Source: Rhodospira trueperi (GTDB lineage: Bacteria; Pseudomonadota; Alphaproteobacteria; Rhodospirillales; Rhodospirillaceae). From it: a stretch of DNA of 64,000 nucleotides. The stretch's first letter is position 1. Every line of letters begins with the position of its first letter. A model generated the notes under the pieces. The model did no database searches. It was not told the DNA's origin and was given only the letters and a program-made list of their open reading frames with translations. The stretch spans positions 62,001 through 126,000 of the forward strand of contig NZ_FNAP01000005.1 in the NCBI RefSeq assembly GCF_900101965.1, written 5' to 3'. Below, piece after piece: positions 1-64,000 of the stretch. The translations under genes and the position numbers were made by a program.

Positions 1-58
1 GCTCTAAAGCTCATCCCCGGCGCGGCGCGCCATCCGTCCGTTGCGCGAGGTACGGCCC

Positions 59-1846
59 ATGAGCCCCGTTCCGCCAACACCACCGCCACCTCCCTTGCTC
101 CGGGCCGCCGTGCCGGGCGCGGTGATGCTGAGCGTTGTCAGCGGTGCACGCGCTCTGGCGGAGGTTCCTCCCGACGCCGTGATTGAAGCCCGTGTGGTCG
201 AGGTCGCGCGGGGCGGGCGGTTGGCGGTTCTGCAAACCGATCTGGGGACCCTTGAGGTGCGCTCCACGCAGCCGCTGCGGGCCGGGAGTACGCTGTCGAT
301 CTCCCTGATGTCCGTGGGCTCTGACACGGCGGCGCTCCGGGTCGCCGCCCTCAACGGACAGCCCCTGCCGCCCATCGGGACGGGACCCGCCGGGACCGTC
401 GGGCCCGGACAGGGGGGCGCCGCTGCTCCGGGGACGCCGGGCGCGGGGAGCGGGGTCGGGACAGGAGCCGCCGTGCAGGTGGGACAGGGCAGTCCGGGAC
501 GGGGACTCCTGATCGCGACCGTTCTGGGCGGGTCCACCGGCGAGACCCAGCTGCCGGTCGGATCCCGACTGGCGGTTCAGGTGCTGTCCATTCAGCCACC
601 GGGCCAGGGGGCGGGAGCGGTGCCGAATGTGGGAGGCGGTTCCGGCGCGGGACCGGCGCCTGGAGGCGCCGCAGCACCGCCCCTCACGCCCGGAGCGACC
701 GCGCCCGGGACGGCGGCGCCGGGTGGAGCACCGGGAGCGGTGCCTTCGTCTGCCCCAGCACCCTCCCCAACGGCGTCCCCAACGGCGTCCCCAACGGCGT
801 CCCCGACTGCCGCCCAGGCCGGCGGCGCGCCACCGGGCGGCGTCTGGGGTGTGGGCAGCGGCGCGCGTTTCGGAACGCCGTCCGGCGTGTCGTCTGGCGC
901 GGCGTCGGCCGCGACACAGGCGGATACCCCGGGTCCGCCGAGCCGACTGACCGGCGCGCTCGCGCCTTCGCCGGGACCGTCGCAGAGTCTGGTTCGAACG
1001 CCGGCCGGGACGCTGGCGTTGCCGGTGCGCCTGGAGGCCCCGGCGGGCAGTCAGGTGATGCTCGCGGTGCGCTCGTTCGTTCCCCCGACGGGGGCGGCGG
1101 GGGTGCCGGCCGTCGGCGCGGCGCTGCCGCAGGGCGGCGTCCAGGGCTGGCCGGTTCTGACCGAGGCTCTAGAGACCCTGACCCGGGCCGATCCGGCGGC
1201 GGCGCGGGCGCTTGAGGCGGCGATTCCTCGGCCCGGCCCCCAGCTTGCCGGGGCGATGGTGTCGCTCGCGGGCGCGTTGCGGTCCGGCGGAGACAGCCGG
1301 CTGTGGCCCGGGGACGCGACCCTTCGCGCGCTGGAGCGGACAGGGCCAACCGGCGCCCGCGCGGCCGTGGCCTTGCGCCGGGATCTGGCCGATCTGGCCA
1401 CCCAGGTGCGCGAAAGCGCGGGCGGTGAATGGCGGGCCTTCACGCTGCCGTTTTCCGATCAGGCCGAAATCAGCGCCATCACGGTGATCCTTCGGATCAT
1501 CGGCGGTCGTGGGGACCGGCACGAGGACGAGTCCGGCGCGCGCGAGGGGGAGGGCGGCGACGGCCAGCGGTTCCTGATCGATGTGATGTTGTCGCGGCTG
1601 GGACGGTTGCAGATCGACGGCTTGATGGAACAGCCGGCGCGCCGACTGCGCCTGATCCTGCGTACCGCCGCGCCGTTGCCGGCCGCGCTGCGGGGCGATC
1701 TGACCCGGATCACTGTCCGCAGCCTGGAGGCCTTCGGTCTCGAAGGGGGGCTGACCTTCCGGGAGGATGGCGCCTTTTTCGAGCCGGTTCCGCTGCCGCC
1801 GGACGATGACGCGACGGGGGCGCCTCCCGGTGGGGTGATCGCCTGA
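59..1846 (+). CDS. FliK-like, Ala/Gly/Pro-rich protein (possible flagellar hook-length control)
   Basis: A 595-residue protein in three parts. Residues about 25-110 form a compact beta-rich N-terminal domain. A very long Gly/Ala/Pro/Ser/Thr-rich linker follows to about residue 320, with four tandem SPTA repeats. The C-terminal part (about 490-580) has the 'LSRLGRLQIDG' and 'ITVRSLEAFGLEGG' pattern. FliK hook-length proteins share this plan: a disordered ruler region followed by a C-terminal domain with an 'LG-v-v' strand. The assignment rests on architecture and weak motif resemblance only; no flagellar gene is visible next to it, as the window begins here. The ATG at 59 is preferred over an in-frame TTG at 41 because a GCGAGG ribosome site lies about 8 nt before it. 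It could instead be an unrelated low-complexity protein. Confidence 0.4.
   Translation: MSPVPPTPPPPPLLRAAVPGAVMLSVVSGARALAEVPPDAVIEARVVEVARGGRLAVLQTDLGTLEVRSTQPLRAGSTLSISLMSVGSDTAALRVAALNGQPLPPIGTGPAGTVGPGQGGAAAPGTPGAGSGVGTGAAVQVGQGSPGRGLLIATVLGGSTGETQLPVGSRLAVQVLSIQPPGQGAGAVPNVGGGSGAGPAPGGAAAPPLTPGATAPGTAAPGGAPGAVPSSAPAPSPTASPTASPTASPTAAQAGGAPPGGVWGVGSGARFGTPSGVSSGAASAATQADTPGPPSRLTGALAPSPGPSQSLVRTPAGTLALPVRLEAPAGSQVMLAVRSFVPPTGAAGVPAVGAALPQGGVQGWPVLTEALETLTRADPAAARALEAAIPRPGPQLAGAMVSLAGALRSGGDSRLWPGDATLRALERTGPTGARAAVALRRDLADLATQVRESAGGEWRAFTLPFSDQAEISAITVILRIIGGRGDRHEDESGAREGEGGDGQRFLIDVMLSRLGRLQIDGLMEQPARRLRLILRTAAPLPAALRGDLTRITVRSLEAFGLEGGLTFREDGAFFEPVPLPPDDDATGAPPGGVIA
764..811 (+). repeat. 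Four tandem 12-nt units encoding SPTA repeats
   Basis: Three exact copies of TCCCCAACGGCG and one diverged copy run head to tail inside the FliK-like gene. They encode consecutive Ser-Pro-Thr-Ala units in the linker. Whole units can be gained or lost without a frameshift, so linker length may vary between strains. Confidence 0.85.
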
Positions 1847-2188
1847 TCTCGCGTGTTGTATATTAGATTGTCCGCATATGAAACGTGGAGCGGAAGACGG
1901 TGTTTGGGACGCCACGCTGTCCGGTGGGGCGTTGCCTGGTATTCGCCATTCGCATGGGTCGCCATGACCGGTTGACAGTCGTCAATGCGAAACCGTTTCC
2001 CGAATGTCACAGTCGAGCATCCTGGGTTTCCGAACTTGCGGAAACAAATGGTCGTGCCGTCCTTCCATAGTATGGCTCGGGTTCCCATTGGGATTACGAC
2101 GTCCCGGAGGGTTGCGCACTGGCACCTTTTGGCTTTAGACACTCGGCGCCGGAGCATGCTGGCAAATCTCTAACGAACTGGTATTGGA
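1847..2188. other. Intergenic region upstream of the MarR gene
   Basis: There is no convincing gene in these 342 bases. Base composition is more AT-rich than in the coding flanks, especially near 1855-1885 and 2035-2075. The one clear element is the TTGAC/GTCAA inverted repeat at 1972-1985. No terminator with a T-run was found for the preceding gene. Confidence 0.6.
1972..1985. promoter_or_regulatory. Inverted repeat TTGAC-N4-GTCAA
   Basis: Perfect 5-bp arms separated by AGTC, about 200 bp upstream of the MarR-family gene. The geometry resembles Fnr/Crp-family sites (TTGAT-N4-ATCAA) but the inner base differs in each arm. It may be an operator for the adjacent MarR protein or for an Fnr-like regulator. 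This is inferred from symmetry alone. Confidence 0.3.
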
Positions 2189-2590
2189 ATGGGTCTAGAC
2201 ACCAACACACTGACCGTAGAACAGGCGCTGAATCTCTGGCGCTTGGCGGTTGTCGAAAGCGTGCGCCGCGATACGCCGGACCTGTCCTCGCGCCAGATGG
2301 CGGTGCTGCTGACGGTCTACCAGACGCCGCCTCCGCACACGGTGCGCGGCTTGGCTCGAGTGCTCGACATCTCCAAGCCGGCCATCACCCGCGCGCTTGA
2401 TCGCCTGGGCGAATTCGGCCTGCTGACCCGTCAGGTTGACGAGAGTGATCGGCGCAGCGTTCTGGTGCAGCGCACCAAGGAGGGCGAGGCCTTCCTCGCC
2501 GCGCATGCCGATCTGGTGGTGCACGGTCTCGAGACGGTCACCCTGACACGGTGCGACATTGCGTCCGTACCGAGCCGGGACGTCGCCTGA
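2189..2590 (+). CDS. MarR family winged-helix transcriptional regulator
   Basis: A 133-residue protein with a MarR-type winged helix over about residues 25-110. The recognition region is 'VRGLARVLDISKPAITRALDRLGEFGLLTRQ', followed by the wing 'DESDRRSVLVQRTKEG'. The D-x-R-D/R-x wing motif is typical of the family. MarR proteins bind DNA as dimers and usually respond to small phenolic or oxidant ligands. The gene stands alone, between the FliK-like gene and the carboxypeptidase gene, so no target can be named. The C-terminal dimerisation helix is slightly short and ends in an unusual 'LTRCDIASVPSRDVA' tail holding the protein's only cysteine. The start is the ATG at 2189; its ribosome site is weak. 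Confidence 0.85.
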   Translation: MGLDTNTLTVEQALNLWRLAVVESVRRDTPDLSSRQMAVLLTVYQTPPPHTVRGLARVLDISKPAITRALDRLGEFGLLTRQVDESDRRSVLVQRTKEGEAFLAAHADLVVHGLETVTLTRCDIASVPSRDVA

Positions 2591-2714
2591 TCGTCTTCCC
2601 GTCCGATGTAATCGTTCCGTTTGACGGCCCGTTGTCCTATGATTGCGGCCGCAATGTGGCGCGCCTCCGCTTCCGTGGAGGCCGCTGGGGACGAGTCCGG
2701 CGGGGAGACCACCG

Positions 2715-4445
2715 ATGGCGCAAACGTCCAGGGGAGATTGTTCCCGGCGGTCGGCGGCGTCCTGGAGGACAGGGCTCGCGGCTGTTGTGATCGGGGTCGC
2801 GCTGGCAGGACACCCGATTGACGTCGGCGCCGCGTCGGCGCCGCCGCCGCCGCCAGCGAAGCCGGTGCCGTCCGACAGTGACGTCGCCGCGGTCGGCCCG
2901 TCCTCGTTCGCGTTCGCGTCCGATCCGCGCGGTGCCGTGGCCTTGGCCATGCGTCCGCCGGTCTTGGCCCCGCTGCCGCCCGGGCCGAAACCCGCAGCCC
3001 CGCGCCTGACCGAAGCCGAACTGATCGCGCGGGCCGGATTCCAGCCGGATCAGGTCGGCTTTCTGGTCCACGACCTGGAGACGGGCGAGACGGTCGCGAG
3101 CCACAACGCCGATCAGGCCGCCTTTATTCCCGCGTCCGTCCTCAAGGTGCCGACCGCCGTGGCCGCGCGCGCGATCCTGGGGCCGGGTCACCGCTTCCGG
3201 ACCGAAGTCCGTTTCGAGGGGACGCGAACCGGACCGGTGTGGAACGGCACACTGGCCCTGGTGGGCGGTGGCGACCCGGTCCTGGAGTCCGATGACCTGC
3301 GGCGGCTCGTCGCGACCCTGAAGGCGGCCGGGCTGGAGCGCCTGGACGGGCGGTTCGTCTACGACGACTCGGCCCTGATCGGCGCGCCGGTCATCGAGCC
3401 GACACAGCCGCCCGAACACGCCTACAATCCCGGCCTGTCCGCGCTGACGCTGGACTTCAATCGGGTGCGGGTGCAGTGGCGCGGCGATGCGGTTGATCTC
3501 GTCAAGGTGTACGGCACGCCGGTCGAGGGCGTGCCGATCCGACTGCGACGTGACACCGACACGGCGGGTTGGTCGCGGGCCGGCCCGGCCCTGCGCCACG
3601 AGTTCGCCGGGGCAGACGCCCGTGACCCCGGCGGTGCGGTGACGGAGCGTTGGGCGCTGTCTCCGTACGCGCCGCGGGACGGCGCCCTCTGGCTGCCGGT
3701 GAAGGCCCCGGCGCCCTTCGTGGCCGCCGTCTTCCGGGCCGTGGCGGCGGAAGCCGGTGTGGTGTTGCCCGAGCCCGAGGCCGCCGAAGGCCCGGCGCGC
3801 GGCGTGACGGTGGCGTTCCATCGCAGTCCGCGCCTGGATGTCATCCTGGCCAGCGGCCTGAAACACAGCAACAACCTGCTGGCGGAACTGGTCGGCCTGG
3901 CGGCGACACGGCACCTGGAGGGGCGACCGTTGGCGTTGGCGGACTCGGCGGCGCGCCTGGAAACGTGGCTGGCGGAGGCCATGCCCTGGGTGGACTGGAC
4001 CGGGTTTCACATGGCCAATCATTCCGGCCTGTCGCCGGCCAGTCGCGCCAGTCCCGATCAACTCGTCTCCATCCTGCGCTATGCCCACGATCAGGCCCGG
4101 GCGCGGGGGGTGAGCCCATTTCACGCGCTGCTGCCGGATCGCCACTTCCCGGATCCGGAGTCGACCGTGGTCGCCGCCGGCGTGCGCGTCGGAAGCCTGA
4201 CCCCGCGCGTGGCCGCTAAGAGCGGCACGGTCTACCACGGCCGGGGCCTGTCCGGCATTGCCATGGGGCGCAGCGGGCATCGGCTGGTGTTCGCGGTGTT
4301 CACCTCCGACGTGACGGCACGTCAACGCTTTGACGAGGGCTATCTGCACTACTCGGGTCGGGCCGTCTCCCGCGCGCGGGCGCAGTTGGGGCGGGCGCGG
4401 GATTTGGAACACGCCCTGCTTCTGACCTGGATTTCGGAGCATTGA
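2715..4445 (+). CDS. dacB: D-alanyl-D-alanine carboxypeptidase/endopeptidase (PBP4 type, peptidase S13)
   Basis: A 576-residue periplasmic penicillin-binding protein that trims or cleaves peptidoglycan peptide cross-links. All three serine-enzyme motifs are present: S141-V-L-K (nucleophile and Lys), S385-N-N, and K502-S-G-T. The N-terminus is a signal sequence with a hydrophobic stretch 'TGLAAVVIGVALAG', followed by a Pro/Ala-rich linker to about residue 85. Length and motif spacing fit the S13 family, including the large inserted domain between the first two motifs. The ATG at 2715 is chosen because it gives the signal peptide and has GGGAGA upstream; reading frame continues 72 nt further 5'. 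Its stop codon overlaps the next gene's TTG start, so the two are probably translated together. Confidence 0.9.
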   Translation: MAQTSRGDCSRRSAASWRTGLAAVVIGVALAGHPIDVGAASAPPPPPAKPVPSDSDVAAVGPSSFAFASDPRGAVALAMRPPVLAPLPPGPKPAAPRLTEAELIARAGFQPDQVGFLVHDLETGETVASHNADQAAFIPASVLKVPTAVAARAILGPGHRFRTEVRFEGTRTGPVWNGTLALVGGGDPVLESDDLRRLVATLKAAGLERLDGRFVYDDSALIGAPVIEPTQPPEHAYNPGLSALTLDFNRVRVQWRGDAVDLVKVYGTPVEGVPIRLRRDTDTAGWSRAGPALRHEFAGADARDPGGAVTERWALSPYAPRDGALWLPVKAPAPFVAAVFRAVAAEAGVVLPEPEAAEGPARGVTVAFHRSPRLDVILASGLKHSNNLLAELVGLAATRHLEGRPLALADSAARLETWLAEAMPWVDWTGFHMANHSGLSPASRASPDQLVSILRYAHDQARARGVSPFHALLPDRHFPDPESTVVAAGVRVGSLTPRVAAKSGTVYHGRGLSGIAMGRSGHRLVFAVFTSDVTARQRFDEGYLHYSGRAVSRARAQLGRARDLEHALLLTWISEH

Positions 4446-5068
4446 CGGCCGTTCGGGTCGCGCGGACAGGCGGCGCGTGGCTGGCCGCTCTCGCTGTGGG
4501 GGCGGGGTGGGCCGGTGCATCGTTGCCGGCGTTCGCCCAATCCGGATCCGCGCCGCCGTTCGGGGGGGCGGAGACGCTCGTGTTCGAGCCGCCGGCCGGC
4601 TGGGTGGAGGTCTTCCGCGATGACCGGGCCGCGTTGCGCGTGGTGCATCTGATGCCGGAGGGTCAGGACCCCAGCGCGTGGCGCGACATGGTGACGGTGC
4701 AGGTGCTGAAGACGCCCCAGCCGCCGACGCTGGCCGACCTGCACGCCCGGGCGGTGGCGGTCTACGACGCCGAGTGCGAGGAACGCTTGGGCGGACCGAT
4801 GCAGACCGGCGAGACCAACGGAGTCGAAACCGGATTCTGGACCCTGGGATGTAGCCTCAACAGCGACTCGGGTCTTGGAGAGACGGCTTTCTTCAAGGCC
4901 ATGGTGGGCCTGGAGGGGGTCTATATCGTACAGCGCGCGTGGCAGGTGGAGCCCTTTGAGCCGTCCGCCGGACCCGGCATTCCGGACGAGGACCAGCGTG
5001 CGGCCATCGCCCTGTTGCAGGGCGTGACCCTGTGTCTTCCGGACAGTCAGGATCATCCGTGTCCGTGA
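4442..5068 (+). CDS. Exported protein of unknown function, coupled to dacB
   Basis: A 208-residue protein with an N-terminal signal peptide (hydrophobic 'AWLAALAVGAGWAGASLPAFA', cleavage likely after 'AFA' near residue 32), so it is predicted to be periplasmic. The mature part contains 'FEPPAGWVEVFRDD' and four cysteines in its second half, which could form disulfides. I do not recognise the family. The start is a TTG that overlaps the dacB stop as TTGA, with GGAG just upstream. This is a classic translational-coupling arrangement and suggests a role linked to the envelope. Confidence 0.7.
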   Translation: MTAVRVARTGGAWLAALAVGAGWAGASLPAFAQSGSAPPFGGAETLVFEPPAGWVEVFRDDRAALRVVHLMPEGQDPSAWRDMVTVQVLKTPQPPTLADLHARAVAVYDAECEERLGGPMQTGETNGVETGFWTLGCSLNSDSGLGETAFFKAMVGLEGVYIVQRAWQVEPFEPSAGPGIPDEDQRAAIALLQGVTLCLPDSQDHPCP

Positions 5069-5392
5069 CAGGGGGCCGGGCCCGACCACGCCCAACCGCA
5101 TTACGGAAAAGTCATGTTGCGGCAAATTACCCGTTAGGTCCGCTGGGGCATATTGGAACCATCAGAACGGTACTCCACGGCCGGTTTTGAACCTCGAGGC
5201 AGCGAGGATACCCCATTCAGCCAGATCCTCTTGGTAGTCCCTAAACCCCTACCGGTGTTTCCGACCCAGAGCATGCATCCGCGAACCGAGCGTTTCAGCC
5301 ACGCAATGGTTCGATCAAGGTTCGAAGCAACGCCCGTCGCGCGGTCAATCGTGCGGCGGGCGTTTCGATTCGGGGAGTGTGGGGCCCGTCTC
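5069..5392. other. Intergenic region between converging dacB-operon and luxR-type genes
   Basis: The 324 bases lie between two genes that converge. I see no coding potential consistent with neighbouring codon use. The only structured element is a hairpin at 5330-5363 close to the 3' end of the LuxR-type gene. Confidence 0.5.
5330..5363 (-). terminator. Hairpin downstream of the LuxR-type gene
   Basis: Arms ACGCCCGTCGCGC and GTGCGGCGGGCGT pair with two mismatches around an 8-nt loop, about 30 nt beyond the stop codon of the minus-strand LuxR-type gene. Only a short T-containing tract follows on that strand, so it is a weak intrinsic-terminator candidate. Confidence 0.4.
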
Positions 5393-6550
5393 TCACCGCG
5401 CCTCGGCCACCATGCGAACCAGGTCCGTCTGCGAGGATGCGCCCATCTTGTCGCGGATTACCTTGATGTGCTTACGCACGGTTTCGTAGCCGCGTCCGGT
5501 CTCGTCGGCGACCTTGCGAGCCGACCCGGCGCGCACGAGCGCATCCAGAATCGCCGCCTCGGTGGTGGTCAGGCCGAACAGCCGTTGCAGGCGCTCCGTG
5601 TCGGTCTCGTAACGGCGCGACGGGTCGGTGATGAACACCCCGACCAGGGCGCTCTCCGGAACCAAACCAGCGGTCTCGCACGCGCGGTCGGCCAGCGAGG
5701 ATACCGAGACATGAATCGGCGGGCCGTCGTCGCGTGCGGGCAGAACCATGTTGACCGGCGCACTCTCCCGCCCCGCCATGCCGGCCACCCCGGCGCCGAG
5801 GATGGCGGCGCGCAGGGTCTCGGTGGTCGGCCCGTCCACCGCGCGCAAGGGGCCGTTGGCATCGGTCAACGCCCGCCCCTGGTCGAGCAGGGCCCGCGCC
5901 GCCGGGTTGGCGTGAACCGGCCGGGCGAAGCGGTCGACGATCAACACCGCCGCCTCGATCTTCTCGAACGCGCGAACGAACGCATGCGCCCGCGCGCGGC
6001 TGCCGGCCAGGGCCATGGTCACCTCGAACGCCCGGCGCAGGTGCGGCACGTACAGCGACAGGTGATCGAGATCGTCCTGGGTGAAGGGACCCGTGCGGCG
6101 TGCCCGTGTCACGCCCAGGATCGCAATAAGGTCCTGGTCCTCCGAGGGCACGCTGTACCAAAGCGTGTAGTCAAACCCCCACGGTTCGTGCAGGTGCTTG
6201 TATGCCGTGCTCGCGTGCCACTCCTTGTCGGTCAGGAATTCTCGACAGTGACGCGGCCGGTAGTTCTCGCAGACCACGAAAGGGGTGCGCGGGTCGGCGG
6301 TCGCGAAGTCCTCATAGGTGAGGTACGCGTCTTCCTGCTCCTTGGTTAACCCATCCCCGTAAGACATCAGAAGGGTGGGATGGTTGAGCCGTGACAGGTT
6401 GAACTGCCCGACCTCGACCCGGAGCGCCCGCCGCAGGTCCCGCAGCACGGCCGGCCATTTCGACGGGTCCAGCGCCGCGTCGTAGAAGCGGGGCGACAGC
6501 TCCAGCGCTTGGCGCAGGCGCTCTTCCGTCGTCCTGGACAGTGAAAGCAT
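5393..6550 (-). CDS. LuxR family transcriptional regulator with PAS-like middle region
   Basis: A 385-residue regulator. The C-terminal ~65 residues are a LuxR/GerE-type helix-turn-helix: 'LFGLTTTEAAILDALVRAGS' followed by 'KVADETGRGYETVRKHIKVIRDKMGASSQTDLVRM'. The middle (about 190-290) has a PAS-like look ('EKIEAAVLIVDRFARPVHANPAARALL'). The N-terminal part has a GAF-like character but no recognised autoinducer-binding signature, and no luxI-type synthase is nearby. It probably senses a small ligand or redox cue and binds DNA as a dimer. Two perfect palindromes lie 170-270 bp upstream in the divergent region and are candidate operators. The ATG start has only a poor ribosome site. Confidence 0.8.
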   Translation of the reverse strand: MLSLSRTTEERLRQALELSPRFYDAALDPSKWPAVLRDLRRALRVEVGQFNLSRLNHPTLLMSYGDGLTKEQEDAYLTYEDFATADPRTPFVVCENYRPRHCREFLTDKEWHASTAYKHLHEPWGFDYTLWYSVPSEDQDLIAILGVTRARRTGPFTQDDLDHLSLYVPHLRRAFEVTMALAGSRARAHAFVRAFEKIEAAVLIVDRFARPVHANPAARALLDQGRALTDANGPLRAVDGPTTETLRAAILGAGVAGMAGRESAPVNMVLPARDDGPPIHVSVSSLADRACETAGLVPESALVGVFITDPSRRYETDTERLQRLFGLTTTEAAILDALVRAGSARKVADETGRGYETVRKHIKVIRDKMGASSQTDLVRMVAEAR

Positions 6551-6719
6551 GGCGTGGGCGATTCCGAGATTGATCCCGTGTCAACCGAAGCAGCGAGAGT
6601 CGTCCTTTGCCGATCCGGGACCGATGAGAAGCATTCTGCGGTGTGTCCTGCGAAAACAAAACACATCTTAAAACGAGTCACGCCGATGCCTGCGCTTTTT
6701 ATGGGAGATGTCGGCGCAT

Positions 6720-6747
6720 GCAACATGAAAGAGATCTCTTTCGTTGC
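6720..6747. promoter_or_regulatory. 16-bp perfect palindrome with outer complementary arms
   Basis: GAAAGAGATCTCTTTC at 6727-6742 is a perfect palindrome. It is flanked by GCAAC (6720-6724) and GTTGC (6743-6747), which extend the symmetry after a 2-nt offset on the left. It lies about 180 bp upstream of the LuxR-type gene and a similar distance before the small ORF. It is a candidate operator for the LuxR-type protein; the assignment is inferred from position and symmetry. Confidence 0.45.
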
Positions 6748-6816
6748 GGTCCGGGCACGTCATTGAACGTTCTGCTTGAAGCGCGGCGAAGCTTTTTTGG
6801 CCTTGGTCGGGGCTGT

Positions 6817-6832
6817 CCCCCCAATTGGGGGG
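6817..6832. promoter_or_regulatory. Perfect palindrome CCCCCC-AATT-GGGGGG
   Basis: Six C, AATT, then six G form a 16-bp perfect palindrome about 75 bp before the small ORF at 6906. A comparable C-run/G-run dyad occurs upstream of fabI at 39252-39271. It could be an operator, or a hairpin in the leader of the small ORF. Confidence 0.4.
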
Positions 6833-6905
6833 CGCGAGTCGCATGATGGGGCTGTACCATTGCTGTCAGCACGCAAACCCCTCCGATTTTTGATGGATTG
6901 CCACC

Positions 6906-7136
6906 ATGCGCCCACCGGTTCCCATGATGCCGATCGATGATCTTGATGTGGAGCAGGTCGACGACGTTGCCCGCCATGCCAATGACGACGTGAAACGGAC
7001 GATGGCCCAGGCCGCCTGGACGCGGTTGCGTCAGGTCGAGCTGGACGCCGATACCCTGGGGGGACGGGAACTGTCGTTTCTGGTCAGTTGTGCGCGCGAG
7101 GTTCTGGAACGGCGCTGGGGGCGGTTCGACTGCTGA
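6906..7136 (+). CDS. Small conserved-looking protein of unknown function
   Basis: A 76-residue acidic protein with no signal peptide or membrane segment. It looks largely helical: 'DVEQVDDVARHANDDVKRTMAQAAWTRLRQVELD', then 'GRELSFLVSCAREVLERRWGRFDC'. Codon use has the high third-position GC typical of real genes here. I do not recognise the family. It sits alone between the dyad-rich region and the 3' end of the convergent AsmA gene. The ATG at 6906 lacks a strong ribosome site, so the start could be elsewhere. Confidence 0.5.
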   Translation: MRPPVPMMPIDDLDVEQVDDVARHANDDVKRTMAQAAWTRLRQVELDADTLGGRELSFLVSCAREVLERRWGRFDC

Positions 7137-7172
7137 ATCAACCCGGCGGCCGAGACCGATGGCGCGAAAACG

Positions 7173-10100
7173 CTATCGGGTGAGGTCGCGCAGCAGATCC
7201 TCGACGATGCTGTCGGGGGTCTCGCGGGCCGGTGGCTGTGGGTCCGGGCTTGGCTGGGGGGCGGCCGGTCTGGGGTTGGCCGGTCTGGGGTTGGCCGGTC
7301 TGGGGGCGGTCCGGACGGTGACGTCCGGCGCCCCCAGGGGGCCGCTGACGGAGACGGGAATCCGCTCCGGCAGGCGGATGACCCGATTCAACCCGTCCCT
7401 CAAGCGCTCGTCGAGGATGGCCGCCGTGCCCGATGCCTCGACGGTATGGTCCGTCAGGTTGACCGTGCCGGCGAAGCTGGCCTCGTACAGCGGCGACGTC
7501 ACGCGCAGCGGATCGACCCCGAGGGTTCCGGCGCTGAGGACGAAATCGCTGTCCAGGTCGGTGAGGCGTTGCTCGCGGGACAGATCACCCAGCACCGAGG
7601 ACGCCAGATCGTTCAGGGCCGCAATCGGCTCCAGCAGTGCGGCCAGCGGGCTGTCCAACCCTTCTGCGGCCGCGCCGTCGAGCCCCGTCAGGCTCAGGTG
7701 GCCCTTTCCGGTCAGGTCGGCCAGCAGGGCTGGTGCGGTCTCTCCCGCGCCGCCGATCTCGATCTCAAGGGCGGCGGTGCCGTCGGCGCTGTCCTCCGCG
7801 TCCTGCCCGAGCAGGCGCGCCACGCTGATGTCGCGCGCGGACAGGCTCAGGTCGTAGGTGGGGGGCGATCCGGCGACCACGGTCACGGTGCCCTCGACTT
7901 GGCCACCGTGCACCTCGCCTGTCAGCGGATCAATCCGCAACACCCCGTCGGCCAGATGGGCCGTCATGTCGACTTTCGTCACCGTGTGTCCGCCGAGGTC
8001 GAGGGTCTCGGCCCGCAGGGCGACATCGGCGTCCAGCCCGTCGAGCACTGTCGGCGGCGGCAGCGCCGCTACCGTCAGGGCGGGGGTCGAAAGCGCCGCC
8101 GTCAGGTGAGGCCGCTCTCCGTCCAGCGTCAGGCGGCCCTGTCCGGTCAGCGTGCTGTCGCCCACGCGCAGGTCCAGGTCGTTCACCTCGACCGCAGTCT
8201 GGTCGCCGCGCGCCTGGGCGGTCAGCGAGACGGCGCCCGGTGACACGGTGTTTGGCGCCCGCTCCGGCCCTATCAGCCGCACCAGGCGGCCGGCATCGGG
8301 ATGGCGCAGATCGACCGCGATGTCGAACCGGGGGTCGGGACCGAGCAGGCCGGTCAGGCGTCCGTTGGTATCGAGGCTGCCGCCCTGGGCGCGGGTGGCC
8401 GTGGTGATGTCCAGCGCTTCCGGGGTGCCGTCCAGGGTCAGGGCCTGGGTGACGGCGCCAAGGCGGCGCAGCGCGGGCGGCGGATCAACCCGAAGCAGGC
8501 GTGCCGAGCGGGCGGGATTGGCCGTCTCCGCCGTGATCGTGACCTGCTCCGCGCGCGGCAGGCCGTCAAGGTCTGCGAGCGCGCCTGTGGCCGTCACCTG
8601 AATCCCCGCGACATCGCCCACCTGCGCCCGGTCCAGCGACAGCCGTCCGCGCACCAACGCGCCCTGAAGCAGGATGTCCCGGACCGGCAGGTCATCGACG
8701 GTCAATTGCCCCACGGCGAAGCGGACGTTGGCATCCAGGCCGCTCAGCACGCTGCCGAGAAGGCTGAACGGCAACGGGGTGTCGGCGCCGCGCGGTCTGT
8801 AGGCGTCTAGGTTCAGGGAGTCGAGACTGACGTTGAGACCGATGCCCGGACGCGGCCCGGGGCGCAGCACGACGGCGCCGGTGGCCCGCGTGGTATCAAG
8901 CGTCATGTCGATGTCTCGGGCGCTCAGGGTCCCCGGGCTGCCGTCCAACGCGGCCGTCAGCGTGAACGCCCGCAGCCGATCCGGCGGGATGGCGCCGACG
9001 GGCACGCGGAGCCATGCCAGAACCTCGCGCAGGTTGCCGGAGCGGGCCTCGATCATGCCGGTCGCATGGGGGTGCCCGTCGCGGGCCTCGACCTCTCCGG
9101 TCACGCTGATCTCCGAGACCCCGGGCATGGCGGCGCGGGCCGTATCGAGGCGCACCCGCCCATCCTCCAGACGCGCGGCAAGATGGACCCGGCGCACCGG
9201 TTCACCGTGCCACGTCAGGGCGTCCGCCGACAGGTCGAGCGCGGCGCTCAGCCCCTGGGGAACGGCAAACGTCCAGGCCTCTGAAGTGTTGGCCGGTGGC
9301 GCGAGGCCGGCGATCCAGGCGTCCAGGTCCAGCGGTCGCAGGCGCAGATCGGCGTCAACGGTGGGCGCGGCCCCGGAGGCAAGGGAAAGGCGCGCGTCAC
9401 CCCGGGCTTCCGCCGGGCCCAGGCTCAGGTCTAGGCTGGAGACGGTGACCTCCTGGAGCGTGGTCGACACATCGGCCCGCAGCGACGCCGGCATGGTGAG
9501 GCGGGCGAGGGCAGGGGGCGCCGTCAGGGCCTTCGTCGACTGGGCGAGGCTCGCGGATGTCGCCTCGACCCGGCCCTGAAACGCGGGTTCGCGCCGGACG
9601 TCGCGCACCGTGCCGGTGATCGCGACGGTGTCGCCGGTGTCAGGAAATAGGAGATTGGCGTCCAGCGGCACCCGCCGCCCGTCGCGCAGTTCGCCGAGCG
9701 CGATATCGAGCGCCACCGGCCGATGCCACAGCCGCGCGTCTCCCTGAACCCGAAAGGGACCGCGCAGGCTGGTCGCGGACAGGGTCAGGGCCGGCGCCTT
9801 GACGCGGAGATCCCAGCCGCGCGTCGCGTCGCGGAAGACGATCAGGCCATTCTCGACCCGCACGCTGTCCAGTCGCACGGTCAGGCCGACGCCATTGTCG
9901 GTCGGCTCCGACGTGTGGGGCGGGGCATGGCCCGGCACGGGCAGCGTCACGCCGCTGCCCGTGTGGCCCGTTGCTCCGGTGTCGAACACCCAGTTGGCGC
10001 GGCCGTCCTCCAGCCGTTCCAGCAGCACCACGGGATCAATGACCCGCACCGAGCGCACCCGCAGTTCACCCTGAAGAAGCGGGGCCAGATCCACCGCCAC

Positions 10101-10364
10101 TTTCAGGGCGCCGATGCGAGCCATATCGAGCGTGCCGCCGCCGTCGATGTTGGCCAGCCGCACACCCTCTACCGACAGCGTGGGCGACGGCAGCACCTGC
10201 ATCGAGAGGGCGCCGTCGATCGCCACCGCGCGCCCCGTGGCGGCCTCGATGCGGGCGGCGATCTGCTGCCGGTAGGGATTCCAGTCGATGAACGACGGCA
10301 CCACGAGCACCGTGGCCACCACCACGATCAGCAGGAGCGCCAGGGTCAGGAGCAGGGTCTTCAA
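7173..10364 (-). CDS. Large AsmA family protein
   Basis: A 1063-residue envelope protein. The N-terminus is one hydrophobic anchor ('LLLTLALLLIVVVATVLVV') followed by 'SFIDWNPYRQQIAARIEAATGRAVAIDGALSMQVLPSPTLSVEGVRLAN', the hallmark start of AsmA proteins. Most of the protein is repetitive beta-strand. The C-terminal AsmA region includes 'SVARLLGQDAEDSADGTAALEIEIGG' and 'GTVNLTDHTVEASGTAAI'. AsmA-like proteins are bridge-shaped and are thought to move phospholipid or assist outer-membrane assembly. The C-terminal tail is Pro-rich with a repeated PANPR unit. The start is a TTG, the only plausible start in frame, with GGGAG about 11 nt upstream. It precedes no obvious partner; mltA lies upstream on the same strand. 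Confidence 0.88.
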   Translation of the reverse strand: MKTLLLTLALLLIVVVATVLVVPSFIDWNPYRQQIAARIEAATGRAVAIDGALSMQVLPSPTLSVEGVRLANIDGGGTLDMARIGALKVAVDLAPLLQGELRVRSVRVIDPVVLLERLEDGRANWVFDTGATGHTGSGVTLPVPGHAPPHTSEPTDNGVGLTVRLDSVRVENGLIVFRDATRGWDLRVKAPALTLSATSLRGPFRVQGDARLWHRPVALDIALGELRDGRRVPLDANLLFPDTGDTVAITGTVRDVRREPAFQGRVEATSASLAQSTKALTAPPALARLTMPASLRADVSTTLQEVTVSSLDLSLGPAEARGDARLSLASGAAPTVDADLRLRPLDLDAWIAGLAPPANTSEAWTFAVPQGLSAALDLSADALTWHGEPVRRVHLAARLEDGRVRLDTARAAMPGVSEISVTGEVEARDGHPHATGMIEARSGNLREVLAWLRVPVGAIPPDRLRAFTLTAALDGSPGTLSARDIDMTLDTTRATGAVVLRPGPRPGIGLNVSLDSLNLDAYRPRGADTPLPFSLLGSVLSGLDANVRFAVGQLTVDDLPVRDILLQGALVRGRLSLDRAQVGDVAGIQVTATGALADLDGLPRAEQVTITAETANPARSARLLRVDPPPALRRLGAVTQALTLDGTPEALDITTATRAQGGSLDTNGRLTGLLGPDPRFDIAVDLRHPDAGRLVRLIGPERAPNTVSPGAVSLTAQARGDQTAVEVNDLDLRVGDSTLTGQGRLTLDGERPHLTAALSTPALTVAALPPPTVLDGLDADVALRAETLDLGGHTVTKVDMTAHLADGVLRIDPLTGEVHGGQVEGTVTVVAGSPPTYDLSLSARDISVARLLGQDAEDSADGTAALEIEIGGAGETAPALLADLTGKGHLSLTGLDGAAAEGLDSPLAALLEPIAALNDLASSVLGDLSREQRLTDLDSDFVLSAGTLGVDPLRVTSPLYEASFAGTVNLTDHTVEASGTAAILDERLRDGLNRVIRLPERIPVSVSGPLGAPDVTVRTAPRPANPRPANPRPAAPQPSPDPQPPARETPDSIVEDLLRDLTR

Positions 10365-10516
10365 AGTCGGGGATCTCCCGCGAGGCCCCGGGGGCGGGGG
10401 CCCCGGCGACGGCGTTCATGACCTGGACGGCATGGTACCCGCAATCGACGGTCGCGGCAAAACCGGGTGCGGCGTTCAGGCAACTGCACACGCGGCGCGT
10501 CGCAATCCGGCAACAC

Positions 10517-11800
10517 CTACATCATCAGCGGGTCGAGGTCTGCCCCGCGCGGGACCAGCAGCCACGTCCGACCCGGGTTGGCCATGCGGCCGGCCTGACG
10601 AAACGCCGTTTCGCCCGCGCCCCAGAACACGTCCCCCCTGTTGATGCCCTGGATGGCTGAGCCGGTATCCTGGGCCGCCATCAGGCGCCGCAACGGCCGG
10701 CCGTCGGGATCGGTGGTGTCCAGCCAGACCAGGGCGCCCAGGGGGATGACCGTCGGGTCCACGGCCAGACTGCGCAACGGCGTGAGCGGCACGCCAAGGG
10801 CGCCGATGGGACCGGCGCCGGTAATCTCGCGGAAGAAGATGTAGCGCGGATTCTCCCGCATCAGCGCTTGGCCTTGCTCGGGGTTGGCGCGCAACCACGC
10901 GCGGATCGCTGGCATGGAACGCCCGTCCGTCAGGCCGCGTTCGCGCACCAGTTTGCCGATGCCGACAAAAGGCTGTCCGTTGTTGGCGGCATAGCCGATG
11001 CGGGTGCGGCTTCCGTCTGGAAGGGTGACCTGCCCCGATCCCTGGATGTGCAGGATGTGCAGGTCGCTGGGATCATCGGCCCAGAACAGCACCGGCGCCT
11101 TGCCTTCCAGGGCGCCGTCCTCGATGGCGGCGCGGGTGTGGTAAGGGCCGCCGCCGGCCTGGGTGCCCTGACCGTTGGCCATGACCAGATCGTCTGGGAG
11201 GCCATAGACGGGGACCCGGTAGCGGCCGCCCCGCGCGCGGGCGGCGTGGATATGGGCCTCGTAATAGCCGGTGAACAGGCCGCGCGCCGAGGCGTCGCTG
11301 CTGGTGATGGCGTAGGCGCGGAACTGGCGTTGGATCGCGGCCCGGAAGGCTTCGGTGTCGCCCTCCGGCACGGTGGCGAGCCGGCGGCAGGCAACCTGCC
11401 ACTCGGCCACGGTTCCGGCCAGGGTGTGGAGCGTGGCCGGCCCCCGCGTTGCCAGCGTACGGCTGGGCGGCTGGGTGGCCAGCCGCTCGCACGTTTGGGC
11501 GAGGGCCGGACGGATCTCGTTCACGCGGTCGAGGGTCCAGCCGGGCAGGGCGGTCAGGGAGGCGGGTGTATAGATGGCCCGAGGCGGCGGTTCGGCGACG
11601 CGTGGCGCGCAGGAGACCGCGAGCCCCCCCAGCACGGCCACAACCCCGAAGCCGGCGGCCACGGTGACGCGGCGTCGGACGCGGGCGGGTCTGGCTTCCC
11701 AAGCCCTCAGGCCGCTTTCCAGGGAGACGACGAAGCGCCGGGCGCGGCGCCTTAGGCGACGTCGGACCCACTGCAAGGCGGCACGGCGCCGGTCCACCAT
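10517..11800 (-). CDS. mltA: Membrane-bound lytic murein transglycosylase A
   Basis: A 427-residue lytic transglycosylase that cleaves glycan strands to anhydromuropeptides. It has the MltA barrel domain ('LFTGYYEAHIHAARARGGRYRVPVYGLPDDLV') and the C-terminal 3D domain with its conserved aspartates ('PLRRLMAAQDTGSAIQGINRGDVFWG'). A basic N-terminus precedes a hydrophobic stretch ending in 'GGLAVSCAP', which resembles a lipobox, so the protein is probably a lipoprotein. The gene follows the Tim44-like gene with a 13-bp gap on the same strand. This fxsA/tim44/mltA neighbourhood is common in alphaproteobacteria. The N-terminal extension before the lipobox (about 64 residues, Arg-rich) is long; a downstream start is possible. 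Confidence 0.92.
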   Translation of the reverse strand: MVDRRRAALQWVRRRLRRRARRFVVSLESGLRAWEARPARVRRRVTVAAGFGVVAVLGGLAVSCAPRVAEPPPRAIYTPASLTALPGWTLDRVNEIRPALAQTCERLATQPPSRTLATRGPATLHTLAGTVAEWQVACRRLATVPEGDTEAFRAAIQRQFRAYAITSSDASARGLFTGYYEAHIHAARARGGRYRVPVYGLPDDLVMANGQGTQAGGGPYHTRAAIEDGALEGKAPVLFWADDPSDLHILHIQGSGQVTLPDGSRTRIGYAANNGQPFVGIGKLVRERGLTDGRSMPAIRAWLRANPEQGQALMRENPRYIFFREITGAGPIGALGVPLTPLRSLAVDPTVIPLGALVWLDTTDPDGRPLRRLMAAQDTGSAIQGINRGDVFWGAGETAFRQAGRMANPGRTWLLVPRGADLDPLMM

Positions 11801-11813
11801 GGGCGCGGCCTAG

Positions 11814-12515
11814 TTAATCGTCATCGGGAGTGCGCGTCGCCACCAGGGCCCAGTTCGGATCACTCGAGGCGGTGTCACGGGCAAAGGTCCAGATGTCGGT
11901 GACCTTGGCGATGCGGTCCGGGTCCCCGTCGACAACCTTGCCGTCGCGGTCGCGGATGACGTTCACCTGATCGGAGACGAACTCGACGGTGACGTTGGCG
12001 ATCCGATCCTCAAGGGCGGCTTCCGTGACCGACACGCTCTTGATGCTCAACAGTTCGGTTTCCATGACCTCGCCGGCCGAGTCGCGTTCGTCGATGGCGT
12101 TGGCGAATCCCTTGTAGACCTCATCGGACAGCAAGGGCCGGAGCGTCTCCTTCTCCCCCTTGGCGAAGGCGGTGACGATCATCTCGAACGCACCGCGCGC
12201 GCCCTGCAGGAAGGCGTCGGGATCGAAGCCGGGGTCGGCGGCGACCACGTCGTCAAGGCCGGGGGCGGCAAAGCGGCGGCCGGCGGCGTGGGGAGGCGTG
12301 CCGATCTCGTCGCCGTCGCCCGCGCGGCGGCGTCCGGGTAGGTCGATGACGTTGTCATCGTGCGTGCCGCGCTCGGTGGTTTGGCCGTCGAAGGGCGTGC
12401 GCCTGGGTTTTTCGTTCCCCGTGCGCTTGCCCAACACGCTACGCAGCCGCAGCACAAGAAAGGCCGCGATCATGGCGAAGAAGATGATGTCGATGAACTG
12501 GAAGCCGTCGCCCAT
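11814..12515 (-). CDS. Tim44-like domain protein
   Basis: A 233-residue inner-membrane-anchored protein. Residues about 7-25 form a membrane helix ('FIDIIFFAMIAAFLVLRLRSVLG'). A polar linker with 'NVIDLPGRRRAGD' follows, and residues about 90-230 form the Tim44/TimA domain: 'GARGAFEMIVTAFAKGEKETLRPLLSDEVYKGFANAIDER', ending in 'VTDIWTFARDTASSDPNWALVATR'. Bacterial Tim44-like proteins are relatives of the mitochondrial import motor subunit and probably act at the membrane in protein export or assembly. The gene is divergent from fxsA and directly upstream of mltA. The ATG at 12515 gives the expected N-terminal helix although its ribosome site is weak; reading frame continues further 5' without motif support. 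Confidence 0.9.
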   Translation of the reverse strand: MGDGFQFIDIIFFAMIAAFLVLRLRSVLGKRTGNEKPRRTPFDGQTTERGTHDDNVIDLPGRRRAGDGDEIGTPPHAAGRRFAAPGLDDVVAADPGFDPDAFLQGARGAFEMIVTAFAKGEKETLRPLLSDEVYKGFANAIDERDSAGEVMETELLSIKSVSVTEAALEDRIANVTVEFVSDQVNVIRDRDGKVVDGDPDRIAKVTDIWTFARDTASSDPNWALVATRTPDDD

Positions 12516-12941
12516 GGTCAGTCGAAACTCGCCGTTTGGCCCGGCGCGGTGGGCCGCGTCCGAACCGTGATGTGCGCGCAGCGGCGCGGAAACAGACCCA
12601 GCACTCCGGCCCCGTCCGTGGTGCCAGCATCCCAACGTCGGCCGTCCCCTGGACCTTGGCCGCTTCGTTGGGCTAAACACGAGGCCGGACCCGCCGCGCC
12701 GACGGCCCGAGTCCACAGTCTGCGGGAGCCGGCGGCGCCGATCAACCCGCCATGTGTCATCGGGGGTCTCCTCCGGGCCGTCGCGGGTCCCATTTCCCCC
12801 GGAGCCCGGTCTGACCGGTAGATAAGGGCGAGGGCGCGCGCGGGCAAGGCGTTTTCCGAACCTGTTCGGATCCGACCCCGTTTCGTGTCGCGCGGTGGCG
12901 ACTCGATGCTCCAGCCAAGGCCAAGACGAAAGGCCCTGAAG
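12516..12941. other. Divergent promoter region between the Tim44-like gene and fxsA
   Basis: The 426 bases separate divergent genes. No reading frame here looks coding by family resemblance. I see no palindrome or riboswitch-like element beyond ordinary GC-rich short stems. Promoters for both flanking genes must lie here, but no clear -35/-10 pair stands out. Confidence 0.45.
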
Positions 12942-13532
12942 ATGCCCTTCCTTCTTCTGTTCGCGTTCATCGGTGTTCCCATTCTGGAGATCGCGGTCTT
13001 CATCCAGGTCGGCGGTTTTATTGGCCTCGGGGCCACGTTGGTTCTCGTGGTGCTGACGGCCATCGCCGGCACGCTGTTGCTGCGCGCCCAGGGGCTGTCC
13101 ACGCTCGGCCGGGCGCGGGCCAGTCTCGACCGGGGCGAGGTGCCGGTGCGCGAGGTGTTTGACGGTGCCTGCCTGCTGGTGGGGGGCGTGCTGCTGCTGA
13201 CGCCCGGTTTCGTGACCGATACGCTCGGCTTCCTGCTGCTGCTGCCGCCGTTCCGGGGGGTCGTGCTGGAGCGGCTGAAGAAGTCCGGCCATCTGCATGT
13301 TTATACCGCCGGAGGCGGCCGGGGTCCGGAGGGTTCTGGCCCGGCGGGCCCGGGCCCGGGCCCGGCGCGGCCGACGGGCGGCGGAGCCGGGCCCGTGATC
13401 GACGGCGAGTTCGAGGAAGTGGGGCCGGCCCGCCCGACGCGCTGGAGCGGGCTTGAAGCGAACGGCCAGGGCGATGACGAGGCCCCGGCGCCGCCCGCCG
13501 CCCCTCCAGCCGACTCTGACGGGAATCGCTGA
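12942..13532 (+). CDS. fxsA: FxsA family membrane protein
   Basis: A 196-residue integral membrane protein. Residues about 1-110 carry the FxsA domain with three to four hydrophobic segments ('LLLFAFIGVPILEIAVFIQVGG', 'LGATLVLVVLTAIAGTLLL', 'VLLLTPGFVTDTLGFLLLL'). The motif 'LLTPGFVTDTLGFLLLLPPFR' is diagnostic. Its role is poorly known: the E. coli protein modulates F-plasmid exclusion of phage T7. The C-terminal 80 residues are a Gly/Pro/Ala-rich tail absent from short homologues. The ATG at 12942 fits the family N-terminus and has AAAGG upstream. It is followed by secB on the same strand. Confidence 0.9.
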   Translation: MPFLLLFAFIGVPILEIAVFIQVGGFIGLGATLVLVVLTAIAGTLLLRAQGLSTLGRARASLDRGEVPVREVFDGACLLVGGVLLLTPGFVTDTLGFLLLLPPFRGVVLERLKKSGHLHVYTAGGGRGPEGSGPAGPGPGPARPTGGGAGPVIDGEFEEVGPARPTRWSGLEANGQGDDEAPAPPAAPPADSDGNR

Positions 13533-13557
13533 GGCGGGCGCCGCGCGCGCGCCCGCC
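13533..13557 (+). terminator. GC-rich hairpin directly after fxsA
   Basis: GGCGGGCGC and GCGCCCGCC form perfect 9-bp arms around CGCGCGC, starting right at the end of the stop codon. No T-run follows, so it may be a transcript-stabilising stem or an attenuator rather than a full intrinsic terminator. Confidence 0.4.
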
Positions 13558-13676
13558 GCTCGGTTGTCAGGCGTCGCTGGTTCGTGCTACGCCACCGCCA
13601 CGCCAAGTGCCGGCCGCTGAGATCGCTGCGGCGTCCCGGCGGCCCATCCTGATCCGTCCCCTGGGAGACCGCATCA

Positions 13677-14195
13677 ATGAGCGAACCGACCAATGCCGCC
13701 GGTGGTGGCCAGGAACAGCCGCCCCTGGTCATCAACTTTCAGTACGCGCGCGACGTGTCCTTCGAGGCGCCGCATGCTCCGGGCATCTACATGGAAATGC
13801 GCTCCGCCCCCGAAATCTCGGTGAATGTCGACGTACAGGCGCATCCCATCGACGAGGGGCGCGGGCTGTACGAGGTGCGCCTCAAGCTGGGCGCCGAGGG
13901 TAAACTGGGCGAGAAGGTCGCCTTCATCGCCGAACTGGATTACGGCGCGGCCGTGACCGTCAATGCCTCCGAGGACCATCGCTATCCCCTGCTTCTGGTC
14001 GAGGCACCGCGCCACATGTTCCCGTTCGCGCGCAACATTCTGGCCGACATGACCCGGGATGGCGGATTTCCGCCCATCGTTCTGCAGCCGATCGACTTCG
14101 TTGCTCTGTTCCGTCAGCGCGTACAGGCGGCGCAGCAGGCCAAGCAGGCCGCAGGGACGCCGCCGGCCGGCGGGGGCAACGGTGGCGCCGCCTGA
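13677..14195 (+). CDS. secB: Protein-export chaperone SecB
   Basis: A 172-residue cytoplasmic chaperone that keeps preproteins unfolded and hands them to SecA. It shows the SecB signature: 'INFQYARDVSFEAPHAPGIY', 'EVRLKLGAEGKLGEKVAFIAELDYGAAVTV', and 'LLVEAPRHMFPFARNILADMTRDGGFPPIVLQPIDFVALFRQR'. Length is as expected, apart from a Gly/Ala-rich C-terminal tail. It lies downstream of fxsA, as in many alphaproteobacteria, with its own ribosome site (GGGAGA) before the ATG. A strong hairpin follows at 14331-14374. Confidence 0.96.
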   Translation: MSEPTNAAGGGQEQPPLVINFQYARDVSFEAPHAPGIYMEMRSAPEISVNVDVQAHPIDEGRGLYEVRLKLGAEGKLGEKVAFIAELDYGAAVTVNASEDHRYPLLLVEAPRHMFPFARNILADMTRDGGFPPIVLQPIDFVALFRQRVQAAQQAKQAAGTPPAGGGNGGAA

Positions 14196-14330
14196 CACCG
14201 CGTGCCTTGATCTGACAGCGCGGTTGACTCGGCGGCGGCGAGGTTCGATACTGCGTGACTAGGAATGACACAATCTCAAGGACTTATCCGGTTGGTCGCG
14301 GGAGATTGGCGAACCGCACCCAGTTTTGAC

Positions 14331-14374
14331 CGACAAAGCGCGCGACGGGCGCCGGCCTGTCGCGCGCTTTGTCG
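14331..14374. terminator. Perfect 16-bp-stem hairpin between secB and bchE
   Basis: CGACAAAGCGCGCGAC (14331-14346) and its exact complement (14359-14374) flank a 12-nt GC-rich loop. AAA and TTT sit at the stem base, as in bidirectional intrinsic terminators, but no U-run follows the stem. It lies 52 nt before the bchE start. It probably ends secB transcription; if bchE is transcribed from a promoter upstream of it, the stem would be in the bchE leader and could act in regulation. Confidence 0.6.
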
Positions 14375-14425
14375 TGCCCGTTTATCGTCATCGGCGTTTC
14401 GTTCCCGTTTCTGAGGAGGCCGCTC

Positions 14426-16228
14426 ATGCGGATCGTTCTGGTCCAGCCCAACTATCACTCCGGTGGCGCGGAGGTCGCCGGGGCCTGGTCGCCGGCCTGG
14501 GTGGCGTATCTGGCCGGATACCTGAAGGCCAAGGGCGGCTACACCGACATCCGGTTCATCGATGCGATGACCGACGACATGACGGAAGACCAGCTTCGTG
14601 CCGAACTGGCCAAGGAGCAGCCGGACATCGTCGGCACCACCGCCAACACGCCGGCCATCTACAAGGCCGAGCGGGTGCTGGAAATCGCCCGCGAAATGTT
14701 CCCGCACGCGGTCACCGTGCTGGGCGGCATCCACGGCACCTTCATGTACCAGCAGGTGCTGCGCGAGGCGCCGTGGATCGACGCCATCGTGCGCGGCGAG
14801 GGCGAGGAAGTGTTCCTGAACCTGGTGCGCGCCGTCGACCAGGGTCAGTGGCCGGACGCGCGCGGGCAGGTCAAGGGCATCGCCTACGGCGAGGGCGAGA
14901 AGGTGATCGCCACCCAGGCCGAGGCGCCGATCCGCGACGCCGACGACATTGTCGCCGACTGGGGCGTGCTGGACTGGAAGAAGTACATCTATATCCCGAC
15001 CGGGACGCGCGTGGCGACGCCGAACATGGCGCGCGGTTGCCCGTTCACGTGCTCCTTCTGCTCGCAGTGGAAGTTCTGGCGCGACTACCGGGTGCGCGAC
15101 CCGAAGAAGGTTGTCGACGAGATCGAGACCCTGGTGAAAGAGCACAAGGTCGGCTTCTTCATCCTCGCCGACGAGGAACCGACCATCAACAAGAAGGCCT
15201 TCATCGCCTTCTGCGAGGAACTCAAGGCCCGTAAGCTGGACGTCCTGTGGGGCATCAACACCCGCGTGACCGACGTGCTGCGCGACGAGGACCTGCTGCC
15301 GTTCTACCGCTCCGCCGGACTGGTGCACATCTCGCTCGGCACCGAGGCGGCGGCCCAGCTCAACCTCGATCTGTTCCACAAGGAAACCACGGTCGCCGAC
15401 AACAAGCGGGCCATCGACCTGCTGCGCGAGAACGGCATCGTCACCGAAGCCCAGTTCATCGTCGGCCTGGAGAACGAGACGGTCGAGACCATCGAGGAAA
15501 CGTTCGCACTGTGCATGGACTGGAACCCGGACATGGCCAACTGGTCCATGTTCACGCCGTGGCCGTTCTCTGACCTGTACCGCGAGATGGGCGATCAGGT
15601 GGAGGTTCATGACTTCTCGCAGTACAACTTCGTGACCCCGATCATGAAGCCCAAGGCCATGGAGCGCGGCGAACTGCTCGACGCGGTCATGTCCTGCTAC
15701 CGGCGCTTCTATTCCAAGAAGGCGCTGTTCAGCTATCCCTGGGTGCCGGGCGACAAGACGCGCCGCAAGTACCTGCAGGGCTGCCTGAAGGCGTATATGC
15801 TCAGCGCCTTCAAGCGCCAGTTCTACAACCTGGGCAAGGTGGGGTACTGGGGTCCGCACACCATCAAGAAGGTCAAGTTTGCCTTCGACCGCTCGCGCAA
15901 GCTGGAACAGACCCCGGACGAGGTGGCGACGGCGGACTGGAAGTCGGCCTCCAAGCGCAAGCAGGACGAGATCGACGCCGGCATCCGCGCCTACAAGGAG
16001 GCCGGGCAGCCGCTCGACCGCAGCCAGAACCAGCAGGCCGCCAGCCAAAAGGTCATGGCCTGCGGCGGCGGCGACGAGCAGATGAGCGAGCACGCCATGC
16101 TGTCGGCCATGGGCGGCTGCGGCAGCGGCAACGACCAGCAATTGTCCGAGCACGAAATGGAACGGGCCATGAAGCCCTGCGCCACCGGCGAGGAGCCGGA
16201 ACTGGAAGAGGCCGGAACGCGGCGGTAG
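14426..16228 (+). CDS. bchE: Anaerobic Mg-protoporphyrin IX monomethyl ester cyclase
   Basis: A 600-residue B12- and radical-SAM-dependent enzyme that makes the fifth (isocyclic) ring of bacteriochlorophyll without oxygen. An N-terminal cobalamin-binding domain (about 1-140, '[23 protein letters not shown]' region onward, with 'VLGGIHGTF') precedes the radical SAM core. The [4Fe-4S] cysteines are C205, C209 and C212 in '[13 protein letters not shown]'. The C-terminal tail carries a duplicated Cys/His motif (C546, H556, C565, H576, C585). The ATG at 14426 has GAGGAGG upstream; an upstream in-frame start would add a non-homologous leader. It is not beside other bch genes, being flanked by secB and a kinase-like gene. 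It shows that the organism is an anoxygenic phototroph. Confidence 0.93.
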
Positions 16229-16256
16229 CTGCGACCGCCCCAGATCCCACGTTCAC

Positions 16257-16299
16257 AACCGCCCCGCCGTCGTCCGATGGTGGGGCGGTTGGCGTTTTT
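16257..16299 (+). terminator. Rho-independent terminator of bchE
   Basis: AACCGCCCCGCC and GGTGGGGCGGTT pair with one mismatch around a 10-nt loop, followed by GGCGTTTTTG. It sits about 30 nt after the bchE stop codon. Confidence 0.8.
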
Positions 16300-16414
16300 G
16301 GGACGGGGCGTGGAATATTGCACGTGTGGCGCGTATTTCAACAATTCCCATGCCTTCTTTTGTCGATCCCCTTATACTGTCCCTGGAGGCTTTCGAGGGG
16401 GGAGGCACATCCTC

Positions 16415-17596
16415 ATGGAGGTTGCGGGCACCACGACGGCGGGGGGCGGCGAGGCCGGCCGGGGCGGCGCCGGTTCAGGGGATTGGCCTTCCGATATGGT
16501 TCTGGAGGCCATCGCCGATCCGGTGTTCATCAAGGACACCGATCTGGTCTATCGGGCTTGCAATGCGCAGTTCGCCGAGGTGGTGCTCGGCCGCGAGCGT
16601 GACGCGGTGATCGGCCGGCGCACCGCGGCCTTCATGGGGACGTGGATTGCCGAGGTGCATGAATCGCGAGACCGGGCGCTGCTGCTGGACGGGGGGGCGC
16701 AGACCTACGAGGCCGACATCCGCTACGCCAGCGGGGCGCGCGGTCGCGCCCGCTTCGTCAAGGGCCTGCTGCGGGACCGCGCCGGCGCGGTGATCGGGAT
16801 CCTTGGGGTCATGCACGATGTTTCCCACGAGGTCGAACTGAACCGCGCCCGTGCCCGGGCCGAGCAGGCCAACGCCGCCAAGGATCGCTTCCTCGTCAAC
16901 ATGAGCCATCAGGTCCGCACGCCGCTGAACACCATGCTCGGCTATGCCGAGGCGCTGTCCCTGGGCATGGTCGGCGACGTGACCGCCCGGCAGCGCGAGC
17001 ACCTGGAGAGCATCCAGCGCGCCGGCCGCCAATTGGAAGAGGTTCTAACGGTGGTGCTGGACGTGGCCCATCAGGGCGACCCGTCCCGCCGCGAGACCGT
17101 CACCGCGCTGGTGCCCGACGAGGTCTGCGCGCAAGCCCTGCGTCAAGTTCTGCCCGAGGCCGAAAAGGCCGGCGTGGCCCTGGTGATGGAGGAGTCCGAT
17201 CCTCTGCTCGCCGAGCACCGGGTGTGGGTGGACGCCCGCGCCATGCGGCACATCCTGCGCAGCCTGCTGGCCAGCGCCATCGCCTTCACCAGGTCGGGGG
17301 GGCGTGTTTCGGTCTCCGCGCGGCTGGATCGCGACCGGGTGGCCTTCCGCGTCAGCGACAGCGGCGGCGGTTTGGCGGGCGACCATGTCCGGGCCATTCT
17401 GGATCGCGGTCATGCGGGTGCCGGGTCCGGGATGCTGGAGACGCCCGCGCCGGGCGTCGGCCTGACCATCGTCAAGACGCTGGCGGCGGCCATGGGCGGC
17501 AGCCTGGATCTGGACAGCGTGCCGGGGCGCGGCACTACGGCCACAGTCTGTCTGCCCGTTGACCGTCGGCGCGACGGGGGCCGGCGGCGGTCATGA
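16415..17596 (+). CDS. PAS-domain histidine-kinase-like protein with degenerate active-site motifs
   Basis: A 393-residue soluble protein. A PAS domain covers about residues 20-140 ('MVLEAIADPVFIKDTDLVYRACNAQFAEVVLG'). A short helix leads into a HisKA-like dimerisation domain ('NMSHQVRTPLNTMLGYAEAL', H165) and an HATPase domain ending in 'PGVGLTIVKTLAAAMGGSLDLDSVPGRGTTATVCLP'. Two usual catalytic features differ: the residue after H165 is Gln166 instead of Glu/Asp, and the N-box Asn is Ser287 ('LLASAIAFT'). The G1-type 'VSDSGGGL' motif is intact. The kinase may be weak or act as a sensor scaffold (inferred). No response regulator is adjacent. The ATG at 16415 has GGGGGGAGG upstream. Its stop overlaps an ATG of the frame that becomes the GH13 gene, so it may be cotranscribed with the glucan block. 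Confidence 0.82.
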   Translation: MEVAGTTTAGGGEAGRGGAGSGDWPSDMVLEAIADPVFIKDTDLVYRACNAQFAEVVLGRERDAVIGRRTAAFMGTWIAEVHESRDRALLLDGGAQTYEADIRYASGARGRARFVKGLLRDRAGAVIGILGVMHDVSHEVELNRARARAEQANAAKDRFLVNMSHQVRTPLNTMLGYAEALSLGMVGDVTARQREHLESIQRAGRQLEEVLTVVLDVAHQGDPSRRETVTALVPDEVCAQALRQVLPEAEKAGVALVMEESDPLLAEHRVWVDARAMRHILRSLLASAIAFTRSGGRVSVSARLDRDRVAFRVSDSGGGLAGDHVRAILDRGHAGAGSGMLETPAPGVGLTIVKTLAAAMGGSLDLDSVPGRGTTATVCLPVDRRRDGGRRRS

Positions 17597-17751
17597 AAAT
17601 GTCGGGCGGGCGGGCGCTTTCCGGGCTTCGCGACGGGCCGGCGGGCGTGATAGGGTGCCGCACCTGTCCGCGATGCGAGGGCTTTGGCCCGCAACGGCCT
17701 ACCCCGGGGCGGCCAGTCGGGACTCTCGTCGGGACTGTCCTTGAGATCGCC

Positions 17752-19212
17752 ATGCCGCCGGTCATATCGCCCCATCCGAACCTCGACCACCTTCGCTTCC
17801 CGGGGCAGGGGCCGCCGGCCGTTCCCGATCCGCTTGATGCCCTTGATCCGCCACCCCATCGAAAAGTCGGTCTCATGCTGCTTCAGCCCGTCGCCGATCC
17901 CGCGCCCCGCATCTACAACCTGTTTCCGACTCTGGCCGGTCCCATCGCCCGGTGGGAGGACCGCCTCGACCACATCAAGGCGATGCGGTTCGACTGGATC
18001 TATGTGAACCCGATCCATTATCCGGGGTTTTCTGGCAGCCTGTACGCGGTGAAGGACTTTTTCGCGCTGCATCCGGCGCTGGATGACGGCTCCGGGCGCC
18101 CGGCCGACGATCAGATCCGCGCTTTCCTGGACGCGGCCCACGAACAGGGCCTGAAAGTCATGCTCGATCTGGTGGTCAACCACACGGCGAAGGACTCGCC
18201 CTGGGTCGACGACCACCCGGACTGGTACGTTCGCGATGAGGACGGCGCCGTCCAGTCGCCCTTTGCCATCGACCCGGCCAACGCGGACAACAAGACCGTG
18301 TGGGGCGATCTGGCCGAACTGGACTACGCGCCGCGTCCGGCGCGCGAGGCCCTGGTGGCCCAATTCGCCGCCATCGTGCGTCACTACACCGCGTTGGGCT
18401 TCGACGGCTTCCGCTGCGACGCGGCCTACAAGGTGCCGGCCGAGGCCTGGGCCGAGTTGATCGCGGCCGCCCGCTCGATCAACCCGTCGGCGCTGTTCGC
18501 GGCGGAGACCCTGGGCTGTCGCTTGCCGGAAATCGAGGGGCTGCGCCCGGCCGGCTTCGACTACCTGTTCAACAGTTCCAAGTGGTGGGATTTCCGCAAG
18601 GATTGGTTGCTGAAGCAGTACACCGCCTTCCGCTCGCTTGCCCCCTCCATTGCCTTCCCGGAAAGCCACGACACCCCGCGCCTGCGCGCCGACCTGCCGG
18701 CGGACTGGCCGATGGAGCGGGTGATGGACGCCTACCGCCGGGCGTGGCTGTTCGCGTCGGTCTTCTCCAGCGGCACGATGATGCCAATGGGCTTCGAGTA
18801 CGGATTCGCCCGCAAGCCGGACGTGGTCAGCACACGTCCAGAGGACTGGGAGGAGCCGGCCTTCGACCTCACCGCCTATATCGCGGCGACCAACGACATG
18901 AAACGCCGCGCGCGGGTGCTGAACTGGGAGGGGCCGCAACGGGCCATCGACTGCGATCCGCATGTTCTCATGCTGGTGCGCGCGGCCGAGCATGACCCGG
19001 ACCTGTCCGTTGTCCTCGTCAACAGGGATCTTGAGGGGGTGCGCACGGTGGCGGTCAACCACATTCGCCAGGCGGACTTCGGCGTCGGCGCCGCGCCGCT
19101 GGCGGAACTGACACCGGGCCGCGCCAAGGGTCGCCTTGATCCCGGCGCGACGGTCCGGCTGGATCCCGGCGAGATCCGCGTTTTCGTTCATGACCCCAGG
19201 GAGTCGCCATGA
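17752..19212 (+). CDS. GH13 alpha-amylase family protein of the GlgE operon
   Basis: A 486-residue glycoside hydrolase family 13 protein acting on alpha-glucans. The catalytic set is complete: 'DLVVNHT' (region I), nucleophile D223 in 'GFDGFRCDAAYK', acid/base E252 in 'AAETLG', and D307 in 'PESHDT'. It begins with 'PRIYNLFPTLAGPIARWEDRL'. This form recurs upstream of GlgE in proteobacterial clusters, where it may trim or transfer maltosyl units; the exact activity is not deducible. The reading frame is open back to an ATG at 17593 that overlaps the kinase stop (ATGA), but the extra 53 residues look non-homologous. I chose 17752; 17875 is also possible. It overlaps glgE by 4 nt, implying coupled translation. 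Confidence 0.85.
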   Translation: MPPVISPHPNLDHLRFPGQGPPAVPDPLDALDPPPHRKVGLMLLQPVADPAPRIYNLFPTLAGPIARWEDRLDHIKAMRFDWIYVNPIHYPGFSGSLYAVKDFFALHPALDDGSGRPADDQIRAFLDAAHEQGLKVMLDLVVNHTAKDSPWVDDHPDWYVRDEDGAVQSPFAIDPANADNKTVWGDLAELDYAPRPAREALVAQFAAIVRHYTALGFDGFRCDAAYKVPAEAWAELIAAARSINPSALFAAETLGCRLPEIEGLRPAGFDYLFNSSKWWDFRKDWLLKQYTAFRSLAPSIAFPESHDTPRLRADLPADWPMERVMDAYRRAWLFASVFSSGTMMPMGFEYGFARKPDVVSTRPEDWEEPAFDLTAYIAATNDMKRRARVLNWEGPQRAIDCDPHVLMLVRAAEHDPDLSVVLVNRDLEGVRTVAVNHIRQADFGVGAAPLAELTPGRAKGRLDPGATVRLDPGEIRVFVHDPRESP

Positions 19213-21242
19213 GCAAGCGAGCCGCGGGCGGTGCCGACAAGGGCCCCGCCATCGACCTGTCCACCCTGTCCAGCCGCCCCATCGTCATTGAACGGGTCAC
19301 TCCGGAAATCGACCACGGTCGCTTCGCCGTGAAGCGGTGCGAGGGCGACACCCTGACCGTTGGGGCCGCGATCTTCGCAGAGGGTCACGGGGCGCTGTCG
19401 GCCGCGCTGCTGTTGCGCCGGGCCGGGGAGACGGACTGGCAGGAATACCCGATGGCGTCGGTGAACCACGGTCTGGCGTTGTGGGAGGGCTCGGCGCCGC
19501 TGCCGGATATCGGCCGCTGGGACTACACCATCGAGGCGTGGCGCGACGAGTGGACCTCGTGGCGGAGCGACACCGGCAAGAAAGTGGACGCCGGCCAGGA
19601 GGTCTCGCTGGAACTCGTCGAGGGCCGTGCCCTGGTCGAGGCGGCGCAGGCGCGGGCCAAAGGGGACGATGCCACCTACCTGAAGACGGTGTTGAAGGGC
19701 TTCGACGCCGATCCGGCGGCGGCGGCCCAGACCACGTTGCTGATGTCCCCCGAGTTGCAGGGCGTCATGGCGCGCTGGCCCGACCGGACGCAGGCGGTGC
19801 GGTATGATCTGGTGCTGCCGTTGGTGGTCGATCCGGAGCGTGCCGCGTTCGCGGCGTGGTACGAAATGTTCCCGCGCTCGCAGGGGACGGAGCCGGGCCG
19901 CTGGGGGACGTTCGAGGACTGCATCCGGCGCCTGCCCGAGGTGCGGGCAATGGGCTTCGACGTGCTGTACTTCGTGCCCATCCATCCCATCGGCACCACG
20001 CACCGCAAGGGCAAGAACAACAGTCTTGTGGCCGGGCCGCACGAACCGGGCAGCCCCTACGCCATCGGTGCGCCGGAGGGCGGCCACATGGCGATCCATC
20101 CGGAACTGGGCACCCTTGAGGATTTCGAGCGGCTGGTGCGCTCCGCCAACCACATGGGCATGGAAGTGGCGCTGGACATCGCCATCCAATGCTCGCCGGA
20201 TCACCCCTGGATCACCGAGCATCCGGAGTGGTTCAAGTTCCGCCCGGACGGTACCATCAAGTACGCGGAAAACCCGCCCAAGAAGTATCAGGACATCGTC
20301 AACGTCGAGTTCTTCGGCCCGCATCAGTACGAGTTGTGGGAGGAACTGCGGCAGGTGTTCGAGTTCTGGATCGGGCACGGGGTCACCATCTTCCGCGTCG
20401 ACAACCCGCACACCAAGCCGGTGCCGTTCTGGGAATGGGTGATCCGCACCACCAAGGACGAACATCCCTATGTGCAGTTTTTGGCGGAGGCTTTCACACG
20501 CCCACCCATGATGAAAATGCTGGCCAAGGTGGGGTATACCCAATCCTACAGTTACTTCACATGGCGAAACCGCAAACATGAACTTCAGGAATACCTCACG
20601 GAGCTGACGCAGGCCGAGTGCGTCGAGTACATGAGGCCGAATTTCTTTGCCAATACGCCGGATATCCTGCCCGAGTTCCTGCAACGCGGTGGGCGGCCCG
20701 CCTTCATGATCCGCGCCGTGCTGGCGGCGACGCTGGCCGGGGTGTACGGCATCTACAACGGCTTCGAGCTGTGCGAAAACGACGCCGTCCCGGGCAAGGA
20801 AGAGTACAACAACAGCGAGAAGTACGAGTTCAAGGTCTGGGACTGGGATCGTCCCGGCCACATCAAGGACCTGATCGCCAAGCTCAATCACATCCGCCAG
20901 GACAACCCGGCCTTACGGCGGTTCGAGGCTCTGCGGTTTTACGAGTGCGACAGCGACGATGTGCTGTTTTACGGCAAGATGACGGCCGAGCGGGACAACA
21001 TGGTCTTCGTGCTCTGTACGACCAACCCGTTCGACGGACGGCATGTCTGGATGCGCTTCCCGCTGGCCGAGATGGGACTGGAGCCGGATCAGGCCTTTGA
21101 GGTCGAGGATCTGCTGACCGGCGACCGCCACCTCTGGACGGGGGAGTGGCACCATTACTATCTGAATCCGCAGACCAATCCGGCCGCCGTGTTCCGGGTC
21201 GTGCCGTGGCGCGCGGTGGACTATCGCAACCCCAGTCTCTAG
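19209..21242 (+). CDS. glgE: Alpha-1,4-glucan:maltose-1-phosphate maltosyltransferase GlgE
   Basis: A 677-residue GH13_3 enzyme that transfers maltose from maltose-1-phosphate to the end of an alpha-1,4-glucan. The N-terminal domain (about 1-190) precedes the barrel. Catalytic residues visible are nucleophile D398 ('TIFRVDNPHTKP'), acid/base E427 ('FLAEAFTRPP') and D485 ('FANTPDIL'). The GlgE marker 'HPIGTTHRKGKNNS' and 'SYFTWRNRKHELQEYL' are present. Length fits the family. ATG start overlaps the GH13 stop and has GGGAG upstream. The next gene supplies its substrate: the TreS-maltokinase fusion makes maltose and phosphorylates it. The cytoplasmic pathway stores carbon as glycogen-like glucan from trehalose. 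Confidence 0.94.
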   Translation: MSKRAAGGADKGPAIDLSTLSSRPIVIERVTPEIDHGRFAVKRCEGDTLTVGAAIFAEGHGALSAALLLRRAGETDWQEYPMASVNHGLALWEGSAPLPDIGRWDYTIEAWRDEWTSWRSDTGKKVDAGQEVSLELVEGRALVEAAQARAKGDDATYLKTVLKGFDADPAAAAQTTLLMSPELQGVMARWPDRTQAVRYDLVLPLVVDPERAAFAAWYEMFPRSQGTEPGRWGTFEDCIRRLPEVRAMGFDVLYFVPIHPIGTTHRKGKNNSLVAGPHEPGSPYAIGAPEGGHMAIHPELGTLEDFERLVRSANHMGMEVALDIAIQCSPDHPWITEHPEWFKFRPDGTIKYAENPPKKYQDIVNVEFFGPHQYELWEELRQVFEFWIGHGVTIFRVDNPHTKPVPFWEWVIRTTKDEHPYVQFLAEAFTRPPMMKMLAKVGYTQSYSYFTWRNRKHELQEYLTELTQAECVEYMRPNFFANTPDILPEFLQRGGRPAFMIRAVLAATLAGVYGIYNGFELCENDAVPGKEEYNNSEKYEFKVWDWDRPGHIKDLIAKLNHIRQDNPALRRFEALRFYECDSDDVLFYGKMTAERDNMVFVLCTTNPFDGRHVWMRFPLAEMGLEPDQAFEVEDLLTGDRHLWTGEWHHYYLNPQTNPAAVFRVVPWRAVDYRNPSL

Positions 21243-21281
21243 CCGGTCTTCGTGACCGGTGGTAAAGGTATGGTCGTGTCG

Positions 21282-21305
21282 GGTCCGGATCGATCGATCC
21301 GGACC
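21282..21305. promoter_or_regulatory. 24-bp perfect palindrome between glgE and treS
   Basis: GGTCCGGATCGA is followed directly by its exact complement. A second small stem, CCGGTC-TTCGT-GACCGG, begins right after the glgE stop codon at 21243. The pair lies in the 141-bp glgE-treS gap. It could be an operator, an mRNA-stabilising hairpin or a weak terminator; there is no T-run. Confidence 0.5.
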
Positions 21306-21383
21306 GTTCGGCCGGTGCAGTCGTATTCCGTTCCCGCTCCGTCCCCGCCTTCCCCCTGACCATGGACCGCAAGAGGGCCGTGC

Positions 21384-24668
<3,285 letters not shown>

Positions 24669-24941
24669 GGAAACGGGATGATTGGGTCGAAATATCGACG
24701 ATCAAGGGTAGGGCGGGTGACCGAGCGGCCCCCGCCGCCCCTCTGCTTGGTGGCGGCTGTCGTTCGGCCAGCCGTCCTACAGGTGGGAACGATTGAACCG
24801 GAACCCGTATGAGGGGTCCGGCGGGCGGTGCGCTGATCGGTGCCGCGGCAATGAACACGGATACGGCTTACTGTGATGACCGGGCGGCCGATCCGGGTCT
24901 GACGGATGCTGCCTCCCCCTTGGGACGGAAAGGGACTCCGA

Positions 24942-27143
24942 ATGAGTGAGGAACACGCGCACCTGGAGGCCCTGGCGTCGCGCGCCGGGGTGTCTCAGGA
25001 ATACTGGGATGCGTTCGGGGTGCACGCGGTCGTGCCGGCCTCGACCAAGCGCGCGTTCCTGGCCGGCATGGGCATGGACGCCGCCGACGAGGCGCGGGCT
25101 GGCACGGCGCTGGGCGACCTGGAGGCCGAGACATGGCTGCGTCTGGCGCCGCGCTGTCTGGTGCTGCGGGCAGAGGCCGAGGGGCTGGACGGGCTGCCGG
25201 TGGTGGTTTCGGTGCCCGAGGATGCGGCGCCCGGGGGGCTGTCGTGGACGCTACGGCTGGAGGGCCGCGAAGGGGCGGCTCCGGAGGGGGGCGTTTCGCT
25301 CGACGACGGGGGAGCGACCGTTCTGGGGGATGCGGACATCGCGGGGCGGCGGTTCCGCCGTCTCTCCCTGACGCTGCCGGTGACCGTGCCCTGGGGCTAC
25401 CACGGGTTGGATCTGTCGCTCGGCGACGGCGAGGCGGTGCGCGTGATGGTCATCGTCGCGCCCTTGCGCTGCTATCTGCCGCCGGCGCTGGAGGCCGGGC
25501 ACCGCGTCTGGGGGCCGTCGGTGCAGGTGTACGCTCTGCGCGGGCGGGACGACTGGGGCATGGGTGACTTCGCCGACCTTCGGCGGCTTCTGGACCTGGG
25601 AGGGCGCGAGGGCGCCGGCGTGGTCGGCATCAACCCGCTGCACGCGCTGTTTCCGACCCGGCCGCGTCACGCCAGTCCGTATTCTCCCAGCAGCCGCCTG
25701 TTCCTCAATCCGCTCTACATTCACATCCCGGAGGTGCCGGAGGTCGCCGACGATGCCGCCCTTGCGGCGCGCTTGGCTGATCCCGATCTCCGGGCACGGC
25801 TGGATGCGCTGGCCGGGGACGCGTTGATCGACCACGAGGGCGTTCACGGCGTCAAGGGACCGCTGCTGGAGGCGCTGTTCGAGGTCTTCGCCGACCAGCA
25901 TCTGGGACGGGCGACCCTCCGCGATCAGGCGTTCGAGGCTTTCCGGGCGGAGCGTGGGCGGCCGTTGCGGCTGTTCGCCATCCATGAAGCGCTGGCCGAG
26001 ACCTTTGCCCACCTGGGCCAATCCTCGGACGACTGGCCGGCGGCGTATCGACATCCCGACAACCCCGAGGTGACGCAATTCGCCGAGGAGAACGCCCGCC
26101 GGGTGGTGTTCCATGAATACCTTCAGTTCGAGGCCGACCGGCAATTGGGGCTGTGCGCCGCGACCGCGCGTGACGTCGGCATGACGGTGGGGCTCTACCA
26201 CGACCTTGCGCTCGGGGCCGATTCGACCGGCGCCGACATCTGGATGAACCGCGACCTCGTGGTGGATGGCGTCGCCGTGGGCGCGCCGCCCGATCCGATG
26301 AACCTGAAGGGGCAGAACTGGGGTTTCCCGCCGCTCAACCCAGTGCGGCTGCGGGCGCGGGCCTACGATACCTTCGTCGAGGTGGTGCGCGCCGGTATGC
26401 GTCACGCCGGGGCGCTGCGCATCGACCATGTGCTGGGCCTGATGCGCATGTTCTGGATTCCCCACGACACCCCGGCGCGCGACGGCGGCTATGTGACCTA
26501 TCCCTTCGACGAGATGCTGGCCGTGCTGGCGCTGGAAAGCCATCGTCAGCGGTGCGTCGTGATCGGCGAGGACCTGGGGACGGTGCCGGACGGCTTCCGC
26601 GAGCGCATGGCGGCCGAGAACATCCTGTCCTACCGGCTGTTCTATTTCGAGCGCCACCTGGACCAATCGCTGAAGGCGCCGCCGGACTATCCGGCCAAGG
26701 CCGCCGTGGCGGTGGGCACGCACGACCTGCCGACGTTGCGCGGCTACTGGACCGGGCACGACCTTGAGGTCAAGAACGCGCTGCACCTGTTCCCCGACGA
26801 TGCCACCTTCGACCGCGAGCGGGACGAGCGGGTGCGTGATCGCGGGCGTATCCTGGCGACGTTGGCCGCCGCCGGCTGTCCGGTGGAGGACGACGGCTCG
26901 GGCGGCGCTCTGTCCGAACCGCTGATCGAGGCGATTCACCGCTATATCGCCCGTACCCCCAGCCTGATCCTGCTGTTGCAGCTTGAGGACGCGCTGAACG
27001 AGATCGATCAGGCCAACGTGCCGGGCACGGTGGACGAGCACCCGAACTGGCGCCGCCGGCTGAGCCTGGCCGTGGAGGATCTGGCCGGCCACCCGCGCTT
27101 CGCCGCGCTGGCGCGGATTCTGCGCGAGGAGCGGGGCCGGTAG
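24942..27143 (+). CDS. malQ: 4-alpha-glucanotransferase (amylomaltase)
   Basis: A 733-residue GH77 enzyme that transfers alpha-1,4-glucan segments between acceptors, releasing glucose. Catalytic residues are D495 ('ALRIDHVLGLMRMFW'), E543 ('VVIGEDLGTVP') and D595 ('VGTHDLPTLRGYW'). The N-terminal ~150 residues are the extra domain of long MalQ proteins, starting 'LEALASRAGVSQEYWDAFG'. The ATG at 24942 has GGAAAGGGA upstream. It is the last gene of the glucan block, 273 bp after the TreS fusion. That gap contains no gene; it holds a GTCGA-AATA-TCGAC dyad (24686-24699) and may house a separate promoter. The enzyme probably recycles malto-oligosaccharides from glucan turnover. Confidence 0.93.
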   Translation: MSEEHAHLEALASRAGVSQEYWDAFGVHAVVPASTKRAFLAGMGMDAADEARAGTALGDLEAETWLRLAPRCLVLRAEAEGLDGLPVVVSVPEDAAPGGLSWTLRLEGREGAAPEGGVSLDDGGATVLGDADIAGRRFRRLSLTLPVTVPWGYHGLDLSLGDGEAVRVMVIVAPLRCYLPPALEAGHRVWGPSVQVYALRGRDDWGMGDFADLRRLLDLGGREGAGVVGINPLHALFPTRPRHASPYSPSSRLFLNPLYIHIPEVPEVADDAALAARLADPDLRARLDALAGDALIDHEGVHGVKGPLLEALFEVFADQHLGRATLRDQAFEAFRAERGRPLRLFAIHEALAETFAHLGQSSDDWPAAYRHPDNPEVTQFAEENARRVVFHEYLQFEADRQLGLCAATARDVGMTVGLYHDLALGADSTGADIWMNRDLVVDGVAVGAPPDPMNLKGQNWGFPPLNPVRLRARAYDTFVEVVRAGMRHAGALRIDHVLGLMRMFWIPHDTPARDGGYVTYPFDEMLAVLALESHRQRCVVIGEDLGTVPDGFRERMAAENILSYRLFYFERHLDQSLKAPPDYPAKAAVAVGTHDLPTLRGYWTGHDLEVKNALHLFPDDATFDRERDERVRDRGRILATLAAAGCPVEDDGSGGALSEPLIEAIHRYIARTPSLILLLQLEDALNEIDQANVPGTVDEHPNWRRRLSLAVEDLAGHPRFAALARILREERGR

Positions 27144-27154
27144 GGGCGCGCCTG

Positions 27155-28747
27155 TCACGCCAGCCAGCCGGCGACGGTGGCCTGCCACCACAGCAGCAGG
27201 TCGAGGAACCGGGGGCCGAGGTGAACCGGAGCAAGATTGGCGACGATCCACAGGAGCGCCACGCCAAAGACGACGGCCACGATGGCGATGACCCAGCGTA
27301 GCGTGAGGGCGGCGGCGATCATCATGCGCGTGCCCTCGCCGTCGTCCAGGCGCTCTATGCCGGCGAGGATGCGCGCGCGCAGCCCCGGCACCCGCACCGT
27401 CACCAGGCTGGCGCACCAGATGATGGCGTGCAGCAGGGTGGGGATCAGAGTCGAAAAAAGGGTGAAGTAGATCCAGACATGGCCGGGGTTGCCCGGCTTG
27501 GCGCCGATGGCCTCCAGTTGGGCACGGACGTTGACGAAATCGTGGCCGAGCGCGGGCCGAACCCGGGCGTTGAACACTTCCAGCGCGAGGATGAGCGTCA
27601 GAGCCAGCACCACCAGGGCGATCAGTGCCAGCCCGAAGTCCGTCAGAGACAGCCGCGCACGGCTCCAGGCGGATCGGGCCTCCAGGTTCTTGCGCAACAG
27701 AAACCGTGTCAGCCCAAGGGAGGCCCAGTCGAACGGCGCGTTTAGGAGGGGGAAGAGGAAGATAGCAAGCAAAACTCCCAAGGCATAGCCGGCTTCGTCT
27801 CCCATCGCGGCGATCCCCGCAGCCAACCACCCGGCCCCGAAAAGAAGGGCTGTCAGAGCAACCAAGGCCGGACCAAAGAACCGCCGTCGGCGTGAAAATC
27901 TCAAAAAAAGCTTAATAACTGCGTGGCCCCCAGCGAAAGCTACGACGAACGCGATAACTCCAGCACCCAAGCTAGTGCCAAGAAAAGCCAAAGCGACAGA
28001 CCCAGCGACAGCTCCAGCGCCAGCGCCAGCGAAAGTGCCAATGAAAGTACCAGCGGAGCCGCCCGGAGAAACAACAGCGAGTGTGACAACACAAGCGGCA
28101 ACGCCAACGCTTATGAATCCGCCACTGGCAGTGCCCAAAACGATAATTCCTATAGCTTCATCTGCGATAAACGCTAATAATACTGCGGGTAAAACAAAAA
28201 TAAGCACCCATTTTTGCCAATCTTCGCGCCGCAAGAGCCGAACGAAGAGCCAGAAAATTCCGCCAAGTCCCAAGCTCATCACGAAGCGAAACAGGTCGTT
28301 CTTTAGGGGCAACAGGCCCAGAGCCTCCCCCAGGGCGCCAGTTTGGTTCAAAAGTAACCAGGTCAGAAAAGCTGACATGATCGGATAGGCCACCGCCAAC
28401 AGCAGGCAGCGGTCGTAGGCGTTCGCCGTCCAGGTCAACGGGCGGCCCGGGGCGTGGTTCGTCGAAGACTCCTCGTCTTCGTCTCCCCAGCGGTCGAAAA
28501 ACCAGTCGATCTTGTCGAGGAATCCCTCCAGAAGCGATTGGTATGCGGTTTGAAGCGTGTCCTTGCCTTCAATCTGCGTCCGGAGCTTCTTGAAATTGGG
28601 CTTCGCCGGCTTGGCCAGGATCCGGTCGTACCGTTTGTACGTCAGCCAGAGGAAGAAGCCGGCAAGGCCGCCGCAAATGGCGACCACCAGACCGCCGATC
28701 ACGGCGATCAGGACAAGCGACCAGAACCCCGACGCCGCCGCCTCCAC
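27155..28747 (-). CDS. Large polytopic membrane protein of unknown function
   Basis: A 530-residue integral membrane protein with about 11-13 hydrophobic segments. The first is at residues ~10-35 ('LIAVIGGLVVAICGGLAGFFLWL'), followed by a charged cytoplasmic-looking loop (~38-105) rich in Lys and Asp/Glu. A Gly/Ala-rich central segment (~205-260) contains 'GSAGTFIGTFAGAGAGAVAGSVALAFLG', reminiscent of glycine-zipper helices. I recognise no transporter or enzyme signature. The start is a GTG with GGGGGGAG upstream. Part of the gene (27880-28270) is strikingly AT-richer than the rest and uses different codons, hinting at recombination or transfer. It converges with malQ and is divergent from the SUKH-like gene. 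Confidence 0.7.
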   Translation of the reverse strand: MEAAASGFWSLVLIAVIGGLVVAICGGLAGFFLWLTYKRYDRILAKPAKPNFKKLRTQIEGKDTLQTAYQSLLEGFLDKIDWFFDRWGDEDEESSTNHAPGRPLTWTANAYDRCLLLAVAYPIMSAFLTWLLLNQTGALGEALGLLPLKNDLFRFVMSLGLGGIFWLFVRLLRREDWQKWVLIFVLPAVLLAFIADEAIGIIVLGTASGGFISVGVAACVVTLAVVSPGGSAGTFIGTFAGAGAGAVAGSVALAFLGTSLGAGVIAFVVAFAGGHAVIKLFLRFSRRRRFFGPALVALTALLFGAGWLAAGIAAMGDEAGYALGVLLAIFLFPLLNAPFDWASLGLTRFLLRKNLEARSAWSRARLSLTDFGLALIALVVLALTLILALEVFNARVRPALGHDFVNVRAQLEAIGAKPGNPGHVWIYFTLFSTLIPTLLHAIIWCASLVTVRVPGLRARILAGIERLDDGEGTRMMIAAALTLRWVIAIVAVVFGVALLWIVANLAPVHLGPRFLDLLLWWQATVAGWLA

Positions 28748-28949
28748 CCCGCACTCCCCCCGAAACCCGCGTCACCCCGGCCCCCGCGCCACGCGGCGCG
28801 TCCGCAACCATGGCATGGGGACGGTGGGGGTTCAACGGCGCGGGTGCATCCTCCACCACGGGCTGCCGAAGAACATCAATCGCCGCCCGGACCGGCCTAT
28901 TCTCCTCCCCCCGTCGGGGCGATGCGATTCACAAAACTCTACGTCTCTT

Positions 28950-29053
28950 CGTCATTGCGAGGAGCGAAGCGACGACGCAATCCAGGGCGAATACTCGCGA
29001 CCTTTGCCCTGGTTTGCTTCACCCTCGTCTTGTGACGAGGGTTCGCAATGACG
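28950..29053 (+). repeat. 104-bp palindromic repeat, copy 1
   Basis: The element starts CGTCATTGCG and ends with its complement CGCAATGACG. Inner parts include GAGGAGCGAAGCGACGACGC, AATCCAGGGC and, near the far end, CCCTCGTC/GACGAGGG. Copy 2 (33822-33925) has the same length and the same blocks in reverse-complement order. This 'CATTGCGAGGAGCGAAGCGACG' type of dispersed palindrome is known from many bacterial genomes. The copy lies in the gap between the membrane-protein gene and the SUKH-like gene (28748-29156), which otherwise holds no gene. Confidence 0.85.
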
Positions 29054-29156
29054 AGTCAAGTTGCCGTGCGAGCGGAGAGCCGCCGCTGTTGTCCAGGGCT
29101 TGGTGTGGCGCCGTCGCGTGTTAGGCTTGATCCTCTTCCATGAGGGTCCGGGACCC

Positions 29157-29993
29157 ATGCGCCACGACCTCCTCGATGAAATCGAACGCCTCGTCTTCGC
29201 CATCCGTGACTTCCACGCGCGGCACGGCCGGTCCATCGCGCGCCGCATCAAGAGGTCGTCAAAGGCCCGCCCGCGCCTGGACGAGCTTCGCGCGTTCTTC
29301 GATCCGATCCCAGAGGACTACGCCGCCCTGTACACCGTGTTCGACGGCGTGCGACAGCCGGATACGATGTCGCAGTGGCAGAGCGCCGTCTTCCTCGGCC
29401 ATCACTGGGACCCGATCGACTGGGTCATCCGCGGGATGCGGATCATGCGGATCGAGCAGCAAAGGCACGGGTTCGAGCGGCTTCCGGCCTTCCGGGGCAG
29501 CGCGACGCGCGGGAGCGTCGATTTCGATGTGTTTCCCACCTGGGTCGAGAATGGACAGGCTCCCGTCGTCGCCAATCTCGGGAGCCTCTCCCCACGTCTG
29601 TTCATCGCCTTCGACAGCGTTCTGGCCATGCTGCGGTCGATCGTCGCGGCGCAGGAGGCGGGCGTGATCCGCTTTCGTGCCCAGGACGACGAGGACGGGC
29701 ACGAGGGCGAGACGCTCTTTGATCCAGGCGCCCTGTGGGACGTGATCGCGCCCCTCAATCCCAGGGCGGACTACTGGCGCACGCTCCGGGCGGGGCCGAT
29801 CGATTGGCAATTGGACCCCATCAAAGACAAACCCGCAGGCGGGGTGGTTCCCCTCGACCCGGAGGTGCGCCGGCTGATCTGGGGCGATCCCGAGGCGTCT
29901 TGGACCAAGGCCGACGAGGAGATGCGCGGGTCCGGCATGACGGAAGAGCCGGACCGCCCCGACCGTGAACCGCCGCCGGACGGCCTCGCCTAG
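29157..29993 (+). CDS. SMI1/KNR4 (SUKH)-like protein
   Basis: A 278-residue soluble protein. 'LDELRAFFDPIPEDYAALYTVFDGVRQPD' (about residues 40-70) matches the SUKH pattern of an acidic helix, 'P-x-D-Y' and a short 'N/D-G' turn. Later come 'WDPIDWVIRGMRIMRIEQQ', 'VVANLGSLSPRLFIAFDSVLAMLRSIV', consistent with the rest of that fold. SUKH proteins are often immunity proteins against secreted toxins, but many are of unknown role. No toxin is adjacent, so an immunity role is not supported by context. The C-terminal ~30 residues are acidic and Pro-rich. The ATG at 29157 is about 10 nt after GAGGG; the frame is open further upstream. Confidence 0.5.
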   Translation: MRHDLLDEIERLVFAIRDFHARHGRSIARRIKRSSKARPRLDELRAFFDPIPEDYAALYTVFDGVRQPDTMSQWQSAVFLGHHWDPIDWVIRGMRIMRIEQQRHGFERLPAFRGSATRGSVDFDVFPTWVENGQAPVVANLGSLSPRLFIAFDSVLAMLRSIVAAQEAGVIRFRAQDDEDGHEGETLFDPGALWDVIAPLNPRADYWRTLRAGPIDWQLDPIKDKPAGGVVPLDPEVRRLIWGDPEASWTKADEEMRGSGMTEEPDRPDREPPPDGLA

Positions 29994-30002
29994 GGCAGCG
30001 AC

Positions 30003-30028
30003 GCATTCAAGGGATTTCCCTTGAATGC
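30003..30028. other. 26-bp near-perfect palindrome after the SUKH-like gene
   Basis: GCATTCAAGGGA and its exact complement are separated by only TT. It starts 9 nt after the SUKH-like stop codon. As RNA it forms an 11-bp stem with a 4-nt ATTT loop but no U-run follows. It may be a terminator-like stem or an operator for the indolepyruvate oxidoreductase gene 275 bp downstream. The remaining gap to 30303 holds no gene that I can support. Confidence 0.5.
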
Positions 30029-30303
30029 AGACGTCGCGGCACAAAACATTGTTTCTCGTGCACTTTCGATCCAGACAAAAGAATGCAGGCTGCATCTTTT
30101 TTCAGGATCAGGGCACGAGGGACTGTTGACAAGAGAGGCGCGGTCACGGCGCGGCCCCTCGTCGCAAAAACGTCAACCTTCCTGCCCCATTTGCGCGTTT
30201 CCCTGATTGGCGTTAGGCTGAGCGCGAAGGTTGGGCATTTGCCCGGCCCTTTCGGCGCCCCCATATTTCCCAGGGAAACGCCGTTCCGTCCGGAGGCTCC
30301 ATC

Positions 30304-33300
30304 ATGACGCATCTCGCCGCCCCGCCGCTCGATCAGGTCACCCTGGAGGACAAGTACCGCCTGGAGAAGGGCCGGGTGTTCCTGACCGGCATCCAGGCGC
30401 TGACCCGCCTGCCGCTGGCGCAGCGCCAGCGCGACCGCGCGGCCGGGCTGAACACGGGCGGCTTCATCGCCGGCTATCGAGGCTCGCCCCTGGGCGCTTA
30501 TGACAAGGAACTGTGGAAGGCGCGCCCGTACCTGGACGCCGAAACCATCGTCTTCCGCCCGGCGGTCAACGAAGACCTCGCCGCCACCGCCATTTGGGGC
30601 ACGCAGCAGGTCGGCCTGTTCGAGGGTGCCAAAGTCGATGGCGTGTTCGGGATCTGGTACGGCAAGGGGCCGGGCGTGGACCGCAGCGGCGATGTCTTCA
30701 AGCACGCCAACATGGCCGGCACGGCGCCCAACGGCGGGGTTCTGGTGCTGGCCGGCGACGACCACGCCGCCAAGTCCTCGACCATCGCGCATCAGTCGGA
30801 ACACGCGCTGGCCGGCGCCCACATTCCGGTTCTGAACCCGGCCGGCGTGGACGAGGTGATCGACTTCGGCCTTCTCGGCATCGCCATGAGCCGCTTCGCC
30901 GGGCTGTGGGTCTCCATGAAGGCCATCAGCGAGATGTGCGACAGCGCCGGCTCGGTGGATGTCGATCCGCTGGCGCTTCAGATCGTCACGCCGACCGACT
31001 TCCCGTTCCCTCCCGACGGTGTGCATATCCGCTGGCCGGATACGCCGCTGGCCCAGGAAGAGCGGCTGATGCGGCACAAGATCTATGCCGCGTTGGCCTT
31101 CGCCCGCGCCAACCGGATCGACCGCGTTGTCTTCGACAGCCCGGAGGCCCGTCTGGGCATCGTCGCCTCCGGCAAGACCTACAAGGATGTGCGCCAAGCC
31201 CTGGCCGACCTGGGCATCACGGAACAGATCGCCCGCGACTTCGGCCTGCGGCTGTACAAGGTCGGCATGCCCTGGCCGCTGGAACGCGACGGCATCCGCC
31301 GTTTCGCCGAGGGCCTGGACGAGATCCTGGTGGTCGAGGAAAAGCGCGCCCTGATCGAGAACCAGCTCAAGGAGCAGCTCTACAACTGGCGCGACGACGT
31401 GCGCCCGCGCATCGTCGGCAAGTTCGACGAGACCGGGGCGGTGGTGCTGCCGTCGCACGGCGAACTGACCCCGGCGATGGTGGCCCGGGCCATCGCCGGG
31501 CAACTGCGGCGGTTCGTGACGCTGGACACCCTGGAACAGCGCCTCGCTTGGTTGGAACAGAAAGAGGCGGAACTCACCACCCAAACACCACCGGCCAAAC
31601 GCCTGCCGTACTACTGCTCCGGCTGCCCGCACAACACCTCCACCAAGGTGCCCGAGGGCAGCGTCGGGCTGGCCGGCATCGGGTGCCACTACATGGTCAC
31701 CTGGATGCCGGAGCGGAACACGAAGACCTTTACCCACATGGGCGGGGAGGGGGCAAGCTGGGTCGGCTTGTCGCCCTTCACCGAAACTCGCCATGCGTTC
31801 GTCAACATCGGCGACGGCACGTACTTTCATTCCGGATCACTGGCCATCCGGCAGGCCGTGGCCGCCGGGGTCAACGTCACCTACAAGGTGCTCTACAACG
31901 ACGCCGTCGCCATGACCGGCGGGCAGCCCGTCGACGGGACCCTGACCGTGCCCCAGATCGCCCGCAGCCTGGAGGGCGAGGGCGCGAAGCGCATCGCCAT
32001 CGTCGCCGACGATCCGGCCCGCCATGCCGACGCCGATCTGCCCGCCTGCGCGAGCGTGCATCACCGCGACGACCTGGACGCGGTGCAGCGGGACCTGCGC
32101 GAGGTGCCGGGTGTGACCATCCTGATCTACGATCAGGTCTGCGCCGCCGAGAAGCGCCGCCGCCGCAAGCGCGGCCTGATGGAGGACCCGGACGTCCGCG
32201 TCGTCATCAACGAGGCGGTGTGCGAGGGCTGCGGCGATTGCGGCGTGCAGTCCAACTGCGTGTCCATCGTGCCCGTGGAGACCGAGTTCGGCCGCAAACG
32301 GGCCATCGACCAGTCCACGTGCAACAAGGATGTGTCGTGCGTGAAGGGCTTCTGCCCCAGTTTCGTCACCGTCTCCGGCGCCACACCCCGCAAGGGCTCC
32401 GCGAAGGCCGACGCGGGCGACGGCTGGCCGCCGCTGCCGGAGCCGGCCACCGACATCACCCAGGCCGTGCCCTACGACATCCTCGTCACCGGTATCGGTG
32501 GGACCGGCGTGGTGACCATCGGCGCCATTCTCGGCATGGCCGCGCACCTGGACGGCAAGGGCGTGTCGGTGCTCGATCAGACGGGACTGGCGCAGAAGAA
32601 CGGCGCGGTGGTCAGTCATATCCGGCTGGCGCGCTCGCCGGCGGACATCCACGCCGTGCGCATCGCCGCCGGCAACACCAACCTGCTGCTGGGCTGCGAC
32701 ATGGTGACGGCCTCGGGCGCCGATGTGCTGGCCAAGATGCGCCGCGGCCTGACGGTGGCGGTGATGAACGCCCAACAGGTCATGACCGCCGACTTCACCC
32801 AGCGGCCGGACCTCGCCTATCCCGACCGCCGCATCCGCGAGACGCTGTCCGACGCGACTCACGACGTGGACATTGTGGACGCAACCCGCGTCGCCACCGC
32901 GCTGCTGGGCGACAGCATCGCCGCCAACCTGTTCATGGTGGGGTATGCGTGGCAGAAGGGCCTGATCCCCATCGGCCGCGCCGCTCTGGACCGCGCGGTG
33001 GAGTTGAACGGCGCGGCGGTGGAAACCAACCGCGCGGCCTTCCTGTGGGGCCGGCGCATGGCGGCGGATCCCGAGGCCGTGCTGGCCCTGATCGGGCCGG
33101 AGGCGGAGACGGAGGGCGACCGGCGGCTGTCGGAGACCCTGGACGAGGCCATCGAGCGGCGGGCGGCGTCGCTGCGGGTGTCCCGAAACGGCGCGGCGGC
33201 GAAGCGCTACCGCAAGGCGGTCGCGCACGTGCGCGCCGCCGAGGCGCGGGTGATGGGCGCGGGCGAAACCGCGCTGACCGACGTCGTGGCCCGCGCGCTG

Positions 33301-33795
33301 TTCAAACTGATGAGCTTCAAGGATGAGTACGAGGTCGCCCGGCTGTACACCGACGGACGGTTCGAGGCCATGCTGACCGAACGGTTCGAGGGCACGCCCC
33401 GCCTGACCTTTCATATGGCGCCGCCGCTGCTGGCCAAGCGCGACCCGCGCACCGGCCACCTGGTCAAGCGCGCATACGGTCCGTGGGTGTTCGGCGCGTT
33501 CAAGGCGCTGGCGGCGCTGAAGGGGCTGCGCGGCACCCCGCTCGACCCCTTCGGCCGCACGGCGGAACGGCGCCTGCAGCGCCAATTGATCGCCGACTAT
33601 CGGGCCTTGCTGGACACCCTGACCGAGGGCCTGACGCGGGACACCCACGCCGTGGCGGTGGACCTCGCCCGCCTGCCGCTGGACATGCGCGGCTTCGGCC
33701 ATGTGCTGGAACAGAACGTCACCCTCGCCAAGACCCGGGAGACCGAGCTGCTGGAGGCCTTCCGCGCGCCGGTTCCGCGCATGGCGGCGGAGTAG
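30304..33795 (+). CDS. Indolepyruvate ferredoxin oxidoreductase, single-chain fused form
   Basis: A 1163-residue cytoplasmic enzyme that oxidatively decarboxylates aryl-pyruvates (from aromatic amino acids) to acyl-CoA, passing electrons to ferredoxin, or works in reverse. The N-terminal half is IorA-like, with the thiamine-diphosphate region 'GGEGASWVGLSPFTETRHAFVNIGDGTYFHSG'. A cysteine-rich segment (about 640-690) contains 'CEGCGDCGVQSNC' and 'CNKDVSCVKGFCPSF', likely Fe-S ligands. The C-terminal half holds the IorB-like gamma domain ('VTGIGGTGVVTIGAILGMAAHLDGKGVSVLDQTGLAQKNGAVVSHIR'). Fused forms occur across proteobacteria. The ATG at 30304 has GGAGG upstream. It is a single-gene unit, followed by a palindromic repeat. 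Confidence 0.92.
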   Translation: MTHLAAPPLDQVTLEDKYRLEKGRVFLTGIQALTRLPLAQRQRDRAAGLNTGGFIAGYRGSPLGAYDKELWKARPYLDAETIVFRPAVNEDLAATAIWGTQQVGLFEGAKVDGVFGIWYGKGPGVDRSGDVFKHANMAGTAPNGGVLVLAGDDHAAKSSTIAHQSEHALAGAHIPVLNPAGVDEVIDFGLLGIAMSRFAGLWVSMKAISEMCDSAGSVDVDPLALQIVTPTDFPFPPDGVHIRWPDTPLAQEERLMRHKIYAALAFARANRIDRVVFDSPEARLGIVASGKTYKDVRQALADLGITEQIARDFGLRLYKVGMPWPLERDGIRRFAEGLDEILVVEEKRALIENQLKEQLYNWRDDVRPRIVGKFDETGAVVLPSHGELTPAMVARAIAGQLRRFVTLDTLEQRLAWLEQKEAELTTQTPPAKRLPYYCSGCPHNTSTKVPEGSVGLAGIGCHYMVTWMPERNTKTFTHMGGEGASWVGLSPFTETRHAFVNIGDGTYFHSGSLAIRQAVAAGVNVTYKVLYNDAVAMTGGQPVDGTLTVPQIARSLEGEGAKRIAIVADDPARHADADLPACASVHHRDDLDAVQRDLREVPGVTILIYDQVCAAEKRRRRKRGLMEDPDVRVVINEAVCEGCGDCGVQSNCVSIVPVETEFGRKRAIDQSTCNKDVSCVKGFCPSFVTVSGATPRKGSAKADAGDGWPPLPEPATDITQAVPYDILVTGIGGTGVVTIGAILGMAAHLDGKGVSVLDQTGLAQKNGAVVSHIRLARSPADIHAVRIAAGNTNLLLGCDMVTASGADVLAKMRRGLTVAVMNAQQVMTADFTQRPDLAYPDRRIRETLSDATHDVDIVDATRVATALLGDSIAANLFMVGYAWQKGLIPIGRAALDRAVELNGAAVETNRAAFLWGRRMAADPEAVLALIGPEAETEGDRRLSETLDEAIERRAASLRVSRNGAAAKRYRKAVAHVRAAEARVMGAGETALTDVVARALFKLMSFKDEYEVARLYTDGRFEAMLTERFEGTPRLTFHMAPPLLAKRDPRTGHLVKRAYGPWVFGAFKALAALKGLRGTPLDPFGRTAERRLQRQLIADYRALLDTLTEGLTRDTHAVAVDLARLPLDMRGFGHVLEQNVTLAKTRETELLEAFRAPVPRMAAE

Positions 33796-33821
33796 GGCAA
33801 GCGTCCCGAGAGGGAATAAAC

Positions 33822-33925
33822 CGTCATTGCGAGCCCTCGTCATTTGACGAGGGCGAAGCAATCCAGAGCGGATGACATTGGGCCTCGCCCTGGATTGCTT
33901 CGGCGCTTCGCGCCTCGCAATGACG
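33822..33925 (-). repeat. 104-bp palindromic repeat, copy 2 (inverted relative to copy 1)
   Basis: It has the same terminal inverted repeat CGTCATTGCG/CGCAATGACG and exactly the same length as copy 1, with internal blocks in reverse-complement order: CCCTCGTC-ATTT-GACGAGGG comes first and the GCGCTTCGCGCC block last. It lies 27 bp after the stop of the indolepyruvate oxidoreductase gene. The CCCTCGTC/GACGAGGG stem could also act as a terminator-like structure for that gene. Confidence 0.85.
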
Positions 33926-33997
33926 GCGCTGGTGCCGGTCGGGGGAGCAACCCCCGACCGGCCACGGGCGGGATCGCGCGATGCCTCGACGTGGCCA

Positions 33998-34348
33998 TCA
34001 CGCTGCGGCGTCGGTGTGCCGGGGAATGCGGGCCAGGTCGTCTTCCAGGTCCCGCGCCGCGTTCCACAGGTCGTGGGCCTGTTGCATCCGCAGCCACATC
34101 TCCGGCCCATTGCCGCACCAGTGACCAAGGCGAACCGCCATGGCGGGGGTGACCGCGACTACTCCGGCCAGGATGCGGTGCAGGGTCTGGCGCGAGATGC
34201 CCAGCTCTCGGGCGGCGGCCGTCACACTCAGACGAAGCGCCGGCAGGACGGTGTCACGCAGGACCACGCCGGGGTGGCTGGGGCAGCGATGCGGGCGGCC
34301 GGAAACGATCAGTTCCTCGGGCAACTCCTCGGGCAGCACCTCGGGCAT
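33998..34348 (-). CDS. higA: HigA family addiction-module antitoxin (XRE type)
   Basis: A 116-residue antitoxin/repressor. The HigA pattern is clear: 'HPGVVLRDTVLPALRLSVTAAARELGISRQTLHRILAGVVAVTPAMAVRLGHWCGNGPEMWLRMQQAHDLWNA'. It includes the XRE helix-turn-helix at about residues 38-60. HigA binds its toxin HigB and represses the operon. The ATG has AAGGAG upstream and lies 12 bp after the stop of a HigB-like fragment, the usual toxin-first order. The acidic 'PEVLPEELPEELIV' N-terminus is an extension. Since the toxin looks degenerate, the antitoxin may survive as a repressor or as protection against related toxins. Confidence 0.85.
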   Translation of the reverse strand: MPEVLPEELPEELIVSGRPHRCPSHPGVVLRDTVLPALRLSVTAAARELGISRQTLHRILAGVVAVTPAMAVRLGHWCGNGPEMWLRMQQAHDLWNAARDLEDDLARIPRHTDAAA

Positions 34349-34360
34349 CGCGCGTCTCCT

Positions 34361-34591
34361 TCAGTGGTCGTTCTCAAGGTCGACCCGCCAAGCGTCGCCG
34401 TCCTCGAATTCGAACGTGACACACCATGGCCCATGGACGTGGACCGACCACCGCTTCGGCGAGCCTCGAAGACCATGGAAATTCCAGCCGGGGATGTTCA
34501 TGTCCTCGGGCCGGGTGGCGAACCCGAGCGGCGGAGGGCACGGGGAAAACAGCTTCGGTCTCGCCTTTCCGGTCCCAATAGACGGTGCCAC
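34361..34591 (-). pseudogene. higB: HigB-like toxin remnant, N-terminally truncated
   Basis: The C-terminal ~50 residues match HigB/RelE toxins closely: 'ATRPEDMNIPGWNFHGLRGS' then 'WSVHVHGPWCVTFEFEDGDAWRVDLENDH'. Intact HigB is about 92 residues and starts with a conserved helix; here only 76 residues are available and the first ~20 have no family resemblance. Two usual features are altered: the expected Arg of 'W-R-x-T-F' is Cys, and the terminal 'D-Y-H' is 'N-D-H'. The only start is a GTG within the spacer before the DUF1963 gene. I infer a broken, probably inactive toxin next to an intact higA. Confidence 0.55.
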
Positions 34592-34598
34592 CCGTTTC

Positions 34599-36167
34599 TC
34601 AGTTCGTGATCTCGACCTTGACGTAGCCGAATTCGCCCCGTTTCAGGTCCGGACCCAGGGCCGAGAAGACCAGGGGGTAGAAATCGTGCCACGACCAGCC
34701 GAGCAGATAGCTGAACGGCGTCTCCAGCACCAGCACGTCGGTGTCGAACCCCAGGATGGAGGTACACCCTTCGGGTTCGCCGCCCATGCGGGCGCCCTCG
34801 CGCCGGGCGTCCTCCGCCCAGCGCCGCTCGAACCGGGCGCGCACCGGATCCGGCAGGGCATCGGGGTCGCGCGCATAAACCTGCTTGGCGATGTCGTAGG
34901 CATACGCGGGATACAGGACCAGCGGTCGTTTCGGGTCCTGGGCCAGATCAGCCAGGGTTTCGTAAACAAGGCGCCACGTTTCGCTTGAAAACGGGGTCTC
35001 GGCCCGCGTGGCGTCGGTCTTGTCGATCCACCGCGACAGGGCGGAGGCGACATCCTCCAGGGCCGTGATTGAGGCCTCAATGGCCTGGAGTTCCTTGTCC
35101 ACCGCGAGGAGCCCGTCCTCCGGGGTTTTCTGCCGTCGTGCCTGAAGCGCGGCCTGACGGTCGGCGGACGAGGCCAGAAGCGAGGCCACATGATCCGACA
35201 TGGTCGCCAGCAGCATGCGATGGGACGTCCAGTCGAAGGGCTGGCAGGCCGGGTCCCGGAGGTCAAATCCGTCCTGGAACGGGGGATTCACGTCGTCCCG
35301 TGCGAGGTTGTCGGCGTGTGCAACCCGTACCTCCACCGGCCAGCGGGGCGTTTCGGTGCTCCATCGCATGTCTTTCGGGCACTCGTTCAGGAATGCCGCC
35401 AGATCCTCGCTGTCGTGCAGGCCGCCAAGGTCGGCCGAGACGCGGGCCGGGGGTGTTCGTTCCGGCCCCAGCGCGGGGGCATGGATGATGGCGCCGGCCA
35501 GGGTGTCGTCTCGGGACCCGACGAAGAACGCCAGCCAGCCGGTTCTGGGGCCCGCCCCGCCCCACAGTTCGGCCGGCAGGTCGGCGCAGTCGATCTGTCC
35601 CAGGAAAGCGAACGGCTCGGTATCGCCCATCGGCCAGGTGAACGGGTCGGGCAGGCGGGGGCGGCCCCCCATCCAGGATCCCGGCGTCCAGTCCGGCGGG
35701 ATCGGGACCATGGGCTGAAGGCGTGCGGCGGCGCCCAACGACGCGTCATCCAGGTTGAAGGTCACGGGCCCGTCGTCCGACAGTCCGCCGCCGAGAAGGC
35801 TGTCGTTCGCAGGCGCGGACTTTTCGGCGAACAATCCGTCCGGTTCGCGCGGTTCCTGATGATCGTCCTGTGTCGGGTGTTCTTCCACGACATCCTTGTG
35901 CGGGCTGTCCTCGTCCAGAGCGTCGTCTTCTTGGAAAACCGGGTCGCGGACCTGATCCTCCGGGTATTCGGGGTCTTCTTCCGCAAACGGAACGTCCGGT
36001 TGAGCGGAGTCCGGCTGATCGTCCTCCGGATACGACGGCGGCGCCGCGTTCTGGTTAAGAATGCTCGCCAGACGACTGCGGGCCGTCTCGACGCTGCTGT
36101 CGCCGGACGCCTCCTTGCGATCACCTTGCGCCTTGCGGTCGCGTCGCCCGAAGAACGGTAGTTTCAT
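34599..36167 (-). CDS. DUF1963 (YwqG-like) protein with a long acidic N-terminal extension
   Basis: A 522-residue cytoplasmic protein. Residues about 1-125 start basic ('MKLPFFGRRDRKAQGDRK') and continue as a highly acidic, Pro/Gln/Asp/Glu-rich, probably disordered region. The DUF1963/YwqG-like domain begins near 160: 'GGRPRLPDPFTWPMGDTEPFAFLGQIDCADLPAELWGG', and ends 'PFSYLLGWSWHDFYPLVFSALGPDLKRGEFGYVKVEITN'. The family's function is unknown. A helical insert (about 340-390, Gln/Glu/Ala-rich) may be a coiled coil. The ATG at 36167 has AAGG upstream. It lies upstream of the hig remnant, 7 bp away, and may share its transcript. Confidence 0.75.
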   Translation of the reverse strand: MKLPFFGRRDRKAQGDRKEASGDSSVETARSRLASILNQNAAPPSYPEDDQPDSAQPDVPFAEEDPEYPEDQVRDPVFQEDDALDEDSPHKDVVEEHPTQDDHQEPREPDGLFAEKSAPANDSLLGGGLSDDGPVTFNLDDASLGAAARLQPMVPIPPDWTPGSWMGGRPRLPDPFTWPMGDTEPFAFLGQIDCADLPAELWGGAGPRTGWLAFFVGSRDDTLAGAIIHAPALGPERTPPARVSADLGGLHDSEDLAAFLNECPKDMRWSTETPRWPVEVRVAHADNLARDDVNPPFQDGFDLRDPACQPFDWTSHRMLLATMSDHVASLLASSADRQAALQARRQKTPEDGLLAVDKELQAIEASITALEDVASALSRWIDKTDATRAETPFSSETWRLVYETLADLAQDPKRPLVLYPAYAYDIAKQVYARDPDALPDPVRARFERRWAEDARREGARMGGEPEGCTSILGFDTDVLVLETPFSYLLGWSWHDFYPLVFSALGPDLKRGEFGYVKVEITN

Positions 36168-36314
36168 GGGGGAATCGCCTTCTCAACCAAGCACATCGCG
36201 GACTGTGGGCTAACCCGATTGGGTCGAGGTGTGGCAACATTTAACCATTCAGGTTGCATGTTGACCACCCCTCCTTCCCATGGACACCGCCCAGTCGTCC
36301 TGAGGCGGTCCGCC

Positions 36315-37775
36315 CTATTTGTCCACGCCGCCCATGCACAGGTACTTGATCTCGACGAAGTCATCGATGCCGTACTTGGAGCCCTCGCGGCCCAGGCCGG
36401 ATTCCTTGACCCCGCCGAAGGGCGCGACCTCGGTCGAGATGATGCCCTCGTTGATGCCGACGATGCCGTATTCCAGTCCCTCCGAGACGCGCCAAACGCG
36501 GCCCATGTCGCGGGCATAGAAGTACGCGGCCAGCCCGTACTGGGTGTCGTTGGCCATGGCGATGGCCTCGGCCTCGGTGGAGAAGCGGTACAGTGGCGCC
36601 ACCGGGCCAAAGATCTCCTCCGAGAACAGCCGCATGGAGGCACTGACGTCGGCCAGGATGGTGGGCTCGTAGAAGGTGCCGCCCAGCGCGTGCGGCTTGC
36701 CGCCCAACACCACGCGGGCGCCCTTGCCGACCGCGTCGCCGACCAGATCCTGAACCTTGTCCAACGCCGCCGAGTCGATCAACGGCCCTTGTTGGGTCTC
36801 GCCGGCGAGGCCGTCGCCGACCTTCATGTCCCGGACGGCGGCGGCCAGTTTCTCGGCGAAGGCATCATAGACGCCGTCCTGAACCAGAAGCCGGTTGGCG
36901 CACACGCAGGTCTGGCCGGTATTGCGGTACTTGGAGGCAATGGCCCCGGCCACGGCGGCGTCCAGGTCGGCGTCGTTGAAGACGATGAACGGCGCGTTGC
37001 CGCCCAGCTCCAGCGAGATCTTGGTGACGTTGGCGGCGCACTGCTCCATGAGTTTCTTGCCGATCTCGGTGGAGCCGGTGAAGGACAGCTTGCGCACCAG
37101 CGGGTTTGAGGTCATCTCGGCGCCCACCGCCGACGAGCGCTTGGTGGTCAGGATGTTCAAGACACCCGGGGGCATCCCCGCCTGTTCGGCCAGTTCCGCC
37201 AGCGCCAGCGCCGATAGCGGGGTCAGGGCCGCCGGCTTGATGACCACCGGGCAGCCGGCGGCCAGCGCCGGCGCGCACTTGCGGGTGATCATGGCGTTGG
37301 GGAAGTTCCACGGCGTGATGGCGGCCACCACGCCGATGGGCTGCTTGATGACCACGATGCGCTTGTCGGGGCCGTGCGAGGGGATGACATCGCCGTAGAT
37401 ACGCTTGCCCTCCTCGGCGAACCACTCGATGAAGCTGGCGCCGTAGGCCACCTCGCCTTTGGCCTCGGCCAGGGGCTTGCCCTGCTCGGCGGTCATCAGG
37501 ACGGCCAGATCCTCCTGGTGCGCCATGATGAGGTTGAACCAGTCGCGCAGGATGGTGGCCCGCTGCTTGGCGGTCTTGGCGCGCCACGCCGGCCAGGCGG
37601 CGTTGGCGGCCTCGATCGCCCGGCGGGTCTCGTCGGCGCCCATGTCGGGCACGCGTGCCAGCTCGGCGCCGGTCGCCGGGTTGGTGACCGCGAAGGTGCC
37701 GCCAGCGTCGGCGTCGCACCACTGGCCATTGATGTAGCAGTGCTGGCGCAGCAGGCGGTTTTCGGTCAGTTTCAT
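36315..37775 (-). CDS. gabD: NAD(P)-dependent succinate-semialdehyde dehydrogenase (GabD type)
   Basis: A 486-residue aldehyde dehydrogenase oxidising succinate semialdehyde (from GABA) to succinate. The catalytic Glu is in 'ISLELGGNAPF' and the Cys nucleophile in 'NTGQTCVCANR'. The cofactor motif is 'TPWNFPNAMITRK' and 'SFTGSTEIGKK'. The C-terminal 'PFGGVKESGLGREGSKYGIDDFVEIKYLCMGG' matches the GabD group closely, including the adjacent cysteines around the active site. Length is as expected. The ATG at 37775 has GGAGGAG upstream. No GABA transaminase is nearby, so the exact aldehyde substrate is inferred from family resemblance. Confidence 0.9.
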   Translation of the reverse strand: MKLTENRLLRQHCYINGQWCDADAGGTFAVTNPATGAELARVPDMGADETRRAIEAANAAWPAWRAKTAKQRATILRDWFNLIMAHQEDLAVLMTAEQGKPLAEAKGEVAYGASFIEWFAEEGKRIYGDVIPSHGPDKRIVVIKQPIGVVAAITPWNFPNAMITRKCAPALAAGCPVVIKPAALTPLSALALAELAEQAGMPPGVLNILTTKRSSAVGAEMTSNPLVRKLSFTGSTEIGKKLMEQCAANVTKISLELGGNAPFIVFNDADLDAAVAGAIASKYRNTGQTCVCANRLLVQDGVYDAFAEKLAAAVRDMKVGDGLAGETQQGPLIDSAALDKVQDLVGDAVGKGARVVLGGKPHALGGTFYEPTILADVSASMRLFSEEIFGPVAPLYRFSTEAEAIAMANDTQYGLAAYFYARDMGRVWRVSEGLEYGIVGINEGIISTEVAPFGGVKESGLGREGSKYGIDDFVEIKYLCMGGVDK

Positions 37776-37848
37776 GAAATCTCCTCCGATCTGTCTGATC
37801 TGGGCGCGGCCCGGTTGGCGGGACTCTACACCCAGGGCACGCCCCCCG

Positions 37849-39189
37849 TCATCCATCCCCCTGGTCCTCGCCGCGCAGCAGGGTTCGCAGCGGCACGGCC
37901 AGCGCGCTGCGTTCGGCGTCGCGCGCCCGGGCCAACCGGCGGGCCAGGGCCTCACTCCAGGGCAGACCGGGCGGCGGCGTCGCCGGGGTGGCGGTGTCCG
38001 GTAAACGCAGGGCCAGCAGACCGAGTAGATCATCCAGCGTCACCGCGCCCAAGTCGCGGGCCAGCAACCAGCGGCCTTTTTCGGAGCGGGCCACCAGACC
38101 GGCCGCGTTCAGATCGCGCAGCACGGTGCGCAGGCGTTCCTCCGGCACACCGATTTCGCGCAGCATGAGCCGACGCCCGACCCCGCCGCGCGCATCCGTG
38201 CCGGAGGCCGGCACGGCGCCCGCCTCTGCCTGAAGGCATGCCAGCACCCGCAGCGCCGCCGTCAGATCGTGACGGCGCGGGTCGTCTCCCTCGGCGCGGC
38301 GCATGCGCCAGACCGGCAGGACGGCCGCGATGATCGCGCCGGCCAGCACCACCAGCCAGGACATGTACATCCACACCAGGAACACCGGGATCACCGCCAT
38401 GGCGCCGTACAGCGTCCGATAGGCCTCGGCGTTGGTCACGTAAACCAGGAATCCCACGCGCAGAACGGCCACCAGCACGGCGGCCACCACGCCACCGGCC
38501 AGCGCATCCGTCGCCCGCACCGGTCTGTTCGGCACCACGGCATACAGCAGGGTGAACGCCACGGCGGTCAGCACCCACGGCAGCGCCCGCGCGATTAGGC
38601 CGCCAATGCCCGTCAGCATGGCCGGTGCGCCGTCGGCAAGTTCTCCCAGCGTGTAGAGATAGCCGGTCAGCGAGGCGCTGGCTCCCAGCAACAACGGGCC
38701 GAGGGTGACCGCGGCCCAGTACACCAGAAGGCGTGCCGCGAGACCCCGTGCGGAGCGGACGCCGAAAATCGCGTTCAGGGCCGTTTCGATGGTCACCAGC
38801 AGCATGATGGCGGTCACGGCGATGCCGACCACGCCTAGGGCCGTCAGGCCGCCTGCGGCGCGCACGAAATCGTCTACTTTTTCGCGCACCACATCGTCGG
38901 CGTAGGGGAAGAGCACGCTGAACAGGGTGTCCATGATGGAGCCGCGCACCTCGGCGAACACCGGAAACGCGGTGACCATGGCCAGGGCGATGGCCAGCAG
39001 TGGCACCAGAGCCAGCAGCGAGGTATAGCTGAGAGACGCGGCCACCCGCGCCACCTGGGTTTCGGTCGCGCGGTCCCGCGTCATCCGGACCAGGAGCATC
39101 AGGGATTCGCGGGCCGATGGTGCTCCCTCCGGCGGGGGCGACGGACGATCCGAATCATCGGGCGCCTGCTCGGCGGTTATGGTTTGCAT
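37849..39189 (-). CDS. YihY/BrkB family inner-membrane protein
   Basis: A 446-residue protein with about six transmembrane segments in residues ~45-300. YihY hallmarks are 'ARVAASLSYTSLLALVPLLAIALAMVTAFPVF' and 'LGPLLLGASASLTGYLYTLG', then 'AYRTLYGAMAVIPVFLVWMYMSWLVVLAGAIIAAVLP'. The C-terminal ~140 residues are a soluble domain with a winged-helix-like segment ('REIGVPEERLRTVLRDLNAAGLVARSEKGRWLLARDL'). The family was once misnamed RNase BN; its role is not established. I use the ATG at 39189, which has AGGGGGG upstream; a GTG at 39213 is an alternative. It is divergent from fabI. Confidence 0.87.
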   Translation of the reverse strand: MQTITAEQAPDDSDRPSPPPEGAPSARESLMLLVRMTRDRATETQVARVAASLSYTSLLALVPLLAIALAMVTAFPVFAEVRGSIMDTLFSVLFPYADDVVREKVDDFVRAAGGLTALGVVGIAVTAIMLLVTIETALNAIFGVRSARGLAARLLVYWAAVTLGPLLLGASASLTGYLYTLGELADGAPAMLTGIGGLIARALPWVLTAVAFTLLYAVVPNRPVRATDALAGGVVAAVLVAVLRVGFLVYVTNAEAYRTLYGAMAVIPVFLVWMYMSWLVVLAGAIIAAVLPVWRMRRAEGDDPRRHDLTAALRVLACLQAEAGAVPASGTDARGGVGRRLMLREIGVPEERLRTVLRDLNAAGLVARSEKGRWLLARDLGAVTLDDLLGLLALRLPDTATPATPPPGLPWSEALARRLARARDAERSALAVPLRTLLRGEDQGDG

Positions 39190-39251
39190 CCCGACCCCCC
39201 TGAAACAGATCACGAAGAGATTTCCTCCGCGCGGGATTTGATTTAGTGTGA

Positions 39252-39271
39252 CGCCCCCAAAAAGGGGGGCG
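39252..39271. promoter_or_regulatory. CGCCCCC/GGGGGCG dyad upstream of fabI
   Basis: CGCCCCC and GGGGGCG arms flank AAAAAG in the 144-bp divergent gap between the YihY-type gene and fabI, about 63 bp before the fabI start. It resembles the C6-AATT-G6 palindrome at 6817. It is a candidate operator or leader hairpin. Confidence 0.4.
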
Positions 39272-39333
39272 CTAAGCTTGGAGCGAGGGCGTTCCCTTCA
39301 CCGCATCGCGTGCAGAAAACCAAGAGGATGAGC

Positions 39334-40176
39334 ATGACGGCTTCCACCCCCATCCTGGCCGGCAAACGCGGCCTTGTCATGGGACTCGCCAACGACAAGT
39401 CCATCGCCTGGGGCATCGCCAAAGCCTGTGTCGGGCATGGCGCCGAACTGGCCCTGACGTATCAGGGCGCCCCCCTGCTCAAGCGGGTCAAGCCGTTGGC
39501 GGAAAGCCTCGGCGTGACCATGATGCTGGATTGCGACGTCACCGACACCCCCAGCATGGATGCGGCGTTCGACCGCCTTCGGGACGAATGGGGGCGGCTG
39601 GATTTCGTGGTCCATGCCATTGCCTATTCCGACCGGGAGCAGTTGAAGGGGCGGTACGTCAACACGACGCCCGAGAACTTCGATCAGACGATGCGCATCT
39701 CCTGCTTTTCGTTCACCGATGTGTGTCGTCGGGCACACCCGTTGATGAGCGAGGGCGGCAGCCTGCTGACGCTGACCTACTACGGCGCCGAACAGGTCAT
39801 GCCGCACTACAACGTCATGGGCGTGGCCAAGGCGGCGCTGGAGGCCAGCGTGCGCTATCTGGCCAATGACCTGGGGCCGGAGGGCATCCGCGTCAACGCC
39901 ATCTCCGCCGGGCCGATCCGCACCCTGGCAGCCTCCGGCATCGGCGATTTCCGCTTTATCCTGAAGTGGAACGAGTACAACGCGCCGCTGCGACGCAACG
40001 TGTCCACCGACGAGGTGGGCAATGCCGCCATGTACCTGCTGTCTGACCTTGCATCCGGCGTGACCGGCGAGGTGCACCATGTGGACAGCGGCTATCATAC
40101 CGTCGGCATGGTCGCTCCCGATTCGGCGTCGCAGATCATCGACCTGATGAGCGGCTTCAAGCCGAAAACGGACTAG
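39334..40176 (+). CDS. fabI: Enoyl-[acyl-carrier-protein] reductase (NADH)
   Basis: A 280-residue short-chain dehydrogenase catalysing the last reductive step of each fatty-acid elongation round. The FabI-type cofactor start is 'LAGKRGLVMGLANDKSIAWGIAKA'. The catalytic pair is Y159-x6-K166 in 'GAEQVMPHYNVMGVAKAALEASVRYLANDLG', and 'GPIRTLAASGIGDF' is the substrate loop targeted by triclosan-type inhibitors. ATG codons at 39328 and 39334 and a GTG at 39310 are in frame; AAGAGG at 39322-39327 suits 39334 best. It is followed by aroC after 12 bp, so the two are likely cotranscribed. Confidence 0.95.
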   Translation: MTASTPILAGKRGLVMGLANDKSIAWGIAKACVGHGAELALTYQGAPLLKRVKPLAESLGVTMMLDCDVTDTPSMDAAFDRLRDEWGRLDFVVHAIAYSDREQLKGRYVNTTPENFDQTMRISCFSFTDVCRRAHPLMSEGGSLLTLTYYGAEQVMPHYNVMGVAKAALEASVRYLANDLGPEGIRVNAISAGPIRTLAASGIGDFRFILKWNEYNAPLRRNVSTDEVGNAAMYLLSDLASGVTGEVHHVDSGYHTVGMVAPDSASQIIDLMSGFKPKTD

Positions 40177-40188
40177 GACCGGCGCGGC

Positions 40189-41271
40189 ATGTCGCACAAC
40201 AGCTTCGGTCACCTGTTCCGGGTCACTACCTTCGGCGAGAGCCACGGGCCGGCCATCGGATGCGTGGTGGACGGCACGCCGCCGCGCCTGTCCCTGGACG
40301 AGGCCGATCTGCAACGCGACCTGGATCGCAGGCGGCCCGGGCAGTCGCGCCACACCACGCAACGGCGCGAGGCCGACGCGGCGCGGATCCTGTCGGGCGT
40401 GTTCGAGGGGCTAACCACCGGTACGCCCATCGCCGTGCTGATCGAGAACACCGACCAGCGCAGCAAGGACTACGGCGACATTGCAGGCAAGTTCCGCCCG
40501 GGCCACGCGGACTACACCTACGAGGCCAAGTACGGCATCCGCGACCATCGCGGCGGCGGGCGCTCGTCGGCGCGGGAGACCGCCAGCCGGGTCGCCGCCG
40601 GGGCCATCGCCCGAAAGGTTCTCGGCGACGGCGTGTCCGTCCGCGCCGCGTTGGTGCAATTGGGCGCGGATCGCCTGGAGGTCCCGGCCGATTCCTGGGA
40701 CTGGGACGAGGTGGACCGCAATCCCCTGTTCTGTCCTGACGCCGCGACCGCCGAACGGTGGGCGGCGCGGCTGGACGACGTCCGCAAGTCGGGCGACTCC
40801 ATCGGTGCGGTGGTTCATGTGGAGGCGCTGGGTGTGCCGGCCGGCTGGGGTGCCCCGGTCTACGGCAAGCTCGACCAGGACATCGCGGCCGCGCTGATGA
40901 GCATCAACGCCGTCAAGGGCGTGGAGATCGGCGCCGGCTTCGGGGCGGCGGCCCTGAGAGGATCGGAAAACGCCGACGAGATGGAACCGGGACCGAACGG
41001 CGCTCCTCACTTCACCAGCAATCACGCCGGCGGCATTCTGGGCGGCATCTCGAGCGGGCAGCCCGTCGTCGCCCGCTTCGCCGTCAAGCCGACAAGCTCC
41101 ATCCTGGTGCCGCGCCGCACGGTGGACCGCGACGGTCGGGCCACCGAGATCATCACCCGGGGGCGGCACGATCCATGCGTGGGCATCCGCGCGGTGCCGG
41201 TGGCGGAAGCCATGATGGCCTGCGTGCTGGCCGACCATGCCCTTCGGCATCGGGCGCAGTGCGGCGGGTGA
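40189..41271 (+). CDS. aroC: Chorismate synthase
   Basis: A 360-residue enzyme that makes chorismate from EPSP using reduced FMN, the last step of the shikimate pathway. Signatures are '[28 protein letters not shown]' at the N-terminus, '[39 protein letters not shown]', and '[33 protein letters not shown]' at the end. Length is typical. It follows fabI closely, an arrangement seen in other alphaproteobacteria, and lies 28 bp before an alpha/beta hydrolase gene. Confidence 0.97.
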
Positions 41272-41299
41272 TCCGGCCGCGTGGCATCGGGGGCACATC

Positions 41300-42226
41300 A
41301 TGGCGGATGCCGACATCGAGATCGATCCCGCGCTGGAGACCGCCTACAACTGCCGAGCCGCCGTACCCGAGCATGCGGCCATTTTCGAGTCCTGGGCCGA
41401 ACGCAGCGCCTCGGCCCGGCATGCGGCGGGTCGCGCATTTCGCGGAAACGTCCCGTATGGTCCGCGACCGCGATGGACCCTGGATCTGTTCGGGGCTGGA
41501 GTCGGGGGCCGGCCGCGCCCTCTGCTGATGATCCTGCACGGTGGCTACTGGCAGGCCATGGACAAGAGCGCGTCGAGCTTTCTTGCCCCGTCGTTCCTTG
41601 AGGCCGGCGCGGTGGTGGCGGTCGTCAACTACCCCCTGTGCCCGGCCGATCCCCTGCCGGCCATCACTCTCGCGCTGCGTGAGGCCGTCCAGTTCCTGTG
41701 GCACGAGTCCACCGGCCTGGGCGTCGACCGGCATCGGTTCGTCGTGGCCGGGCATTCGGCCGGCGCGCATCTGGCGGCCGAACTGCTCTGTACCCGGTGG
41801 CCGTCCCTGGATTCCAGCATGCCCCTGGATACCCTGAGAAGCGCCATTCTCGTCAGCGGCCTGTTCGACCTGGAACCGCTGTGCCGCACCACCATCAACC
41901 GGGCGCTTGGGCTGGATGCCGACGCGGCGCGGCGCAACAGCCCGCTGTACCGTGATCCCGTCCCTGGAACGTCGGTGACGCTGGCGGTGGGCGAGCACGA
42001 GTCAGATGCTTTCCATAGCCAGTCCGCCCGCCTGCTGCGATCCTGGACCGCCATGGGGGCGAACGCGACCTGGGTCTCGTTGCCGGGACGTCACCACTTC
42101 TCGGCCATCGAGGCGCTGGCCGAACCGGACTCCGCGCTGTACCGCGACGCCCTGGGTCGGTTGAGGCTGCCGGTCCCTCGAACGACGGCGGACTTGACGG
42201 GGGCCAAGCCGGAGCCCAAGGTCTGA
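41300..42226 (+). CDS. Alpha/beta hydrolase (esterase/kynurenine formamidase-like)
   Basis: A 308-residue cytoplasmic hydrolase. The oxyanion-hole motif is 'LHGGYWQAMDKSASSFLAP', the nucleophile elbow 'GHSAGAHLAAEL' and the catalytic His is probably in 'PGRHHFSAIEAL'. The HGGYW form and length match a carboxylesterase/arylformamidase-like group. Substrate cannot be told from sequence; no kynurenine gene is nearby. The start is the ATG at 41300; the frame is open upstream into aroC. It is probably the third gene of the fabI-aroC transcript. Confidence 0.82.
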   Translation: MADADIEIDPALETAYNCRAAVPEHAAIFESWAERSASARHAAGRAFRGNVPYGPRPRWTLDLFGAGVGGRPRPLLMILHGGYWQAMDKSASSFLAPSFLEAGAVVAVVNYPLCPADPLPAITLALREAVQFLWHESTGLGVDRHRFVVAGHSAGAHLAAELLCTRWPSLDSSMPLDTLRSAILVSGLFDLEPLCRTTINRALGLDADAARRNSPLYRDPVPGTSVTLAVGEHESDAFHSQSARLLRSWTAMGANATWVSLPGRHHFSAIEALAEPDSALYRDALGRLRLPVPRTTADLTGAKPEPKV

Positions 42227-42270
42227 CCGTCAATCCCTTCCGTCCACTGCCCGTGCCGAGACGCCGACCG

Positions 42271-42513
42271 ATGCAGAAAATCTACGTCTTCCTGAAATGC
42301 GACCTGGGTCATTCCTACGATGTGGCCGCCGCCCTCGTGGATGGGGTGGAGGAGGTTTCGGAGGTGGACAGCGTCTCCGGCCAGTATGACCTCCTCGCCA
42401 AGTTCTACCTGCCCCGCGAGTACGATGTGGGCCGTTTCGTGACCGAGCAGGTGCAGACCCTCAAGGGGGTCAAGGACACCTTCACCCTGGTGGCCTTCAA
42501 CGCCTTCACGTAA
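42271..42513 (+). CDS. Stand-alone Lrp/AsnC ligand-binding (RAM) domain protein
   Basis: An 80-residue protein made only of the C-terminal effector domain of Lrp/AsnC regulators: 'KIYVFLKCDLGHSYDVAAALVDGVEEVSEVDSVSGQYDLLAKFYLP', ending in 'VKDTFTLVAFNAF'. There is no DNA-binding helix-turn-helix. Such single-domain proteins form oligomeric rings and may sense amino acids or modulate full-length Lrp proteins. The ATG at 42271 fits the domain boundary; no strong ribosome site is seen. Its 3' end overlaps the convergent metallophosphoesterase gene by 8 bp. Confidence 0.88.
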   Translation: MQKIYVFLKCDLGHSYDVAAALVDGVEEVSEVDSVSGQYDLLAKFYLPREYDVGRFVTEQVQTLKGVKDTFTLVAFNAFT

Positions 42514-43381
42514 CCGGTGCTTCGGGCTCGGACGGAGGTCCGGGCAGGATCTCGCGCAGCAGATCGCCCAGACGCGGGGCCGTCTCCGGATACCGCGCGC
42601 GCCACTCGCGCGGATAGCCCAGCGACACCTCCTCGAACCGGGTTCCGTCCCGCCAGTCGGTGCGCGGGACGTGCTGGTGCCCGGTGACCACGATGCGCGC
42701 GTTGAAGCGCCGGTGCCAGTCCTCCGTGAGCACCGTGCCGCACCACGGCGCCAGGCGCGGAACCCTGTTGATGAACAGCAGGTCGCGGCGCAGGGGAAAG
42801 TGGTTGATGAGAACCGTGCGGGTGCCCGGCGGCAGGGCATTCAGCCGCGCTTCCGAGATCGCCAGGCGCTGACGGCACCATGCGGCCCGGGTGGCGTGTG
42901 GCGATGGCGATAGGTGTTGTTCGTCGGCGCACACCGCATGCTCTTCCGCCGCCCAGGCCCGCAGGCCCTCTAGCGACACGTCCGGCGGCCGAAAGCTGTA
43001 ATCGTACAGCAGAAACAGCGGGCACAGCACCACGGTGTCCGGCCCCGACCCGTCCAGGATCGTGGGGTAAGGGTCTTCGGGTGTCAGAACGTTGAAGGTC
43101 CGCGCCAGATCGACCAGGGCCGTGTACTTCGCCGCGCCGCGCAGGCGTTCGCCGCTCTCCTCGGTGGTCCACAGTTCGTGATTTCCGGGCACCCAGATCA
43201 GGCGGGCGAAGCGCGGGCGCAGGGCCGCGAACGCCATGGCGACGTGCGTCAGGGATTCGCCCACATCGCCGGCCAGGATCAGCCAGTCCGCGCGATGGTC
43301 CTCCAGGTCGCTCAGGTCGTCCAGAATCGCCCGGTTCTCGGGGTGTCCCAGGTGCAGATCGCTGACGGCCAGCAGGCGCAC
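42506..43381 (-). CDS. Calcineurin-like metallophosphoesterase
   Basis: A 291-residue protein with the metal-binding motifs of the family: 'VSDLHLGHPENR' (D-x-H), 'DWLILAGDVGE' (G-D), 'WVPGNHELW' (G-N-H-E), 'LINHFPL' and 'VTGHQHVPR' (G-H-x-H). It should bind two metal ions and hydrolyse a phosphoester; the substrate is unknown. The start is a GTG. Its last 8 bases overlap the convergent Lrp-like gene. It lies 81 bp downstream of manC on the same strand, so it may be cotranscribed with it. Confidence 0.85.
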   Translation of the reverse strand: MRLLAVSDLHLGHPENRAILDDLSDLEDHRADWLILAGDVGESLTHVAMAFAALRPRFARLIWVPGNHELWTTEESGERLRGAAKYTALVDLARTFNVLTPEDPYPTILDGSGPDTVVLCPLFLLYDYSFRPPDVSLEGLRAWAAEEHAVCADEQHLSPSPHATRAAWCRQRLAISEARLNALPPGTRTVLINHFPLRRDLLFINRVPRLAPWCGTVLTEDWHRRFNARIVVTGHQHVPRTDWRDGTRFEEVSLGYPREWRARYPETAPRLGDLLREILPGPPSEPEAPVT

Positions 43382-43462
43382 CGGCCCCTCCCTCGCGTTC
43401 CCGTCGCGTCACGATCCCGGCGGGCCTTGGATCGGATCGATGGATGAGCGTTTGGGCCGGGA

Positions 43463-44905
43463 TCACTCCCGGCCGTAGGTGTCCTCGAACCGGACGATGT
43501 CGTCCTCGCCGAGATAGGCGCCGGACTGCACTTCGATGATCCGCAGCGGCAGCTTGCCGGGATTCTCCAGCCTGTGCGTGACGCCGAGCGGGATGAACGT
43601 GGACTGGTTCTCGTGAAGCAAAAAGTTCTCGCCGTCCCGCGTGACCCGGGCGGTGCCCTCGACCACGATCCAGTGTTCGGCGCGGTGATGGTGCATCTGC
43701 AGGCTGAGGCGTTCGCCCGGCCGCACCATGATCTGCTTGACCTGGAAGCGCTCGCCCTGGTCGATGCCCCGGTAGCTGCCCCAGGGGCGGAACACGGTCG
43801 AGTGCAGGCGCCCCTGCGGACGGTCGGCGGCATTCAGGCGGCCGACGATGTCCTTGACCGCCTCGGCACGGTCGCGCGGGGCCACCAGCACGGCATCGTC
43901 GGTGGCGACGACCACCGCGTCCGTCAGGCCGACGGTCGCCACCATCGGGCCTTCCGAACGGACGTAGCAGTCACGGGTCTCGCTGACCATCACATCGCCG
44001 TGCAGCACGTTGCCGGCTTCGTCACGCTCTCCGATATCCCACAGCGCGTTCCAGGCGCCGACGTCGTTCCAGCCCATGGAGACCGGAACCACGGCGGCCC
44101 TGTCGGTTCGTTCCATGACCGCGACGTCGATGGATTGGGACACCGTGCGGGCGAAGGGGGCGGAGGCGAGGCGACGGAAATCAAGGTCGTCCCGGCCCTC
44201 GGACAGGGCGGCGCGGGCCGCCGTGACGGTCTCGGGGTGCAGACGCTCCATTTCGGCCAGGAAGGTCTCGGCGGTGAAGGCGAACATGCCGCCGTTCCAG
44301 AGATAATCGCCCTCGGCGAGATACTGTTCGGCGGTCGCCCGATCCGGTTTCTCGACGAACCGATCCACACCCCGGGCGCCGACCACGCCGTCCAGATGTC
44401 CGCCCACGCGGATATAGCCGTATCCGGTTTCCGGTCTGTTCGGGGTGATGCCGAAGGTGACCAGATAGCCCTGCCGCGCCGCCGCCGCGGCCGTCGTGAC
44501 GGCGGCCCGGAAGGCCTCCGGATCGGCGATGACATGATCGGACGGCAGCAGAAGGACCACGCCCTCGGGGTCCTGTTCGGCCACGGCCAGCGCCGCCACG
44601 GTGGCCGCCGGTGCGGTATTGCGCCCCTCCGGCTCCAGCAGAATCGCGGCGGGGGTGATCTCGACGGCCCTCATCTGCTCGGCCAGCAGGAATCTGTGTT
44701 CTTCGTTACAGATGGCGATGGGTGGGGCGAAACCCGGGCCTGTCACCCGCCGGGCGGTCGCCTGCACCATGGTTTCGTCGCTGGCCAGCGGCAGGAATTG
44801 CTTGGGATAGAGCGCGCGCGACATGGGCCACAGCCGGCTGCCCGCTCCCCCGGACAGGACCACGGGATGGATTGGGGAAGGCGTGTCGGGGCCGGTGGCG
44901 GGCAT
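43463..44905 (-). CDS. manC: Mannose-1-phosphate guanylyltransferase/mannose-6-phosphate isomerase
   Basis: A 480-residue bifunctional enzyme supplying GDP-mannose for polysaccharides. The nucleotidyltransferase domain (about 1-290) opens with 'VVLSGGAGSRLWPMSRALYPKQFLPL', with 'NRPETGYGYIRVG' and 'FVEKPDRATAEQYL'. The C-terminal cupin (type II phosphomannose isomerase, about 365-475) contains 'RPWGSYRGIDQGERFQVKQIMVRPGERLSLQMHHHRAEHWIVVEGTARV'. The metal-binding histidines are in 'MHHHRAEHW'. Length is typical. No other mannose gene is adjacent; the rhamnose genes at 51-53 kb may serve the same surface polymer. Confidence 0.94.
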   Translation of the reverse strand: MPATGPDTPSPIHPVVLSGGAGSRLWPMSRALYPKQFLPLASDETMVQATARRVTGPGFAPPIAICNEEHRFLLAEQMRAVEITPAAILLEPEGRNTAPAATVAALAVAEQDPEGVVLLLPSDHVIADPEAFRAAVTTAAAAARQGYLVTFGITPNRPETGYGYIRVGGHLDGVVGARGVDRFVEKPDRATAEQYLAEGDYLWNGGMFAFTAETFLAEMERLHPETVTAARAALSEGRDDLDFRRLASAPFARTVSQSIDVAVMERTDRAAVVPVSMGWNDVGAWNALWDIGERDEAGNVLHGDVMVSETRDCYVRSEGPMVATVGLTDAVVVATDDAVLVAPRDRAEAVKDIVGRLNAADRPQGRLHSTVFRPWGSYRGIDQGERFQVKQIMVRPGERLSLQMHHHRAEHWIVVEGTARVTRDGENFLLHENQSTFIPLGVTHRLENPGKLPLRIIEVQSGAYLGEDDIVRFEDTYGRE

Positions 44906-45049
44906 GGTCGCGGGTCTCGCTCTACGTCGCGTCAGAGTGGAGAACCATAGCCTAGCACTCAGTCGGGGTCGGGGGCTAGATCAGCGCGCTCGGATCAGGG
45001 CAGCGCAAAGCGCTGGCCCACGTTGGCCCGGCGATGTAGAAGCGAAGCC

Positions 45050-45904
45050 ATGAAGACGCATCGCGAAACGGAACGATCCCTCTGCGGTCCGGCGCTCCGC
45101 CTGCCCGGTTTCCCGCCCGGCGAGGTGTGGCTGGTGGGCGCGGGGCCGGGAGACCCGGGGCTGTTGACTCTACACGCCGCCCATGCCCTGGAGCAGGCGG
45201 ATGTGGTGGTGCATGACGCCCTGGTGGACGAGGCCGTGCTGCGGCTGGCCCGGCCGGAGGCGGAGGTCATTTTCGCCGGGAAGCGCGGCGGCAAGCCCTC
45301 CGCCAGCCAGCCCGACATCACGCGGCGGCTGATCGACCTCGCGCGCGCCGGCAAGCGGGTGCTGCGGCTGAAGGGCGGTGACCCGTTCGTGTTCGGGCGC
45401 GGCGCGGAAGAGGCGCGCGCGCTGGTCGCCGCCGGGGTGCCGTTCCGCGTCGTTCCGGGCATCACCGCCGGGATCGGCGGGCTGGCCTACGCCGGCATTC
45501 CGGCCACGGCACGCGAGACCAACGCGGCCATCGCCTTCGTCACCGGCCATGCCTCCAGCGGCGCGGTGCCCGACAACGTGGATTGGACGGCCCTGGCCCG
45601 CAGTGCGTCGGTCCTGGTGATCTACATGGCGGTCAAGCATCTGGAGACCATCGTCGGGCGCCTGATGAAGGGCGGCCGCTCGCCGGACGAACCGTTGGCT
45701 TTCATCTGCTCGGCGACCACGGCGCGGCACCGGGTGGTGGTCTCGACCCTGGGCGCGGCCGTCGCTGACCGCGATGCCCAGGGCGTGGAAGCCCCGGCCA
45801 TCGTCGTGGTGGGCGAGGTGGTGCGCCTGCGCGAGCACCTCGGCGCGTGGTGGGACCCGGCGGGCCTGATGGCCTCGGGCGAGATGGACGCGGCGGCGGA
45901 GTGA
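45050..45904 (+). CDS. cobA: Uroporphyrinogen-III C-methyltransferase
   Basis: A 284-residue SAM-dependent methyltransferase that converts uroporphyrinogen III to precorrin-2, the entry to cobalamin and siroheme. The family motifs are 'VWLVGAGPGDPGLLTLHAAHAL', 'VVHDALVDEAVL', 'VLRLKGGDPFVFGRGAEEA' and 'GITAGIGGLAYAGIPATAR'. There is only the methyltransferase domain, with no CysG-type dehydrogenase/chelatase. B12 made through this step is needed by the BchE encoded in this window. The ATG at 45050 has GAAG upstream; the frame extends upstream without homology. I see no cobalamin riboswitch in the 144-bp leader. Confidence 0.94.
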   Translation: MKTHRETERSLCGPALRLPGFPPGEVWLVGAGPGDPGLLTLHAAHALEQADVVVHDALVDEAVLRLARPEAEVIFAGKRGGKPSASQPDITRRLIDLARAGKRVLRLKGGDPFVFGRGAEEARALVAAGVPFRVVPGITAGIGGLAYAGIPATARETNAAIAFVTGHASSGAVPDNVDWTALARSASVLVIYMAVKHLETIVGRLMKGGRSPDEPLAFICSATTARHRVVVSTLGAAVADRDAQGVEAPAIVVVGEVVRLREHLGAWWDPAGLMASGEMDAAAE

Positions 45905-45948
45905 TACGAAAACCGCTTGATTGGATCGCGTGCGTTGATCGCCGACCC

Positions 45949-46041
45949 GTAGGTTGGGGTGAGGTGCGACGCACCGAACCCCAACGTTTCGGCCCACAGA
46001 TCCGAATGGTGTTGGGGTTCGCTCCGCTCACCCCAACCTAC
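45949..46041. repeat. 93-bp palindromic repeat (GTAGGTTGGGGTGAG type)
   Basis: GTAGGTTGGGGTGAG (45949-45963) is exactly complementary to 46027-46041. Inner arms CGAACCCCAAC and GTTGGGGTTCG are also exact complements, and GTGCG/CGCAC forms a side hairpin. The whole can fold as a cruciform. Dispersed repeats of this 'TAGGTTGGGGTGAG' type are known in many proteobacteria. It lies between the 3' ends of convergent cobA and the DUF721 gene and could also terminate both. Confidence 0.85.
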
Positions 46042-46088
46042 GTCCAATTCGGTGGATCGTGAACGATTCCACCGGTTTCCGTAGGATG

Positions 46089-46697
46089 TCAGCGCCGCGC
46101 CGCCATGACGGCGCGGCCCAGCCGGTCGAGCGCGGCCCGAAGCTCGGGATCGGGCACGGTGGCGAGCCGATCCTCCAGCGCCTGGACCGCATGGGCCGGG
46201 GGCGGGGCGGGCGGTAAAGCCGGGGATCGGCGCGGTCTCTTGGCCGCCGCTGCCGTGGACAGCGGCCCCTGGGTGACCCGGATCGACTCGACGGCGCGAT
46301 AGCCCAGGTGGGTGTTGATGCGCTCGCACAGCAACGGCGCGCGGTGCGTCAGTTCGGTGGCGAAGGCGCCGGCGGCGGCCCGAACATGCAGCGTCCCGCC
46401 CGTCGTCGCCGACCGCGCCGTGCCGCGCGGCAGGACCAAGCGCACCGGCACACAGTGGCGCCCCAGCGCCGGGCCGACGATGGCCTCCCAGTGCGCCAGC
46501 AATGGCGCCAGGGCGGCGCCCCGCCGACCGAGCAGACGCCGCGTCGCCGGCTCCACCAACTGGCCCAGCGCCCGCCAGCGCCGCGCGCGCGTTTTCAGGT
46601 CGCGCACGGGCAGGGGCTCGCCCTCCGCAGTGACCAGTCGGCGCAGCCAGCCCGGCGGGGGCGGAGAGTCGTCGTCGGGATCGGTCTCGTTGCTCAT
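46089..46697 (-). CDS. DUF721 domain (DciA-like) protein
   Basis: A 202-residue protein. The DUF721 core lies at about residues 35-140: 'LGQLVEPATRRLLGRRGAALAPLLAHWEAIVGPALGRHCVPVRL', then 'GGTLHVRAAAGAFATELTHRAPLLCERINTHLGYRAVESIRVTQG'. DciA proteins load the replicative helicase in bacteria lacking DnaC/DnaI; here the role is inferred from the domain. The C-terminus is Pro/Ala-rich with a final amphipathic helix. It is divergent from mutY (90 bp between starts), a common alphaproteobacterial pairing. Confidence 0.85.
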   Translation of the reverse strand: MSNETDPDDDSPPPPGWLRRLVTAEGEPLPVRDLKTRARRWRALGQLVEPATRRLLGRRGAALAPLLAHWEAIVGPALGRHCVPVRLVLPRGTARSATTGGTLHVRAAAGAFATELTHRAPLLCERINTHLGYRAVESIRVTQGPLSTAAAAKRPRRSPALPPAPPPAHAVQALEDRLATVPDPELRAALDRLGRAVMAARR

Positions 46698-46787
46698 GCG
46701 TCTTGCCTTGCCGGTCTTGCTCCCCCCACATGGAGCCGGATCGGCTCCCGCCGGTCAAGGTCCGTCCCTCGTCCCGGAGTCCTACCC

Positions 46788-47942
46788 ATGGCGCGCCGCG
46801 CCGCTCCTGCCGCTGTCCCGCCCATCGCGCCGCCCGACCCGGTCGCGGCCGCCGATCTGGGCGCCCGCCTGCTGGCTTGGTACGACCGTGACCGGCGCGA
46901 TCTGCCGTGGCGGCCCCGGCCGGGCGAGACGCCCGATCCCTACGCCGTGTGGCTGTCGGAGATCATGCTGCAACAAACCACGGTGGCGGCGGTCAAGCCC
47001 TACTACGCCCGGTTTCTGGCGCGCTGGCCGACGGTTCGGGCTCTGGCGGCGGCCGACGACGACGCGGTGATGACGGAATGGGCCGGGCTGGGCTACTACG
47101 CCCGCGCCCGCAACCTGCTGAAGTGCGCCCGCGTGGTCGCGGGAGAGCACGGCGGGCGCTTTTCGACCACCGAGGAGGGGCTGCGCGCCCTGCCCGGCGT
47201 CGGCGCCTACACCGCCGCCGCCATTGCCGTCATCTGCTTCGGCCGCCGCGCGGTGGTGGTCGACGGCAATGTCGAGCGCGTCATGGCCCGGTTGTTCGCG
47301 GTCGAAGAGCCCATGCCCGGCGCCAAGCCAAGCCTTCGCGCCTATGCCGACTCGCTCACCCCGTCGGAGCGTTGCGGCGACTATGCGCAGGCCGTTATGG
47401 ACCTGGGGGCGACCCTTTGCACCCCGCGATCACCGGCATGCGGGCTGTGCCCGTGGCGGCCGGACTGCCGGGGGCTTCGGGAGGGCGTGGCCGAAAGCCT
47501 GCCGCGCAAGGTGCCCAAGGCCGAACGTCCCACCCGCCGCGCCGTGATGTTCTGGATCCAGCGCAAGGACGGCGCCCTGCTGCTGCGCCAGCGTCCGGCC
47601 AAGGGCCTGCTCGGCGGGATGATGGAACTGCCGTCCTCGCCGTGGGAGGCAGCGCTGATGCCTGACCCGGCCGAGGCCGTGGCGACGGCCGCACCCCTGG
47701 CGTTTCATGACTGGCACGCCGTGCCGGGCTTGGTGGCGCACACCTTCACGCACTTCCACCTGGAGCTTTCGGTCGTCATGGCCCGGGTCGGCGCCAATCC
47801 GCGCGTGCGCGGCGTCTGGGTTCCGCTGGACCGCCTGGACGAACACGCCCTGCCGACCGTCATGCGCAAGGTGATCCGCCATGCGTTGACGAAGGGGTTT
47901 CGCGGCGCCGACAACGCTCTACATCCTGGGGACAGGCTGTGA
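46788..47942 (+). CDS. mutY: A/G-specific adenine glycosylase
   Basis: A 384-residue DNA repair enzyme that removes A mispaired with 8-oxoguanine. It shows 'WLSEIMLQQTTVAAVKPYYARFLARWP', the helix-hairpin-helix 'LPGVGAYTAAAIAVICF', catalytic Asp in 'VVDGNVERVMARL', and the [4Fe-4S] cluster spacing C-x6-C-x2-C-x5-C in 'CTPRSPACGLCPWRPDC'. The C-terminal Nudix-like domain (about 260-375) reads 8-oxoG. The ATG at 46788 has GGAG about 10 nt upstream and gives the family N-terminus; the frame is open far upstream without homology. The radical SAM gene follows after 10 bp. Confidence 0.95.
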   Translation: MARRAAPAAVPPIAPPDPVAAADLGARLLAWYDRDRRDLPWRPRPGETPDPYAVWLSEIMLQQTTVAAVKPYYARFLARWPTVRALAAADDDAVMTEWAGLGYYARARNLLKCARVVAGEHGGRFSTTEEGLRALPGVGAYTAAAIAVICFGRRAVVVDGNVERVMARLFAVEEPMPGAKPSLRAYADSLTPSERCGDYAQAVMDLGATLCTPRSPACGLCPWRPDCRGLREGVAESLPRKVPKAERPTRRAVMFWIQRKDGALLLRQRPAKGLLGGMMELPSSPWEAALMPDPAEAVATAAPLAFHDWHAVPGLVAHTFTHFHLELSVVMARVGANPRVRGVWVPLDRLDEHALPTVMRKVIRHALTKGFRGADNALHPGDRL

Positions 47943-47952
47943 GGATCTCGCC

Positions 47953-49056
47953 GTGACCGCCGTCATGCCCCCCGGGGCCGAACGCTTCGAAATCGCTCAT
48001 CCCGGCCGTTACTGGGACCGCCTGGACGATGGCCGCGTCGAGTGCCGGGTCTGCCCGCGTCGCTGCCGGGTGCGCGAGGGCGGGCGCGGCCTGTGCTTCG
48101 TGCGCGGGGTGCAGGACGGCGAGATGGTGCTCACCACCTACGGCCGTTCCTCCGGGTTCTGCGTCGATCCGATCGAGAAGAAGCCGCTCAACCACTTCCT
48201 GCCGGGCACGCCGATTCTGTCGTTCGGCACGGCGGGCTGCAACCTGACCTGCAAGTTCTGCCAGAACTGGGAGATCAGCAAGGCCCGCGAGTGGGAGCGC
48301 CTGAACGCCGCCGTCTCGCCCGAGCAGATCGCGGCGGCGGCGGCCGAGTTGGACTGCCGCTCGGTCGCCTTCACCTACAACGATCCGGTCATCTTCCTGG
48401 AATACGCCGTCGACACCGCCATCGCCTGCCGCGAACGCGGGATCAAGACCGTGGCCGTGACCGCCGGCTATATCGAGCCGGAGGCCCGCGCCGAGTTCTT
48501 CCGTCCCATGGACGCCGCCAACGTGGACCTGAAGGCGTTCACCGAGGATTTCTATCATAAGCTCTCGACGGCGCATCTGGATCCGGTGCTGGACACGCTC
48601 CGCTATCTGAAGCACGAGACCGACGTGTGGGTCGAGATCACGACGCTGCTGATCCCGACCAGGAACGACAGCGACGACGAACTGAAGGCCTTGGCCGACT
48701 GGGTGGTGGCGGAACTGGGGCCGGACGTGCCGCTGCACTTCTCGGCCTTCCACCCCGACCACAAGATGCGCGACCTGCCGCCGACCCCGCCGTCGACGCT
48801 GCGCCAGGCGCGGGAGATCGCCCGCGCCGCCGGGGTGCATCACGTCTACACCGGTAATGTGCACGACAGCGACGGCGGCAGCACCTATTGCCCCGGCTGC
48901 GGGACGCGGGTGATCGAGCGCGACTGGTACGAACTGGGCGCGTGGCACCTGAATGAGGTGGGGCACTGCCTGTCCTGCGGCACCCGGCTGGCCGGCGTGT
49001 TCGACGGCCCGCCCGGCACCTGGGGCCGGCGGCGGGCGCCGGTGCGGTTTCGGTGA
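47953..49056 (+). CDS. AmmeMemoRadiSam-system radical SAM enzyme
   Basis: A 367-residue radical SAM protein. An N-terminal Cys cluster ('CRVCPRRCRVREGGRGLCFVR') resembles that of pyruvate-formate-lyase-activating enzymes. The SAM cluster motif is 'GCNLTCKFCQNW' (C-x3-C-x2-C), with 'SVAFTYNDPVIFLEYAVD' and 'NVDLKAFTEDFYHKL' downstream. Two C-terminal zinc-ribbon-like pairs ('CPGCG' and 'CLSCG') are present. The family is named for its usual partners AmmeMemoRadiSam proteins A and B; neither is here, and the reaction is not established. The GTG at 47953 has GAGG 8 nt upstream. It follows mutY closely and may be cotranscribed. Confidence 0.88.
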   Translation: MTAVMPPGAERFEIAHPGRYWDRLDDGRVECRVCPRRCRVREGGRGLCFVRGVQDGEMVLTTYGRSSGFCVDPIEKKPLNHFLPGTPILSFGTAGCNLTCKFCQNWEISKAREWERLNAAVSPEQIAAAAAELDCRSVAFTYNDPVIFLEYAVDTAIACRERGIKTVAVTAGYIEPEARAEFFRPMDAANVDLKAFTEDFYHKLSTAHLDPVLDTLRYLKHETDVWVEITTLLIPTRNDSDDELKALADWVVAELGPDVPLHFSAFHPDHKMRDLPPTPPSTLRQAREIARAAGVHHVYTGNVHDSDGGSTYCPGCGTRVIERDWYELGAWHLNEVGHCLSCGTRLAGVFDGPPGTWGRRRAPVRFR

Positions 49057-49067
49057 GGGTGGGGGCG

Positions 49068-50342
49068 ATGGCCAGACGCCTTCTCACGGAAGAGTTCATC
49101 GATAGCCTTGAGCCGCCAGAGAAGGGTGAGATCTGGATTGCGGATACCAGGATCAGAGGGTTCGGTGTTCGGTTGTGGGCGTCGGGGCATTCGGGCGGCA
49201 AGGCGTATTGTGTTCGAACCACGGACACCAATGGTCGGTCGGTTCGAAAGACATATGCTCCCTGGGACGGGGCATTTGGAACGTGGTTCATGCGCAGTCT
49301 TAATCTCGGTGATGTAAGGGTCAATGAAAACGGTGCCTTTCCTTTGTCTGCGTTCTTGAAAGATGCCCGGGAATGGGCCGAGGTGGAAATAGCCCGTTTG
49401 AAAGGGCGATTACCAAGCCTTGAGGAACAGAAGCAACTGGACGAAGAGCGCCAACGCGTCCGCGACGAGGGGCGGGCACGAATTGAGGCCCTTTCGCTCC
49501 GGAGTTTGGTGGAAGAGGTTCTTGATCCGAACCGTTCTCACGGATGGAGCGAAGCGTATCGCGACAGGCTCCGGCATGCCTTCAACCAGTTCGACCCGAC
49601 GGACGAGATTAGATCGCGGTGCATCCGTGAGCTATTGGACGACGCCTCTTCAAATGACAAGATTCCGCCTAGTATATCATCAGGCAATTTTCGGCTGCTG
49701 AAGTCGTTTTTCAACGCAATGGACACCTACTCATTTGGGATTGGCGGCCCTCACGTAGGCCGTATATTGCTAAGCAGACTGAAATACAATGAACAACGAC
49801 GGGAAAAAGCGAAAGACTTCGTTGATGAGCTTGAGATCGAGGACGTCGAGCGGCTCCTCAAGGCCTTGCCTGGTCTCGACGTGGATTGGCGCGCGGCCCG
49901 GTGCATAGAAGCGTGCTTTCAATTCCGGGCTCCTGTATCGCGGGTTATGGGGGGCCGATGGTCAGAAATCGTGGATGGGTATTGGGTGCCATATAGCCCA
50001 GCCGAGCGGAAAAATTGGCATTTTTATTTGGAGCGCATTGATCAGCAGGCGTTCGAGTGTCTCAAGGCCGCGCGCCAGAATGCCTTGGACGAGGGCGTGC
50101 AGTCCATGTTTTGGTTTCCGAACAAGGAAAACCCTGAAGTTCCAATAAATAATATTGATCGCGCCTGGAATAAGCTGCTTTCTGTTGTTGGGTGGCCCAG
50201 AGTCAGCCTTTCGAATGCGGCGAAAACGTACAAACAGCGATACTCTTTCCTGGAGTGGCCTGACCCAGAAAAGAACGAGGTTATCAGGAAAGAGATCTTA
50301 ACCTGGAATTCTGTATTGATGTATAAGAAAAGAGGTGGGTAG
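49068..50342 (+). CDS. Tyrosine-recombinase-like protein with apparently lost active site
   Basis: A 424-residue protein resembling phage/island integrases. The N-terminus looks like an arm-DNA-binding domain ('LTEEFIDSLEPPEKGEIWIADTRIRGFGVRLWASG'). A middle helical region (about 145-240) could be the core-binding domain. The part 'EIEDVERLLKALPGL' to 'GGRWSEIVDGYWVPYS' (about 258-310) looks like the start of an integrase catalytic domain. However, the usual 'G-x-R' position appears as Pro289, and the 'H-x-x-R' box region reads 'VSLSNAAKTYKQR'. A tyrosine near the end (Y419) remains. GC content and codon use are clearly lower than in neighbours, suggesting transfer. The ATG at 49068 has GGTGGGGG upstream; a GTG at 49053 overlaps the preceding stop. 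Confidence 0.5.
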   Translation: MARRLLTEEFIDSLEPPEKGEIWIADTRIRGFGVRLWASGHSGGKAYCVRTTDTNGRSVRKTYAPWDGAFGTWFMRSLNLGDVRVNENGAFPLSAFLKDAREWAEVEIARLKGRLPSLEEQKQLDEERQRVRDEGRARIEALSLRSLVEEVLDPNRSHGWSEAYRDRLRHAFNQFDPTDEIRSRCIRELLDDASSNDKIPPSISSGNFRLLKSFFNAMDTYSFGIGGPHVGRILLSRLKYNEQRREKAKDFVDELEIEDVERLLKALPGLDVDWRAARCIEACFQFRAPVSRVMGGRWSEIVDGYWVPYSPAERKNWHFYLERIDQQAFECLKAARQNALDEGVQSMFWFPNKENPEVPINNIDRAWNKLLSVVGWPRVSLSNAAKTYKQRYSFLEWPDPEKNEVIRKEILTWNSVLMYKKRGG

Positions 50343-50644
50343 GTTTTATTGCAGCCCAACCTTTTTTTTGGCCGGCAAGTGCAGTCTGTCATCGCCGGAT
50401 CGGGTGGTGAGACAGTCTCATTGAAATATGGCAAAATTGTCCAAGGCTTGCGGAAACCGCCTGAAAACTGCCTGAAAACCGCGTTTCTCCTGGAACGTAA
50501 CGTATTGAGATTCAATAAGATAGAGTCGAGCGCAGCTGATTCTTGCGATTTTCATCGCTTGTCGCCGACCCGGCGGCGGTGGATAGTGCTTCCAGAACGG
50601 CCGTTCTTCCGAAAACACAACCCAGAAATGGAAGGACCAATGAA
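50343..50644. other. AT-richer non-coding stretch of the islet
   Basis: The 302 bases between the recombinase-like gene and the small HTH gene have lower GC than the genome average, with a T8 run (50363-50370) shortly after the stop codon. No reading frame resembles a known protein. I found no clear flanking direct repeat that would define attachment sites. Confidence 0.5.
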
Positions 50645-50815
50645 ATGAAACATCTGTCCATCGCCGAGATCGCGGTCATCAAGGCGCGGATCGCGCGGGG
50701 TGACAAGTACCACGATATTGCGTCGGACTACCGCATCAACCAGGGGCGCCTGTCCGACCTGAAGTACGGGCGCATCTTCGCCGAGGTGCGGCCCGCCGTG
50801 TTGGAACCGGCATAA
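50645..50815 (+). CDS. Small helix-turn-helix protein
   Basis: A 56-residue protein, nearly all helix-turn-helix: 'IAEIAVIKARIARGDKYHDIASDYRINQGRLSDLKYGRIFAEV'. The second helix of the turn, 'NQGRLSDLKYG', is the likely recognition helix. It resembles the minimal HTH of resolvase/transposase-like or phage regulatory proteins. The ATG at 50645 has GGAAGGA upstream, a good ribosome site. GC content returns to the genomic norm within it, so it may be native rather than part of the islet. Its function is unknown; a role as a small DNA-binding regulator is inferred. Confidence 0.6.
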   Translation: MKHLSIAEIAVIKARIARGDKYHDIASDYRINQGRLSDLKYGRIFAEVRPAVLEPA

Positions 50816-50895
50816 TGGCGGCAAACACCGGCCTGTGTTCGCCATCATCGGGCCAATCCTTGCCGGGTGCGCTTTCGGGCGCTCCCGGCCCGCCC

Positions 50896-51465
50896 TCACC
50901 CCTCCCAGGTGAACCACGCCGGGAGGTCGCGGAGCCTGGGCTGGCGGCCGTCTCTCTCCGACAGCACGGGCACGTCGAGCCCCGGCGGTAACGGCCAGGT
51001 GATGTCCAGGTCGGGGTCGTTCCAGGCGAGTCCCTTGTCACAGTCGGGGGCATACGGGTTGGTGACTTTGTAGTGCACCTCGGTGTCCGGCTCCAGCGTC
51101 AGGAAGCCTTGGGCGAAGCCCGCCGGCACCAGGATTTGGTTCCATTCGACCGCGCTGATGATGGCGCCGACCCACTGTCCGAACGTGGGCGAGCCCGCGC
51201 GGATATCCACGGCGACATCGAACACCGCGCCCCTGACCACCCGCACCAGTTTGTCCTGGGCCATGGGTGGGATCTGGACGTGCAGGCCGCGCAGCGTGCC
51301 CGGTGTCGTGGACAGTGAATGATTGTCCTGCACGAAATCCAGGTGGATGCCGGCGGCGGTCAAGGCCGTCCTGCTGTAGGTCTCGGAGAAAAAACCGCGA
51401 TGATCGGCGACCTTTTTCGGTCGGATGATCTTGACGTCCGGGATTGCCAGCGCCTCGACCTGCAT
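50896..51465 (-). CDS. rfbC: dTDP-4-dehydrorhamnose 3,5-epimerase
   Basis: A 189-residue cupin epimerase for dTDP-L-rhamnose synthesis. Signatures include 'DHRGFFSETYSRTALTAAGI', 'FVQDNHSLSTTPGTLRGLHVQIPPMAQDKLVRVVRGAVFDVAVDIR' with the catalytic His in 'LRGLHVQ', and 'VPAGFAQGFLTLEPDTEVHYKVTNPYAPDCDKGLAWNDPDLDI'. Length is typical. The ATG has GGGGAGGG upstream. It is divergent from rfbB, with 143 bp between the two starts. Confidence 0.95.
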   Translation of the reverse strand: MQVEALAIPDVKIIRPKKVADHRGFFSETYSRTALTAAGIHLDFVQDNHSLSTTPGTLRGLHVQIPPMAQDKLVRVVRGAVFDVAVDIRAGSPTFGQWVGAIISAVEWNQILVPAGFAQGFLTLEPDTEVHYKVTNPYAPDCDKGLAWNDPDLDITWPLPPGLDVPVLSERDGRQPRLRDLPAWFTWEG

Positions 51466-51608
51466 GGACAGCCCTCCCCTGAGTCATCGCGCATCCAAGC
51501 TGGGCGCAAAGCCCATGCTCGATCCGCACAGGCCCGAAACGGAATGACACCAAGGCTCTGGGTTCGCAATATCACCACACGCGACGGGGAAACAAAGGGG
51601 ACCGGACG

Positions 51609-52658
51609 GTGAAGGTTCTTGTCACGGGCGGTTGCGGCTTCATCGGCTCGGCCGTGGTCCGCCATATCCTGGAGGAGACCGACGCGCATGTGGTCAACGT
51701 CGATGCGCTGACCTATGCGGCCAATCCGGCCTCTCTGGCGGATCACGCCGGCGATGCGCGCTATGCCTTCGAGAAGGTGGATATCCGCGATGGCGTGGAA
51801 CTGGCCCGCGTGTTCGAACGGCACGACCCGGGCGCGGTGATGCACCTCGCGGCGGAAAGCCATGTGGACCGCTCCATCGGCGGCCCGGCGACGTTCATCG
51901 ACACAAACATCGTCGGCACCTACCGGCTGCTGGAGGTGGTGCGGGCGCATTGGAGGGAGTTGGCGCCCAAGCGTCAGGCGGCCTTCCGCTTCCACCACGT
52001 TTCCACCGACGAGGTCTTCGGCACCCTGGGCGAGACCGGGAGTTTCACCGAGGAGACCCCCTATGCCCCCAACAGCCCCTATTCCGCCTCCAAGGCCGGG
52101 TCGGACCATCTGGTGCGGGCGTGGCACCATACTTACGGGCTGCCGGTGGTCTCGTCGCACGGCTCCAACACCTACGGCCCGCGCCAGTTCCCGGAAAAGC
52201 TCATCCCGCTGATGATCCTGAACGGGCTCGACGGCACACCGCTGCCGGTCTACGGCACGGGCGAGAACGTGCGCGACTGGCTGCACGTCGAGGACCACGC
52301 CCGGGCGCTGTGGATGGTCTTGACCACCGGGCGGGTGGGCGAGCGCTACACTGTCGGCGGCGACAGCGAGAAGCGCAACATCGAGGTGGTCGAGACCATC
52401 TGCGACACGCTCGACGCCCTGCGTCCGGTGGATCGGCCCCGGCGCGACTTGATTGTCTCCGTGACCGACCGTCCGGGGCACGACTTCCGCTATGCCATCG
52501 ATGCCACCAAGATCAAGCACGCGCTGGGCTGGGCGCCGCAGCACGACTTCGCCGGCGGCATCCGGCAGACCATCGACTGGTATCTGGCCAACGAGGACTG
52601 GTGGCGGCCGCTGCGTCAGGGCGTCTACACCGGCCAGCGCCTGGGGACCAAGAAATGA
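51609..52658 (+). CDS. rfbB: dTDP-glucose 4,6-dehydratase
   Basis: A 349-residue extended short-chain dehydrogenase making dTDP-4-keto-6-deoxyglucose. The NAD site is '[17 protein letters not shown]'; the catalytic region includes '[13 protein letters not shown]' and Y-x3-K in '[13 protein letters not shown]'. '[23 protein letters not shown]' and '[14 protein letters not shown]' are family markers. The start is a GTG with AAAGGGG upstream. Its stop overlaps the rfbD start (ATGA). No rfbA (thymidylyltransferase) is present in the window. Confidence 0.96.
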
Positions 52659-53542
52659 CGGCGCGGGTTCTGATCACCGGCCGCACCGGACAGGTCGGCA
52701 CCGAACTGGCGCGCGCCGCGTGGCCGGCCGGGCTGTCGCCGGAGGCGGTGGGGCGCGAGACCCTGGACCTCGCCGATCCGGAACACTGCGTCGAGGTGGT
52801 CCGCACCGGCGGCTACGCCCTGGTCATCAACCCGGCGGCCTATACGGCGGTGGACAAGGCCGAGGAGGAAGAGGACGTCGCTACCCGCGTCAACGGTGAC
52901 GGGCCGCGTGCGCTGGCCATGGCCTGTACCGACGCCGGCATTCCGCTGATCCATGTTTCCACCGACTATGTGTTCGACGGCGCCAAGGATGGCCCCTTCT
53001 CCGAGGACGCCCCGGTCGCCCCGCTGGGCGCCTACGGCCGCTCCAAGCTGGCCGGGGAAGTCGCCGTGCGGGCCGAGTGCGCGCGCCATGTGATCCTGCG
53101 TACGGCCTGGGTGTTCAGCGCCCACGGCAAGAACTTCGTCAAGACCATGCTGCGGTTGGCGGCCGAGAAGCCGGAGTTGCGTGTGGTCGCCGACCAGCAC
53201 GGCTGTCCGACGGCGGCGCACGACATCGCTCGCGCCCTGGTCGAGATCGCCCGCCAGATCGTGCTGGAGGGGCGGGACGACGCCTTCGGCACCTACCACT
53301 TCGCCGGGGCCGGGCCGATCACGTGGCACGGCTTCGCCGAGGCCATCGTCGCCGCCCAGGCCGTGAACACCGGCCGGCGCCCGCCAGTGCACCCCATCAC
53401 GACGGCCGAGTTCCCCACCCCGGCGCGGCGGCCGGCGAACTCGGTGCTGTCCACGGCGAAGCTGGAAGCAACGTTCGGCATCTCCCCGCGCCCCTGGCCC
53501 GACACCCTCACCGAGGTGCTGCGGGAGTTGGGGGTGGGGTAG
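52655..53542 (+). CDS. rfbD: dTDP-4-dehydrorhamnose reductase
   Basis: A 295-residue short-chain reductase giving dTDP-L-rhamnose, the final step of the pathway. The cofactor motif is '[15 protein letters not shown]'; '[18 protein letters not shown]' and '[34 protein letters not shown]' (with Y-x3-K) are diagnostic. '[21 protein letters not shown]' follows. Its ATG overlaps the rfbB stop by 4 nt, so translation is coupled. A convergent PIN-domain gene begins 3 bp after its stop. Confidence 0.95.
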
Positions 53543-53545
53543 GGG

Positions 53546-53932
53546 TCAAACCCGCCGAATCGGTCCCGGATACGCGGCGACCTGAGGATCGGCCGTCAGC
53601 AGTTCAATCCCCTCAGTCATCGCTTGAGCCACCAGCAGACGGTCGAAGGGGTCCTTGTGGAGCGGCGGGAGGTCGGCCACGGCCAAGACATGGGCGCCGA
53701 CAATCGCCATTTCCTCATAACCATTCTCCAACAGGCCGTGTCGCAGCGCCCGGGCATCGACATCGAAGTCTGGCCGCCCAAGCGCTTGCTTGATCACAAC
53801 TTCCCAGAGGCTGGCGACGCTGTAGACGGGCGTCTCCGCCGGGTCGTCGATCAGCGCGCGGGCCTCGGCTGGCAGACGCTCGGAGTCCGCCGCAGCCCAC
53901 AACAGGATGTGGGTGTCGAGAAGCCGCTTCAT
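53546..53932 (-). CDS. PIN-domain toxin (VapC-like ribonuclease)
   Basis: A 128-residue PIN-domain protein, the toxin of a type II toxin-antitoxin pair. Acidic metal-binding residues are visible in 'LLDTHILLWAAADSERL' (first Asp), 'SVASLWEVVIKQALGR' (Glu), and 'HKDPFDRLLVAQAMTEGIELLTAD' (Asp pair). These chelate Mg2+ for RNA cleavage. It overlaps the antitoxin gene by 4 nt (ATGA), antitoxin first, the standard order. It is convergent with rfbD. Confidence 0.9.
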   Translation of the reverse strand: MKRLLDTHILLWAAADSERLPAEARALIDDPAETPVYSVASLWEVVIKQALGRPDFDVDARALRHGLLENGYEEMAIVGAHVLAVADLPPLHKDPFDRLLVAQAMTEGIELLTADPQVAAYPGPIRRV

Positions 53933-54174
53933 GCCTCGTCGCCGAACAGGGCGGCGATGCTATCCGCCCCCAGTTGATCGAAATCGTCGGGCACCTGGAT
54001 GCGCCCGGCCAGGAAGCCGATCCGGCGGGCCTTGCTCGGGTCTGGAGCGTCCAGGGCCATGACCTTCACCATCGGTTTGCCCGCTTTGGCGATGATGAAC
54101 GACTCTCCGCCCGCCGCCTGCTCGACCAAGCGGGACAGATGCGTTTTGGCCTCGTGGATGTTGACGGTGCGCAT
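53929..54174 (-). CDS. Phd/YefM family antitoxin
   Basis: An 81-residue antitoxin. The N-terminal DNA-binding region is typical of Phd/YefM: 'RTVNIHEAKTHLSRLVEQAAGGESFIIAKAGKPMVKVMAL'. The C-terminal ~35 residues ('RRIGFLAGRIQVPDDFDQLGADSIAALFGDEA') would wrap the PIN toxin. It represses its own operon and neutralises the toxin encoded next. The ATG at 54174 has GGGAG upstream; the frame is open further 5' without homology. Confidence 0.9.
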   Translation of the reverse strand: MRTVNIHEAKTHLSRLVEQAAGGESFIIAKAGKPMVKVMALDAPDPSKARRIGFLAGRIQVPDDFDQLGADSIAALFGDEA

Positions 54175-54384
54175 GGGGGGCTCCCGGGAACGATTCGGCG
54201 ATCTCGTTGACCCTAGTTCGATGAACTTAGTCCGGCGCGTGCGGCAAGGCAACCGCGCCCGCTTCCCGGTGGGGACGTGCGGTCGCCGCAATCGAGGCCG
54301 ACGCAGGCCGTTGATCCCGCGAGGGCGCGTTCCTACCCTTTTAAGGAGAGATATTGCCCGCCCCTCCGGCCACGGGAGCCCCGC

Positions 54385-54543
54385 ATGCCGCCCATCAACC
54401 CGAAGTTCATCATCATCGTCTGTGTGTTCGCCATGATCGGGCTGCACGCCTGCCCGCAGGTCAGCCGCAGCGAGAGCGCGGGGCCGATCATCGAGACGCC
54501 GCGCGCCGACATGGAGGCCGGCCTTATCACCAGCGGCGGGTGA
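54385..54543 (+). CDS. Small membrane-anchored or lipoprotein-like peptide
   Basis: A 52-residue product with an N-terminal hydrophobic segment, 'KFIIIVCVFAMIGLHACPQ'. The Leu-His-Ala-Cys sequence is close to, but not a good match for, a lipobox. The rest is polar ('SRSESAGPIIETPRADMEAGLITSGG'). A GGGAG site precedes the ATG. The gene is convergent with hrpB. Such tiny exported peptides near hrpB are plausible but I do not recognise a family. Confidence 0.4.
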   Translation: MPPINPKFIIIVCVFAMIGLHACPQVSRSESAGPIIETPRADMEAGLITSGG

Positions 54544-54553
54544 GCGCCGCGCT

Positions 54554-57058
54554 TCATCCGGCGGCCCCGCCCTTGCTCGCCCGCGTGGTCCGGGTGGTGG
54601 GCGCGGCGGACAGCGGGTCCTCCGGCCACGGGTGCTTGGGATAGCGGCCCTTCATTTCCTTGCGCACCTCCGCCCAGGCGCCGCGCCAGAAGCCCGGCAG
54701 GTCGCGCGTGATTTGCACCGGCCGCCGTGCCGGCGACAGCAGGCGCAGCACCACCGGCACGCGCCCGCCGGCCAGGGTGGGGTGCGTGTCCAACCCGAAC
54801 AGTTCCTGCACCCGCACCGCCAGCGCCGGTCCTTCCGGGTCGTCGTAGTCCAACGCCAGCCGGGACCCCGTGGGCACCGTCAGATGGGACGGCGCGCGCG
54901 CGTCCAACTCCCGCGCCTTGTCCCACGGCAGCAGGCTCGACAGGGCCCCCATCAGATCCACGCGGTCGAGGTGGGCGCGCCGGGTCATGCCGATCGCGAA
55001 CGGCGCCAACCAGTCCTCCAGAGAGTCCAGCAACGCCGCGTCGGACAGGTCGGGCCAACCGGCGCCCCCGCCGTTCCCGGGTGCGTCGGCATGGCGCAGG
55101 AACATCACCCGGGCCCGCCAGCGCCGGATCGCCTGGGTCCAGGGCAGTGACTCCAGGCCGAGCGTGCGGACGCCGTCCAGCAGCGCCGTCGTCACCGCCG
55201 CCGGGTCGGGATCGGGCAACGGCGTATCTTTCAAGACCAAAGCGCCCAGCATGATCCGGCGTCGCGCCAGCACCGCCTGGTCGCGCGGTGCCCAGGCGAT
55301 GTTGTCGCGCGTCTCCAGGGGGGCCACGCGCCCGGCGGTCACGTCCGCGTCGTCGAGCGGCGCGGCCAACCGCACCCGCCCCTCGGCGCCGACGCGGTCG
55401 GCGATATCGGCGACCGCCAACCAGTTGGCCCCGGCCAACGGATCGGCCTCGTCGATCACCACGCCACGCCCGCTGGACAGCACGAAGCGGCCGCCCCCGC
55501 CCCGATTGCGACCGATGCGGTCGGGGTAGGCCAGCGCCAGCAGTGCCCCCGGGTCGGTGTCGGACGCGGCACGGTCGTTTCCTTTCACCCCGGCCAGCCG
55601 GCGGATCTGGCGGGCTGCCTCCCGGGGGCCGGGACCGCGCGACCGCTCAAGCCGGGACCGCAGGTCCACGCCGCCCAGGCCGGCAGGCGCGGCGTCGCGC
55701 TCCGATAGCAGCGCCCCGATCTCTGCCGCCAGCCCGCCCAGGCCCCGGTCACGGCCCTCGACCACCATGTGCGCCAGCCGGGGATGCAGCGGTAGCCGGG
55801 CCAGAGCGCGCCCGTGCGGGGTGGCCCGGCCCTCCGCGTCCAGCGCCCCCAGATCGCGCAGCAGCGCCCGGCCCGCCGCCCATGGCCCGGCGGGCGGCAC
55901 ATCCAGCCAGCGCAGAGCCGCCGGATCAACCACCCCCCACACCGCGAGTTCCAGCACCAGGGGCGCCAGATCGGCCTCGGTGATCTCGGGCGGCGTGAAC
56001 GGCACCAGGGCGCCGTGGGCTGCTTTCGGCCACAGGCGGTGGCAGACGCCCGGCCCCAGCCGCCCTGCGCGGCCGGCGCGCTGATCGGCCGACGCCTGGG
56101 AGATGCGGGCGGTCTCCAGCCGGGTCAGGCCGCTGCCTGGATCGAAGCGGGGTACGCGGGCGAGGCCCGAGTCCACGACCGCCCGCACTCCCTCGATGGT
56201 CAGACTCGTTTCGGCCAGATTGGTGGACAACACCACCTTGCGTCCACCGTCGGCCCGTGGGCGCAGCGCGGCGTCCTGGTCCCTGCCCGGCAGGCTGCCG
56301 TGCAACGGCAGGACCGCCACGCCCGGCGGATCGCCCAGGGCCGCCGCCGCGCGGGTGATCTCGCGCATCCCGGGCAGGAAAACGAGCACGTCGCCGCCCT
56401 CCTCGGCCAGCACCGTGCGCACCCGGTCCCGCACCGCCGCCGTGAGGCCATCCAGTCCCGGCTGCGGCGCCGGGTGGTGGTGGATCGTGACCGGGTATTG
56501 GCGCCCGGCGCTCTCGATCACCGGGGCGTTGTCCATCAGGGCGGCCACAGGGGCCGCGTCCAGGGTCGCCGACATGACCAGAAGGCGCAGGTCCGGCCGC
56601 AACGCCCCCTGGGTCTCCAGGCACAGGGCCAAGCCCAAGTCTCCATTCAGGGAGCGCTCGTGGAACTCGTCCAGGATGACGCAGCCGACACCCTCCAGCG
56701 CCGGATCGTCTTGAAGCCGCCGGGTCAGGATACCCTCGGTCACCACTTCGATGCGCGTGTCGGGACCGATGGCGCGATCCAGCCGGACCCGGTACCCGAC
56801 CGTTTCGCCCACGGCCTCGCCCAGCGCGGTGGCCATGATGCGCGCGGCGGCGCGGGCGGCCACCCGGCGTGGCTCCAGCATCACAATGCTCTGTCCGGCC
56901 AGCCACGGCGCGGCCAGGAGCGCGAGCGGCACCCGCGTTGTCTTGCCGGCACCGGGCGGGGCCAGCAGCACAGCCGACGATCCGGCCGTCAGTGCGGCCT
57001 GCAGGTCGCACACCACGTCATCGACGGGCAATGGGGCGGATCGGGTGGGGTGGGTCAT
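54554..57058 (-). CDS. hrpB: ATP-dependent RNA helicase HrpB
   Basis: An 834-residue DEAH-box helicase. Motifs visible are Walker A 'LAPPGAGKTTRVPLALL', 'ILDEFHERSLNGDL' (DEFH form of DEAH), 'VMSATLDAAP', and motif VI-type 'RISQASADQRAGRAGRLGPGVCHRLW'. The helicase-associated region and C-terminal HrpB domain follow ('SLLPWDKARELDARAPSHLTVPTGSRLALDY', 'QITRDLPGFWRGAWAEVRKEMKGRYPKHPWPEDP'). The E. coli homologue is non-essential and its RNA target is not known. The ATG at 57058 fits the family start. Confidence 0.94.
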   Translation of the reverse strand: MTHPTRSAPLPVDDVVCDLQAALTAGSSAVLLAPPGAGKTTRVPLALLAAPWLAGQSIVMLEPRRVAARAAARIMATALGEAVGETVGYRVRLDRAIGPDTRIEVVTEGILTRRLQDDPALEGVGCVILDEFHERSLNGDLGLALCLETQGALRPDLRLLVMSATLDAAPVAALMDNAPVIESAGRQYPVTIHHHPAPQPGLDGLTAAVRDRVRTVLAEEGGDVLVFLPGMREITRAAAALGDPPGVAVLPLHGSLPGRDQDAALRPRADGGRKVVLSTNLAETSLTIEGVRAVVDSGLARVPRFDPGSGLTRLETARISQASADQRAGRAGRLGPGVCHRLWPKAAHGALVPFTPPEITEADLAPLVLELAVWGVVDPAALRWLDVPPAGPWAAGRALLRDLGALDAEGRATPHGRALARLPLHPRLAHMVVEGRDRGLGGLAAEIGALLSERDAAPAGLGGVDLRSRLERSRGPGPREAARQIRRLAGVKGNDRAASDTDPGALLALAYPDRIGRNRGGGGRFVLSSGRGVVIDEADPLAGANWLAVADIADRVGAEGRVRLAAPLDDADVTAGRVAPLETRDNIAWAPRDQAVLARRRIMLGALVLKDTPLPDPDPAAVTTALLDGVRTLGLESLPWTQAIRRWRARVMFLRHADAPGNGGGAGWPDLSDAALLDSLEDWLAPFAIGMTRRAHLDRVDLMGALSSLLPWDKARELDARAPSHLTVPTGSRLALDYDDPEGPALAVRVQELFGLDTHPTLAGGRVPVVLRLLSPARRPVQITRDLPGFWRGAWAEVRKEMKGRYPKHPWPEDPLSAAPTTRTTRASKGGAAG

Positions 57059-57459
57059 GATCTCGTGCGGGGGTGAGGGGCGCGACGCCCCGTCATGTCC
57101 CGCCGGATGCCCTGCCGCCAAGGCCTTTTTTTTGTTTGATACCGTGCGACGATTGGATTGACTCGTCCGGCTGATCGCTTCGGGGCGCCGGTGATGCCGA
57201 GTCTTTGACTTTTTTCGCCGCAGCGCCCCTTCGGGGCGCGCGGCTCCGCGGCTTCGCCGCGCCGGCGCGGTCGCGCCGGCCGTCCGACAAATGAACTGAC
57301 TTCATTCGTCGGACGGTATGAGGCGATCTCGGGAGCCGCGCGGGCCGTCCCTTGAATCAAAAAAAACCGCCGGTCCCCGGAGGCATCCAGGACCGGCGGT
57401 CAAGTGCGTCCCGACCGGCCGACGGGGTGTTGGCCGGCGGGACAAACGGGGGCGGCGGC
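57059..57459. other. Intergenic region with clustered hairpins between ftsK and hrpB
   Basis: No gene is seen in these 401 bases. Three stems occur: GCGCCCC-TTC-GGGGCGC (57223-57239); a run of CG-rich self-complementary sequence (57240-57279); and CCGTCCGACAAATGAA (57280-57295) paired with 57301-57316 with one mismatch. The ftsK terminator at 57358-57400 is listed separately. A T9 run lies at 57126-57134 and a T6 run near 57211. Confidence 0.6.
57358..57400 (-). terminator. Rho-independent terminator of ftsK
   Basis: On the minus strand the stem ACCGCCGGTCC/GGACCGGCGGT (57390-57400 and 57366-57376), with a 13-nt loop, is followed at once by a run of eight T. It lies about 60 nt after the ftsK stop codon. 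This is the clearest intrinsic terminator in this part of the window. Confidence 0.9.
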
Positions 57460-59856
57460 CTACTCGGCGGCCTCCGGAAGAAGAACCTCGCGTTTGCCGA
57501 CGTGATTGGCGCGGCTGACCATGCCTTCCTTCTCCATCACGTCGATGATGCGCGCGGCGCGGTTGTAGCCAATCTGCAAATGGCGCTGGACGAAGCTGGT
57601 CGAGGCCTTGCGCTCTCGCGCCACCAGTTCCACGGCGCGGTCGAACAGCGGGTCGGAGGGATCGGACAGGCCCGCCTCCTCCGCGTCGCCGTTGTTCGCT
57701 TCATCGTCCACGGTCACGGCCTCGACATAGGCCGGGGTTCCGAAGCCGCGCAGCGCGTCGCAGACCCGCTCCACCTCCTCGTCGGAGACGAAGGGACCGT
57801 GCAGACGGGTGATGCGTCCACCGGCGGCCATGTAGAGCATGTCGCCCTGTCCCAGGAGTTGCTCGGCCCCCTGCTCGCCCAGAATGGTGCGGCTGTCGAT
57901 CTTGCTGGTGACCTGGAAGCTGACCCGGGTGGGGAAGTTCGCCTTGATGGTGCCGGTGATGACGTCCACGGACGGTCGCTGCGTGGCCATGATGAGGTGC
58001 AGGCCGGCGGCGCGAGCCATCTGGGCGAGGCGCTGAATCGCGCCCTCCACCTCCTTGCCGGCCACCAACATCAGGTCGGCCATCTCATCAACCACGATCA
58101 CGATGTGCGGCAGCGGTTGCAGGTCCATTTCCTGCTGTTCGTAGATCGGTTCGCCGGTCTCCGGGTCGAAGCCCGTCTGGATCGTCCGAGTGACCTTGCC
58201 TCCGTCGGCCAGCGCCTTCTCGACCTTGCGGTTGAAGCCGTGGATGTTGCGTACGCCCATCTGGCTCATGGCGCGGTAGCGGTTTTCCATTTCCGTGACC
58301 GCCCACTTCAACGCCACGACGGCCTTGCGGGGATCGGTGACCACGGGGGTCAGCAGGTGCGGAATGTCGTCATAGGCCGACAGTTCCAGCATCTTGGGGT
58401 CGATCAGAATCAGGCGGCAGCGTTCGGGCGGCAGACGGTAGAGCAACGACAGGATCATGGCGTTGACCGCCACTGACTTGCCGGACCCGGTGGTGCCCGC
58501 GATCAGCAGGTGCGGCATGCGCGCCAGATCGACGAACATCGGCCCGCCACCGATGTCCCGCCCCAGGGCGAGCGTTAGGGTCAGGTCGCCGCCGGCGAAC
58601 CCCTCGTTGGCCAGCATCTCGCGCAGGTTCACACCCTGACGGCGGGCGTTGGGCAGTTCGATACCGATCACGCTCTTGCCGGGAATGACCGCGATGCGCA
58701 CTGAAACCGCGCTCATGGCCCGCGCGATGTCGTCGGCCAGCCCGATGATGCGCGCGGTCTTGATGCCGGGCGCGGGTTCGAGTTCGTATAGCGTCACCAC
58801 CGGGCCGGGCCGCACCTTCACGATCTCGCCCTTGATGCCGAAGTCGCCGAGCACGCCCTCCAGAAGGCGGGCGTTGTTGGCAAGGGCCTCCTCGTTGACC
58901 CGGCGCTGGGCCTCGGTGGCGCGCGGCGGTGTCAGAAGGTCGAGCGACGGCAGGATCGGCCCGTCGGAATCGGCGTCGTGATCGCCGAACAGCGAGCCCT
59001 GGCGGGCGCGTAGCGTCTCCCGCGCGGCGCGGGCGGCGGTCTGGCGTGGCGGCGGCTCGACCACGGCGCGGCGGGGACGATTCGGCTGGGGCCTTGGTTC
59101 CGGGTCGGCCTCAGCGGGCGTCAGCGTCGGTTCGTGGCGTTCGGTGCGCTCGCGGCGGGCGGCCCGCGTCAGCGTGGTTCCGACGCGCGCGACCGCCGAT
59201 CCGAATGTCGTCACGGCAACCGTGCCGACACGGATCCAGCGAACGGCGGTGGCGAGCCCGTCGCGGGTGGCGATGATATGGTGCCAGCGCAGGCCCAGGG
59301 CGATGATCACTAGCCACAGGCCGGCCACGGTGGCGAAGACCGCGGGAACCCAGTCCCACCCCCCGCGAGGGGCGAGGTGAATCATCAGATGCAGGCTCCA
59401 GGCGTTCGCGGCCGATCCCACCGCGCCGCCGGCGCCGGCCCAGGAGGGAACGGTGCCCGACGGCAGCGCCATCGCCAGCGCCATCGCCGCCAGCGGCATG
59501 GCCGCCAGCAGAGCCAGCGGCGGCGCCACGCCCCATCGGATGGGGTCCCCGGTGAGGAGGCGCAATGCCAACACACCGCCACCGAGGCAAGGGATCAGGG
59601 CGGCATGGCCGAAGGATTGGAACAACAGATCCGCCAGCAGCGCTCCGGGGATACCCATCAGATTGAGCGGTGGCGCCGGACTGGCGACGTTCCAGGAGGC
59701 GTCGGAGGGATGATAGCTCAGCAGGGCCGCCACGCCGGCGGCCGTGACCGTCAGCAGGGCAAATCCCAGCATCCGCCGGGACAGGCGGATCAGGCCCAGG
59801 GCCGCGGCCGGCGGCAGGAACGGTGTCCGCTGGACACTCGCGGCGCTGCGGCTCAT
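57460..59856 (-). CDS. ftsK: DNA translocase FtsK
   Basis: A 798-residue septum-anchored DNA pump that clears chromosomes during division and activates XerCD. The N-terminal ~195 residues have four to five membrane helices. A short linker (about 200-290) precedes the motor: Walker A '[24 protein letters not shown]', Walker B '[15 protein letters not shown]', and '[49 protein letters not shown]'. The C-terminal gamma winged helix is '[43 protein letters not shown]', which reads KOPS-type sequences. The ATG has AAAGGA upstream. A strong terminator follows. Confidence 0.96.
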
Positions 59857-60168
59857 CGCTGAGTCCTTTTCATTTCACCCCGTGCCCCGACCGCGCAGCG
59901 ATCTGTCATAATTAAACATTTACAACGGACTGCGGTAGTTCTCTATGTTCATACATGAAGGATAGCGGGGTTGGCGGGGCGGGGCAAGCTTGGATTTGTG
60001 GGAAATGGGTGTCTCTCCGCCGTGTCCTGCGCCCTTGCCCGTCCGCGAGCGTTGCGCGACACTCCGGGTCGGGACTCAGGCATGGATCGGGCTGGCGCGC
60101 GGCGGGGGCGGCAACGTGCGCCAACATCCCTTGGGATAATCCCGGTTTGCCTGTATCGAGAGGGAAAC
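59857..60168. other. Divergent promoter region of ftsK and an exported-protein gene
   Basis: The 312 bases contain an AT-rich patch (59905-59960), the likely ftsK promoter area, with a CATAATTAAACATTTACAAC stretch. I see no gene. No confident -35/-10 pair or operator is visible. Confidence 0.45.
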
Positions 60169-60852
60169 ATGCCACGCAAAAAGCCGGTTGCGCCGGTGCT
60201 GGCGGATGACGAGGACAGCGGGATGGCGGCCGTGGGCTGTCTCGGGGCTCTGGCGGTCATGGTGGCTGTTGGCGTCGCGATCGCCCTGTTCGTGGATTTC
60301 AGCGGGACCGAGGAGGAGAGCGGTCGTGCTTCCGGCGAACTGCCGATCACCCGCGTGGAGGCGTTGGACAAGGCCACATCGGACCAGGCGAGTGGACAGG
60401 CTCTGGCGCGCAATCTGGAAGCCGGCGACAGTTCGGGCATCGTGGTCGGGCGGGCTAGCGTCATCAACGGCCTGTTTGCCGATTTCTATGAGCACGGGGT
60501 CGAACCCGAGACCCTGACCCGGGAACTGGATCGGCGCGCGGTGTGTTTCAACGGTCGCCACGCGCGGATCGGTCCCTTGGTCCTGGCCCCGGAGACCCGG
60601 GGCTTCGCCCTGACATTCGGCGCCCTGACCTACGCGGACGGCAATCCATACCCGCGTCTGGAATTCTCCCATGGGATCTCCGAAGATCTGAACTACGTAT
60701 ACTATGTCAGTTTGACGGAGGAGCCGATCCGGGGCTTCGAGCCGCAGGGTATCCGCATTCCCAACACACGGGAGGCCGTGGGGCGGGTCATGCTGGAATG
60801 GGTCGCCGAAGTGGCCAACGCGGCCTGTCCGCCCCCGGTGGCGGCGCAGTGA
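60169..60852 (+). CDS. Membrane-anchored protein of unknown function
   Basis: A 227-residue protein. A short charged N-terminus ('MPRKKPVAPVLADDEDSG') precedes one transmembrane helix ('AAVGCLGALAVMVAVGVAIALFV', about residues 20-43); the rest is predicted periplasmic. The soluble part includes 'GLFADFYEHGVEPETLTRELDRRAVCFNGRHARIGPLVLAPETRGFALTFGALTYADGNPYPRLEFSHG' and has two cysteines that could pair. I do not recognise the family. The ATG at 60169 has GAGAGGG upstream. It precedes the UbiH-like gene by 43 bp and may share its transcript. Confidence 0.65.
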   Translation: MPRKKPVAPVLADDEDSGMAAVGCLGALAVMVAVGVAIALFVDFSGTEEESGRASGELPITRVEALDKATSDQASGQALARNLEAGDSSGIVVGRASVINGLFADFYEHGVEPETLTRELDRRAVCFNGRHARIGPLVLAPETRGFALTFGALTYADGNPYPRLEFSHGISEDLNYVYYVSLTEEPIRGFEPQGIRIPNTREAVGRVMLEWVAEVANAACPPPVAAQ

Positions 60853-60895
60853 ACCGGTCCTTCCGGGATACGGCGGGCAAAAAGCAGGAGACGGC

Positions 60896-62170
60896 ATGGC
60901 GACGACAGGTGGGACGGCGATCACGGACGCGTCTGGAGCCCCGGCGGGGGAGACATTGACGGCTGATGTGCTGGTGATCGGTGGCGGATTGGTCGGGGGC
61001 TCGCTGGCCTGCGGGCTGGCCCAGCACGGCATGTCCGTACTGGTGGCCGAGCGCGACGATCCGGCCGGCTGGATGAACAACGCCTATGACGGGCGCGCCT
61101 CCGCTGTGGCGCTGGGCTGTCAGAAGGTGCTGGAGGGGCTGGGTGTCTGGCGCCATGTGGGCGGGGACTGCCAGCCCATTGAGGATATCCGCATCGCCGA
61201 TTCCAACGCGCCGCTGTTCATGCACTACCACCGCCACGAGGCCGGTGATGAGCCCATGGGCTACATGGTCGAGAATCAGGTGACCCGCCGCGCCATCCAG
61301 GCGCGTCTGGGAGAACTGGAGCATGCCAACCTGCTGGCGCCGGTCACGGTGACGGACCTGACGCGCAATGGGTACGGGGTCTCCGCGCGGCTGGCCGACG
61401 GTCGCGGCATTCGGGCCCGGCTGGCCGTGGCGGCGGATGGGCGAACCTCGCCCACGCGTGCCGCCGCCGGCATCCGCACCACGGGATGGGACTATGACCA
61501 CGGCGCCATCGTGCTGACCGTGGAACACGAGCTGCCACACGAGGGCGTGGCCATTGAGCATTTCCTGCCGGCCGGTCCCTTCGCCTCGCTGCCGTTGACC
61601 GGCAACCGCTCGTCCATCGTCTGGAGCGAGCGGCGCGACTGGATCCCCGATCTGATGGCTCTGCCCGATGACCGCTTCAAGGCCGAGTTCATGACCCGCT
61701 TCGGCGATCATTTCGGCGATGTGCGGTTCGTGGGACCGCGCTTTTCCTATCCGCTGTCGCTGCAGTTCGCCGAGCGCTACACCGACACCCGCCTCGCGCT
61801 GGTCGGGGACGCCGCCCATGGCATGCATCCCGTGGCCGGGCAGGGCATGAACTACGGCCTTCGTGATGTGGCGGTTCTGGTGGAAACCCTGGTGGGCGCT
61901 CATCGCCTGGGTCTGGACCCGGGCACGCCCGATATCCTGCGTCGCTACGCGCGGCTGCGGCAGGCGGACAACCTGCTCATGCTGGGGGTCACGGACGGCA
62001 TCGTGCGGCTGTTCTCGAACGACATCGCGCCGTTGCGGCTGGCCCGCACCGCCGGGCTGGCGGTGGTGGACCGTATGGGGCCGCTGAAGCGCTTCTTCAT
62101 GCAGACCGCCATGGGCACCACGGGGGTTCTGGGGGGCGTCCCGCGCCTGATGCGGGGCCGGGCGATATGA
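60896..62170 (+). CDS. UbiH/UbiF/VisC/COQ6 family FAD-dependent hydroxylase
   Basis: A 424-residue flavoprotein monooxygenase, probably hydroxylating the ubiquinone ring. The dinucleotide motif is 'DVLVIGGGLVGGSLACGLAQHG'; a second FAD motif is 'LALVGDAAHGMHPVAGQGMNYGLRDVAVLVETLV', diagnostic of the group. Which ring position it modifies (UbiH, UbiF, UbiL or UbiM type) cannot be told. Its stop overlaps the next ATG (ATGA). It heads a coupled three-gene set with a GNAT acetyltransferase and a DUF423 protein. Confidence 0.9.
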   Translation: MATTGGTAITDASGAPAGETLTADVLVIGGGLVGGSLACGLAQHGMSVLVAERDDPAGWMNNAYDGRASAVALGCQKVLEGLGVWRHVGGDCQPIEDIRIADSNAPLFMHYHRHEAGDEPMGYMVENQVTRRAIQARLGELEHANLLAPVTVTDLTRNGYGVSARLADGRGIRARLAVAADGRTSPTRAAAGIRTTGWDYDHGAIVLTVEHELPHEGVAIEHFLPAGPFASLPLTGNRSSIVWSERRDWIPDLMALPDDRFKAEFMTRFGDHFGDVRFVGPRFSYPLSLQFAERYTDTRLALVGDAAHGMHPVAGQGMNYGLRDVAVLVETLVGAHRLGLDPGTPDILRRYARLRQADNLLMLGVTDGIVRLFSNDIAPLRLARTAGLAVVDRMGPLKRFFMQTAMGTTGVLGGVPRLMRGRAI

Positions 62171-62655
62171 CGGGTCCGTCCTCTGCCCAGACGTTGACCG
62201 TGCGCTTCGCCAGATCTCAGGACGAGGACGGGTGGCGGGTGCTGTGGCGCGGCTATTGTCGGTTCTACGAGGCCGACATCCCCGAGGCCGTTACCGCCGA
62301 AACGTGGCGGCGCTGTCTCGATCCGGCGGTGCCGGCCCTGCGTTGCCTGGTCGCCGACAGCCAGGGACCTGAGGGCTGGGGTCTGGTTGGCTTCGCCATT
62401 CTGGTCGAGCATCCCGGCACCTGGTCCGTCGAGCCGGTCGGATACCTGGAGGATCTGTTCGTGGCCGAGGCGGCTCGCCGACGCGGCGCCGGGTCCGCCC
62501 TGATGAGTGCCTGCGCGGCCATTGGCCGACAGGCAGGGTGGCGCAAGCTTTATTGGCGCACACAGGCCGACAATGCCACGGCGCGTTCGCTCTATGACCG
62601 GGTGGGCCAGAAGACGGACTGGGTGGTCTACGAGTGGCCGTTGATCGAGGGATGA
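62167..62655 (+). CDS. GNAT family N-acetyltransferase
   Basis: A 162-residue acetyl-CoA-dependent acetyltransferase. The CoA-binding motif is 'YLEDLFVAEAARRRGAGSALMSACAAIGRQAG', followed by 'KLYWRTQADNATARSLYDRVGQKTDWVVYEWPL'. The substrate is unknown. It overlaps the genes on both sides by 4 nt, so it is translated with the UbiH-like and DUF423 genes. Confidence 0.9.
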   Translation: MTGPSSAQTLTVRFARSQDEDGWRVLWRGYCRFYEADIPEAVTAETWRRCLDPAVPALRCLVADSQGPEGWGLVGFAILVEHPGTWSVEPVGYLEDLFVAEAARRRGAGSALMSACAAIGRQAGWRKLYWRTQADNATARSLYDRVGQKTDWVVYEWPLIEG

Positions 62656-63086
62656 GCGACATGCCGCGATCGGGATCGAACGCGCCGCGCCGATGGATCG
62701 TGACCGGTGCCGTGATGGGGCTGCTGTCCGTGGCGCTCGGCGCCTTTGGGGCGCATGGACTGGAGGCACGGGGTGACCCGCGCGCCGTGGAGCTGGTCCG
62801 CACCGCGGCGCACTATCAGGGTGTTCATGCCCTGGCGCTGGTGCTGAGCGGCGTGCTCTCCGGGCTTGCGGGGGCGGGATCGGCGGGCTCGGTCTGGGCC
62901 GACCGCGCCGGTTGGCTGTTCGCGGCCGGCATCGTGCTGTTTTGCGGCGCGCTGTACGGCATCGCCCTGGCCGATTGGCCCCTGGGGCCGGTGGCTCCCT
63001 TCGGCGGCGTGTCCTTCATGGCCGGGTGGGGGCTGCTGGCGGTGGCCGGTTGGCGCCTGAACGCAACGTTGAAAGGAAAATGCTGA
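62652..63086 (+). CDS. DUF423 family membrane protein
   Basis: A 144-residue protein with four hydrophobic segments. DUF423 hallmarks are 'GLLSVALGAFGAHGLEARGDPRAVELVRTAAHYQGVHALALVLSGVL' and 'APFGGVSFMAGWGLLAVAGWR'. Function is unknown; homologues are small inner-membrane proteins (YwdK/YgdD type). Its ATG overlaps the GNAT stop (ATGA). The frame is open upstream inside the GNAT gene. Confidence 0.9.
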   Translation: MSDMPRSGSNAPRRWIVTGAVMGLLSVALGAFGAHGLEARGDPRAVELVRTAAHYQGVHALALVLSGVLSGLAGAGSAGSVWADRAGWLFAAGIVLFCGALYGIALADWPLGPVAPFGGVSFMAGWGLLAVAGWRLNATLKGKC

Positions 63087-63191
63087 GCCAACTCCCACCA
63101 ACCTGTTGGATTTTGGCCTGAGTCCGGTTACAAGCGATGAACGGCGGAGCAGGGAGCTTCCGGGGCGGCTAAGCAAGGTAGGCAGGCAGGC

Positions 63192-63557
63192 ATGTCAAAA
63201 ACAATCCTGATCGTTGAAGACAACGAGTTGAACATGAAACTGTTCAACGATCTTTTGCAGGCGCATGGTTACACGACCCTGCAAACCAGCGATGGTCGCG
63301 AGGTCATGGGCATGGCCCGGGACCATAGGCCCGATCTGATCCTTATGGATATTCAGTTGCCCGAGATTTCCGGTCTGGAAATCACCAAGATGCTGAAGGA
63401 AGACGATGACCTGAAGGCCATTCCGGTGGTCGCGGTCACGGCCTTTGCCATGAAGGGTGACGAGGAAAAGATCCGCGAAGGCGGATGCGAAGGCTATATC
63501 GCCAAGCCGATTTCGGTGGCCAACTTCCTCCAGACGGTCGCCAAGTTCCTGAACTGA
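63192..63557 (+). CDS. divK: DivK-type single-domain response regulator
   Basis: A 121-residue receiver domain. Acidic pocket residues E9-D10, phosphoacceptor D53 ('[13 protein letters not shown]'), the Thr in 'VVAVTAFAM' and K in 'YIAKPI' are all in place. It matches Caulobacter DivK, the polarity/cell-cycle regulator phosphorylated by PleC/DivJ kinases, in length and D53. In relatives divK precedes pleD and rpmG; here pleD is absent and rpmG lies beyond a terminator. A perfect hairpin follows the gene. Confidence 0.9.
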
Positions 63558-63661
63558 TCCGGTCGCGGTCGGTCGGTTCGACTCGGCCGGCCGGGGCGTC
63601 TGGAAGAACCCCGGCGACGTTGCGCATGTGCCTTCCATGGCCCGGGCGCAGAGCCACGCCG

Positions 63662-63696
63662 AAAAGGCCACCGACAGCGACCGTCGGTGGCCTTTT
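63662..63696. terminator. Bidirectional terminator between divK and rpmG
   Basis: AAAAGGCCACCGAC (63662-63675) and its exact complement (63683-63696) enclose a 7-nt loop, with a T5 run on the plus strand and an A run on the other side. It can end both divK (plus) and rpmG (minus). Confidence 0.9.
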
Positions 63697-63761
63697 TCGT
63701 GTGTCGGCTGATGTCTGACGGCGCGTGCGCCGCGCGACCGCCCGGGGGGGCGGCCACCGTC

Positions 63762-63929
63762 CTACTTCAGCTTGGTTTCCTTGAAGGCGACGTGCTTGCG
63801 CGCCTTCGGATCGTACTTGCGGAACTCAAGCTTTTCGGTGGTCTTGCGCGGGTTCTTCTTGGCCACGTAGAAGTAGCCCGTTCCCGCCGTGCTTTCGAGC
63901 TTGACCTGGATGGTTGCCGGCTTCGCCAT
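63762..63929 (-). CDS. rpmG: 50S ribosomal protein L33
   Basis: A 55-residue ribosomal protein. It begins '[20 protein letters not shown]' and continues with '[20 protein letters not shown]' and '[15 protein letters not shown]', a clear L33 match. It has no zinc-binding Cys-x2-Cys pairs, so it is the Cys-minus (zinc-independent) form. The stop is TAG at 63762-63764. The neighbouring divK is as in other alphaproteobacteria. The upstream region to 64000 is short and holds nothing further. Confidence 0.96.
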
Positions 63930-64000
63930 GAATCGAATTCCGTTGTGTCAGTCATGTTCGGGACAGGCGGCGCACAATACGCGGATCGGCCGCAGTGTCA

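Follow-up and report, generated by a model that had tools for sequence, protein, structure and literature searches.

The window, by which we mean the whole 64,000-nucleotide stretch of Rhodospira trueperi DNA analyzed here, harbors a two-gene islet located between a radical SAM gene and rfbC (Table 1). The first gene encodes an integrase-like protein and is complete, with zero internal stops, and the second encodes a small helix-turn-helix (HTH) protein on the same strand. GC content falls to 48-55% over 49.25-50.75 kb, compared with about 65-75% in the flanking DNA, and GC3 of the integrase-like ORF is 0.60, against 0.75-0.92 in five neighboring genes; GC3 of the HTH gene is host-like (0.875). 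Across the related elements described below, the GC content of the integrase genes lies about 10-18 points under that of the surrounding DNA. The original prediction had described a lower-GC islet with a complete gene, free of internal stops and of a codon style unlike that of its neighbors, and all of this agrees with the values found here. It had also placed the gene at 49068-50644. That start is correct, but the gene stops at 50342, and position 50644 lies one base before the HTH gene, which had been missed together with the conserved palindrome upstream of it.

Table 1. Position within the window of the islet, its parts, and the flanking genes
Feature	Position	Strand	Remarks
Radical SAM gene, left flank	47953..49056	+	Synteny with five congeneric genomes stops at its stop codon
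Integrase-like protein, apparently catalytically dead tyrosine-recombinase homologue (family A7), 424 aa	49068..50342	+	
N-terminal arm-type DNA-binding domain (predicted), residues 1-65	49068..49262	+	Homology and VIA-align
Degenerate catalytic domain (predicted), residues 246-398	49803..50261	+	VIA-align Z 12-13; pLDDT mostly 81-92
Codon of Pro289, which occupies the Arg I position; a conserved Arg292 follows three residues later	49932..49934	+	Pro in 5/5 members
Ala385 codon, HxxR arginine position	50220..50222	+	Ala/Ser in every member reaching the position
Probable operator, the perfect palindrome GAACGGCCGTTC, 50 bp before the start codon of the HTH gene	50595..50606	.	Exact in 4/5 elements
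56-aa helix-turn-helix protein, conserved partner gene	50645..50815	+	70-77% identity among elements; three-helix HTH model
dTDP-4-dehydrorhamnose 3,5-epimerase gene rfbC, right flank, convergent with the islet	50896..51465	-	

The 300-bp spacer between the two genes of the islet contains an 11-bp repeat in two tandem copies (AAACCGCCTGA/AAACTGCCTGA; positions 50454-50475), and the predicted RNA structure of the spacer is unremarkable (z = -1.4). Three kilobases from the islet, at 53546-54195 on the minus strand, two ORFs assigned by Pfam, one with a PIN domain and the other for a Phd/YefM antitoxin, probably form a type II toxin-antitoxin pair.

Fold and active site of the integrase-like protein

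Single-sequence searches with the 424-aa protein gave no match in Pfam, NCBIfam, PHROGs, PADLOC, or PDB sequences, so that the family resemblance is visible only by profile or fold. The first 65 residues match, in the same order, the arm domains of true integrases and are 40-54% identical to the remaining family members, one of which matches Pfam Arm-DNA-bind_3 at 4.4e-5. Alignment of the family profile with six intact integrases by hhalign extended from the arm through the catalytic domain (99.5% probability, E = 1.2e-22). We then analyzed an AlphaFold model built from the family alignment (mean pLDDT 71.5, with the catalytic domain mostly at 81-92). In VIA-align, its arm domain (model range 5..115) matched those of the HPI integrase (3jtz; Z = 8.9) and of a P4-like integrase (3rmp; Z = 8.4), and its catalytic domain matched the Staphylococcus aureus integrase 3nkh (Z = 13.3, rmsd 3.0, 143 aligned) and lambda Int (Z = 12.9), with XerH as a further match (Z of 12-13). 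Foldseek with the whole model scored weaker (best E = 2.5e-3, lambda Int), as expected for a multidomain model with low-confidence linkers. The presence of the N-terminal arm-binding domain corresponds to the architecture of arm-domain (P4/lambda-type) integrases, and the profile and the model together support a tyrosine-recombinase fold with an arm domain. The integrase resemblance noticed in the original prediction is thus confirmed by the profile match and by both the arm and the catalytic fold matches.

We examined the catalytic residues in one alignment of the family members with six intact control integrases from related genomes. At the Arg I position, all five members have a proline (Pro289 in the window) and all six controls an arginine; a conserved Ser/Thr-Arg follows this proline in the family, and three positions past Arg I, the acidic residue of the controls is an arginine in 5/5 members (Arg292). 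The HxxR arginine (Arg II), present in the intact controls, is an alanine in the window protein (Ala385) and in L003 and a serine in L002, L028, and L046. The LGH...Tyr module that carries the nucleophile is missing across the family. The catalytic arginine and the HxxR box had been predicted to be replaced by Pro289 and 'VSLSNAAKTYKQR', and in the alignment Pro289 indeed falls on Arg I, and Ala385 on the HxxR arginine. The terminal tyrosine supposed to be the only catalytic residue kept does not hold up, as Tyr419 has no counterpart in any relative. The model and the integrase alignment, which had been suggested as a check, hence revealed a recombinase fold with no intact catalytic set. These data support a tyrosine-recombinase homologue in which the Tyr module and both catalytic arginines, Arg I and Arg II, are gone in all members that could be checked. 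With Arg II and the Tyr module lost, the family is unlikely to have recombinase activity.

An HTH partner gene and its candidate operator

An HTH protein of 55-58 aa adjoins every element copy with intact flanks. Homologues of 70-77% identity lie beside the dead integrase, each time on the same strand, in L025, L026, L028, and L046, and the HTH gene is present at 4/4 of the integrase-found loci with complete flanks; at the fifth, in G470, the contig ends before the HTH position. The HTH profile was made from the copies beside the integrase, making L046 the only blind case, and there an integrase remnant was found next to the HTH copy. All the strong matches of the profile adjoin the dead integrase or its remnant, and none of 22 weaker homologues has a dead integrase within 1.5 kb (tblastn). 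The HTH gene is downstream of the integrase in the window and upstream in L025 (9369-10842), the only copy with the inverted order and also one without the palindrome described below; this permutation would be compatible with a circular intermediate.

The model of the HTH protein is a three-helix HTH (pLDDT 91), and the best structural matches to it, whose E-values are all weak, are for the most part HTH proteins that bind DNA. No Pfam model matched the two element HTHs that were scanned. A broad alphaproteobacterial family of solo HTH proteins of 55-65 aa (L032-L044) shows the motif IKxRxxxGxxxxxIAADYxxNxGRISEI. These solo proteins belong to the same protein family as the partner HTH and are 35-45% identical to it but, unlike it, they are neither accompanied by a dead integrase nor preceded by GAACGGCCGTTC.

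In the window, L026, L028, and L046 (4/5 copies), the HTH start is preceded at 44-50 bp by the perfect 12-bp palindrome GAACGGCCGTTC, which is missing from L025. Between copies, the 12-mer is 100% identical, whereas identity is about at chance level on either side of it, at 18-38% over 50 bp upstream and 19-38% over 26 bp downstream. The 8.8-Mb G682 genome has a single palindrome of this sequence, inside the element, and G740, G037, G000, and G019 have 3, 2, 5, and 0, respectively. The conservation of an exact palindrome amid chance-level DNA, together with its rarity in the host genomes, makes GAACGGCCGTTC a strong candidate for the operator of the HTH gene. The other sites inspected in the host genomes are mostly inside ORFs (inspection covered four of the five G000 sites), which does not suggest a wider regulon.

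Distribution, selection, and insertion sites

Within the scope of the searches, A7 is a rare alphaproteobacterial family of five loci and one remnant. Besides the window copy, the members are an intact copy in G019 (L003/L025), frameshifted copies in G037 (L002/L026) and Bradyrhizobium valentinum (L028), a copy cut by the contig end in G470 (L016), and a C-terminal integrase remnant in another Bradyrhizobium genome (L046). The family was uncovered by profile searches: scanning genome contigs with the full protein yielded none, and scanning them with the arm-domain alignment yielded one new locus, that of B. valentinum. A phylum-wide sample of 388 genomes contained no further full-length member, giving short matches only, mostly to the arm domain. 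No close relative was detected in viral contigs, plasmids, and phages, where the single match was to the arm domain of a Pseudomonas phage integrase, and PADLOC gave no match for the module.

With two frameshifts among the five dead integrases and one further copy reduced to a remnant, the integrase-like gene appears to be lost often. Across the same elements, its product is also far less conserved than the HTH protein (26-30% versus 70-77% identity), and this faster divergence suggests that the target of the recombinase may change between hosts. The two Bradyrhizobium copies were compared over 69 codons of the dead C-terminal catalytic domain, giving a dN of 0.075 and a dS of about 2 for this one pair, whose dS approaches saturation and whose members have both been broken since; the stretch replacing the HxxR box is identical between them. 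The low dN relative to dS indicates that, in this pair, the dead catalytic domain was under strong purifying selection, which would have retained the protein after catalysis was lost. Together with the conserved proline substitution and the constant pairing with a conserved HTH gene, this supports a recombinase that was repurposed rather than rotting. A dead recombinase repurposed as a DNA-binding protein had been proposed originally; its first two elements stand, and DNA binding is a likely property judging from the fold.

We then looked into the genomic surroundings of the elements and found that they occupy unrelated intergenic sites. The L025 element is beside uvrB, the L026 element follows an acyl-CoA dehydrogenase gene and precedes a HigBA-type pair, the G470 element lies about 24 bp after mfd, and both Bradyrhizobium elements are located behind the same carboxylase gene. 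In G683 (L059), the closest relative of B. valentinum, the carboxylase gene and the neighboring gene are adjacent and the element is absent, and L068 and L071 are element-free counterparts for L046. More generally, the DNA behind the carboxylase gene in Bradyrhizobium relatives (L059-L072) is strain variable and contains unrelated ORFs, resembling a local insertion hotspot. The empty-site comparison advised in the original prediction thus gave element-free counterparts in Bradyrhizobium. In the genus of the window, where each of the five congeners departs from the window immediately past the stop codon of the radical SAM gene, it yielded no clean empty site. In the nearest congener, G002 (L020), the radical SAM gene is followed by other DNA, part of it seemingly of lower GC (by eye), and the site downstream of this gene may also be a variable one. 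No convincing att-like direct repeats flank the window islet and exact ends were found for none of the copies, so that mobility is deduced only from the scattered sites and the low GC. No other phage or integrative and conjugative element (ICE) gene was seen beside any copy, and ORF tables covering 15-20 kb at the relatives, read by eye, showed no phage genes.

Possible function and relation to known systems

Starting from what sequences and models document, namely, homology and fold, catalytic loss throughout the family, constant pairing, a conserved palindrome, unrelated sites, and purifying selection in one pair, we consider that the region at 49.06-50.82 kb is probably a horizontally acquired two-gene DNA-binding or regulatory islet, in which a recombinase has turned into a noncatalytic binder. 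We propose that the first gene derives from a P4/lambda-type integrase and that Arg I, Arg II, and the nucleophile module were lost in the common ancestor of the family, the gene being retained for a non-cleaving DNA-binding protein made of the arm domain and the catalytic-domain fold. The HTH protein would dimerize on the GAACGGCCGTTC palindrome preceding its gene and control transcription of the module. In vivo, the dead recombinase would sit on recombinase-type sites without cutting them and act as a repressor or a competitor, directed at the element itself or at related mobile elements entering the cell, so that the output would be repression or exclusion. Spread of the element would be helped by the machinery of another element. 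More tentatively, these copies may belong to a hitherto undescribed alphaproteobacterial family of minimal islets of two genes. The dead descendant of an arm-domain integrase and the tiny HTH protein, which would have a palindromic operator of its own, would then constitute a switch or exclusion device that relocates among unrelated intergenic sites via recombination machinery borrowed from another element.

Dead tyrosine recombinases are already known as transcription factors from SPbeta-like phages. MrpR (YopR), the master repressor of Bacillus phage SPbeta, has a recombinase fold, has lost recombination, and was shown to bind DNA and to repress, without recombining, via a repeated operator; its authors suspect that such recruitment of recombinases is more widespread (PMC10516654). 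MrpR and SroF of phi3T (the latter known from a PDB title) share with the window protein the recombinase fold and the loss of catalytic residues including Arg I, and VIA-align of the window model gave Z scores of 8.5 to YopR and 9.3 to SroF. However, the window protein is structurally nearer to lambda-type integrases (Z of about 13), it has an N-terminal arm domain that is absent from the MrpR architecture, which consists of a core-binding and a catalytic domain (PMC10516654), and it has lost the Tyr module, which MrpR keeps (Tyr304). Moreover, MrpR controls prophage lysogeny, whereas the window islet consists of two genes between housekeeping genes, with no prophage, and its family, unlike MrpR, has the 56-aa HTH partner gene. 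Given the arm domain, the nonprophage setting, and the partner gene, the window family is separate from MrpR and would work like MrpR/SroF at most by analogy. It would then be a separate case of such recruitment, in an arm-domain integrase lineage of Gram-negative bacteria and outside a prophage. A two-gene module, a 12-bp palindrome, intact copies in two genomes, and element-free relatives form a test set at hand, which could show what a recombinase does after recombining stops and how lone two-gene islets spread.

We weighed three other explanations. The islet could be the decaying remnant of an integrative element, an integrase and an excisionase/directionality factor left after cargo loss, with the integrase decayed by drift. 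An integrase and a small HTH protein form the classical int-xis pair, which the module resembles, and the low GC and the frameshifts or truncations of several copies would fit decay as well. We nevertheless regard this as unlikely, since the same substitutions are present in every family member in unrelated backgrounds, the dead domain appears to have evolved under purifying selection, the HTH protein and the palindrome are nearly invariant, and other phage or ICE genes were not seen beside any copy. Alternatively, the islet could serve specifically in antiphage defense or exclusion, in which case the dead integrase would bind incoming mobile DNA at att or regulatory sites and would be restrained by the HTH protein. 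The much faster divergence of the integrase-like protein, the position of lone low-GC genes in variable intergenic sites, and the HigBA-type toxin-antitoxin pair next to one copy are in line with this explanation, which we nonetheless find quite improbable, as the module has no PADLOC match and a phage target was not identified.

Finally, a still-active recombinase with a rewired active site, in which Arg292 replaces Arg I, another residue acts as the nucleophile, and the islet moves by itself, would account for the conservation of Arg292, the unrelated sites, and the permuted gene order in L025 and has precedents for a relocated Arg I in IntCTnDOT and IntDes (PMC8138268), but is very improbable, such cryptic activity through Arg292 being disfavored because Arg II (Ala/Ser throughout) and the LGH...Tyr module are lost too, no C-terminal Tyr is conserved, and target-site repeats were not seen in the window. 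P4/lambda-type integrases have in common with the window protein the arm domain, the core-binding region, and the catalytic-domain fold but differ from it in having Arg I, Arg II, and the LGH...Tyr module. Compared with IntDes, taken from its description (PMC8138268), and IntCTnDOT, the window family has also lost the second Arg and the nucleophile module. The IntDes subgroup has a shifted first Arg and a Tyr in place of the first His (PMC8138268); like the window family, it shows a perturbed box I in which an arginine is displaced.
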